A stretch of 41,957 nucleotides of DNA from Desulfobacteraceae bacterium (lineage in GTDB: Bacteria; Desulfobacterota; Syntrophobacteria; Syntrophobacterales; Syntrophobacteraceae): the NCBI GenBank assembly GCA_021372055.1, contig JAJFVB010000091.1, positions 1-41,957 of the forward strand, read 5' to 3'. A program made the translations under genes and the position numbers. The notes beneath the pieces were generated by a model that had not been told where the DNA came from, did no database searches, and saw only the letters and a program-made list of their open reading frames with translations. Positions 1 to 41,957 of the stretch are shown piece after piece. Positions within the stretch are counted from its first letter, which is position 1, and every line of letters starts with the position of its first letter.

Positions 1-767
1 CCCTCCACACGGACCATTGCCAGGCACAGGTGCTGAACAGTTTCCTCGTTCCTCTCGTGGAGGAAACCGAGCGGCGCCGCAAAGCCGGGCTTCCGAACCT
101 TTTCAACAGCCACATGTTCGACGGGAGCGCACTGCCTCTCAAGGAGAACCTCGATATCGCGGTTCCGCTTCTGGAGCGCTGCCACCGGAGCGAGCTGATA
201 CTCGAGATCGAAGCCGGCGTCGTCGGAGGCGAGGAAGACGGCATAAAGGCGGAAGGCGCCCCGGCGGAAAAGCTCTACACCACTCCGGCCGACATGGTGG
301 AAGTCGCGCGCAGGCTCGGGTCGGTCAAGGGCGCGCGGTATCTTTTCGCCGCGACCTTCGGCAATGTGCACGGCGTCTACAAGCCCGGCCACGTGAAGCT
401 CAAACCCGCCATCCTGCGCGACGGCCAGGAAGCGGTGGAAAAAGCGTTCGGGAAGGAGGCGCGTTTCCATCTCGTATTTCACGGCGGGTCGGGCTCGCTG
501 CCCGAAGAGATTCATGAGGCCATCGACTACGGCGTCGTCAAAATGAACGTCGACACCGACACGCAGTATGCATTCACGCGTGCCGTCGCCGACCACATGC
601 TGAAAAACTATGACGGAGTGCTCAAGATCGACGGCGAGGTGGGCAACAAGAAGAGCTACGATCCACGGGCTTACCTCACGGCGGCCGAAGCGTCGATGGC
701 TCAGCGCGTAAAGCAGGCCGTGTCCGCCCTCCGGGGCGAGGGGACCACTCTTCGCGGGCTGCGTTAG
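1..767 (+). CDS. fba: Fructose-bisphosphate aldolase, class II (3' part)
   Basis: Cytoplasmic zinc enzyme of glycolysis and gluconeogenesis that cleaves fructose-1,6-bisphosphate to dihydroxyacetone phosphate and glyceraldehyde-3-phosphate. The 5' end lies outside the window. The frame is open from base 3 and gives 254 residues, against about 350 for the family. Visible class IIA hallmarks are LHTDHC at the very start (metal-binding His), EIEAGVVGGEEDG, FGNVHGVYKPG (second metal His), VFHGGSGS (third metal His and phosphate loop) and VVKMNVDTDTQ. The C-terminal KKSYDPRAYL stretch is also typical of the E. coli FbaA type. A strong hairpin follows the stop. The downstream neighbours are glycogen phosphorylase and pyruvate kinase, so this is a sugar-metabolism cluster. 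Identity is secure; only the missing N-terminus is unknown. Confidence 0.96.
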   Translation, partial: LHTDHCQAQVLNSFLVPLVEETERRRKAGLPNLFNSHMFDGSALPLKENLDIAVPLLERCHRSELILEIEAGVVGGEEDGIKAEGAPAEKLYTTPADMVEVARRLGSVKGARYLFAATFGNVHGVYKPGHVKLKPAILRDGQEAVEKAFGKEARFHLVFHGGSGSLPEEIHEAIDYGVVKMNVDTDTQYAFTRAVADHMLKNYDGVLKIDGEVGNKKSYDPRAYLTAAEASMAQRVKQAVSALRGEGTTLRGLR

Positions 768-773
768 GCTCTG

Positions 774-809
774 GCCGGCCCCCGGTCGCGGGGGCCGGCG
801 GTCCGTTTT
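774..809 (+). terminator. Hairpin with short T-run after fba
   Basis: GCCGGCCCCCG (774-784) pairs perfectly with CGGGGGCCGGC (789-799) around a GTCG loop, giving an 11-bp GC-rich stem. It is followed by GGTCCG and TTTT at 806-809. The position 6 bases after the fba stop and 49 bases before glgP fits an intrinsic terminator. The T-run is short and offset by six bases, so termination may be partial. Confidence 0.5.
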
Positions 810-857
810 CGGCCGGGCTTTCCTTTCCTGAACACTTCAGCATCACGGAGCCGCAAG

Positions 858-3341
858 ATGAGTGAAAATATAGCAGCCGGGGTATGTGCGGGCAGTCGTT
901 CGGAATTGAGCAAAGAAGGCATGCAGCGTACCTTTCGCGAGCACATATTCTATACCCAGGGACGGTTCCCCGAGGTCGCCACCAAAAACGATCTCTACAT
1001 GGCGATGGCCTACACGGTAAGAGATCAGCTCCTCGACCGGTGGATAAAGAGCATCGAGCAGATGAGGGGAGACAATATACGGCTTGTCAGTTACCTCTCC
1101 GCCGAGTTCCTCCTCGGGCCGCACCTCGAGAATAATCTCATCAACCTCGGCATCTACGATCAAGTCCTGAAGGCTTGCGAGGACGGTGGCAGGGATGTCC
1201 AGTCCATTTTCGACCAGGAAGTGGAGCCGGGGCTTGGCAACGGCGGACTTGGAAGGCTTGCCGCCTGCTACCTCGATTCTCTTGCGACCCTGGAGATTCC
1301 CGCCGTCGGGTACGGGATCCGATACGAATTCGGTATCTTCGAGCAGCAAATCCGTGACGGCTGGCAGATGGAAAGAACGGACCAGTGGCTTCGGCTGGGA
1401 AATCCCTGGGAGATGGCCCGGCCCGAAATCACATACCCGGTGTCCATCGGGGGGCGCACTGAGCCGTATGAAGACGAACGGGGACGCTACCGGGTGCGAT
1501 GGATTCCTCATCGGACCGTCAAGGGCGTGGCATACGACACCCCGACACTGGGATACCGCGTCAACACATGCAACCTCCTGCGGCTCTGGAAGGCCGAAGC
1601 CGTCGAGTCCTTCGAATTCGAGGCCTTCAACGTCGGCGACTACTATGGCGCCGTAAACGAAAAGATCTTCTCGGAAAACATCACCAAGGTACTCTATCCC
1701 AATGACGAGCCGATTCAGGGCAAACAGCTCCGGCTGGAACAGCAGTACTTTTTCGTCTCGTGCTCGCTGCAGGACATGCTGCGGGTCTACAAGTGGCTTG
1801 ACAGCGATCTCAGCCGTTTTGCCAGCCATTATGCCGTTCAGCTGAACGACACGCACCCGGCTATCGGCGTTGCCGAACTCATGCGGCTGCTGGTCGACGA
1901 AAACGGGATGGATTGGGAGACGGCCTGGGAGGTCACACGGAACACTTTCTCCTATACGAACCACACCCTCCTTCCGGAGGCTTTGGAGAAATGGCCAGTC
2001 GATCTTTTCGCGGAACTGTTCCCCAGGCACATGGAAATCATCTACGAGATCAACCGCCGTTTCCTGGATGAGGTCCGGAACAGGTTCCCCGGCGATGAGG
2101 AGCGGGTGGCGAGAATGTCCCTGATAGACGAGAGCGGCTGCCGGTACGTGCGCATGGCACATCTGGCATGTGTCGGAAGCCACGCCATAAACGGGGTTGC
2201 GCAACTCCACACCCGGCTGCTCGAACAGGACGTTTTGCGCGATTTCTACGAGATGATGCCCGAAAAATTCAGCAACAAGACAAACGGGGTGACTCCGCGC
2301 CGGTTTATGGTTCTGAGCAATCCCGGCTTGAGCCGCCTCATTACCGACAAGATCGGCGAGACCTGGATCAAGGAGCCTCACGAGCTGAGAGGGCTGGAAA
2401 AGTTCGCCGACGATCGCGCTTTTCGCGAAGAATGGCGGCGGATAAAGCACGAGAACAAGGAAAGGCTTGCCGGTCTCATCCGGGAACGCATCGGGGTCGA
2501 TGTCGATCCCTCCTCGATTTTCGATATCCAGGTGAAGCGCATCCACGAATACAAGCGCCAGCATCTGAACGTGCTGCACATAATTGCCCTGTACAACCGG
2601 ATAAAGCACAATCCTTCCCTGGACATGCATCCGAGGACGTTCATCTTCGGAGGCAAAGCCGCGCCCGGCTATTTCATGGCCAAACGGATCATAAAGCTGA
2701 TCAACTCGGTTGCGGATGTGGTCAACAACGACCGCGACGTGGCGGGAAGGCTTAAAGTCGTTTTCTTCCCCAACTTCAACGTCAAGAACGCAAAATACAT
2801 TTACCCCGCCGCGGATCTTTCCGAGCAGATCTCGACGGCCGGGAAGGAAGCCTCCGGGACCGGAAACATGAAGTTCTCCATGAACGGCGCTTTGACCATC
2901 GGGACTCTTGACGGGGCAAATGTGGAGATCAGAGAGGAAGTGGGCGCCGAAAATTTCTTCCTGTTCGGCCTGACGGCGGAGGAGGTGAGCGAACTCCAGG
3001 GAAGCGGGTACCGGCCCATGGACTACTACCGCGCCAACCCGGAGCTCCGTGAGGCGATCGAGCTTATCGGTTCCGGCCATTTTTCCCGGGGAGACAGGGA
3101 ACTGTTCAAACCTCTGGTCGATTCGCTCCTGTATCACGACACGTTCATGCTCTTTGCGGATTTCGAGTCCTATCTGGACATGCAGGCCAAAGTCGATGAG
3201 ACATACCGCGACCGTGAAAAATGGACGCGGATGTCCATACTCAACACGGCGCGCATGGGGAAATTTTCCTCGGACCGGGCGATCCGGGAATATTGCAGGG
3301 ATATCTGGAAAATCGAGCCGGTCCCGGTCCCGATGGACTGA
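858..3341 (+). CDS. glgP: Glycogen/starch phosphorylase (GT35)
   Basis: Releases glucose-1-phosphate from the non-reducing ends of glycogen, using pyridoxal phosphate, in the cytoplasm. The 827-residue product matches the usual family length of about 800-840. The PLP-lysine motif is EASGTGNMKFSMNGALTIG, with the lysine at residue 672. Other conserved blocks are GNGGLGRLAACYLDS, GYGIRYEFGIFEQ, VQLNDTHPAI, TNHTLLPEALEKWPVDL, NGVTPRRF and VKRIHEYKRQHLN. The ATG at 858 follows an ACGGAG ribosome-binding site nine bases upstream. No N-terminal regulatory extension of the animal type is seen. With fba and pyk on either side, the product sugar phosphate would feed straight into lower glycolysis. Confidence 0.97.
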   Translation: MSENIAAGVCAGSRSELSKEGMQRTFREHIFYTQGRFPEVATKNDLYMAMAYTVRDQLLDRWIKSIEQMRGDNIRLVSYLSAEFLLGPHLENNLINLGIYDQVLKACEDGGRDVQSIFDQEVEPGLGNGGLGRLAACYLDSLATLEIPAVGYGIRYEFGIFEQQIRDGWQMERTDQWLRLGNPWEMARPEITYPVSIGGRTEPYEDERGRYRVRWIPHRTVKGVAYDTPTLGYRVNTCNLLRLWKAEAVESFEFEAFNVGDYYGAVNEKIFSENITKVLYPNDEPIQGKQLRLEQQYFFVSCSLQDMLRVYKWLDSDLSRFASHYAVQLNDTHPAIGVAELMRLLVDENGMDWETAWEVTRNTFSYTNHTLLPEALEKWPVDLFAELFPRHMEIIYEINRRFLDEVRNRFPGDEERVARMSLIDESGCRYVRMAHLACVGSHAINGVAQLHTRLLEQDVLRDFYEMMPEKFSNKTNGVTPRRFMVLSNPGLSRLITDKIGETWIKEPHELRGLEKFADDRAFREEWRRIKHENKERLAGLIRERIGVDVDPSSIFDIQVKRIHEYKRQHLNVLHIIALYNRIKHNPSLDMHPRTFIFGGKAAPGYFMAKRIIKLINSVADVVNNDRDVAGRLKVVFFPNFNVKNAKYIYPAADLSEQISTAGKEASGTGNMKFSMNGALTIGTLDGANVEIREEVGAENFFLFGLTAEEVSELQGSGYRPMDYYRANPELREAIELIGSGHFSRGDRELFKPLVDSLLYHDTFMLFADFESYLDMQAKVDETYRDREKWTRMSILNTARMGKFSSDRAIREYCRDIWKIEPVPVPMD

Positions 3342-3377
3342 TTTTGCCACATGTGACCCGGGCAGCCGATTCGGATC

Positions 3378-3403
3378 CACCGGCGACGCTTCGGCGTCCG
3401 GTG
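3378..3403 (+). other. UUCG-capped hairpin between glgP and pyk
   Basis: CACCG and GACGC, separated by a two-base bulge, pair with GCGTCCGGTG across a TTCG loop, which is a very stable tetraloop in RNA. No T-run follows, so I do not call it a terminator. It may be a processing or stability element between two co-directional genes. Confidence 0.3.
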
Positions 3404-3477
3404 TGAACCGGTTGTCGTGGAACCGCACGCGGAGGCGGATTCCGCGTGATTTCTCATTGCGCTGACGGAGGACCCTT

Positions 3478-4905
3478 ATGAGCCTTCCATTGAACAAGAC
3501 GAAAATCATATGCACCATCGGACCCGCTTCGCAGTCGCAGGCCGTGATGGAGCGGTTGCTGCTTGCCGGCATGAACATAGCCCGGCTTAATTTCTCTCAC
3601 GGAGACTTTTCCGGGCATAAGCGGGTGATAGAAAATCTTCGAGCGGCCTCTCGGGCCACGGGGCGTCGCCTCGCGATCATGGCGGACCTGCCGGGTCCGA
3701 AAATGCGCATCGGGAATTTCCGATCCGAACCGGTGTATCTGAAGCCGGGCGGCAGGTTTTCTCTCACGGTCGAGGATGTCGTCGGAGATGAAGAAAAGGT
3801 CTCGGTCACGTTTACGGAGCTTCCCCGCGCGGTAAAGCCCGGCGATATACTCTATCTCAACGACGGGTTGATCCAGGTGGACGTGGAGCGGGTCGGCGAG
3901 TGCGAGGTCTTCTGCAGAGTTGTCGTGGGCGGGGAACTGCGTTCGCGCAAAGGGCTGAATCTGCCGGGGATTGACCTCGGCATAAGCGCTTTTACGGAAC
4001 ACGATCGCAACTGCCTTGAATTCGCGCTTGAAAACGGCGTCGACGCCCTCAGCCAGTCGTTCGTGGAGAGTGCCGCGGACATACTGGCCGTACGGGAGGC
4101 TGCTTCCGCCCTTGGGGAAGACACGTTTATCATCGCCAAGATCGAACGATCGAGGGCGCTTGATCACCTCGAAGAGATCATTTCCGCGGCCGATGGAATC
4201 ATGATCGCTCGCGGAGACCTGGGCGTCGAACTCCCTATAGAGCAGATCCCCGGGGTGCAGAAAAAAATAATGCGCATGGCCAATGTGTGCGCAAAACCCG
4301 TCATAACGGCCACTCAGATGCTCGAATCCATGATTTCCAACCCGCGTCCGACGCGGGCGGAGGCAACCGATGTCGCCAATGCGATCCTGGACGGCACGGA
4401 CTGCGTGATGCTGTCCGGCGAATCGGCGATGGGGGGCTATCCCGTCGAGTCCACCGCCATGCTGGCGAAGATCGCTGCTGCAATCGAGCCGCACCGCGCC
4501 GTGATGCGTGCCGGGGATCTTTTCCGGGGCGTCGACATGAAGGGCAGGATGAGCCCCGCGAGGCTGATCGATCTCAGCATGGAAGCTGTTTTCGACTACG
4601 CCGCCCCCGCTGCGGTATTCGTTCCCACGCACGGCGGCGATACGGCGAGAAGCATAGCCCGCATGCGTCTTCCCGTCTGGAGCGTTGCCGTCAGCTCCCG
4701 CGAGACAACCTGCCGTCAGCTGCAGTTCTCTTCCGGAGTCTATCCGGTGTGCGAACCCGAACATCCGGAAAAGTGGAAACCCTATGTGAGCGCCTGGCTC
4801 AAGGAGCACGGCGTCGCGGGGCAGGTCGCCGTCCTGACGGAGGGTCCGTCTGGCAGGTATCCTGACGCGAACAACAGGTTCGAAATCCTCGACCTGAGTC
4901 GCTGA
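3478..4905 (+). CDS. pyk: Pyruvate kinase
   Basis: Transfers phosphate from phosphoenolpyruvate to ADP, the last step of glycolysis. The 475-residue protein starts with TKIICTIGPAS and NIARLNFSHG, the family's N-terminal signature. It carries MADLPGPKMRIG, then IIAKIERSRAL with catalytic Lys221 and metal-binding Glu223, IMIARGDLGVELP, and ATQMLESMISNPRPTRAEATDVANA. A C-terminal allosteric-type domain follows (AAVFVPTHGGDTARSIARMR). The start is supported by GACGGAGGA just upstream. It is 136 bases from glgP, with no clear terminator between, so co-transcription is possible. Confidence 0.96.
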   Translation: MSLPLNKTKIICTIGPASQSQAVMERLLLAGMNIARLNFSHGDFSGHKRVIENLRAASRATGRRLAIMADLPGPKMRIGNFRSEPVYLKPGGRFSLTVEDVVGDEEKVSVTFTELPRAVKPGDILYLNDGLIQVDVERVGECEVFCRVVVGGELRSRKGLNLPGIDLGISAFTEHDRNCLEFALENGVDALSQSFVESAADILAVREAASALGEDTFIIAKIERSRALDHLEEIISAADGIMIARGDLGVELPIEQIPGVQKKIMRMANVCAKPVITATQMLESMISNPRPTRAEATDVANAILDGTDCVMLSGESAMGGYPVESTAMLAKIAAAIEPHRAVMRAGDLFRGVDMKGRMSPARLIDLSMEAVFDYAAPAAVFVPTHGGDTARSIARMRLPVWSVAVSSRETTCRQLQFSSGVYPVCEPEHPEKWKPYVSAWLKEHGVAGQVAVLTEGPSGRYPDANNRFEILDLSR

Positions 4906-5209
4906 AAGCGTCTTTGGGATGCCGCGGGAAATTGGATCGCCTCTTCGGGAGGACTGTCCATCTACCGTCCTGGTGCTCCCACAGTCCCGCCCCGGCCAAG
5001 CAAGATCCCGGCCTCCCGGAGTTTTCCGGTAATTTGCGCAGGTAAACTCTTTCCTTCCCATCACGTATTTGTCTGACCTTTTTATATGTTATAAGATAAG
5101 AATTCAGAAACGAACGCAGGCTTCTATCGATCCGCCGATCTCGGACCGTCACGTGGTGTCTCGGTTGGACTGTTGAGCGCAGCCCCATCAGATTTCCGGG
5201 GAGTCGGAA
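4906..5209. other. 304-base intergenic region between pyk and the hybrid kinase
   Basis: No gene is supported here. GGACTGT at 4951-4957 pairs with ACAGTCC at 4981-4987, and a small CCGGA-GTTT-TCCGG hairpin lies near 5015. Neither has a T-run. An AT-rich island at about 5065-5100 could hold a weak sigma-70 promoter for the next gene (TTTGTC at 5068, 18-base spacer, TAAGAT at 5092). That promoter is tentative. Confidence 0.35.
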
Positions 5210-7648
5210 ATGCAGGATGAAGACAAGGCAAAAGAGCAACTAATGGGGTTGCGTGAACGGATTGCCGAGTTGGAGAAGGAGAGGGCGATTTGCAAGCGGA
5301 CCGAGGAATTGCTGCAGGCCCGTCTCGATCGGTTTTGCTGCGCTCTTTCCAATCTTCATGCAGCTGTTTTGCTTGTGACGGAAGATCGTCAGGTTGAGTT
5401 TGCCAATAAATCCTTTTGCGAACTCTTCGATCTGGAGTGTTCGCCGGAGGAGTTAAGAGGTCTGTCCCCCTCGGAGATGATTGAAAAAATCCGAGGTGCC
5501 TATGCGGACCCGGTCGGTGCGGTCGAACACATTCAGGAAATACTCGACCGGGGGCTGCCCGTGGCATGCGAAGAGGTTGCCCTGCGCGACGGGCGGACCT
5601 GTGTGCGCGATTTCATACCCCTTGACACCGCTGGAAAGCGCCACGGCCGTTTGTGGCATCATCTGGACATCACTGAGCGTAAGCGGGCTGAGAATACGTT
5701 GCAGCAACGCACGTTCGAACTTGGCGAGCGGGTCAAGGAATTGGATTGTCTTTATGCGCTCTCCAGCCTGATTGAAACGAGCAGCGATTCATTGGATGCG
5801 ATTATGCAGGGCGTGGTGGAGCTTTTGCCTCCCGCATGGCAGTACCCCCACCTCGCGTGCGCCCGGATCGAAGTCGAAGGGCAGACCTTCAGTACCGCGA
5901 ACCATAGACAAACCCGATGGCAACTGCGGCGCCCCATCAAAGTGCGCAACGCGCAGGTCGGCTACGTGGAGGTATGTTATCTCCAGTTCCCGCCGGAGTG
6001 CGGCGAGGAACCGTTTTTGCCGCAGGAAGGCAAGCTGCTCGATGTTGTCAGCGAACGGTTGGGAAGGGCGATCGAGAGGATACAAATCAGGCAAGCGCTG
6101 CGAGAGGGCGAGGAACGCTTCCGCCATCTGATCGTCAATACGGTGGATTTCATCTGGCAGACCGATGAAAAGGCCCGCTTTGTCTACATCAGTCCCCAGA
6201 TCGAGGAAATTTTGGGATATCGACCCGAGGAACTGCTCGGCAGGACTTGCTTCCAATTGCTCGACCCTGCCACGGTCGAAAGCAATAAGGCCGCCTTCAG
6301 GAGTGCCATTCAGACCAATCAGGACAAGGTCTTTGTTGAATCGCGCTGGATTGACAAAAAGGGCGGCATCGTGGTCATCGAAACCAATGCCACCGTGGTC
6401 CGCCGGCTTGACGGATCCTTTGGAGGCTTCATTGGAATCGACCGCGACATAACCGAGCGCAAGCGGGCGGAGGAAGAGCGCCTGCAGTTGGAGCAGCGGT
6501 TTCATCAGGTGCAAAAAGCGGAAAGCCTGGGCCGCATGGCCGGCGCGATTGCCCATCATTTCAACAACCTGCTGGGCGCCACGATGGGGCGCCTCGAGTT
6601 GGCTCTTGCCGATCTGCAAGAGGCTCCGAGACCTCGCGGCCACCTGATGGAAGCCATGAAGGCTTCTCAGCGGGCAGCTGAAATCAGTCGTCTGATGCTG
6701 ACCTACCTCGGTCACACCGTCCAGAGGAAAGAACCCTGCAACGTTGGCGATGCCGTGCGGGAAGCGCTCCTTCTGCTGGTCCCATCCTTGCCGCGAAGGG
6801 TGCATGTGCAGGCGGATCTGCCTCCGGAGGGGATCGTGATCCAGGGGGATAAGGCGCATATCGAGCAGACCTTGACCAATCTGATCGTCAACGCGGGAGA
6901 AGCCATCGGGGATGGGGACGGCCGGATCACGGTGACGGTTCGTGTAATGACGGCTGAAAAGCTTCGCCGGTTTCGACTTTTTCCTTCAGGCTGGGAGCCC
7001 GCGGAAAGCGGCTATGTTTCCATTTCGGTCTCCGATACGGGCTCAGGGTTCGATCCCGCCACGATGGAGAGGATCTTCGACCCGTTTTTTTCGACCAAAT
7101 TCCCTGGCCGGGGTCTTGGGTTGCCCGTCGTGCTGGGCGTTGTGCGGGCTCATGAAGGAGCACTTGCGGTAGAGAGCCGGCCCGGCCTGGGTTCCACTTT
7201 CCACGTATTCTTCCCGCTGCCGGCACGACAACCGGCGCATCCGGCGCGGAAACCGACGGTTGGCCTCAAGCCGTTCAAGGCGGGTGGGCTGGTGCTTGTG
7301 GTGGAAGATGACCCGGTGGTACGCGATATGGCCGAGGCCATGTTGAAGGAATTTGGCTATGAGGTGGTTACGGCAGGTGACGGTTTTGAGGCCCTGGAGA
7401 TGTTCCGGGAGCGTCGGGATGAAGTTCGCGTGGTACTGCTCGACCAGAGCATGCCGGGAATGAGCGGTTGGGAGACCCTGGCCGCCCTGAGGGCGCTGCG
7501 ATCCGATCTGCCGGTGATCCTTGCCAGTGGCTATGACGAAGCACAGGTGATGCGGGGAGAACATTCGGAGCAACCCCAGGCCTTCCTGCATAAACCTTTC
7601 CGTATGAAGGATCTGGAGGCGGCCCTTGATGCGGCGCGAAAGGCATAG
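5210..7648 (+). CDS. Soluble hybrid histidine kinase: PAS-(GAF-like)-PAS-HisKA-HATPase-REC
   Basis: Predicted cytosolic sensor kinase with its own receiver; no membrane segment is seen in 812 residues. Order: coiled coil (1-40), PAS 1 (about 41-157, ending HLDITERKRA), a GAF-like region (about 170-295), PAS 2 (about 301-418, ending DRDITERKRA), a HisKA H-box around AIAHHFNNLL (His449), HATPase (about 540-675, N-box LIVNAGEA, G-boxes SDTGSGF and GRGLGL), and a receiver (about 693-808) with phospho-acceptor Asp745 (LLDQSMPG) and Lys795. The usual AHDFNNLL has become AHHFNNLL, replacing the Asp after the catalytic His. It lies 243 bases upstream of the sigma-54 activator gene and may belong to the same circuit. 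The signal is unknown. Confidence 0.9.
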   Translation: MQDEDKAKEQLMGLRERIAELEKERAICKRTEELLQARLDRFCCALSNLHAAVLLVTEDRQVEFANKSFCELFDLECSPEELRGLSPSEMIEKIRGAYADPVGAVEHIQEILDRGLPVACEEVALRDGRTCVRDFIPLDTAGKRHGRLWHHLDITERKRAENTLQQRTFELGERVKELDCLYALSSLIETSSDSLDAIMQGVVELLPPAWQYPHLACARIEVEGQTFSTANHRQTRWQLRRPIKVRNAQVGYVEVCYLQFPPECGEEPFLPQEGKLLDVVSERLGRAIERIQIRQALREGEERFRHLIVNTVDFIWQTDEKARFVYISPQIEEILGYRPEELLGRTCFQLLDPATVESNKAAFRSAIQTNQDKVFVESRWIDKKGGIVVIETNATVVRRLDGSFGGFIGIDRDITERKRAEEERLQLEQRFHQVQKAESLGRMAGAIAHHFNNLLGATMGRLELALADLQEAPRPRGHLMEAMKASQRAAEISRLMLTYLGHTVQRKEPCNVGDAVREALLLLVPSLPRRVHVQADLPPEGIVIQGDKAHIEQTLTNLIVNAGEAIGDGDGRITVTVRVMTAEKLRRFRLFPSGWEPAESGYVSISVSDTGSGFDPATMERIFDPFFSTKFPGRGLGLPVVLGVVRAHEGALAVESRPGLGSTFHVFFPLPARQPAHPARKPTVGLKPFKAGGLVLVVEDDPVVRDMAEAMLKEFGYEVVTAGDGFEALEMFRERRDEVRVVLLDQSMPGMSGWETLAALRALRSDLPVILASGYDEAQVMRGEHSEQPQAFLHKPFRMKDLEAALDAARKA

Positions 7649-7722
7649 CCGGCCATAGACAAAAAAGTGTTGCGGGCCGTGCGATCATGGCCGGCGCGAT
7701 ACGACGATTCCGCCAGCCCGGC

Positions 7723-7752
7723 TGAACGAGGTATGTCCCTTTGTGCTATACT
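7723..7752 (+). promoter_or_regulatory. Possible sigma-70 promoter for the sigma-54 activator gene
   Basis: TATACT at 7747-7752 is a good -10 match. TGAACG at 7723-7728 lies 18 bases upstream as a poor -35. It sits in the 243-base gap before the response regulator gene, leaving a leader of roughly 130 bases. Confidence 0.25.
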
Positions 7753-7891
7753 CATATATGATGTTCCATTCTCGATGCCCGGCAGCAACTGATTCTCAAG
7801 GCTTGCCCCCGGTGTCTGCGGTTCCGCGAAACACCGGCTTCCTCGGAGATGAGGCGGAGAATCTTATCCCTAAGGACTCTGGCGGAAGATC

Positions 7892-9235
7892 ATGGCGGAT
7901 AACTCCCTCAATATTCTGGTAGTGGACGACGAGATTAACATCCGAAGAACGTTGACCATGTGCCTGGAAACAGGTGGGCACAGTGTGGTAGCGGTGAGCA
8001 ATTTCGAAGATGCGGTTACGGAAGCATCGAGGAAATCCTTTCAACTGGCTTTTGTAGACCTGCGATTGGGCACAGCCGACGGATTGGACCTGATCCCGGC
8101 CCTTCTGGCCACCACTCCATGGCTCAAAGTCGTTGTCATTACGGCATATGCTTCGATCCAATCAGCCGTTGAAGCCATGAGGCGCGGCGCCACGGATTAT
8201 CTCCCGAAGCCGTTTACACCTGCCCAGGTGGAGCTTGCAACCCGCAAGGTCATGGAAGTGCGCACACTTGAGCAGAGGGTTGCCGCTCTCCAGGAAGACA
8301 TGGGAAGATTCCATCCCGAGGCAGACTTCTCAAGTACGAGTCATGCCATGCAGCGGGCGGTGACCTTGGCGCGCCAGGTGGCGCCCACAAACGCCACAAT
8401 ACTCCTTCGTGGAGAGAGTGGGACCGGCAAAACTCTATTTGCCCGCGCCATTCATTCCTGGAGCGGGCGGACCAAAAGGCCGATCGCTATTGTCTCCTGT
8501 CCGTCGCTTTCCGCCGAACTTCTTGAAAGCGAACTATTCGGCCATGTCAAAGGCGCCTTCACGGGCGCGGTCCGGGACAATCCCGGCCGTATCGCCGCAT
8601 GCGAGGGGGGGACCCTTTTCCTGGATGAAATCGGCGACCTTCCGTTATCGCTGCAGCCAAAGCTTCTGCGGTTCCTGCAGGATAAGGAATACGAGCGCAT
8701 AGGCGATCAGACGACTCGAAGGGCTGATGTCAGGGTGATAACAGCCACCAATTCCGATCTGGAAAAAGCGGTAAAGGAGGGCCGGTTCCGCGAAGACTTA
8801 TTCTATCGTTTGAATGTTTTCCAGGTCGTGCTTCCTCCGCTAAGAGAGCGTATCGAGGATGTCGTGCTCCTGGCTGAGCGGTTTCTTGCTTTCTTCGGAC
8901 GCCAGCGGCACAGGGCGTTCCTTGGGTTTACCGAGGATGCGCTGGAAGCGCTGAATCGTTATACATGGCCGGGAAACGTCCGGGAGTTGCACAATGTCGT
9001 TGAAAGGGCCGCCATCCTCTGCAACAGCGAGCGGGTCGGCATCGAGTATTTGCCCGAAAACCTCTCGATCCCTGCAGCCGAACTCAATATAGGCGATCCG
9101 GTAAGCCTTGAGGCGGTGGAGGAGTTGCACATTCGCCGCGTGCTTGCGCTTTCCAAATCGCTGCAGGAAGCAGCCGATACGCTTGGCATCGACCAGGCAA
9201 CTCTTTGGAGGCGCCGCAAGAAATACGGGATCTGA
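7892..9235 (+). CDS. NtrC/AlgB-family sigma-54-dependent response regulator
   Basis: Phosphorylation-controlled enhancer-binding protein that opens sigma-54 promoters. Domains of the 447-residue product: receiver (1-120) with acidic pair Asp12/Asp13, phospho-acceptor Asp56, Thr84 and Lys106; AAA+ domain (about 145-375) with Walker A GESGTGKT (174-181), the sigma-54 contact loop GAFTGA (221-226), Walker B LFLDEIG and the WPGNVREL sensor motif; and a Fis-type helix-turn-helix in the last 35 residues (QEAADTLGIDQATLWRRRKKYG). All activator motifs are intact. The gene is followed by three copies of a 15-bp palindrome and a sigma-54 promoter before a KinB-like kinase and kdp genes, so these are its likely targets (inference). 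The arrangement resembles AlgB-KinB with gene order regulator then kinase. Confidence 0.95.
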   Translation: MADNSLNILVVDDEINIRRTLTMCLETGGHSVVAVSNFEDAVTEASRKSFQLAFVDLRLGTADGLDLIPALLATTPWLKVVVITAYASIQSAVEAMRRGATDYLPKPFTPAQVELATRKVMEVRTLEQRVAALQEDMGRFHPEADFSSTSHAMQRAVTLARQVAPTNATILLRGESGTGKTLFARAIHSWSGRTKRPIAIVSCPSLSAELLESELFGHVKGAFTGAVRDNPGRIAACEGGTLFLDEIGDLPLSLQPKLLRFLQDKEYERIGDQTTRRADVRVITATNSDLEKAVKEGRFREDLFYRLNVFQVVLPPLRERIEDVVLLAERFLAFFGRQRHRAFLGFTEDALEALNRYTWPGNVRELHNVVERAAILCNSERVGIEYLPENLSIPAAELNIGDPVSLEAVEELHIRRVLALSKSLQEAADTLGIDQATLWRRRKKYGI

Positions 9236-9276
9236 CATCTCCCCGCGTTCGCCCGCTTGGCACCTCGATGAAGAAT

Positions 9277-9291
9277 ATTGCAGAATGCAAT
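9277..9291 (+). promoter_or_regulatory. Palindromic activator site 1
   Basis: ATTGCAGAATGCAAT: perfect 6-bp arms (ATTGCA/TGCAAT) around GAA. First of three copies between the activator and kinase genes, about 280 bases upstream of the predicted transcription start. It is likely bound by the sigma-54 activator encoded just upstream. Confidence 0.7.
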
Positions 9292-9308
9292 AATGTGGCC
9301 CGCGTCGC

Positions 9309-9323
9309 ATTGCATTCTGCAAT
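9309..9323 (-). promoter_or_regulatory. Palindromic activator site 2
   Basis: ATTGCATTCTGCAAT on the plus strand is the exact reverse complement of site 1, so it is the same site inverted. Its centre is 32 bases from that of site 1, close to three helical turns, which would place two dimers on the same face of the DNA. Confidence 0.7.
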
Positions 9324-9426
9324 CCGGCCCGTCCGCTGGACGTAAGGCTAGATTCCGCCTCAGGAAAGCATTCAGCTTCAACACCCTTTCAGACCTCGCT
9401 CCTCGGAAACCTGCGGTCCGAAATAT

Positions 9427-9441
9427 ATTGCAGAATGCAAA
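9427..9441 (+). promoter_or_regulatory. Palindromic activator site 3
   Basis: ATTGCAGAATGCAAA matches site 1 at 14 of 15 bases, and both are preceded by an AT-rich AATAT or ATAT stretch. It lies about 100 bases upstream of the -24 element, a usual enhancer distance for sigma-54 promoters. Confidence 0.68.
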
Positions 9442-9537
9442 GCTCCCACGCCTCAATACTTGCGCGAGTCCATCCATTTGGCATGTCATAGGCTGCAAAA
9501 TCCAAGTAAATCGGCATACTATCGTCAATATCCCACG

Positions 9538-9552
9538 TGGCACGGCGATTGC
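9538..9552 (+). promoter_or_regulatory. Sigma-54 (-24/-12) promoter
   Basis: TGGCAC (9538-9543), five bases, TTGC (9549-9552). This matches the -24/-12 consensus, with the invariant GG and GC separated by exactly ten bases. It lies 31 bases before the ATG of the KinB-like kinase and downstream of three palindromic activator sites. It should drive the kinase and, by read-through, the kdp genes that overlap its 3' end. Confidence 0.82.
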
Positions 9553-9583
9553 CATAGTCCAGTGAACAAGGAAGGAGAGAACA

Positions 9584-11425
9584 ATGCTGGGTATTCGAGA
9601 GAAGCTGACTTTCGGGTTCGGTGGACTGCTTCTGATCATGGTCGTCATCGGGATAAACAGCATCTCGCTTCTCACCACGCTGGGGTATTCCGTAGACGTG
9701 ATCCTTACGGAAAATTACCGGAGCGTCATTGCATGCGAGCGGATAAAGGAAGCCCTTGAGCGTATGGATAGCGCTGCGCTGTTTACCCTTTTGGGTGAAA
9801 CCGACCAGGGGCGGGAGCTGATCGCCAGGAATGAGCCCGTTTTCGAGGCGGCGCTGCAGACCGAACTCAGTAACATCACCCTTCCCGGCGAGCTTCAGAA
9901 GGCTGAGCATCTCAGGGCCCTTTTCACGCAATACAGAGTTGCCCTCCAGAAGGTTGTGGACGCGACACTGTCTCCCGATACCCGGCGCGAGGCCTATTTT
10001 GTCACAACTCTTCCATTATTTTACAAAATGGGAGCTACCGCCGAAGAGATTCTGCACATGAACCAGCAGAACATGCTCGATGCAAACGCGCGCGCCAGGA
10101 ACACGGCAAGCGCGGCAAAACGGCGAATGTACATCCTCCTTCTGAGCGGCGGTTTCCTGGCCGTGCTTTTTTTCCTTTTTACCGGGAGATGGATTCTTCG
10201 TCCGATCAACCGGTTGATCCGATCGGTCGACGAAATAGGGCGCGGGAATCTGGACCTCGTCGTTCCTGCCGAATCGAAAGACGAAATCGGCCGTTTGTCC
10301 GCGGCGTTCAACGAGATGGCCTCAAGCCTTCGTCAATTCCGCAGGAGCTCTCAGACCAAGATGGCCCTGATCCAGCGCTCGACCCGGCAGGTATTCAAGA
10401 GCCTGCCCGATGCGGTTGTCATAGTGGATCTGAACGGCCAGGTGGAAGTATCGACTCAGACCGCTTTCGAGTGTTTTGGTCTCAAGCCTGGCGTCAGCAT
10501 CCGGAATTTACCCGATCGAATAGTCCGGCTGTTCGATGAGGCGCTGATCAGCAAGCGTCCTGTCGAGCCGTTGGGAAGGCACGCAATCATCCAGCAGTTC
10601 ATCAAGGGAGAAGAGCATTTCTTTCGGCCGGGGGTCTTCCCGATCCTTGATGGAGAGAAAGATCCGACAGGGGTCACCCTCGTGCTGAAGGACGTGACGC
10701 AACAACTGCACCATGATGAGCTCAAAGGAGGGGTCATCTCGACGGTCTCCCATCAACTGAAAACCCCCCTTACGTCTCTTCGGATGGCGGTTTACCTGCT
10801 CCTTGAGGAGAAGGTGGGGCCTCTTACACCCAAGCAGACCGAACTCCTGATAGCCGCCAGAGACGAAAGCGACCGGCTGCACTCCATCCTGAATAATCTG
10901 CTCGATATCAGCCGCATCGAATCGGGGAAAATGCAGATGGACTTTCTGCCTGTGTCCCCTCGCGCAATCGTAATGGAGCAGCTGGATGCATTCCAGAGCG
11001 CGGCAAAAGATCGCGGCGTCACCCTCAGGATGGATGTGCCGAACGAGCTCCCCGAGGTTCTTGCAGACCCGTTGCGCATCGGGCACGTGCTCTCAAATCT
11101 GCTTTCCAATGCCCTTAAGTACACCGCGCCCGGAGGAGAGGTCTGCGTCTCCGCGAAATCCGACGGCGAGGAGGTTGCCTTTGCGGTCTCCGACACCGGG
11201 AAAGGCATCGGCCCCGAGTACCTGGACCGGATATTCGAGCAGTTCTTCCGGATCCCCGGACAGCCTTTCGAGGCCGGTGAAGGCCTGGGGCTCGCCATCG
11301 CAAAAGACATAATAGAGGTCCACGGCGGAAGTATCGGCGCGGAGAGTGAAGAAGGAAAAGGGAGCACGTTCACTTTTACGCTCGGAAAGGCCGGGGATGC
11401 GAACAGGAAGGCCGGATCGAAATGA
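9584..11425 (+). CDS. KinB-like membrane sensor histidine kinase (HAMP-PAS-HisKA-HATPase)
   Basis: Inner-membrane sensor kinase of 613 residues and the presumed partner of the upstream activator. TM1 lies at about 11-31. A helical periplasmic region (32-182) follows, then TM2 (about 183-203), HAMP (about 203-256, with LRPINRLIRSVDEIGRG), PAS (about 265-372), HisKA with His390 in the H-box VSHQLKTPLTS, and HATPase with SNLLSNALKYT, SDTGKGIG and GEGLGLAIAK. All catalytic boxes are present. It starts at ATG 9584 after AAGGAGAG. The stop TGA (11423-11425) overlaps the ATG of the next small gene, which ties it to the kdp operon. It is not KdpD: it lacks the KdpD N-domain, the USP domain and the four-helix DUF4118 region. 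Whether it senses K+, turgor or envelope state cannot be told. Confidence 0.9.
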   Translation: MLGIREKLTFGFGGLLLIMVVIGINSISLLTTLGYSVDVILTENYRSVIACERIKEALERMDSAALFTLLGETDQGRELIARNEPVFEAALQTELSNITLPGELQKAEHLRALFTQYRVALQKVVDATLSPDTRREAYFVTTLPLFYKMGATAEEILHMNQQNMLDANARARNTASAAKRRMYILLLSGGFLAVLFFLFTGRWILRPINRLIRSVDEIGRGNLDLVVPAESKDEIGRLSAAFNEMASSLRQFRRSSQTKMALIQRSTRQVFKSLPDAVVIVDLNGQVEVSTQTAFECFGLKPGVSIRNLPDRIVRLFDEALISKRPVEPLGRHAIIQQFIKGEEHFFRPGVFPILDGEKDPTGVTLVLKDVTQQLHHDELKGGVISTVSHQLKTPLTSLRMAVYLLLEEKVGPLTPKQTELLIAARDESDRLHSILNNLLDISRIESGKMQMDFLPVSPRAIVMEQLDAFQSAAKDRGVTLRMDVPNELPEVLADPLRIGHVLSNLLSNALKYTAPGGEVCVSAKSDGEEVAFAVSDTGKGIGPEYLDRIFEQFFRIPGQPFEAGEGLGLAIAKDIIEVHGGSIGAESEEGKGSTFTFTLGKAGDANRKAGSK

Positions 11426-11505
11426 TGGACTTTGCATATATCGCCGCAACGCTCGTTTTCTTTGCCCTTTGCGTTCTTATTATAAGGGCTTTTGAGAGGC
11501 TGTAG
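11422..11505 (+). CDS. 27-residue membrane micropeptide upstream of kdpF
   Basis: Short hydrophobic peptide: MMDFAYIAATLV, then FFALCVLIIRAFERL. It forms one membrane helix (about residues 4-21) with an Arg-rich end. The ATG overlaps the stop of the preceding kinase (ATGA), and an AGGAAGG lies about a dozen bases upstream. It is distinct from KdpF, which follows three bases later, because it lacks the RPEKF ending. Its location and one-helix design suggest a Kdp accessory peptide. I recall similar MD-x-YI-x-ERL peptides next to kdpF in other bacteria, but I cannot run a search here. No biochemical role is claimed. Confidence 0.65.
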   Translation: MMDFAYIAATLVFFALCVLIIRAFERL

Positions 11506-11507
11506 AT

Positions 11508-11591
11508 ATGACGGAAACAATAGTGGGTCTAATCGGAATTGCCCTGATCGTTTACCTTCTCGCAACGGTTATCAGGCCCGAGAAGTTCTAG
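11508..11591 (+). CDS. kdpF: KdpF, small subunit of the K+-transporting ATPase
   Basis: 27-residue, single-helix protein with the sequence MTETIVGLIGIALIVYLL followed by ATVIRPEKF. The RPEKF ending is characteristic of KdpF, which stabilises the KdpABC complex in the inner membrane. GAGAGG lies upstream of the ATG. It sits between the micropeptide and kdpA, as expected for kdpFABC. Confidence 0.88.
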   Translation: MTETIVGLIGIALIVYLLATVIRPEKF

Positions 11592-11623
11592 AAAAATGGT
11601 CCACAGGGAGGCTGCGAGTTTTC

Positions 11624-13357
11624 ATGGATATCTTCGGATGGATTCAACTGGCGCTGTTTGTAGCCGTGCTTTTCGGGCTCACAAAGCCTGTGGGAATATA
11701 CCTGGCGCGCGTGCTGGACGCTAAAGGCGCTACCTTTCTCGACCCGGCAATACGGCCTGTCGAACGCCTTATTTACCGCATTTCGGGAATCGACCCCGAC
11801 AGGGAGCAAAGCTGGCGGCAGTATGCGGTTTCGATCATAGCTTTCAGCCTGGTCGGACTGCTTTTCACCTACGCGGTGCTTCGGCTTCAGAACCTCCTGC
11901 CGCTGAACCCGCAGGGATTCGGCCCGGTGAGGCCGGATCTCGCCTTCAACACGGCTGCAAGCTTTACTACCAATACCAACTGGCAAAGCTACGGCGGAGA
12001 ATCTACTCTTTCCTATTTTTCCCAGATGGTAGGCCTTGTTTTCCACAATTTCGTTTCCGCGGCCATGGGAATCGCGGTGGCCGTGGCCCTCATTCGCGGG
12101 ATTGCGGGCCATTCTGCGAAAAGCATCGGGAATTTCTGGGTGGACCTCGTGCGGATCAACCTGTTCCTCCTGTTGCCCATCTGTGTTTTCTACTCTGTTT
12201 TCCTGGTCTCACAGGGCGTTGTCCAGAACTTTCAGCCCTATGTCACGGCTGAGGTCGTGGAACGTTTGGAAGGGACGGCAGACTCCTCACAGACGATTGC
12301 GCAGGGGCCTGTGGCTTCACAGGCTGCAATCAAGATGCTCGGAACAAACGGCGGTGGGTACATGAATGCAAACGCCGCACATCCTTACGAAAACCCGACG
12401 CCCCTTTCCAATTTCATCCAGATGCTCTCGATATTTCTCCTCCCGAGCGGCCTCACCTATACCCTTGGGCGGATGGTAAAGAACCAGCGGCACGGATGGG
12501 CGGTCTGGCTCGTCATGACCCTGCTCGTCCTGGCCGGAACTTTTGCCGCATGGTCGTCGGAGGCCGCAGGCAACCCCAGGATGCAGACGCTGGGAGTGAG
12601 CGCGGCGGATGGGAATATGGAGGGGAAGGAAGTACGTTTCGGTATCTTTGGCTCTGCTCTTTTTGCGACGATTACGACAGATGCCTCGTGCGGCGCGGTA
12701 AACGCGATGCACGACTCTTTTACCCCTCTGGGCGGCCTTGTACCGCTCCTGAACATGCAACTCGGAGAGGTGATCTTCGGCGGGGCAGGGGCGGGCCTCT
12801 ACGGGATGCTGGTTTTTGTGGTCCTGACCGTTTTTCTGGCCGGACTCATGATCGGGCGCACTCCGGAGTATCTCGGCAAAAAGATTGAGGCTTACGACGT
12901 GAAAGCAAGCGCAATCGCCGTGCTGATTCCGATCCTGTTCACCCTCGGGTTTGCGGCTCTGGCGGCGGTGAGCGCCTGGGGAGTCGCCGGGCTGAACAAT
13001 GCCGGGCCGCATGGGTTGAGCGAAATGCTCTATGCCTACTCTTCGGCCGCGGGAAATAACGGAAGTGCTTTTGCCGGCCTCAATGCAAACACTCCCTGGT
13101 ACAACACAACGCTCGGCATTGCGATGCTGGCGGGCAGATTCCTCATCATCGTGCCTGTCCTGGCCCTTGCGGGAGATTTGGCCCGCAAGAAGCGTGTCGA
13201 AACAAGCGGGGGGAGCTTCCCGGTCGGGGGTGGGACCTTTGTCGTTCTCCTGACGGGAACGATCCTCATTGTAGGGGCACTCACGTTTCTGCCGGCACTC
13301 TCTCTCGGGCCTGTTGTCGAGCACTTCACCCTGTATGGGTCCGTGAGACTGTTCTGA
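11624..13357 (+). CDS. kdpA: KdpA, K+-binding and translocating subunit
   Basis: Channel-like subunit of the high-affinity KdpFABC potassium pump. From ATG 11624 it has 577 residues (E. coli KdpA: 557). I chose this ATG because MDIFGWIQLALFVAVLFGLTK gives the normal KdpA N-terminus; the frame is open further upstream but runs through kdpF. The four selectivity-filter loops are recognisable: SFTTNTNWQSYGGE, MLGTNGGGYMNANAAHP, TTDASCGAVNAMHDSF and SSAAGNNGSAFAGL. About ten membrane helices are expected. A GGGAGG lies about 12 bases before the start, which is slightly long. Confidence 0.95.
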   Translation: MDIFGWIQLALFVAVLFGLTKPVGIYLARVLDAKGATFLDPAIRPVERLIYRISGIDPDREQSWRQYAVSIIAFSLVGLLFTYAVLRLQNLLPLNPQGFGPVRPDLAFNTAASFTTNTNWQSYGGESTLSYFSQMVGLVFHNFVSAAMGIAVAVALIRGIAGHSAKSIGNFWVDLVRINLFLLLPICVFYSVFLVSQGVVQNFQPYVTAEVVERLEGTADSSQTIAQGPVASQAAIKMLGTNGGGYMNANAAHPYENPTPLSNFIQMLSIFLLPSGLTYTLGRMVKNQRHGWAVWLVMTLLVLAGTFAAWSSEAAGNPRMQTLGVSAADGNMEGKEVRFGIFGSALFATITTDASCGAVNAMHDSFTPLGGLVPLLNMQLGEVIFGGAGAGLYGMLVFVVLTVFLAGLMIGRTPEYLGKKIEAYDVKASAIAVLIPILFTLGFAALAAVSAWGVAGLNNAGPHGLSEMLYAYSSAAGNNGSAFAGLNANTPWYNTTLGIAMLAGRFLIIVPVLALAGDLARKKRVETSGGSFPVGGGTFVVLLTGTILIVGALTFLPALSLGPVVEHFTLYGSVRLF

Positions 13358-13411
13358 TCGATTTCGGGATGAGGGCTTGTCCCCCAACCCAACCCGTGGA
13401 GAATACACGCC

Positions 13412-15433
13412 ATGGTTGCAAAAAAGCACTCTCTTTTCGATCCTGGGATGATCGCGCAGGCCGTGATCGAGGCCCTGAAAAAACTCGATCCTCGCTCGAT
13501 GGTGAAGAACCCTGTCATGTTCGTCACCGAAGTGGGGGCGGTGGTCACCACTTTCGGCTTGGTCTTCAGGCAGGGCGCGGAACCCGTCCTGTTCAGCCTT
13601 CAAGTAACGCTCTGGCTCTGGTTTACCGTGCTTTTCGCCAACTTTGCGGAGGCGCTGGCGGAGGGGCGCGGCAAGGCCCAGGCAAATGAACTCCGGAAAA
13701 CCCGAACGAAAACCCTTGCAAACCGCCTCCTCGCCGACGGTTCGTTTGAAAAGACATCTGCGGACGAACTGCGTAAAGGGCATCTGGTCCTTGTTTCGGC
13801 AGGCGAGATCATCCCGGCGGATGGTGAAATTGTGTATGGGGTGGCCACGGTGGATGAATCTGCCATAACGGGAGAATCGGCTCCCGTTATTCGTGAAGCG
13901 GGCGGGGACAGAAGCGCGGTGACGGGCGGGACGAGAGTCTTGTCGGATTCGATCAGGGTCCGCGTCACAGCCAATCCGGGCGAGAGCTTTCTCGATCACA
14001 TGATCAGGCTGATAGAGGGAGCAAAACGTCAGAAGACCCCCAACGAGATTGCGCTGACGATTCTTCTATCCGCGCTGACGATCATCTTTCTCGTCGCCAT
14101 AATGACGTTCAAATTCTTCGGCATCTACTCGCACGTGACGTTTTCGGTCACGGTTCTCGTGGCGCTGCTGGTCTGCCTCATTCCCACAACGATCGGAGGA
14201 TTGCTCAGCGCAATCGGGATTGCGGGAATCGACCGGCTGGTTCAGAAAAACGTGCTCGCCATGAGCGGCCGTGCCGTGGAAGCGGCCGGAGACGTGGATG
14301 TGCTCCTTCTCGACAAAACCGGCACCATCACTCTCGGAGATCGGCAGGCAACGGAATTCCTGCCCGCAGCGGGAGTGTGCGTCGAGGATCTCGCCGATGC
14401 CGCGCAATTGGCCTCCCTCGCCGACGAAACGCCGGAGGGCAGGAGCATCGTCGTGCTGGCAAAGCAGTACGGACTGCGCGGCAGATCCATAATGGACATG
14501 CCAAACGCCAGATTCCTCCCTTTTACTGCGCAGACCCGCATGAGCGGAGTCGATGTCGGCGAGACCCAGATCCGCAAGGGGGCACCCGATGCGGTGAGGG
14601 ATTTCATCGCGAGCCCGTTTCCGCAGGAAGTCGAAGCATCGGCGAGGCGGGTTTCACAAAACGGCGGGACCCCCCTGATCGTTGCCAGCGGCAGGCGGGT
14701 CCTTGGCGTGATTCACCTCAAGGACATCGTCAAAGGGGGGCTGAAGGACCGCTTCGAACGCTTTCGCGCGATGGGTATAAAGACTGTCATGATAACCGGC
14801 GATAACAGGCTGACGGCAGCAGCCATTGCAAAAGAAGCCGGTGTTGACGATTTCCTTGCCGAGGCGCGCCCGGAGGACAAGCTCTCGCTTATAAGAAACG
14901 AGCAGGCTGCCGGGCACCTCGTCGCCATGACGGGCGACGGAACCAACGATGCTCCGGCCCTTGCGCAAGCCGATGTGGGCGTTGCCATGAACACCGGTAC
15001 GCAGGCGGCCAAGGAAGCCGGAAACATGGTGGATCTCGATTCAAACCCCACCAAGCTCATCGAAGTGGTCGAGATCGGCAAGCAGATGCTCATGACCCGT
15101 GGGGCCCTTACGACGTTCAGCATCGCCAATGATGTCGCCAAGTACTTCGCCATCATCCCCGCAATGCTCGTAAGCGCGTTTCCCGTTATCGGGCCCTTGA
15201 ACCTGATGCGGCTGGGGTCACCGGCCAGTGCGATCCTCAGTGCGGTTATATTCAATGCGCTGATCATCATTGCCCTCATTCCGCTTGCCCTTCGCGGCGT
15301 GCGCTTCCGTCCCCTGGGGGCGGCGGTGCTTCTTCGCCGGAATCTTTTGATATACGGGGCTGGCGGTCTGGCTGTGCCTTTTGTCGGGATAAAGCTCATA
15401 GACCTCCTGGTCAATGGACTGGGTCTCGTTTAG
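13412..15433 (+). CDS. kdpB: KdpB, P-type ATPase subunit
   Basis: Catalytic ATP-hydrolysing subunit of KdpFABC, 673 residues (E. coli: 682). The phosphorylated Asp301 is in DKTGTIT. The dephosphorylation loop TGES is at 153-156; its Ser156 corresponds to the serine whose phosphorylation inhibits E. coli KdpB (Ser162), so that control could exist here. [11 protein letters not shown] forms the hinge motif. [20 protein letters not shown] is the M4 core. The gene follows kdpA by 54 bases and precedes kdpC by 5, as in other kdp operons. Confidence 0.97.
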
Positions 15434-15438
15434 GAGGA

Positions 15439-16059
15439 ATGACTGTGAAAAAGGGCAAGGACAAAGACCAATCGATGATCATGGACCTGATTGCGGAGCT
15501 TCGCACCTCTTTGGTTGCCACGCTGCTGCTGGCGGTTTTGCTCTGCGGCGTCTACCCCGTGGTGGTGTGGGGTGTGGCGCGGGGTATTTTTTTGCATAAG
15601 GCAAACGGCTCTCTGCTCTACCACGACGGCAGGATTGTGGGGTCGTCGCTGATCGGCCAAGAATTCAAAGGTCCGGGCTACTTTCACCCCCGTCCATCGG
15701 CAGCCGGCGAGGGCTATGATGCCGCCGCCTCAGGTGGGAGCAACCTCGGCCCGACTTCGCAAAAGCTGATCGATGCCGTTGCGGAGCGCATCAGTGGCTA
15801 TCGCACCGAAAACGGCCTGGCGGAAAATGTTCCGGTCCCGGCCGACGCCGTCACGGCCTCGGGAAGCGGTCTCGATCCGCACATAAGCATTGCGAATGCC
15901 GCCCTTCAGGCCCGGCGCGTCGCTTCGGTCCGTGGTTTGAGCGAAGCCGCGGTTCATAAGAAAATCGAAGCGCGCACCGAAGGCCGTGACATGGGGATTT
16001 TCGGAGAGCCGCGAGTAAACGTACTGCTGCTCAACCTCGATCTGGACGGAAAGCTTTGA
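15439..16059 (+). CDS. kdpC: KdpC, K+-ATPase assembly and affinity subunit
   Basis: Single-pass inner-membrane subunit of KdpFABC, 206 residues. One N-terminal helix (about 27-50, LVATLLLAVLLCGVYPVVVW) precedes a periplasmic domain with the conserved stretches GSSLIGQEF, YFHPRPSA, ASGGSNLGPTS, GSGLDPHIS and VNVLLLNLDL. An AGGAGGA lies just before the ATG. The stop is nine bases before the ATG of the KdpD-like gene, so translation is likely coupled. Confidence 0.95.
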   Translation: MTVKKGKDKDQSMIMDLIAELRTSLVATLLLAVLLCGVYPVVVWGVARGIFLHKANGSLLYHDGRIVGSSLIGQEFKGPGYFHPRPSAAGEGYDAAASGGSNLGPTSQKLIDAVAERISGYRTENGLAENVPVPADAVTASGSGLDPHISIANAALQARRVASVRGLSEAAVHKKIEARTEGRDMGIFGEPRVNVLLLNLDLDGKL

Positions 16060-16067
16060 GGCCGATC

Positions 16068-17756
16068 ATGTCCGAGAACCGGGCCGACAGCTTCCTTAGA
16101 ATGATTCGCCGCTCTCAGCGCGGAAGGCTAAAGATTTATCTCGGCTACGTCGCGGGGGTGGGGAAGACCTGGCAGATGCTCGAAGAGGCGCACAGGATCA
16201 GGCAGGAAGGCATCGATGTGGTGGTCGGGTTCGTGGAAACGCATGGCCGCGCCGAAACGGCCGCGCTTATCGACGGCCTGGAGGTAATCCCGCGAAGGCG
16301 GCTCGAATATCGCGGGATAATGATCGAGGAGATGGACCTGGATGCCGTTCTGGCAAGAAAGCCCCATGTGGTGCTCGTTGACGAACTGGCTCACACGAAT
16401 GTCCCCGGAAGCAGGCATGCTAAGCGCTACGAAGATGTTCAGGACCTCCTCTCCGCCGGAATCCACGTCATCAGCACGCTCAACGTCCAACACCTGGAGA
16501 GCCTCTACGACATGGTCGAGAAAATCGCCGGGATCAAAGTTCGGGAGCGCATTCCCGATACCGTTGTGGCCGATGCCGATGAGATCGTGAACGTGGATCT
16601 CACAACCGAAGATCTGACCAAGCGTCTTCAGGAAGGAAAGGTCTACCCAAGCGACCGGGTTGGAGTCGCCTTGGCCAATTTCTTCAAGAAAACGAACCTG
16701 GCACAGTTGCGCGAACTCACGCTGCGGGAAGTGGCCTCGCAGATAGACCTGAGAAGCCGCGACGTTTCGGAGACCGAGATCACGGCCACTCCCGATCAGG
16801 TCATGGTTTGCCTGAGCTCCCGCGGCCCGAACAGCGAGATGCTTCTTCGCTACGCCTCGCGCCTTGCGGGAAGGCTCAATCGCAACTGGTACGCCGTATA
16901 CGTGCAGACTCCCTCGGAGGAGCCCACGGTAATAGACTCCCAGACCCAGCGCATTCTTTCCGGCACCCTGACCCTGGCAAAGCAGCTCGGCGCCGTGGTC
17001 TTCACCTACAAAGGAGAGGATGTCGCGGAGACGATCCTGCGCTTTGCAAAGGAATACCGGGTGGGGCATCTCGTGATCGGAAGCCCGGGCCCTCTGACTT
17101 TCTGGAAAAAGCTCCTCCAAAAAAAGAACGTTGTCGAGCGGTTGATCCAAAATGCGGGAGGTGTCACGGTCGTTGTTCTCGATACTCGTAAGTCCTGCAA
17201 GTTTCCGGCGGAGAAGTCGGAACAGTTTGCCATGGGATCCGATCTTGCTGCCGCGCCTTCGGATCGGTTGCTCTTGAGTAGCGTCCTTTCCCCGGAACGA
17301 ATCGTTATATGGAACGAGTCCATCGATAAAGAAGATGCCCTTCGCGCTCTCGTGGAAACAGCCGCGAGGGATTGCGGCATGAACGATGCCGCCTCCGTCC
17401 TGGAGCAGGTGCTCGACAGCGAGGACCAGGGATCGACTTTCCTGAACGAAGGGGCGGCATTTCCTCATGTCCGGATCAAGGGGCTCACTGTCCCTTGTAT
17501 GGCTCTCGGCCTCGCCCACAGGGGACTGGCGGACGTAATCTCGGACAACCCGATCGAGTGCGTTTTTCTTATCCTCTCGCCTGCCGAAAAGCCTGAAGTG
17601 CAGCTGCAGATTCTTTCGGTTGCGAGCCGTGCGGCCCAGAGCCGTTACCTCTCGTCCAACCTCGGCGAAGCCGCGACTTCCGAAGAGGCGTTTGAGCACA
17701 TCCTCGACTGGGAAGCCACAGAGGAACCCCTCTCAGCGCGTAAACAGAGCCGCTGA
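16068..17756 (+). CDS. Kinase-less KdpD fused to a PTS EIIA domain (KdpD-USP-EIIA)
   Basis: Soluble 562-residue protein in the kdpD position of the operon. Residues 19-228 are the KdpD N-terminal domain, with Walker A GYVAGVGKT (Lys33), VLVDELAHTN (Asp105/Glu106) and the STLNVQHLESL motif. Residues 243-372 are the USP-like domain. The four-helix membrane region, HisKA and HATPase of normal KdpD are absent. Instead residues 402-548 form a type-2 PTS EIIA domain (EIIA-Fru/Ntr fold), with GSTFLNEGAAFPHVRI holding the phospho-acceptor His467. In E. coli, EIIA-Ntr binds KdpD and modulates it, so the fusion has a plausible logic. I chose ATG 16068, preceded by GAGG; a TTG at 16056 overlaps the kdpC stop. 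A sequencing artefact is unlikely because the frame is continuous across the join. Confidence 0.9.
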   Translation: MSENRADSFLRMIRRSQRGRLKIYLGYVAGVGKTWQMLEEAHRIRQEGIDVVVGFVETHGRAETAALIDGLEVIPRRRLEYRGIMIEEMDLDAVLARKPHVVLVDELAHTNVPGSRHAKRYEDVQDLLSAGIHVISTLNVQHLESLYDMVEKIAGIKVRERIPDTVVADADEIVNVDLTTEDLTKRLQEGKVYPSDRVGVALANFFKKTNLAQLRELTLREVASQIDLRSRDVSETEITATPDQVMVCLSSRGPNSEMLLRYASRLAGRLNRNWYAVYVQTPSEEPTVIDSQTQRILSGTLTLAKQLGAVVFTYKGEDVAETILRFAKEYRVGHLVIGSPGPLTFWKKLLQKKNVVERLIQNAGGVTVVVLDTRKSCKFPAEKSEQFAMGSDLAAAPSDRLLLSSVLSPERIVIWNESIDKEDALRALVETAARDCGMNDAASVLEQVLDSEDQGSTFLNEGAAFPHVRIKGLTVPCMALGLAHRGLADVISDNPIECVFLILSPAEKPEVQLQILSVASRAAQSRYLSSNLGEAATSEEAFEHILDWEATEEPLSARKQSR

Positions 17757-17792
17757 AGTCGATCTTCTGCGGACTAGGGAGATTTGCTCAGA

Positions 17793-18722
17793 ATGAAAAA
17801 GCCGAATCAGAATAGAGACAGAGCCTATCTTCTCTCCGGGCTCATCATGGTGCTTGCTCTCGGGCTTGCTGCGTGGGCCATAATGTCGAAACACGAGAAT
17901 GGAAGCTGGCTCCAAACCGCCTTCGAGCACAAGATGAAGAAGGCCGGATTGCTCAACACAATCAGAAGCAACATTCTCATGTCCGTCGAAGAGGAAAAAA
18001 GCTCGGTCATGGCCGATACGGACGAAGCGTCTACGGCTTTTGCCGAACAATCGGCACGGTCCTCGGCCACGGTAGAGCAAGCCCGGCGTGATCTTTTGCC
18101 GCTCATCGAAGAGACTAAAGCCAGCGCGGAGCTGGAGTCGTTTCAAAACTTCAGCGCTTGCTGGGAACGACTCCAACAGCTGGACCGGGAGATTCTTTCC
18201 CTCGCGGTTCAAAACACCAATCTGAAAGCGCTGAGGCTTTCATTCGCTCCGGCCGGTGCGGCTCTGGAGAAAATGGAATCGGCCCTGAACCGGTTGATGG
18301 AGGCCGATGCCTCATCGCCGAATTCCCTGGAGATAACAAGGAAGTCATCGATGGCTCTGATAAATGCCCTGAAAATACGCACGCTCCAGGCCCCGCATAT
18401 CGCCGAGACCTCCGACCTCGAAATGGACAGGATCGAAGCAGTGATGAAGCGCTATGACGGGCTGGTCAATGGGGCGTTTGACGCTCTCCACGGTTTGGTG
18501 GGCGATTCGGACAGACCCTTTCTCGATGCGGCGGCGGCATCCTATGAGGACTTCCGGAAAATTAACGCTCAGGTGATCGCACTATCGCGCCAGAACAGCA
18601 ATGTCCGGTCCTTTGCGATATCCCTGGGCCAAAAGAGAAAACTGACAGCTCAGTGCCTTGATTCATTGACGGTTCTTGAGAAGGTCGTTCAGGAAAGCAT
18701 GGAGTTCAAGGCGACCAGATAA
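17793..18722 (+). CDS. Membrane-anchored helical-bundle protein, MCP-sensor-like, without output domain
   Basis: 309 residues. A short basic N-terminus and one membrane helix (about 12-30) precede an almost wholly helical, Ala/Leu/Glu-rich body that should lie in the periplasm. It resembles the four-helix-bundle ligand domain of chemoreceptors and sensor kinases, but no HAMP, methyl-accepting or kinase domain follows. Two internal stretches match each other: LQQLDREILSLAVQNTNLKA and INAQVIALSRQNSNVRSF, each followed by an LS or SLG turn, which suggests duplication. The start is uncertain: ATG 17793 is preferred, and TTG 17784 is closer to the AGGGAG. Lying between the KdpD-EIIA gene and kup, it may sense an external cue for K+ uptake (inference). 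Confidence 0.7.
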   Translation: MKKPNQNRDRAYLLSGLIMVLALGLAAWAIMSKHENGSWLQTAFEHKMKKAGLLNTIRSNILMSVEEEKSSVMADTDEASTAFAEQSARSSATVEQARRDLLPLIEETKASAELESFQNFSACWERLQQLDREILSLAVQNTNLKALRLSFAPAGAALEKMESALNRLMEADASSPNSLEITRKSSMALINALKIRTLQAPHIAETSDLEMDRIEAVMKRYDGLVNGAFDALHGLVGDSDRPFLDAAAASYEDFRKINAQVIALSRQNSNVRSFAISLGQKRKLTAQCLDSLTVLEKVVQESMEFKATR

Positions 18723-18813
18723 TCCGGTGCAGGGTACCAGGAACCTGCAGGTTCGTTCTTTACAAATTTCGGCAGATATTTCCTAAAGATCAGACGAGAG
18801 GGAAAGGTTTTGC

Positions 18814-20790
18814 ATGTCATCTTTATCTTCAGCACCTACGGAAGGACATTCCGTCAGCGAAGAGTCAAATCCCGCGGGCTCGCGTGGTGAGGCCGGTGTT
18901 TCGGACAGCACTGAGGCTCGCTCCAGGATTCCGAAAACCCTGGCTCTCACCTTGGGGGCGCTTGGCGTGGTTTACGGCGACGTGGGCACAAGCCCCCTGT
19001 ACGCCGTCAAGGAGTGCTTCCACGGAATGCACGCGATCGCGGTAAGCCATCAGAACGTCATGGGGGTGCTTTCCCTTGTGTTCTGGTCTCTCACGATGGT
19101 TGTGACCGTCAAGTACGTGGGATTTATACTACGCGCCGATAATAAAGGCGAGGGAGGCATCTATGCTCTTCTCGCACTCATCCCGATGGACAGGAAAACA
19201 CTTGCGCACGGCTTCAATACGGGGATCGTCCTGGCCGGAATCTTCGGAGCGGCACTTCTTTACGGGGATGGAGTGATCACCCCGGCCATATCCGTGCTTT
19301 CCGCGATAGAAGGGTTGGAGGTCGCCACCAAAGCGGCTGCATCCGCGGTCATCCCTTTGACCTGCATCGTCCTTTTCCTGCTGTTTACCGCGCAGCGGTT
19401 CGGCACCGCGGGGATTGGCAGATTCTTCGGGCCGATCCTGCTGGCCTGGTTTGTCGTGATCGGCGCACTGGGCGCAAACGAGCTTATCCGCAGCCCTCAG
19501 ATCCTCATGGCCGTTAACCCGGCATATGCAGTCGATTTCTTTGCTCTCAATAAAATGCATGGCATGATCGTGCTGGGTTCCGTGGTCCTTTGCATCACGG
19601 GAGGCGAAGCACTTTACGCCGATCTGGGACATTTCGGCAGCAAAGCCATCAGGATCTCCTGGCTTGCGATAGCCTTCCCGGCCCTCCTCTTGAATTATTT
19701 CGGGCAGGGGGCGCTCATCCTCGAAAATCCCGAACTGGCTTCCAACCCGTTCTATGGCCTGGTGCCCCGCGCCATCCTCTACCCGATGGTCGCGCTTGCC
19801 ACGATGGCCGCAGTGATAGCTTCTCAGGCAATGATCTCGGGGGTTTTCTCGCTCACTCAGCAGGCTGTTCAGCTGGGATTTCTTCCCCGTGTGCAAATCG
19901 TTCATACTTCGGGGGAAACGCGGGGGCAGATTTATGTCCCTCAGGTGAACTGGACGCTTATGCTGGCGTGCATAGGCCTCGTGTTGGTCTTCGGGAACTC
20001 GAGCAGACTGGCCGCGGCCTACGGTATTGCCGTAACGGCAACCATGGGGATCACTTCCATTCTCTATTTCTTTCTTCTAATCAGGGGGTGGAAATGGCCG
20101 CTTTGGAAGGCAGTGCCCCTTGTAGCTCTCTTTCTCGCGTTCGACCTGGCATTTTTTGGAGCGAACCTTCTGAAGGTCCTGGATGGTGGCTGGTTTACAA
20201 TTGCAATAGCGATCTGCATTACCATAGTCATGATCACCTGGCGGGATGGCCGGGCGGCACTTGCGCGGAGGATGCTCCAGACCCGGATGATGATCGAGCC
20301 GTTCGTAAAGGACGTAGCCGAACGTCTTCCCCATCGCGTTCCCGGAACGGCGGTCTTCCTGACGGTATCGGCAGAGGTCACCCCGCTGGCCCTCCTCCAC
20401 TTCTACAAGCATGCTCATGTGCTCCATGAACAGGTGATTCTGCTTTCCATCAAATCGGTGGATGAGCCGGTTGTTCCTGCCGCGGAGAGGCTGCGTATCG
20501 ATGAGTTCGGGTGCGGCTTCTATCGTCTCATAGCTTCCTATGGATTTATGGAGAGGCCGAATGTCCCGGTAGTCCTGCAACTTGCCTCGGAGAAAGGTCT
20601 GAGGACGCAACCGGCCTCGACAACCTATTTTCTCGGCAGGGAGACCCTGCTTACCAGCGGGCCGTCCGAAATGATGCACTGGAGAAAAAATCTCTTTGCC
20701 GCCATGTCTCGAAATGCTCAAAGCGCGATGGGCTATTTCAATATTCCCGTCGACCGTGTGGTGGAACTCGGCATCCAGGTTGCCCTATGA
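18814..20790 (+). CDS. kup: Kup-family low-affinity potassium transporter
   Basis: Inner-membrane K+/H+ symporter of 658 residues with about twelve membrane helices and a soluble C-terminal domain. The N-terminal signature GVVYGDVGTSPLYAVKECF is diagnostic, followed by ADNKGEGGIYALLALIP, GAALLYGDGVITPAISVLSA and GGEALYADLGHFG. It carries an extra Ser/Glu-rich cytosolic N-terminus of about 37 residues before the conserved core; ATG 18814 is the only start seen there. It lies 91 bases after the helical-bundle protein. Together with kdpFABC this gives the locus a high-affinity inducible pump and a bulk K+ uptake route. Confidence 0.95.
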   Translation: MSSLSSAPTEGHSVSEESNPAGSRGEAGVSDSTEARSRIPKTLALTLGALGVVYGDVGTSPLYAVKECFHGMHAIAVSHQNVMGVLSLVFWSLTMVVTVKYVGFILRADNKGEGGIYALLALIPMDRKTLAHGFNTGIVLAGIFGAALLYGDGVITPAISVLSAIEGLEVATKAAASAVIPLTCIVLFLLFTAQRFGTAGIGRFFGPILLAWFVVIGALGANELIRSPQILMAVNPAYAVDFFALNKMHGMIVLGSVVLCITGGEALYADLGHFGSKAIRISWLAIAFPALLLNYFGQGALILENPELASNPFYGLVPRAILYPMVALATMAAVIASQAMISGVFSLTQQAVQLGFLPRVQIVHTSGETRGQIYVPQVNWTLMLACIGLVLVFGNSSRLAAAYGIAVTATMGITSILYFFLLIRGWKWPLWKAVPLVALFLAFDLAFFGANLLKVLDGGWFTIAIAICITIVMITWRDGRAALARRMLQTRMMIEPFVKDVAERLPHRVPGTAVFLTVSAEVTPLALLHFYKHAHVLHEQVILLSIKSVDEPVVPAAERLRIDEFGCGFYRLIASYGFMERPNVPVVLQLASEKGLRTQPASTTYFLGRETLLTSGPSEMMHWRKNLFAAMSRNAQSAMGYFNIPVDRVVELGIQVAL

Positions 20791-20878
20791 GACTGCCTTA
20801 GGCAAAATGGTATGAAACCGCCAAATTGCGTTCAAGTTGATACCTGATTCCCCCCGCACCCCGCAAGTATCGGCCGCC

Positions 20879-20945
20879 AGCGCCAAATGAGCCGCGTAGC
20901 GGCGTGGGGGTGTGGGGGGCGCAGCTCCCCGCGCTTTTCAAAAGA
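20879..20945 (+). repeat. Intergenic repeat, copy A
   Basis: AGCGCCAAATGAGCCGCG, GTAGCGGC, a G-rich run and CAGCTCCCCGCGCTTTTCAAAAG. It is nearly the same as 37344-37417 and related to 37057-37090. It contains a GCCGC/GCGGC hairpin. It fills the gap between the convergent kup and hydrogenase genes and ends at the hydrogenase stop. Confidence 0.7.
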
Positions 20946-20947
20946 AT

Positions 20948-22594
20948 CTAATAGAGAACTTTCGATTCGTACACCTCGTTCGTGTTTCGATCGATCACAT
21001 GCACGCCGCAGGCAATGCAGGGGTCGAACGAGTGTATCGTGCGAAGGATTTCCACAGGCCGCTTGGGATCGGCGACCGGGGTGCCGATGAGGGCCTGCTC
21101 GAGCGGTCCCATCTTGTCGGCCGCGTCCCTCGGGCCAATATTCCATGTCGAGGGAACTACCATCTGGTAGTTCGCGATTTTCTGGTCTTTTATACTGATC
21201 CAGTGCCCCAGTGCCCCGCGCGGAACGTCATTGAGACCGGCCCCCATGCCCTCGGCCGGCATCTGCCAGTCGGCGCAGATGTTGAGATCGCCTTTCTTGA
21301 TGTTCCCGACGAGCTGATTCATCCAGCCTTCCATCGCGTCGCCGATGACCTTGGTTTCGATTGCGCGCGCGGCAACTCTACCCAGCGTCGAGAAAAGCGC
21401 ATCGGCGGGAATGGCCAGTTTTTTCAGGACGGCGTCGACCAGCTTTTTCGTCTCCGGCTGGCCCTTGCCGTAGGCGATCAGGACCCGCGCAAGCGGCCCG
21501 ACCTCCATCGGCTCGTTTTTGTAGCGTGGAGCCTTCATCCAGCTGTAGCGGGATTCCGGATCGTACTTGTCATACTTGGGTTTGGTCTCTCCCGTTGCGG
21601 GATTGAAGCCCTTCGGGTCGCCTTCATACCAGCTGTGCTTGATCTGCTCGGTGATCTGCGCTACATCGACCGCCTCAATCGCGGTGATTTTGCGGTTGAA
21701 GATGGCGCCGCGCGGCATAAGAAAACTGTCGGGTTCCTTGGCCGTTTGCGGGAAGTCTCCATAGGCCAGGAAGTTCCTGTTGCCTCCGATCTTGCCCCAG
21801 GGCTTGTAGAAGCCGGCAACCGCCACAACGTCCGGCAGATAGACGTTGTTCACGAAATCCATCGTTTCCTTCCATATGTATTTGAACTCGGCTATCCGGG
21901 CGGGATTGAGGTCTGTGGCGCAAGTGACGCCGCCGACCACGAGGCTCTGGACGTGCGGGTTCTTTCCGCCGAAAATGGCCATCATCCTGGCCGTTCTGGC
22001 CTGCTGCCGCAATGCTTCAAGGTAGTGCGAAACGGCCATGAGATTAGCTTCCGGAGACAGTTTGTATGCCGGATGTCCCCAGTAGCCGTTGGCGAAAGGT
22101 CCGAGCTGACCACTGTCTACAAACTTCTTGATCCGCGCCTGCACGGCCTTGAAATCATTTACACCGGCCTTGGGGCTGTTCGGAGAGACCGCCGTCGCAA
22201 GGTCGGCGGTCTTTTTGGGATCGGCCTTGAGTGCGCTCACGATGTCCACCCAGTCGAGCGCGTGAAGGTGATAGAAATGGACTATGTGGTCGTGCAGGTA
22301 TTGAGAACCATGGAGCAGGTTGCGGATGATTCGCGCGTTATCCGGGACATTTGCACCCACCGCCATGTCCACCGAGCGGATGGAGGCAAGGCCATGAATA
22401 TAGGTGCATACGCCGCAGGCGCGCTGGGTAAACAGGTATGCGTCTCTGGGGTCCCTGCCCTGAAGCATGATCTCGATACCCCGGAAAAGAGTCGAGCTGC
22501 TCCAGGCATTGACGACCTTTCCGTTCGTCACTTCCACTTCTATTTTCAAATGACCTTCGATCCTGGTGATCGGGTCTATTACCACTCTTGCCAT
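20948..22594 (-). CDS. Periplasmic-type [NiFe] hydrogenase, large (catalytic) subunit
   Basis: Binds the Ni-Fe centre for H2 oxidation or production. The 548 residues carry both active-site cysteine pairs: RACGVC (Cys60/Cys63) and DPCIACGVH (Cys526/Cys529). The first motif has Ala where RICGVC is usual. The 16 residues after His532 are the removable C-terminal peptide, so a maturation protease is expected elsewhere; none lies in the window. Cys526 is not selenocysteine (no in-frame TGA). The protein has no signal and should be carried out through the membrane with the Tat-tagged small subunit. AAGGAGAA precedes the ATG. It is the last gene of a two-gene operon; no cytochrome partner follows. 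Symbols for the two subunits differ between organisms, so none is given. Confidence 0.96.
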   Translation of the reverse strand: MARVVIDPITRIEGHLKIEVEVTNGKVVNAWSSSTLFRGIEIMLQGRDPRDAYLFTQRACGVCTYIHGLASIRSVDMAVGANVPDNARIIRNLLHGSQYLHDHIVHFYHLHALDWVDIVSALKADPKKTADLATAVSPNSPKAGVNDFKAVQARIKKFVDSGQLGPFANGYWGHPAYKLSPEANLMAVSHYLEALRQQARTARMMAIFGGKNPHVQSLVVGGVTCATDLNPARIAEFKYIWKETMDFVNNVYLPDVVAVAGFYKPWGKIGGNRNFLAYGDFPQTAKEPDSFLMPRGAIFNRKITAIEAVDVAQITEQIKHSWYEGDPKGFNPATGETKPKYDKYDPESRYSWMKAPRYKNEPMEVGPLARVLIAYGKGQPETKKLVDAVLKKLAIPADALFSTLGRVAARAIETKVIGDAMEGWMNQLVGNIKKGDLNICADWQMPAEGMGAGLNDVPRGALGHWISIKDQKIANYQMVVPSTWNIGPRDAADKMGPLEQALIGTPVADPKRPVEILRTIHSFDPCIACGVHVIDRNTNEVYESKVLY

Positions 22595-22664
22595 GATGTT
22601 TTCTCCTTATTGATGAGAATGCCGAAGCATTTGTTTTTCAGTGGTCAGGCAATGTCCCGTCGGA

Positions 22665-23603
22665 TCAGGAGGATTTATAGAATGGCGTGAACTTGTCCCA
22701 GAAACCGGGTTCGCTGCAGCCGATACAGGGATGCCCGGCCTGGATGGGCCAGCTCGTACCGTCATTGAACTTGACTTCCGGGCAGTTGTTATAGGTTTCC
22801 GGCCCCTTGCAGCCGACCTGATAGAGGCAGAAACCTTTCCTGGCTTCCTCGGAATTGAAGTCGGTCACAAACTCGCCATTTTCGAAATGCGCCCGCCTCG
22901 GGCACTGGTCGTGTATTGTCTTGCCGTAGGCGAAAAGAGGCCGTCCCTTGTCATCAAGGGCGGGCAGCTTCCCGAACATCAGGTAGTTGACAATTGTGCC
23001 AACCAGGTTGATCGGGTTGGGAGGACACCCCGGGATATTCAACGTCTTCAGGCCGGTGACTTCGCTGACGCTTTTGGCCTCGGTGGGGTTCGGGGCTGCG
23101 GCGGGAAGTCCGCCGTAGGAAGCGCAGGTGCCTATGCAGATCGTTGCCAGCGCTTTGGGGACCACCTCTTTTATGATCTGCAGCATGGTCTTGCCACCGA
23201 CTGTCCCGTAGGCGCCGTTCTGGGCAGTGGGGATCGAGCCGTCGACGATCAGAATGAATTTCCCGGCGTTTTTGGTCATACAGTCATGCAGCGATTTTTC
23301 CGCTGCCGCTCCGGAAGGGGCCATGATGGTTTCATGGTAATCCATGGAGATGATGTCGAGCAAAAGTTCGTCGATCCAGGGGTAGCTGATGCGCAAAGCG
23401 GATTCCGCGCAGCCTGTGCATTCAGCCATCGCCAGCCAGACAACGGGCGGGCGGGGAGCATTGGCGAGCGCATGGGCTACTTTCGTGACAAACGAGGACG
23501 ACAACCCCATGGTTGCGGTAAGAGCGGTGCAGAACTTCATGAAATCTCTTCGTGAGATTCCCTGCCTCTCCAGTCTTTCTTCCAAACCTTTTCCGTGAGT
23601 CAT
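22665..23603 (-). CDS. Periplasmic-type [NiFe] hydrogenase, small (Fe-S) subunit
   Basis: Electron-transfer subunit, 312 residues. A Tat signal SRRDFMK (17-23) with a hydrophobic stretch up to about residue 46 (AHA) directs export of the folded dimer. The proximal-cluster motif AECTGCAES (Cys62/Cys65), then GTCASYGG and GCPPNP, the His/Cys ligands around IHDQCPRRAHF, and the CLYQVGCKGP and PCIGCSEPGFWD motifs give the usual three-cluster relay. No C-terminal membrane helix is seen, so the enzyme is probably soluble in the periplasm and works with a c-type cytochrome, as in Desulfovibrio. AGGAGG precedes the ATG. A strong promoter and operator lie upstream at 23768-23814. Confidence 0.96.
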   Translation of the reverse strand: MTHGKGLEERLERQGISRRDFMKFCTALTATMGLSSSFVTKVAHALANAPRPPVVWLAMAECTGCAESALRISYPWIDELLLDIISMDYHETIMAPSGAAAEKSLHDCMTKNAGKFILIVDGSIPTAQNGAYGTVGGKTMLQIIKEVVPKALATICIGTCASYGGLPAAAPNPTEAKSVSEVTGLKTLNIPGCPPNPINLVGTIVNYLMFGKLPALDDKGRPLFAYGKTIHDQCPRRAHFENGEFVTDFNSEEARKGFCLYQVGCKGPETYNNCPEVKFNDGTSWPIQAGHPCIGCSEPGFWDKFTPFYKSS

Positions 23604-23727
23604 GGGTTCCTCCTAATTGTCAGCGTAGGTGAGCGTTGCGCGGAGATGATATGCTCTTATTTTCACAAGCATGCAGCTGGAGTTGCCGTGGAAGTGAACC
23701 ACGCTCCCGGTCACTTCGTGAACTCTT

Positions 23728-23749
23728 CCGTAATGCGCGCGCATTACGG
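23728..23749. promoter_or_regulatory. Perfect 22-bp palindrome in the hydrogenase leader
   Basis: The 22 bases from CCGTAATG to CATTACGG are an uninterrupted palindrome centred on CGCGCG. It lies about 12-33 bases downstream of the predicted hydrogenase transcription start. It has almost no loop, so a DNA-bound dimeric regulator is more likely than an RNA hairpin. A second, weaker inverted repeat, GAAGTGA (23691-23697) with TCACTTC (23711-23717), follows in the leader. Confidence 0.5.
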
Positions 23750-23767
23750 GAAACGCTTCATTTCGGG

Positions 23768-23796
23768 CTTATAGTATGGAATGATCGTTATGTCAA
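23768..23796 (-). promoter_or_regulatory. Sigma-70-type promoter of the hydrogenase operon
   Basis: On the minus strand, TTGACA (23796-23791) and TATAAG (23773-23768) are separated by exactly 17 bases. The -35 is a consensus match and the -10 is close. The expected start is near 23761, leaving a leader of about 158 bases before the small-subunit ATG. Confidence 0.7.
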
Positions 23797-23814
23797 GTAT
23801 AGCATAACGATCAT
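23781..23814. promoter_or_regulatory. Inverted-repeat operator at the hydrogenase promoter
   Basis: ATGATCGTTATG (23781-23792) and CATAACGATCAT (23803-23814) are perfect 12-bp inverted arms with a 10-base spacer. The centre falls on the -35 element of the minus-strand promoter. A bound dimer would cover the -35, which favours repression, though activation from this position is possible. The cognate regulator is not in the window. Confidence 0.65.
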
Positions 23815-23943
23815 GGAAGAGTATCGCCGCCTCCTGCAAGGGCGTGTCGCAGACCGCAAATAGCCTTTGTAAAAAACCTTTTTCCCAGGCTTTGACGCAG
23901 AGCTGGACGCGGACTTTCTTACTGAGACGGCGTCGCAAAGAAC

Positions 23944-23972
23944 TTGACACGAATCCGATTACAGGAAATACT
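23944..23972 (+). promoter_or_regulatory. Candidate promoter of the tonB/chelatase operon
   Basis: TTGACA (23944-23949), 17-base spacer, AATACT (23967-23972; four of six to consensus). The predicted start near 23979 falls directly before a strong hairpin, and the only rightward gene that follows is tonB. Confidence 0.48.
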
Positions 23973-23978
23973 TGCCGC

Positions 23979-24148
23979 CACTTGGAAGCTCGGAGTCGCC
24001 ATGAAGGTGACGGGAGTTTCCAGTCTGATTTCGAGCGATACGCCGATCTACCGATAAACTGCTTTAACTGAGTACAGTCGGATCAACAAGGCCGTGAAAG
24101 CCTTCATACCCGCAAGAACGCGGGAGGAAGACTTTTGCGGCTTTTTTT
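23979..24148 (+). promoter_or_regulatory. Structured leader RNA before tonB (candidate riboswitch or attenuator)
   Basis: About 170 bases of predicted leader fold into several stems. Hairpin 1 (23983-24022): GGAAGCTC with GAGTTTCC, then GTCGCC with GGTGAC around ATGAA, about 15 pairs in all. Hairpin 2 (24045-24084): GAT/ATC, CCG/CGG and ACTG/CAGT with bulges. Hairpin 3: AAGGC (24089-24093) with GCCTT (24100-24104). An intrinsic terminator closes it. I looked for the cobalamin (B12-box), FMN and Moco signatures and found no convincing match; AAGCTCGGAG only loosely recalls a B12 box. The layout is that of a transcription-attenuating leader; the ligand is unknown. Confidence 0.45.
24110..24148 (+). 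terminator. Intrinsic terminator in the tonB leader
   Basis: CCGCAAGA (24110-24117) pairs with TTTTGCGG (24133-24140), eight pairs with one G-U. A C and seven consecutive T residues (24142-24148) follow. A competing hairpin, CCCGC (24109-24113) with GCGGG (24120-24124), would break the terminator stem. No rightward gene lies upstream, so it should act on the leader itself. Confidence 0.62.
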
Positions 24149-24180
24149 GTTCATGCGATCAGGTGGGGTGGTTTTCGGTC

Positions 24181-25056
24181 ATGCGGGTCTGGCAGAGTGC
24201 CATAGTATCGCTTCTCGGTCATGTGGGATTTTTCTTGATCGTCCTCAACGCTCCGCTTGCGATTTATAAGCCTCCCCGCTGCATAGAAATGCGTTTGATT
24301 TCCGCTGAGGATTTTTATCCGCCCGCAAACGCGGGCGAAAGCGGAGACGGCTCGGCGGCGGCCTATGTCGATAAGCGGAGCGAGGATATCGCTCGACCGG
24401 CTGCATTGCAGCCGGCATTGGACAATCCTGTTCCACTCGTAAAGGAAACGAGCAAGGTTCAACCGCCGCATCAGGTCGGGGACGTTAACGCGAAAAAGCG
24501 ACCGTGCCCACCGCCCAAAGCTCGAACTTCCAACAAGAAAGCCGGCGCAAGGCCCGTTGCGGCTCCTTCGCGAGCCCCAAACCCCGTGAGCCTGACCTCG
24601 CCGGAGTCTTCCCCGTATGCGGAGACCGGTTCGGCGGCGGCGTCTGCTGCGGCCGAGGGCTTGCCGCAAGGGGCTGCGTCCCTTGGGGATGGAGTTGGAT
24701 GTGCCGCGGGTCCGTGGGGCTTGAAATCCGGTGCGCCGGGCAAGGGGGAAGGCGGTGTGGTCGAAGCCCGGTTCGGCGCTGAGAATGGACCGCGCTTTCA
24801 GAAACAGGTGAAGCCGGAATACCCCAGTATTGCCCGGCAACTGGGCAAGGAGGGAACCGTGCTTTTGCGGGTAACCATAGACGAGCGGGGCCGCGCGGTA
24901 GAGGTGGAGGTCATGAGCAAGGAGGGGCTGGGACTCGAGGAAGAAGCGCTTCGGGCCGTCAGGGCATCGACTTTTATCCCCGCCAGGTCCAATGGGCGGC
25001 CGGTGAAGTCGCGAGCGATTCTGCCGGTGCGGTTCGTCCTTAAGAGATCCGGGTAA
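24181..25056 (+). CDS. tonB: TonB-family energy-transducing protein
   Basis: Links the inner-membrane proton motive force to the outer-membrane receptor encoded next. From ATG 24181 it has 291 residues: one N-terminal membrane anchor (about 6-27, AIVSLLGHVGFFLIVL), a Pro/Ala/Lys-rich periplasm-spanning middle, and a C-terminal TonB domain (about 210-288) with KPEYPSIARQLGKEGTVLLRV and VSKEGLG-like strands ending in LPVRFVL. An in-frame GTG at 24094 would add 29 residues, but they would be encoded by the terminator hairpin, so the later ATG is preferred. No exbB or exbD is in the window. It is probably dedicated to this uptake system. Confidence 0.88.
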   Translation: MRVWQSAIVSLLGHVGFFLIVLNAPLAIYKPPRCIEMRLISAEDFYPPANAGESGDGSAAAYVDKRSEDIARPAALQPALDNPVPLVKETSKVQPPHQVGDVNAKKRPCPPPKARTSNKKAGARPVAAPSRAPNPVSLTSPESSPYAETGSAAASAAAEGLPQGAASLGDGVGCAAGPWGLKSGAPGKGEGGVVEARFGAENGPRFQKQVKPEYPSIARQLGKEGTVLLRVTIDERGRAVEVEVMSKEGLGLEEEALRAVRASTFIPARSNGRPVKSRAILPVRFVLKRSG

Positions 25057-25118
25057 GAGCCCTGATAAAAGGAGGTGTACACGAGGGGATCTCAGGAAAA
25101 TGAGGGGGAAAGTGAGCA

Positions 25119-25159
25119 GGAGCAGGTCTTCGCCTGGCCAAAGGAAAAGGACCTGCTCC
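25119..25159 (+). other. 10-bp perfect hairpin between tonB and the receptor gene
   Basis: GGAGCAGGTC (25119-25128) pairs exactly with GACCTGCTCC (25150-25159) across a 21-base loop. It sits in the 177-base gap before the receptor. No T-run follows, so a role in mRNA processing or translational control is more likely than termination. Confidence 0.4.
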
Positions 25160-25233
25160 CGGGGAATGGAAAGCGACCAGTCCCGCATCTTTTCTACCAC
25201 AGGGAAAGGTGCGAGGCAACAAGGGGCGAGAGT

Positions 25234-27594
25234 ATGAACTTCATTCGGATTTTTCCATGCGGGAATTTGCGCCGCGAACGCGAAAGTCGAGATTGTTGGC
25301 CGATAAAGTTCTCCAAATTCCGCTGGATGGCGGCGATGGCGGTATTGCTGCTTGCGATCGCCCTGCCTTCAGCGGGCTTTTCCGACGAGGCGCAGGAAAA
25401 GTTGCCGGCCGACGAGAGCGGATCGGCATCGAGGAAAGCACCTAAGCAGGAAGACCAGGCGCAAGCCGTGAAAGATCATCGCTTCGATGAAGTCGTGGTT
25501 ACGGCGACACGAACGGAAAAGTCCCTTTCGGATGTTCCGGCGGCAGTTTCGGTGGTTACGCGGGAAGACATTGCAAACCGCAATGTGCAAAAGATCGACG
25601 AAGCCATCGATCTCGTGCCGGGGCTTTTCGACAAGCGGTCCAAAGGACTCGACACGACCGGGCGGGTCATCCTTCGGGGCATACCCGAGCAGAAACGGAC
25701 CCTTGTGCTCGTTGACGGGCAGCCCTTAAACAACGGCTATACGGGGCTCGTGGACTGGAACTCCTTCAATCCCGAGGACATCCAGAGGATCGAGGTGGCG
25801 CGTGGTCCCTTTTCCTCGCTCTACGGCGGCAACGCCATGGGCGGCGTCATCAATATCATCACCAGGATGCCTGAGAAGCGGGAGATTACGCTGAAGGGGG
25901 GTTACGGCAGCGACAACTACTGGACAAGCTATGGTTCGTACGGGGACAAGTTTGATCGGTTGAGCGTCTTCATGAGTTACGGCCATAAGGAGAGCGATGG
26001 CTATCCCACTGATTTTATTGTCTCAAAGCTTAGCACGGGAAAGGTCGGAACGCCGGTCACGGGAGCCATCCCCACGACCGACACCTCCGGCAGCGCCGCT
26101 TATATCATCGGCAACAAGGGAGATAACCACTGGTGGACGGACTCGGGGAGCATCAAGCTGCAATACGACATTACTCCGAACTCGAAAGCCTATTTCTCCT
26201 ACAGGAACAATCAGTACGGTTACGGATACGATAATCCGGAAAGCTACCTGCTCAATGCGAACGGCTCCCCGGTCTACTCGGGCTATGTCACGTTCGGCGG
26301 CGGCCGGATCAGGCTGACGGAGAGCATGTTTCTCAATGGCGGGGGCAGCACCATGGAGAACTACTACAACGCGGGATATGAGACCAAACTGTTCGACAGC
26401 GCCACCCTGAAGATCTCAGGCGGTCTTCTCGACATGCCGAGCAACTGGTATGTGACGCCCACATCGGGCACCGCCACCCGGACCGGCGGCACCGGCAAGA
26501 TCAGCGATACGCCTTCGCAGCAGTATTACACCGACGTGCAGCTATCGTTTCCCGTCATGGACCGGCATCTGATTACCGTGGGAACAGCATTCCGGCACGA
26601 CGAGGCGACCAACCAGGAGTACAACCTCACTTCCTGGCTCAATTCCGACGCGCGGACCACGCTTTCCTACATGGCAGAGGGCAAGGACAACATCTTTTCC
26701 TTTTACTCCCAGGCCGAGATCGCGCTGCTGCCCAATGTTACCCTTTATGGGGGCTTCCGCGGCGATTACTGGGAAACCTACGACGGAATGGCGAACCAGG
26801 TGGGATCGGACGGATATCCTGCGTCTTACGCCTCGAAGAGCGAGTTTTCGATCAACCCCAAGGGGTCCGTCGTCTACAAGCCGCTTGAGTCGACAGCGCT
26901 GAGGGCGTCCATCGGAACGGCCTTCCGCGCGCCCAATGTGTACGAACTCTACCGGACATGGGTCAGCAGCGGTGGCGTGACGTATCAGGGAAACCCCAAT
27001 CTCGATCCGGAAACGAGCGTTTCCTGGGACGTCGGGGTGGAGCAGAAGCTCGGCAGCCGCTCGGTCGCCAAGCTGACCTATTTCCACAATACGATTGACA
27101 ACTTCATCTACATCCAGAGCCTGACCTCTACCCTCAATATCCAAACCAACGCCGGAGAGGCGGAAACAAAAGGGGTGGAGTTGGAAGTGGAAACCAGGCC
27201 CTGGGATTGGCTCAAGCTTTTCGGGAGCGCCACCTATACGGACAGCGTGATGCTGAATAATCCCGCAAACCCGCTGACGGAGGGAAAGCAGCTCACCGGG
27301 GTCCCGAAGTATATGTACGCTCTCGGAGGCGAAACGACCTGGCGCGACCTCACGCTCACCCTGACGGGGCGCTACGCGAGCAAGCAGTACAATAACGACC
27401 GCAACACCGATGTCGTGTCCGGCGTGTACGGTTCCTACGATGCCTTTTTCCTCGTGGACCTCTGTGCCCGCTACAAGGTGGGCAAGTGGACCACGCTCGA
27501 CTTCGGCGTGAGCAACATCCTCGACGAACAGTACTACTCCTACTACAAGGCCCCCGGCCGCAAGTACTTCGGGGGAGTGACGGTAAAGTTCTGA
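25234..27594 (+). CDS. TonB-dependent outer-membrane receptor
   Basis: Outer-membrane gated beta-barrel for uptake of a scarce ligand. From ATG 25234 it has 786 residues. The frame is open from GTG 25075, but ATG 25234 has a purine-rich site before it and leads into a signal peptide (MAAMAVLLLAIALPSAGF). The TonB-box-like DEVVVTATRTEKS (about 85-97) precedes a plug domain with SVVTREDI, GRVILRGIPEQKRTLVLVDG and GGNAMGGVINIIT. The barrel ends in YFGGVTVKF, with the terminal Phe expected for BAM insertion; FRAPNVYELY and NPNLDPETS are usual receptor motifs. The ligand cannot be read from sequence. Neighbours (ABC importer, chelatase) suggest a metal chelate, haem or corrinoid. Confidence 0.92.
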   Translation: MNFIRIFPCGNLRRERESRDCWPIKFSKFRWMAAMAVLLLAIALPSAGFSDEAQEKLPADESGSASRKAPKQEDQAQAVKDHRFDEVVVTATRTEKSLSDVPAAVSVVTREDIANRNVQKIDEAIDLVPGLFDKRSKGLDTTGRVILRGIPEQKRTLVLVDGQPLNNGYTGLVDWNSFNPEDIQRIEVARGPFSSLYGGNAMGGVINIITRMPEKREITLKGGYGSDNYWTSYGSYGDKFDRLSVFMSYGHKESDGYPTDFIVSKLSTGKVGTPVTGAIPTTDTSGSAAYIIGNKGDNHWWTDSGSIKLQYDITPNSKAYFSYRNNQYGYGYDNPESYLLNANGSPVYSGYVTFGGGRIRLTESMFLNGGGSTMENYYNAGYETKLFDSATLKISGGLLDMPSNWYVTPTSGTATRTGGTGKISDTPSQQYYTDVQLSFPVMDRHLITVGTAFRHDEATNQEYNLTSWLNSDARTTLSYMAEGKDNIFSFYSQAEIALLPNVTLYGGFRGDYWETYDGMANQVGSDGYPASYASKSEFSINPKGSVVYKPLESTALRASIGTAFRAPNVYELYRTWVSSGGVTYQGNPNLDPETSVSWDVGVEQKLGSRSVAKLTYFHNTIDNFIYIQSLTSTLNIQTNAGEAETKGVELEVETRPWDWLKLFGSATYTDSVMLNNPANPLTEGKQLTGVPKYMYALGGETTWRDLTLTLTGRYASKQYNNDRNTDVVSGVYGSYDAFFLVDLCARYKVGKWTTLDFGVSNILDEQYYSYYKAPGRKYFGGVTVKF

Positions 27595-28565
27595 TGGTGA
27601 GGATTGCAGCCTTCTTCATAGCGATTGCGGCGCTTGCATCGGCCGCATGCTGCCCGCGGGCCGACGCCGTGACGGTGCGGGATGCGGGGGGCAAGGAAAT
27701 CGAGATAGCCACACCCGTCAAACGGGTCGTGTTCCTGTCGCTCTATGAACTCATACCGGTTTTCGACGTCTGGGACAGTGTGGTCGGCCTGAACCGGTGG
27801 GCCTATGACAGTGAAGTGCTGAAGGGGTTCCCGCGCATGAAGGAAATCCCTTCGGTGGGCACGGCGGACTCGGTAAACGTGGAAGCACTTCTCGCACTGC
27901 GCCCCGACCTGGTGATTACCTGGTCGTACAAGCCGGAGGTCGCCGAGTTCCTGATCCGGAAAGGTCTTGCGGTCATCTCGGTTTACCCGGAGAGCCTTGA
28001 TGAATTGTATGCGATTCTCGATATGTGCGGAACACTCTTTCAAAAAGAAGAGCGGGCCGCCGAAATCAAACTGCTTATGAGAGAGACTTGTGCGCGCCTG
28101 GAAGCGAAGGCATCGGAGATCCCGCCGGAAAAGCGCCGGAAAGTACTGTGGCTCTGGCAAAAGCCCACAACCGTGAGTGGCGGTGTCGGACTGCAACAGG
28201 ACCTGATCCGTCTCATCGGCGCTTTGAATCCGGCCGGGGCGATCCGGGCAAAGCACCCGGAAGTTTCCATGGAGTCGATAGTGGCCTGGAACCCCGACGT
28301 CATATTTATCTGGGGCAACGCACGGTACGGCCCGAAGGACATTCTCGCCGGATCCCGCTGGAAAGCGGTCAAGGCGGTGAGAGAAGGCAGGGTATACAAG
28401 GCCCCGACCCTTTCAAACTGGTCCCCGGCCATTACCGGCATGGCGCTGTGGATGGCATGGAAGACTTACCCGGAATACTTTGACCGGGGCGCGCTCGAGG
28501 ATATGGCCCGGCAGTCCCGGCAGCGATGCTTCGGGGTCCCCTTCGATGGATTTGCTTTCGACTGA
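27594..28565 (+). CDS. Periplasmic binding protein of a metal-chelate/corrinoid ABC importer (BtuF/FepB-like)
   Basis: Captures the ligand in the periplasm. The 323 residues start at an ATG that overlaps the receptor stop (TGATG), so the two are translationally coupled. A signal sequence ends in ALASAAC, a plausible lipobox with Cys19; cleavage after ADA is the alternative. The family pattern follows: VKRVVFLSLYELIPVFDVWDSVVGL, PSVGTADSVNVEALLALRPDLVITW, then a second lobe with VSMESIVAWNPDVIFIWG and AVREGRVYKAP. This is the class III fold shared by BtuF, FhuD and haem-binding HmuT proteins. Confidence 0.9.
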   Translation: MVRIAAFFIAIAALASAACCPRADAVTVRDAGGKEIEIATPVKRVVFLSLYELIPVFDVWDSVVGLNRWAYDSEVLKGFPRMKEIPSVGTADSVNVEALLALRPDLVITWSYKPEVAEFLIRKGLAVISVYPESLDELYAILDMCGTLFQKEERAAEIKLLMRETCARLEAKASEIPPEKRRKVLWLWQKPTTVSGGVGLQQDLIRLIGALNPAGAIRAKHPEVSMESIVAWNPDVIFIWGNARYGPKDILAGSRWKAVKAVREGRVYKAPTLSNWSPAITGMALWMAWKTYPEYFDRGALEDMARQSRQRCFGVPFDGFAFD

Positions 28566-28577
28566 TGCGGAGATAGT

Positions 28578-29582
28578 GTGAACAGAAAGTTGATTCTCAT
28601 CGGGCTCGGCTTTTCACCGATGTGCCTTGGCCTCCTTGCGCTTTTCTGGGGAGCGTACGCCATTTCCCCGGCGGCGGTCGTCAACTCCCTGCTGTCAAAG
28701 GTCCTGTTCATAAACTCGCCGGATGCGGGGGCGGAACTCTCGATTCTATGGGACGTCAGGCTTCCCAGGATCATTTTGTCGGGCGTTGTCGGGGCGGCTC
28801 TTTCCGGCGCGGGCGTAACGCTCCAGGGGATATTCCGAAACCCGCTGGTCGATCCTTTCATCCTGGGGCTTTCTGCCGGAGCCGCGTTCGGGTGCGCCCT
28901 TTCGGTGGCAATTTTCCCTCATATCCCCGTCCAGGCGGCAGCTTTTCTCTTCAGCCTCGCAGCCTCATTCGGGACCTATATCCTGGCAAGGTCGCAGGGC
29001 AACGTCTCGCGCCTCCATCTCGTGCTCGCCGGTATCGTGGTGTCCGCTTTTTTCAGCGCCCTGGTGTCGATTCTCAAGTTCCTCGTGGACCCGCATAAGC
29101 TGGCGAGCATCGTTTACTGGCTGCTGGGAAGCTTTTCCCTCGCCGACTGGCCGTCCGTCGGGATCGCTTCGATCGGGCTTGCAATAGCGGGGATTCCGCT
29201 CCTCCTCATGCGATGGCGTCTCAACGCGCTTTCGATGGGCGAGGAGGAGGCGCTGACGCTGGGGATCCCCGTGGAAAGGGAGCGGTTCCTCTTCATCGGC
29301 GCGGCGTCGATCGCCGTGGGGAGCGCCGTATCGGTAAGCGGCATAATCGGTTGGGTGGGGCTCATGGTGCCGCACCTTACCCGCATGCTCCTCGGTCCGG
29401 ACCACAGGCTTCTCATGCCCTTTTCGCTCGCACTCGGTGCGGCATTCATGATTTTTGCCGACACGCTTGCACGCAATATCACCTCTTTCGATATCCCGGT
29501 CGGGATCATCACCACGTTGAGCGGCACGCCCTTTTTCGTCTACCTGATGAAAAGAGGCGTGGGGCAGAGTTGGGGCAAATGA
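28578..29582 (+). CDS. FecCD/BtuC-family ABC permease
   Basis: Inner-membrane channel of the importer, 334 residues with about ten helices. Family motifs include RLPRIILSGVVGAALSGAGVTLQGIFRNPLVDPFILGLSAGAA, of which the LSGAG-LQ and RNPL-DP-LG parts are the classic signature. The cytoplasmic coupling region GEEEALTLGIPVER and GIIGWVGLMVPHLTRMLLGPDHR are also clear. It begins with GTG after GCGGAG, and its stop overlaps the ATPase start (ATGA). Only one permease gene is present, so the channel is probably a homodimer. Confidence 0.94.
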   Translation: MNRKLILIGLGFSPMCLGLLALFWGAYAISPAAVVNSLLSKVLFINSPDAGAELSILWDVRLPRIILSGVVGAALSGAGVTLQGIFRNPLVDPFILGLSAGAAFGCALSVAIFPHIPVQAAAFLFSLAASFGTYILARSQGNVSRLHLVLAGIVVSAFFSALVSILKFLVDPHKLASIVYWLLGSFSLADWPSVGIASIGLAIAGIPLLLMRWRLNALSMGEEEALTLGIPVERERFLFIGAASIAVGSAVSVSGIIGWVGLMVPHLTRMLLGPDHRLLMPFSLALGAAFMIFADTLARNITSFDIPVGIITTLSGTPFFVYLMKRGVGQSWGK

Positions 29583-30349
29583 TCGAAGTAAAGGGGCTCA
29601 CTTTCGCGCACAAGGGGGCGGCGGAGCCGGTGCTGCGCGATATAGGCTTTCGCGCGGATTCGGCGGAAGTGACCGCGGTCCTCGGACCCAACGGATCGGG
29701 AAAGACCACTCTCTTTCAATGCCTGCTCGGGGTTTGGAAGGCAAAGGAGGGCGAGGTCCGGCTCTCTGGCAGGCCCATCGGCGCTCTGACCCGCATCGAG
29801 ATTGCACGGAGGCTCTCCTCGGTGCCCCAGGAACACGATCCTCCGTTTCCCTATTCCTGTTTCGACATCGTTCTTATGGGGAGGACGGCCCACATCGGGG
29901 TGTTTTCATCGCCTGCAAGGAAGGACCGGGCCCTATCCCGTGAAGCCATGAAGGCCCTGGGGGTCGATCATCTCGCGGCAAGACCCTACACGCAGGTGAG
30001 CGGCGGCGAGCGGCAGATGGTGCTTATCGCCCGTTGCCTTGCCCAGGACGTCCCGGCGATGCTGCTGGATGAGCCGACCGCGCACCTCGATTTCCGAAAC
30101 CAGATCACGATTCTCAAACGCGTGAAAGAGATCGTCCATGAAAAGAACCTGGTGGCGCTTATGAACCTGCATGACCCCAACATGGCGCTTCTTTTCGCCG
30201 ACAAGGTGCTTCTTTTGAAGGACGGCAGGCTCCTGGCGCAGGGAAAGCCGCATGAAGTCATAACCCGGAAAAGTCTTCTCGAGGTGTACGGACTTGAAGT
30301 CGAGTTCATCTCTGAAAACGGTTTCCGGATGATCTGTCCCAAGATCTGA
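29579..30349 (+). CDS. ABC importer ATPase (FecE/BtuD-like)
   Basis: ATP-hydrolysing subunit that powers the permease, 256 residues. Walker A GPNGSGKTT (36-44), Q-loop at SVPQEH, ABC signature VSGGERQ, Walker B AMLLDEPTAHLD and the switch His in MNLHDPN are all present. The start ATG overlaps the permease stop, which decides it over the longer open frame. It ends 14 bases before the CobN-type gene. Confidence 0.95.
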   Translation: MIEVKGLTFAHKGAAEPVLRDIGFRADSAEVTAVLGPNGSGKTTLFQCLLGVWKAKEGEVRLSGRPIGALTRIEIARRLSSVPQEHDPPFPYSCFDIVLMGRTAHIGVFSSPARKDRALSREAMKALGVDHLAARPYTQVSGGERQMVLIARCLAQDVPAMLLDEPTAHLDFRNQITILKRVKEIVHEKNLVALMNLHDPNMALLFADKVLLLKDGRLLAQGKPHEVITRKSLLEVYGLEVEFISENGFRMICPKI

Positions 30350-30363
30350 AACAAGGAGAATGC

Positions 30364-33300
30364 ATGAAGCTCCTCACGATCATGTGGTCCAGCTATGTGC
30401 CGCTTTTGAAGGAGGCGGCTGAGGCGACCTCTCTTTTCACGCTGAAGGCTTACTCGAACAAGCAACTCAATCTGGACCCGGAAGCGCTCGGCGATGCCGG
30501 GCGCAGCATCAAGTCCGCCGACGTGATCGTGCTCTACAGGACCGCCGAGCCCTTTTGGGATGATGTGGAAGAGGAAATCAGGGCCCTGGGGGGAAGGGTT
30601 CCGGTCGTGGCGGTCGGGCCGGAACCGTCCTTCTGGAGCATCTCGAACGTCAACCCGGAGATCGTCGGCACCGTATACCGCTACCTGCTCTATAACGGCG
30701 CGGACAATTTCAGGGAGATGCTCAAATTTCTCGCGGCTTCGCTGTTTTCCGTCGAAGTTGCCTTCAGTCCACCAAAAGAAACCGCGTGGGAGGGCATCTG
30801 CCACCCGGCCTTTGGCGGTCTCTTCACCGATACGGATGACTTCCTCGACGCCTATCCCTTGAGAAACCGGCCGCTCGTGGCAGTCCTTTACTCCCGCTCC
30901 AACTGGGCGGCCGGAAACCTGGACGTTGAACGCCGCGTGATACGAGCCCTGGAAGATCAGGGGATGGGAGTCATTCCCATCTTCTTTTACTCCTTCCGCG
31001 ATAAAAACCTGGGTAATCTCGGCGGGGAAGAGGTAATCCGGAAATTTCTGGTAAACACTGACGGCACTGCCCGGATAGAGGCTGTTATCAAACTCACCGT
31101 ATTCTTCCTCGGGCAGAAGCGGGGGTACAATTCCGAATCGCAGGCCGAATCCGGGGCCGCGCTGCTGAGGGACCTGAACGTTCCCCTGATCAATCCCGTA
31201 GTATCCTACTACAAAGACAGGCAAAAATGGCTCGAAGATCCCGACGGGCTCGGGCAGCAGGTGGCCTGGAGCATAGCGCTTCCAGAGTTTGAGGGCGTGA
31301 TCGAACCCCTCGTTATCGGTGCGAGCACGGGGGTGGGCAACCCGGAAGAGGAGATGTACGAAGCCCTGCCCGATCGCGTGGAACGGCTTGCGCGCAGGGT
31401 TTCCCGCTGGGTGGGGTTGAGGCGCAAGGACAACGGCGAAAAGCGGGTTGCTTTCATTCTTCACAACAACCCATGCGCCTCGGTCGAGGCCACGGTGGGG
31501 GCCGGGGCGCACCTGGACACCCTGGAAAGCGTTGCCGGAATCATGAAGCGCATGCGGCTGGAAGGTTACGCGATTGAACCTCCGGAAGACGGGAAGGCGC
31601 TCATTGAAGAGATCCTGGAGAAGAAAGCGATCTCCGAGTTTCGCTGGACCACGACCGAGGAGATAGTCTCCCGAGGTGGTTGCCTGGCCCGGCTTGAACC
31701 CGGGAAGTACTTGCCGTGGTTTGGCGAACTGCCCGAGACGACCCGGAACAGGATGATCGAAGCTTGGGGGCAACCTCCGGGAGAGGAAAAAGACGGGATT
31801 CCGGCGGCCATGGTGCACGATGGGAAAATCCTGGTGACGGGGGTGCGGTTCGGCAATGCCGTCGTCTGCGTCCAGCCGAAAAGGGGCTGCGCCGGGGCCA
31901 GATGCGACGGTCAGGTCTGCAGGATACTTCACGATCCGAACGTGCCGCCTCCGCACCAGTATGTCGCCACATACAAATGGCTATCCAGAGAGTTCGGGGC
32001 CGATGTGATCATTCATGTCGGCACGCACGGCAATCTTGAGTTTCTCCCCGGAAAGGGAACCGGGCTCACCTCCGGATGCTTTCCCGACATCGGCATCGAC
32101 GAGATGCCGCACCTCTACGTCTACAATGCGGACAACCCCCCGGAAGGCACCATCGCAAAGCGCCGCGCCTGTGCAACCCTGGTCGATCACATGCAGGCGG
32201 TTATGGTTCAGGGGGAGCTTTACGGGGACCTGGAAGAAATAGAGCGGCTCCTTTTCGAGTACGAGAAAGTGAGGAAACTGGAACCGGCAAAGGCGCACAT
32301 GCTCAGCCACATGATCGAAGACCGGCTGAGCGCCGGCAACCTGATGTCCATGATCCGGGTTGCGGAGGGCGCGCCCTTTGAGGAAGTGGCGAGGTCGGCC
32401 CATGAAGCGCTCTCATTGCTGAAAAACACGTACATACCCAAAGGGATGCACGTCTTCGGGAACCTGCCGCAAGGGGAGCGGTTTTCCGAGTTCGTCCATG
32501 CGGTGGTCCGCTACGCAAATACGCCGGATTCCCTGCGCGGCCTTGTGAAGAAGCTGATGCAACCGGCTGCGGGAATGGACCCGGTGGACGAAAGGGTGGA
32601 GAAGGACACTGTTGACCGCAAGGCTCGAACGATTTGTATGGACTATCTGTCCGGCACCGAGCCGCTTGTCCGGACTTTCGAGAAGCACTTCAAGGACGCA
32701 GCGGGCCACGCGACCGCGATCGGCGGGATTCAGGAAGAAATCGACAATGTCCGGGAGAGGCTTATGCGCTCCGATGAGATGGGAGCCATCCTCAACGGAA
32801 TGAACGGGGGATACATCCCTCCCGGCCCGTCGGGAATAATCACCCGCGGGCGGCCCGACATCCTCCCCACGGGGAGAAACTTCTACTCCCTCGATCCTCA
32901 GAAAGTGCCTTCCCGCAATGGGTGGGAAGTCGGCGTGAAACTCGCTCGGGCCACGCTCGACAAGTACCTGCGGGAGGAACACAAGTATCCGGAAAACATC
33001 GCTTTTTACTGGCAGTGCACCGACATTATGTGGTCCGAGGGCGAAGGCATGGCCCAAATGATGTGCCTCCTGGGTGTAAAGCCGGTCTGGCAGGCAAACG
33101 GGAGGGTAAAGGGTTTCGAGGTCATTTCCCCGGATGAGCTTGGGCGCCCCAGGATCGACATCACCGTGCGTGTTTCCGGCATAACGAGGGATAACTTTGC
33201 CTTCGCCATCGAATTGATCGATGAGGTGGTGCAGACTGTGGCCGGACTCGATGAGCCGGCTGAGCGGAATTATGTCAGAAAGCACACGCTGGCCCAACTG

Positions 33301-34176
33301 GGTGAAAACGGCTCCGGATCAAAAGACGAACAGGCGGTGCGCAAGGCCACCTACCGGCTGTTTTCGGCCATGCCGGGCGTGTACCAGGCAGGAACCCAAC
33401 TGGCCGTCTATGCCTCCGCATGGAAAGACGAACGGGACCTCTCCGACATATTTCTCACATGGAATGGCTACGCCTACGGCAAGGGGGTCTTTGGGGAGCC
33501 CGCGCACAAGCCCTTCGCGCGTAGCCTTAAAACCGTTGATCTGACCTTCGCCAAGACCGTCACCGACGAATACGACCTTCTCGGTTGCTGTTGCCACTTC
33601 GGCACCCACGGCGGCATGATCAATGCGGCGAAGGTGCTTTCAGGCAAGGAGATCAAAAACTACTACGGCGACACGAGGGAGCAGGGCGAGGTGGGAGTGC
33701 GGGACCTCGCGGATGAAATCCGCCGCGTTGTGCGGACCAAGCTGCTCAATCCGAAGTGGATCGAGGGGATGAAGGAACACGGATACAAGGGCGCCGGGGA
33801 GATCAGCAAGCGGGTCGGCAGGGTTTACGGCTGGGAGGCTGCGAGCAGGGAGGTGGACGACTGGATTTTTGACGAGATATCGCGCACATTCCTGATGAAT
33901 GAGGAAAACCGCGCCTTTTTCGAGGAAAACAACCCTTACGCCCTGGAGGAAACGGCAAGACGGCTGATCGAGGCATCCGAACGCGGTCTTTGGGACCCTG
34001 CGCCCGACGTCAGGGAAGCGCTCAAGGAAATATACGTCGAAATCGAAGGCTGGATCGAGGAACGCGCCGGGGAGATGGAGGGCGGCTTCCAGGGCGGGGC
34101 CATCGACATAATCACCTCCCGGGATGTGCCGGTTTGGAGGGAAAATTTGGAAAATGCCCTCGGCAGAAAGGTTTAG
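30364..34176 (+). CDS. cobN: CobN/ChlH-family large chelatase subunit
   Basis: Tetrapyrrole-binding subunit of class I metal chelatases (cobalt or magnesium), 1,270 residues, matching CobN/BchH length. The core signature is [17 protein letters not shown] followed by [18 protein letters not shown]; CobN usually has GKHGTLEWLPGK, so this is a variant. A cysteine cluster C-x4-C-x4-C (Cys509, 514, 519 in [13 protein letters not shown]) lies just before the core and may hold a metal or Fe-S. The C-terminal part has [20 protein letters not shown] and the long helical tail. With ChlI and ChlD next door it could form a full ATP-driven chelatase. With an uptake operon upstream, a haem-dechelatase role like that of the CobN-related HmuS of Bacteroides is the main alternative. 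Family is secure, substrate is not. Confidence 0.9.
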
Positions 34177-34181
34177 AAACG

Positions 34182-35204
34182 ATGGTTTTCCCGTTTACCG
34201 CGATAGTGGGCCAGGAACAAATGAAACTTGGCCTGAGCCTGAATGTGATAGATCCGTCGATCGGCGGACTCCTGATAAAGGGCGAAAAGGGAACCGGCAA
34301 GAGTACGGCCGTGCGGTCTCTTGCGGAACTGCTGCCTGAGATCTCGGTTTCGCGCGGATGCGCGTTTAACTGTGATCCGAGTTCGACATCCCTGTGCAGC
34401 AACTGCTCCGAAAGGCTTAGCGCCGACGGCGCGCTCGAAGGCGAGAAGAGAAGAATGCGTGTCGTCGAGCTGCCTCTTGGCATTACGGAGGACAGGCTTG
34501 TGGGTGCGCTCGATATCGAGCATGCCCTGAAACGGGGCGAAAAGCGCTTTGAACCGGGCATCCTGGCCGATGCCAACAGGAACTTCCTCTATGTCGACGA
34601 GGTCAACCTGCTCGAAGACCACATCATCGATCTGCTGCTCGACTCGGCGGCAATGGGTTGGAGTACGGTGGAAAGGGAAGGGGTCTCATTCAGCCATCCC
34701 GCACGGTTTATTCTCGTCGGCACAATGAACCCCGAGGAAGGCGACCTCCGCCCGCAGCTTCTTGACCGCTTCGGCCTCTGCGTTTGTGTGCACTCTATTC
34801 GAGACAGAAACATGAGGGTGGAGATCCTCAAGCGGCGCTCACGTTTCGATGCAGACCCCGAGGGGTTCCTGCAGTTTGTGCAATCGGAGCAGAACAGCCT
34901 TTCGGAGGAAATCATCCGCGCAAGGGAGAACCTGCCCAATGTGGAGATTCCGGACGCTATTCTTACCCGGATAGTGGAAATAACGACGGAAATACACGTG
35001 GACGGGCACCGCTCGGATATCGTTATGCTGAGGGCCGCGCGTGCTCTTGCCGCCTTCAGGGGGCAAGAGCGCATCGAGCCCGAAGACATTGGAGACATTG
35101 TAGCGTTGGCTTTGAACCACAGACTCAAGCGCACTCCGTTTGAAGACGTCGAATCGGGAAGAAAGAAGCTCGACGAGCTTCTCGATGGCCTGGCCGGTCA
35201 TTGA
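34182..35204 (+). CDS. chlI: ChlI/BchI-type AAA+ chelatase subunit
   Basis: MoxR-clade AAA+ ATPase that drives the chelatase, 340 residues from ATG 34182. The frame is open further upstream inside cobN, but the conserved N-terminus [16 protein letters not shown] begins here. Walker A GEKGTGKS (34-41), [16 protein letters not shown] (Walker B) and [20 protein letters not shown] (sensor 1 and arginine region) are intact. Four cysteines (C60, C64, C72, C75 in a C-x3-C-x7-C-x2-C pattern) form a likely zinc knuckle within the BchI insertion. The gene follows cobN by five bases. Confidence 0.94.
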
Positions 35205-35225
35205 GAGCGGACACTGGAGAAGCGG

Positions 35226-37022
35226 ATGTCATTTTGCGGTATGGTCGGCCACAAGGATGCAAAACTTGCCCTGATACTGAACCTGATCGATCCGGGAATC
35301 GGCGGCGTTCTGCTCATCGGAGACAAGGGAACGGGAAAGTCCGCATTGGCTCGCTCCGTCGCCGCACTGCTGCCCGCCCGGATGCCCTATGTGGAAGTCC
35401 CGTTAAATGTAACGGAGGATGCTCTCCTGGGAGGGGTCGATCTTGACGAGGCCGTGAGGACGGGACGGCGGATCTTCCATCCCGGCCTTCTGGCGCGGGC
35501 GCAGGGCGGGATGCTCTATGTCGATGAGATCAATCTGCTCAATATCGATATCGTGAACCTGATCCTCAGCAATCGCTCGCTTGGTCCCGGATTCACGCTG
35601 GTTGCGAGCATGAATCCGGAGGAGGGGCCGATCTCGCCCAAGCTGATCGACCACTTCGGCCTGTGCGCTCTGTTTGAGACATCGCGTGATCTCGAAACAA
35701 AGTGCAGAGTTTTGAGGCGTGCCGGGCAGGAGTGTGCCGGTGCGAACCGCTTTGCGCGATTCGATCTGATTCTGAAAAGAAGGATTGTCCTTGCCGGTGA
35801 ATCGCTGAAACAGGTCGTGATGCCTGCCGAACTCCGAGCGGAAGTCGTCGATGCGTGCCTCCAAACTGGAGTCGAGGGGCATCGAGGGGATATCTCGCTT
35901 GAAAGAAGCGCGCGTTCCTATGCCGCTTTTTGCGGCGCGATCACCGTCACCGCAAAACACCTTGAAAGAGTCTTGCCTCTCGCCCTCATTCACAGAAGAC
36001 GTGATGCGGCTTCCCCGGAAGAAGAGCATGCGCGCAGGGAACCGGAACCTCACGATCGTGAAGGAGAAAATCGGCGGGAACCACCGGATTCGAGCGGAAG
36101 CGAAACACAGGATCGTACATCCGGGGACGGCTCCGCCGAGACGGCGCTCAAGCCTCAACCCAGAGAAGGGCGGCCCAAGGAAGAGGTCTTTCAGGTTGGA
36201 GATGCCTTCGACGTCCGAAGGCTCCTCTTCGCAAGGGACCGCCTCGAACGGCGCTCATCCGGCAGGAGAACGAACAGCCGGTTTTCCGGAAAAGGCGGAC
36301 GATACGTCAAAAGCATGCTGCGCTCAAAGGCACGCGACATCGCAGTGGATGCCACCTTGAGGGCTGCCGCTCCCTGGCAGATCGCGAGGGGCCGAACCGG
36401 CAACGTCATTGTCCGTGATGAGGATGTGCGGTTCAAGCAACGCGAAAAGAAGATGGGGCACCTGGTTATCTTCGTGGTGGACTGTTCCGGTTCCATGGGA
36501 GCCAAGAAAAGGATGATCGAGACGAAGGGGGCGGTCCTTTCGCTACTCATGGACTGCTACCATAAGCGTGACAAGGTTGCATTGATCGCCTTCCGGAAAG
36601 ACCGTGCCGAGATTGTCCTGCCCCCTACAACCAGCGTCGACCTGGCGGCAAGAAAGCTCAGAGACATACCGGTAGGCGGCAAAACCCCGCTTGCGGCCGC
36701 CCTGATCACCACGCACAATCTCATGCGGCAGGTCCGGATAAAAGAGCCGCAGCTCAGGTTCATTGTGGCAATCGTAAGTGATGCGCGCGCCAATCAGGCG
36801 GTTTCAGACCTGCCCGTGCGTGAGGAAGTCGCAAAGTCGGCCGGGATTCTACGAGATATCGGGAATGCCGATTTTGTCGTTGTGGATACCGAGGACAAAT
36901 CGAATTTCATGCGTATGGACCTTGCCCGGAATCTCGCCCTTGATCTGGATGCCGATTACTTCACTACCGTTGACCTCAAGGCGGAGTACCTTGCAGGACT
37001 CCTTTCAAGCCGCAAACAGTAA
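35226..37022 (+). CDS. chlD: ChlD/BchD-type chelatase subunit (AAA+ plus VWA)
   Basis: Bridges ChlI and the large subunit, 598 residues. The N-terminal AAA+ domain has Walker A GDKGTGKS (32-39) and MLYVDEINLLNIDIVNL; both are intact, whereas ChlD/BchD of photosynthetic organisms often has a degraded ATP site. A charged, Pro-rich linker covers about 257-330. The VWA domain has the metal site DCSGSMG (Asp419, Ser421, Ser423) followed by VGGKTPLAAAL and a later VVDTEDK stretch. It starts at ATG 35226 after GGAGAAGCGG, 21 bases past chlI. It ends the apparent operon. Confidence 0.93.
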   Translation: MSFCGMVGHKDAKLALILNLIDPGIGGVLLIGDKGTGKSALARSVAALLPARMPYVEVPLNVTEDALLGGVDLDEAVRTGRRIFHPGLLARAQGGMLYVDEINLLNIDIVNLILSNRSLGPGFTLVASMNPEEGPISPKLIDHFGLCALFETSRDLETKCRVLRRAGQECAGANRFARFDLILKRRIVLAGESLKQVVMPAELRAEVVDACLQTGVEGHRGDISLERSARSYAAFCGAITVTAKHLERVLPLALIHRRRDAASPEEEHARREPEPHDREGENRREPPDSSGSETQDRTSGDGSAETALKPQPREGRPKEEVFQVGDAFDVRRLLFARDRLERRSSGRRTNSRFSGKGGRYVKSMLRSKARDIAVDATLRAAAPWQIARGRTGNVIVRDEDVRFKQREKKMGHLVIFVVDCSGSMGAKKRMIETKGAVLSLLMDCYHKRDKVALIAFRKDRAEIVLPPTTSVDLAARKLRDIPVGGKTPLAAALITTHNLMRQVRIKEPQLRFIVAIVSDARANQAVSDLPVREEVAKSAGILRDIGNADFVVVDTEDKSNFMRMDLARNLALDLDADYFTTVDLKAEYLAGLLSSRKQ

Positions 37023-37056
37023 CGTATCGGCCTCACGCGCAAGCGCGTATGGTCGC

Positions 37057-37090
37057 AGCGCCAAAATGAGCCGCTTCAAAAGCGTTCTTT
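37057..37090 (+). repeat. Intergenic repeat, copy B (internally deleted)
   Basis: AGCGCCAAAATGAGCCGC joins directly to TTCAAAAGCGTTCTT. Compared with copy C it lacks the middle of about 40 bases. The break lies between two GC-rich steps, consistent with a deletion inside the element. Confidence 0.6.
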
Positions 37091-37343
37091 GTGCATTTGG
37101 AATTCTCGAATGAGATTCGGCCTGTCGTCTCAAAAACATTCTTGACATCATCAGCGGCACCTGCTACCCAAAATGCATAGGCAATTTCTTGTCACCCTGT
37201 CTTCCAGACGGATTTAACAGCTAAAATTTGTAGCAGACCAGCACAATGGAACAATGTGGCAGATCGCACATATGAGGTGCGGCTGCGCTGCCATCCTCCT
37301 TCTCGACCTCGATCTCCAACCCGGCAGGATGAACCTGATCCAT

Positions 37344-37417
37344 AGCGCCAAAATGAGCCGCGAAGCGGCATGGGGGTGTGTGGGACGCAGCTCCACGCGC
37401 TTTTCAAAAGCGTTCTT
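37344..37417 (+). repeat. Intergenic repeat, copy C
   Basis: AGCGCCAAAATGAGCCGCG, AAGCGGCATGGGGGTGTG, then GCAGCTCCACGCGCTTTTC and AAAAGCGTTCTT. It matches copy A with few substitutions. It contains a GCCGC-GAA-GCGGC hairpin and a GCGCTTTTCAAAAGCG near-palindrome. It ends 58 bases before the TIR-CHAT-SIR2 start codon. Confidence 0.7.
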
Positions 37418-37474
37418 CGGTACATTCTTGAACGCAAATGCGTATAAGTTCTCATTGAAGAGGAGTAATCCGCT

Positions 37475-40057
37475 ATGTCTCAGCCCAGGATATTCATCAG
37501 CTACAGCCACCAGGATGCCGTATGGCTGCCCCGGCTCGAGACCCAGCTCGGAGTCCTCCAGCAGGAGGGCCTGATGCGGGCATGGAGCGATCGTGACCTC
37601 CATCCCGGCGACGATTGGCCCCAGGACCTGCTGGCTGCGATAAACGCCGCTGATATAGCCATTTTGCTCGTATCCGCCAATTTTTTGAATTCCGGCTTCA
37701 TAAGGCAGAAGGAGCTTCCTCTTCTGCTGGAAAGAAAGCGGCAGGGCAAGGTGAGAATCCTTCCCTTGGTGCTCACTCCCTGCCTCTGGGATGTCGTCAA
37801 GTCGTTCAAGGACCTTGAAGTCCGGCCTAAGGGCCGAACTGTTGTACAGGGCAATGATGCCGAACAGTTCGATGACTTCTACGGAATTGCCCACGAAGTG
37901 GTCAGGCTGCTTACTGAAGGTCCCGGCAAGAAAATCGAAGACGGTCCTCCAGGTGTCGGCGGTGAGCCTGGAGCGCCAAAACTGGTTCCCCGGGAGAACC
38001 GCTATGCGGTCCTGGAGGTGAGATTTACGCATCGGGAGTGGGACTTCTACGGCGTGGAGCTCAGCTTTACGCACTCGGGTTCATCAAGCCACGTCGACGC
38101 CCTAAGGTATTCCGTGCCTCTCGACGTAAAAAATCTGATCAGCGTCGACAATTACGCACAGTATGCCGCACGGCTCCGCAGCCTGATTTTTCCGGAAACA
38201 TTCCAGCAGGACCTGATCCAAAAGGCCAGCAATCTTGCCCGGGAGTTGGAGATACCGCTTTGCCTGCGCATTGCCATCAGCGGCTGCGCACGAGAGTTGG
38301 ATTGCTTGCCGTGGGAAGTCCTGACCTTGGGCAATCGATCCGAGAACGACCTCTCCTTCGAATCCACATGCCTGGTCCGCTATGCGGATAGCGATGTCCG
38401 GAGCTGGCGCCAAATCCAGCACCGGCCCAAAGGGCATCCCAAGGCGGTGGTTGTGGCGGGGCTCACGGACTTTTTCGACTCCTCGGTTCCACCTGCGGGC
38501 TATCCGGACTTGGCGGCCGAAGACGCCGGGTTGGCGGCTGAAGTGCTGGAAAAATGCAAAATAGAGGTAACCGGGGTGCATGGCTATCTCACGCCTGAGG
38601 CGCTCAATGCAAAGCTTTCCGAGACCGGCGCCGATATGGTCTATCTGTGCGTCGACCTTGTGGAAAATTCCGGGGTGGTTGACCCTGCGGCCCCGAACCG
38701 GTGGACGCAATTGGCGAGGAATCTGCCCGCTTCCGAATCGCTCAAGGGACTTGATCAGCTGCCGCGGCTGTTCGTGCTCAGCCCGATCCGTCGAGACGCG
38801 AATTCAGCCCCGTCGGCCCCGCCCCCCGAGTGCTGGCTGCCCGTCCTGCGCGAAGGGTTCGAACTCGCCCAGGCGGGCGTACTCGGTGTTCTTACCAATC
38901 AGGCTCCGATGGACCGGGGCGAGTGGCATTCTTTCCTAAGCACGTTTCTGCTCAATCTCGATCCACTCGGGAGGATGGACGGAGCGCTCCACGCATCCCG
39001 AATGGGTATGAAACCCGGAGGGCGGCAGTGGATTCCGGTGCTCATATCCTGTCTTCGCACGACACGGATCTGGTATGTGCCCCGTTTCACTGACGAGTCC
39101 AAATCGGCATTCACCTGGGAGACCCTCCTGTCAAAGATCAAGAAAGGCAAGTGCACCCCCATCCTGGGACCGGGACTGAACAGCACGGTTTCGAGAGTGC
39201 GCACCAAGATGGCGCTCTCCCTGGCGGAAACCTACCACTATCCCATGGCGTTCCACGAGCGGGTCAGCCTCCCGCAGGTCGCGCAGTATGTGTCAAGCGT
39301 TTATGGATCCGATCACTTTTGCAATAAATACGAAGATATACTCCGCGAGTTCGTACTGAGCCATTTCGCACCGCTTCTGGAATCCAGGCCTCAACCCGAA
39401 ATGCTGGACCGCATCCTTCAGGAGATCGGTGAAAAAGTTTTGGCGCAGAACCTCGAGGAGCCCCACAATATCCTGGCATCTCTTCCTTTTCCCATCTACC
39501 TGACAGCAGGTCTCAACCCCTTTTTGACCTGCGCCCTCCGGCGCGCCCCGGGCAAGACGCCCTGCGAGGAAGTGCTGGGGCTTGAAGAGCGGCAAAGAAA
39601 GCAGGTCGATTTCGATCCGGCCCCCGAAAAGCCCCTGGTTTATCATCTCTTCGGGCGTCTCAGCGAACTCAGGAATTGCGTGCTCACCGAAGACGACTAT
39701 TTCGACTTTCTTATCCATTTCTGGAAGGAAAAGGGCAACATTCCGACGGTAGTCCTCACAGCCTTGACCGACTCGAGCCTGCTTTTCCTTGGGTTCAAGA
39801 TGCACCACTGGGACTTCCGGGTGCTCTTCCGCACTTTCCTGGCGCAGGAAGGGCATCAGCTCCGCGGCGGCCAAATGCATATTGCGGTACAGATCGACCC
39901 GGATGACGACCAGATAGTCGAACCCGAACGGGCGCGGCAGTACCTGGAGAACTATTTCGCGAAATTCTCGGGAGCCAACATCAACGTCTACTGGGGTTCG
40001 GCGGAAGACTTCCTCAAGGAGCTCAAAAATCACTGGGACGGGAGAGGAGGCATATGA
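37475..40057 (+). CDS. TIR - degenerate CHAT - SIR2-like protein (conflict-system effector)
   Basis: 860 residues, soluble, three recognisable parts. TIR (1-145): RIFISYSHQD, BB-loop-like RDLHPGDDWPQD, and Glu80 in FIRQKEL at the usual catalytic position of NAD-cleaving TIRs. CHAT-like (about 176-535): hallmark LDCLPWEVL (276-284) and the AQAGVLGVLTNQAPMD strand-turn, but the protease His and Cys positions read MVYLCVDL and FVLSPIRRD, so it looks inactive. SIR2-like (about 552-790): nucleotide-loop-like ILGPGLNS, YLTAGLNPFL, VYHLFGRLSELRNCVLTEDDY (His724) and LLFLGFKMHHWDFRVLF. GAGGAG precedes the ATG. The stop overlaps the STAND NTPase start, so the two are made together. Defence is an inference from these domains. 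Confidence 0.85.
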   Translation: MSQPRIFISYSHQDAVWLPRLETQLGVLQQEGLMRAWSDRDLHPGDDWPQDLLAAINAADIAILLVSANFLNSGFIRQKELPLLLERKRQGKVRILPLVLTPCLWDVVKSFKDLEVRPKGRTVVQGNDAEQFDDFYGIAHEVVRLLTEGPGKKIEDGPPGVGGEPGAPKLVPRENRYAVLEVRFTHREWDFYGVELSFTHSGSSSHVDALRYSVPLDVKNLISVDNYAQYAARLRSLIFPETFQQDLIQKASNLARELEIPLCLRIAISGCARELDCLPWEVLTLGNRSENDLSFESTCLVRYADSDVRSWRQIQHRPKGHPKAVVVAGLTDFFDSSVPPAGYPDLAAEDAGLAAEVLEKCKIEVTGVHGYLTPEALNAKLSETGADMVYLCVDLVENSGVVDPAAPNRWTQLARNLPASESLKGLDQLPRLFVLSPIRRDANSAPSAPPPECWLPVLREGFELAQAGVLGVLTNQAPMDRGEWHSFLSTFLLNLDPLGRMDGALHASRMGMKPGGRQWIPVLISCLRTTRIWYVPRFTDESKSAFTWETLLSKIKKGKCTPILGPGLNSTVSRVRTKMALSLAETYHYPMAFHERVSLPQVAQYVSSVYGSDHFCNKYEDILREFVLSHFAPLLESRPQPEMLDRILQEIGEKVLAQNLEEPHNILASLPFPIYLTAGLNPFLTCALRRAPGKTPCEEVLGLEERQRKQVDFDPAPEKPLVYHLFGRLSELRNCVLTEDDYFDFLIHFWKEKGNIPTVVLTALTDSSLLFLGFKMHHWDFRVLFRTFLAQEGHQLRGGQMHIAVQIDPDDDQIVEPERARQYLENYFAKFSGANINVYWGSAEDFLKELKNHWDGRGGI

Positions 40058-41957
40058 TGAACAGGCCAAGCCCTTATGTGGGCCCTCGAGCCTTCAAGCC
40101 TGGCGAGATGCTGTACGGACGCGACAGGGAAGCGCTGGACCTCGTCAGACTGGTTGTCCCCGAGCGGATCGTGCTGCTCTATTCGCCCTCCGGGGCCGGC
40201 AAAACATCTCTTTTGACCGCCAAACTGATCTCGCATGACGAGTTGAAGGAACACAAATTCCAGATTCTCGGGCCGGCCCGCGTCTTCGGCCCGGCTGGTC
40301 TGGGATCGCCGTCGGATTCTTTTAATCCCTATGTGAGCAGCCTTATCCATGATTGGGAGGAAGGGTGCAAGGATGAGAAACTCACTGACCTGGGCGGAAT
40401 CGACCTGAGCGGGTACCTCGCGCAAAGGTCCTGGATACGGGAGGATCCCAACCCCAAGATGCTGATTTTGGACCAATTCGAGGAAATTCTCACGCACAAT
40501 CCCCTCGACAAGGAAAAGAAGCTGGAGTTTTTCCGGCAGCTGGGCACGGCCCTCCGGGACCGTAACCGATGGGCAATAATCGCCATGAAAGAGGAGTATA
40601 TCGCCGGTCTCGATCCCTACCTGCATCTCCTGCCCACCAGGCTTGCGGCCAGATATCGACTGGAGCTGCTCAGCCATGAACAGGCCGAGCAGGCGATAAA
40701 AGAGCCCGCCAAATCGGCGGGTGTCGTCTATCGGCCCGAGGCTCTGAAAAGGCTCGTCGGAGAACTGAGCACCGTCCATGAGCCCGGTGTCGACGTCTAC
40801 CATACGCCTTACATAGAGCCCCTCCACCTCCAGGTGGTCTGTGACGGTCTTTGGCAAAAACTGCCTGACGGCGCCACCGAGGTCGGTCCGAAGCTGATCG
40901 AAACGGCGGGCAACGTGAACGAAGCCCTTGGGGGGTACTACGGGGATGCGGTTCACGCGATTGCCCAAACCGTACAGGGTGAGGATGCGGGTGCCGTTGA
41001 GAGACGGATTCGAGACTGGTTCGAAAGCGAACTGATCTCGCCAACCGGTCTGCGCGATCAGCTCCAGCGGGGAGCGCAGACCACCGGGAGCCTCCCGAAC
41101 AATCTGATCGACGCGCTCGGGGGGCGATACCTCCTGCGGATGGAAATGCGTCGAGGGACGCAATGGTACGAGATCGCTCACGACCGGCTGGTCGAGGTGA
41201 TAAGGTCCAATAATCAGGCATGGTACGAAAGACAGGAAAAGGCCCTGCAAATCCTGGAAAACCAGGCGTCGAAGTGGCTGAAGCACCATGCGGCCGGAAG
41301 GTCTGCCGAAGCCGACGCGGAGCTCCTGGCCGGAGATACGCGGGTATTGGTGGAAGAATGGGCAAGGGACCATCCCGGCATTCTCAAGGATTCGGACAGA
41401 AGATTCCTGGCGGCTTCAGCCGCTCGCGAAATGAAGCAAAAAAATCTTCGATCGATGAAATGGGTTGTCGTAGCGGTGACGCTTCTCCTCCTTTTAACCC
41501 TTGTTTACATTATTGTGACCCAGAAGCGAAATTACAGGATCTTGGCACTACTAAACGATAAGAATGCCGAACTTTCCAGCAGTCTGACGAAAGTCAATAT
41601 GGAGCAGAAGCAGACAATTTCTCTGCTCGAAAAATCACGTAACGAAATGCGCGCCCATAAGCTCCTTGCCGATTCGGCACAGGCCCGCTGGAGGCTTAAT
41701 GATCATGAACTCGCGGCCCTGCTGGCGCTCCAGTCGGAGAGGTATGCGGCAAAGTTGAATAATCGCGAATTTAGCGCGCGGATTCTGGATAATCTGCGGA
41801 GCATCCTGCAACTCCGGCCCTTTATTCTGAGTCCGAAGCTTGACGGCCTGCCCGAAAAAGCCCGGAAGGGGGGCCTGCTGGATTTTTCCCCCGACGGCAG
41901 CTTTATTGCGGCGCAGTCAAATGAGAGCGAGTTCGAGGTACTGCCCCTGTTCGAGAG
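40054..41957 (+). CDS. nSTAND1 NTPase with membrane helix and start of WD40 repeats (3' end outside window)
   Basis: Signal-transducing ATPase; 634 codons are visible with no stop. The N-terminal PYVGPRAF and YGRDRE lead into an NTPase with P-loop SPSGAGKTS (44-52) and Walker B ILDQFEE (138-144), the pattern of the novel STAND family nSTAND1. Sensor and winged-helix regions follow (LEVIRSNN at the end of the NTPase part). A membrane helix spans about 469-491 (WVVVAVTLLLLLTLVYIIVT), then a coiled coil (AELSSSLTKVNMEQKQTI), a helical region (LAALLALQSERYA) and a first WD40-like strand, LLDFSPDGSFIA. The ATG overlaps the previous stop and follows GGAGAGGAGG. It is probably the sensor and regulator of the TIR-CHAT-SIR2 partner. 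Confidence 0.88.
   Translation, partial: MMNRPSPYVGPRAFKPGEMLYGRDREALDLVRLVVPERIVLLYSPSGAGKTSLLTAKLISHDELKEHKFQILGPARVFGPAGLGSPSDSFNPYVSSLIHDWEEGCKDEKLTDLGGIDLSGYLAQRSWIREDPNPKMLILDQFEEILTHNPLDKEKKLEFFRQLGTALRDRNRWAIIAMKEEYIAGLDPYLHLLPTRLAARYRLELLSHEQAEQAIKEPAKSAGVVYRPEALKRLVGELSTVHEPGVDVYHTPYIEPLHLQVVCDGLWQKLPDGATEVGPKLIETAGNVNEALGGYYGDAVHAIAQTVQGEDAGAVERRIRDWFESELISPTGLRDQLQRGAQTTGSLPNNLIDALGGRYLLRMEMRRGTQWYEIAHDRLVEVIRSNNQAWYERQEKALQILENQASKWLKHHAAGRSAEADAELLAGDTRVLVEEWARDHPGILKDSDRRFLAASAAREMKQKNLRSMKWVVVAVTLLLLLTLVYIIVTQKRNYRILALLNDKNAELSSSLTKVNMEQKQTISLLEKSRNEMRAHKLLADSAQARWRLNDHELAALLALQSERYAAKLNNREFSARILDNLRSILQLRPFILSPKLDGLPEKARKGGLLDFSPDGSFIAAQSNESEFEVLPLFE

Follow-up and report, generated by a model that had tools for sequence, protein, structure and literature searches.

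An NtrC-type response regulator of a Desulfobacteraceae bacterium (GCA_021372055.1) very probably binds palindromes of the form TTGCA-N3-TGCAA and drives, via sigma-54, a histidine kinase gene and kdpFABC. The original prediction had proposed this chain of activator, site, sigma-54 promoter, and kinase/kdp target. Our sequence comparisons supported it, in that the position of the sites, their spacing, and the promoter were conserved, loci with KdpDE lacked the palindrome, and the half-site changed with the recognition helix of the activator. The window, i.e., the whole stretch of DNA analyzed, comprised positions 1–41,957 of contig JAJFVB010000091.1 (forward strand).

Gene organization and palindromes of the kdp locus

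The features of the locus are listed in Table 1. The activator has the composition of an NtrC-class response regulator, with a receiver (PF00072), a sigma-54-interacting AAA+ domain (PF00158), and a Fis-type helix-turn-helix (HTH; PF02954) detected by Pfam. Its translation contains GAFTGA, an Asp residue at position 56 (within VDLRLG), and the recognition helix DQATLWRRR. The histidine kinase is a membrane protein, and the genes from the kinase to the kinase-less KdpD-type sensor (KdpD-N) are tightly packed. The EIIA(Ntr)-like domain of the latter retains the conserved His residue (AFPHVR), and the full fusion of a KdpD sensor with EIIA was also found in G002 (L036) and was absent from the other kdp loci that we read. 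Genes for a 4-helix-bundle protein (17784–18722) and a Kup-type potassium transporter (18814–20790) follow the kdp operon. The activator clustered with activators from other families and not with the majority of those from its own genus (L042–L050), suggesting exchange of the kdp cassette between lineages.

Table 1. Features of the kdp locus in the window
Feature	Position	Strand	Basis or remark
Activator (enhancer-binding protein)	7892–9235	+	Pfam and NCBIfam; translation; orthologs of 53–77% identity
Palindrome copy 1, ATTGCAGAATGCAAT	9277–9291	+	First member of the extra upstream pair
Palindrome copy 2, inverted	9309–9323	-	32 bp from copy 1; spacing kept in relatives
Palindrome copy 3	9427–9441	+	One mismatch in the 15-mer, 13-bp core intact; 105 bp upstream of the -24 GG
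Probable partner of copy 3, TTGCGCGAGTCCA	9460–9472	+	Decayed, four mismatches; 32 bp downstream of copy 3; proposed from the spacing
Sigma-54 -24/-12 promoter, TGGCACGGCGATTGCC	9538–9553	+	Predicted start near 9564
Sensor histidine kinase, first gene of the operon	9584–11425	+	4-helix-bundle-like sensor region, HAMP, HisKA, and HATPase (Pfam, NCBIfam)
Small membrane ORF, MMDFAYIAATLVFFALCVLIIRAFERL	11422–11505	+	Between kinase and kdpF; read from the sequence
kdpF	11508–11591	+	Translation MTETIVGLIGIALIVYLLATVIRPEKF; position
kdpA	11624–13357	+	Pfam, NCBIfam
kdpB	13412–15433	+	Pfam, NCBIfam
kdpC	15439–16059	+	Pfam, NCBIfam
Kinase-less protein with KdpD-type potassium-sensor and Usp domains and a fused PTS EIIA(Ntr)-like domain	16056–17756	+	Pfam, NCBIfam, translation

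Three copies of the palindrome, one inverted and one with a single mismatch, were found at exactly the positions that had been claimed, and all sites fall between the stop of the activator gene (9235) and the start of the kinase gene (9584). The three copies share an exact 13-bp core, TTGCAnnnTGCAA. A scan of the 4.66-Mb genome, proposed with the original prediction as a check, yielded five exact cores, three of them within these 165 bp, versus two for the reversed control pattern. Palindrome matches with up to three mismatches numbered seven, versus 0.9 expected. A pair spaced like copies 1 and 2 was unique genome-wide even with up to three mismatches, although the reversed control pattern also gave one such pair. 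The palindrome at C79:24320, which has no partner and is neighbored by phage- or plasmid-like genes, was taken as a chance occurrence, as were lone palindromes elsewhere in relatives (e.g., in G017, within the rpoB and flagellar regions).

The locus also matches the sequence pattern of a sigma-54 promoter, TGGCAC-N5-TTGC, with a ten-base spacing between GG and GC, and the genome encodes rpoN. The box TGGCACGGCGATTGCC was the sole strong sigma-54 box in the window, where 2.2 would be expected by chance, so that taken alone it does not exceed chance.

Conservation of the sites and the promoter across the phylum

We read activator orthologs in relatives and across the phylum and tested 42 regions, namely 40 downstream of activator orthologs and two kdp promoters located apart from the activator (L041b and L090), using dinucleotide shuffles as controls. 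The degenerate consensus was widened to K/M only after the relatives had been seen, and the regions are kin by descent, so the following counts describe conservation and not independent trials: 38 exact TTKCANNNTGMAA sites (shuffle mean 0.18, maximum 2); the palindrome with up to one mismatch in 41 of the 42 regions (shuffles 3.3), with L112 as the region where it was not found at that threshold; and, among pairs with up to two mismatches in total at all spacings of 14–59 bp, a spacing of 32 bp in 24 regions, 31 bp in eight, and any other in at most two. The prediction that copies 1 and 2 lie 32 bases apart on the same helix face was thus borne out by an exact and conserved spacing, which corresponds to three helical turns.

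The sigma-54 box gains weight from the same comparison, because it was present with up to one mismatch in 41 of the 42 related regions versus 1.1 in shuffles; the TGGCAC-N5-TTGC box predicted downstream of the copies is present and kept. A housekeeping promoter might instead drive kdp, with the palindromes tuning only the kinase or the activator gene, and a single sigma-70-like match was indeed detected upstream of the kinase gene, at 9257–9286 (9/12; 0.4 expected). However, this match is weak and overlaps copy 1, and the tight packing of the genes from kinase to KdpD-N, together with the retention of the sigma-54 box, makes such an arrangement highly improbable.

The relatives also refined the roles of the copies. 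In most of them, the first member of the pair lay 92–122 bp upstream of the GG of the box (mostly 101–105 or 111–114 bp) and the second 60–91 bp upstream. Copies 1 and 2 lie 255 and 223 bp upstream, farther than in nearly all relatives; a similarly far pair (317 and 285 bp) was seen at the kdp operon of L041. The mismatch that had been ascribed to the third copy is real, but by its placement copy 3 is the putative site at the position conserved in relatives, and copies 1 and 2 are a predicted extra intact set approximately 150 bp further out.

This upstream pair could also be read as RNA, since copy 2 is the exact reverse complement of copy 1 and the two would form a stable stem (-38.4 kcal/mol, z -2.4), either as a hairpin ending the activator transcript or as a leader structure, and not as a protein site. 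However, the hairpin has no T-run and hence is no intrinsic terminator, and Rfam gave no match. The central triplets of the paired sites in relatives were complementary at 29 of 108 positions, which is the chance level; the pairing is accounted for by the palindrome arms alone, and copy 3 has no intact partner of this kind. The missing T-run and the lack of complementary change led us to reject the hairpin or terminator as barely conceivable, and the palindromes are treated below as sites for a protein.

The distribution of the palindrome among kdp loci followed the type of regulator. Reading of 60 kdp loci from the phylum sample showed 27 with an adjacent NtrC-type activator, 27 with a classical KdpD including its kinase (mostly with KdpE), and six that were cut off or mixed. 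In none of the 20 classical KdpDE loci tested did the 500 bp preceding kdpA contain the palindrome. At L132 (G414), a KdpD/KdpE pair stands in place of the activator and neither palindrome nor box is present; from its sequence, we regard this locus as a putative natural rewiring. At L041, the activator gene is located apart from kdp, and its downstream region and the kdp operon each have a palindrome whose partner lies at a distance of 32 bp. Where kdp was absent, trkH was found near the activator gene (L056, L058, L076, and L078), and in L058 a gene for a receiver-TPR protein, trkA, and trkH come after the activator–kinase pair. These arrangements suggest that a single activator family goes with Kdp as well as with Trk. 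Distant loci with the composition kdp-KdpDN-HK-EBP contained weaker TTKCA-like pairs 22–24 bp apart.

Recognition helices and probable assignment of the sites to the activator

The recognition helix read DQATLW in most activators and DSVTLW in twelve, and the change from QA to SV was accompanied by a change of the half-site from TTGCA to TTTCA. The third letter of the half-site and its mirror were G/C in 51/56 for QA helices and in 3/28 for SV helices, although the SV rows form, with L051, one clade (support 100/99), so that the QA/SV split represents essentially one event. Two further but weak points were provided by L051 (helix DLVTLW), which has mixed half-sites, and by L140 (helix TTVTLW), which has TTACA-N3-TGTAA twice, 31 bp apart. 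The DNA–protein recognition code thus appears to have switched within the activator family. Together with the KdpDE loci, L132, L041, and the trk loci, the parallel change of helix and half-site argues that the sites belong to this activator and not to kdp or to another protein.

A competitor for the sites is a sister enhancer-binding protein of a Lon/Usp stress locus (DVU3305 type), which might be the chief binder of the palindromes, with kdp as a shared target. Elsewhere in the genome, conserved palindromes were detected only at G000:C129, in the promoter that separates a receiver-containing Lon protease from a Usp-TauE pair; a second site with one mismatch is located 87 bp off, and a pair at 87–88 bp likewise occurs in G002 and G024. 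In relatives, the Lon/Usp promoter has a near-identical palindrome, and a stress-type activator adjoins the locus, an arrangement resembling DVU3303–3305 of D. vulgaris. PMC3333781 reports kdp among the targets of DVU3305 in D. vulgaris, with putative sites that overlap those of DVU3334. The sister activator might therefore also bind the kdp sites here. However, the site stays with the gene for the kdp/trk activator even when the kdp genes are located elsewhere, and the stress-locus sites tend toward GTTGCA-N3-TGCAAC with a spacing of 87–88 rather than 32 bp. The stress activator also differs in its recognition helix (DRVSLWRK) and belongs to a separate clade. In G003, the kdp sites are of the TTTCA type and the Lon promoter still carries TTGCA-type palindromes, as expected if each had its own protein, indicating that the two systems have separated there. 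We consider a primary role of the sister protein at kdp quite improbable and retain the adjacent NtrC-type activator as the protein to which the sites belong. Conversely, the kdp activator might have the Lon/Usp promoter as a second target, but this idea was weakened by the dedicated activator beside that locus in relatives. At the Lon/Usp locus itself (L074:12906–17059, in G000:C129), the Lon-type protease has an inserted receiver domain and is divergent from Usp-TauE, with a possible sigma-54 box, TGGCACATCTCTTGAC.

Proposed mechanism and relationship to known potassium regulators

In the mechanism that we propose, the kinase, or another input, would phosphorylate Asp56 of the activator, whose dimers would bind the 13-bp TTGCA-N3-TGCAA sites through the Fis-type helix. 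Two dimers placed three turns apart on one face of the DNA may seed the active AAA+ ring, which would loop to RNA polymerase–sigma-54 at the -24/-12 box and open the promoter. The resulting transcript would comprise the kinase, the small membrane ORF, kdpF, kdpA, kdpB, kdpC, and the kinase-less KdpD sensor. Because the kinase gene is the first of the operon, activation would probably raise the amount of its own kinase and constitute positive feedback; the signal is presumed to be potassium, and the KdpD-N/EIIA protein may adjust it. In E. coli, EIIA(Ntr) contacts KdpD by a protein–protein interaction, and the fusion of a KdpD sensor with EIIA would make one molecule of this known contact.

E. 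coli KdpE is an OmpR-type regulator that works with sigma-70. The present locus resembles the E. coli KdpD/KdpE system in the predicted two-component control of kdpFABC and in the KdpD-type potassium sensor and Usp domains. It differs in its NtrC-type regulator and in a KdpD homologue without the kinase part; with only sensor, Usp, and EIIA in that homologue and an NtrC-type regulator adjacent, the locus falls outside the OmpR-type KdpDE class.

Judged by predicted wiring and gene content, the locus is instead of the DVU3334 type, in which a GAFTGA-containing sigma-54 response regulator controls kdpFABC and the sensor/Usp part of KdpD is split from the kinase. In D. vulgaris Hildenborough, DVU3334 was mapped to the kdp operon to which it itself belongs (Rajeev 2011, PMC3333781), and a later study assigned it, as a sigma-54 regulator, to potassium uptake (Kazakov 2015, PMC4641369). 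Sigma-54 control of kdp is therefore not new: the original prediction was correct in regarding it as a wiring different from that of E. coli, but the same control had already been mapped for DVU3334. In PMC3333781, orthologs of DVU3334 whose motif is conserved are reported from two organisms only, D. vulgaris Miyazaki and Syntrophobacter fumaroxidans, and neither kdp nor potassium is mentioned in a survey of sigma-54 regulons published in 2025 (PMC12316311). DVU3334 sits within the kdp operon that it controls, whereas the regulator described here precedes the operon, with the sites and the promoter between regulator and kinase. What the comparison adds to the known wiring is its breadth, the fixed 32-bp pairing, the activator–sites–kinase–kdp layout, the association with Trk, and the putative switch of helix and half-site.

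A wider reading, which we put forward tentatively and as somewhat short of an even chance, is that the activator family may be a phylum-wide regulator of potassium uptake through Kdp and Trk, whose binding word would have changed from TTGCA on two or more occasions (to TTTCA and to TTACA) together with residues of the helix, and which in this genome and G002 might have a direct link to the nitrogen-type PTS via the KdpD-sensor/EIIA fusion. The kdp loci read in the phylum suggest that NtrC-type sigma-54 control of kdp is approximately as common there as KdpDE, and that the signature of this activator family is a pair of sites separated by three turns. The joint change of helix and half-site lends itself directly to testing how DNA is selected by Fis-type HTH proteins.
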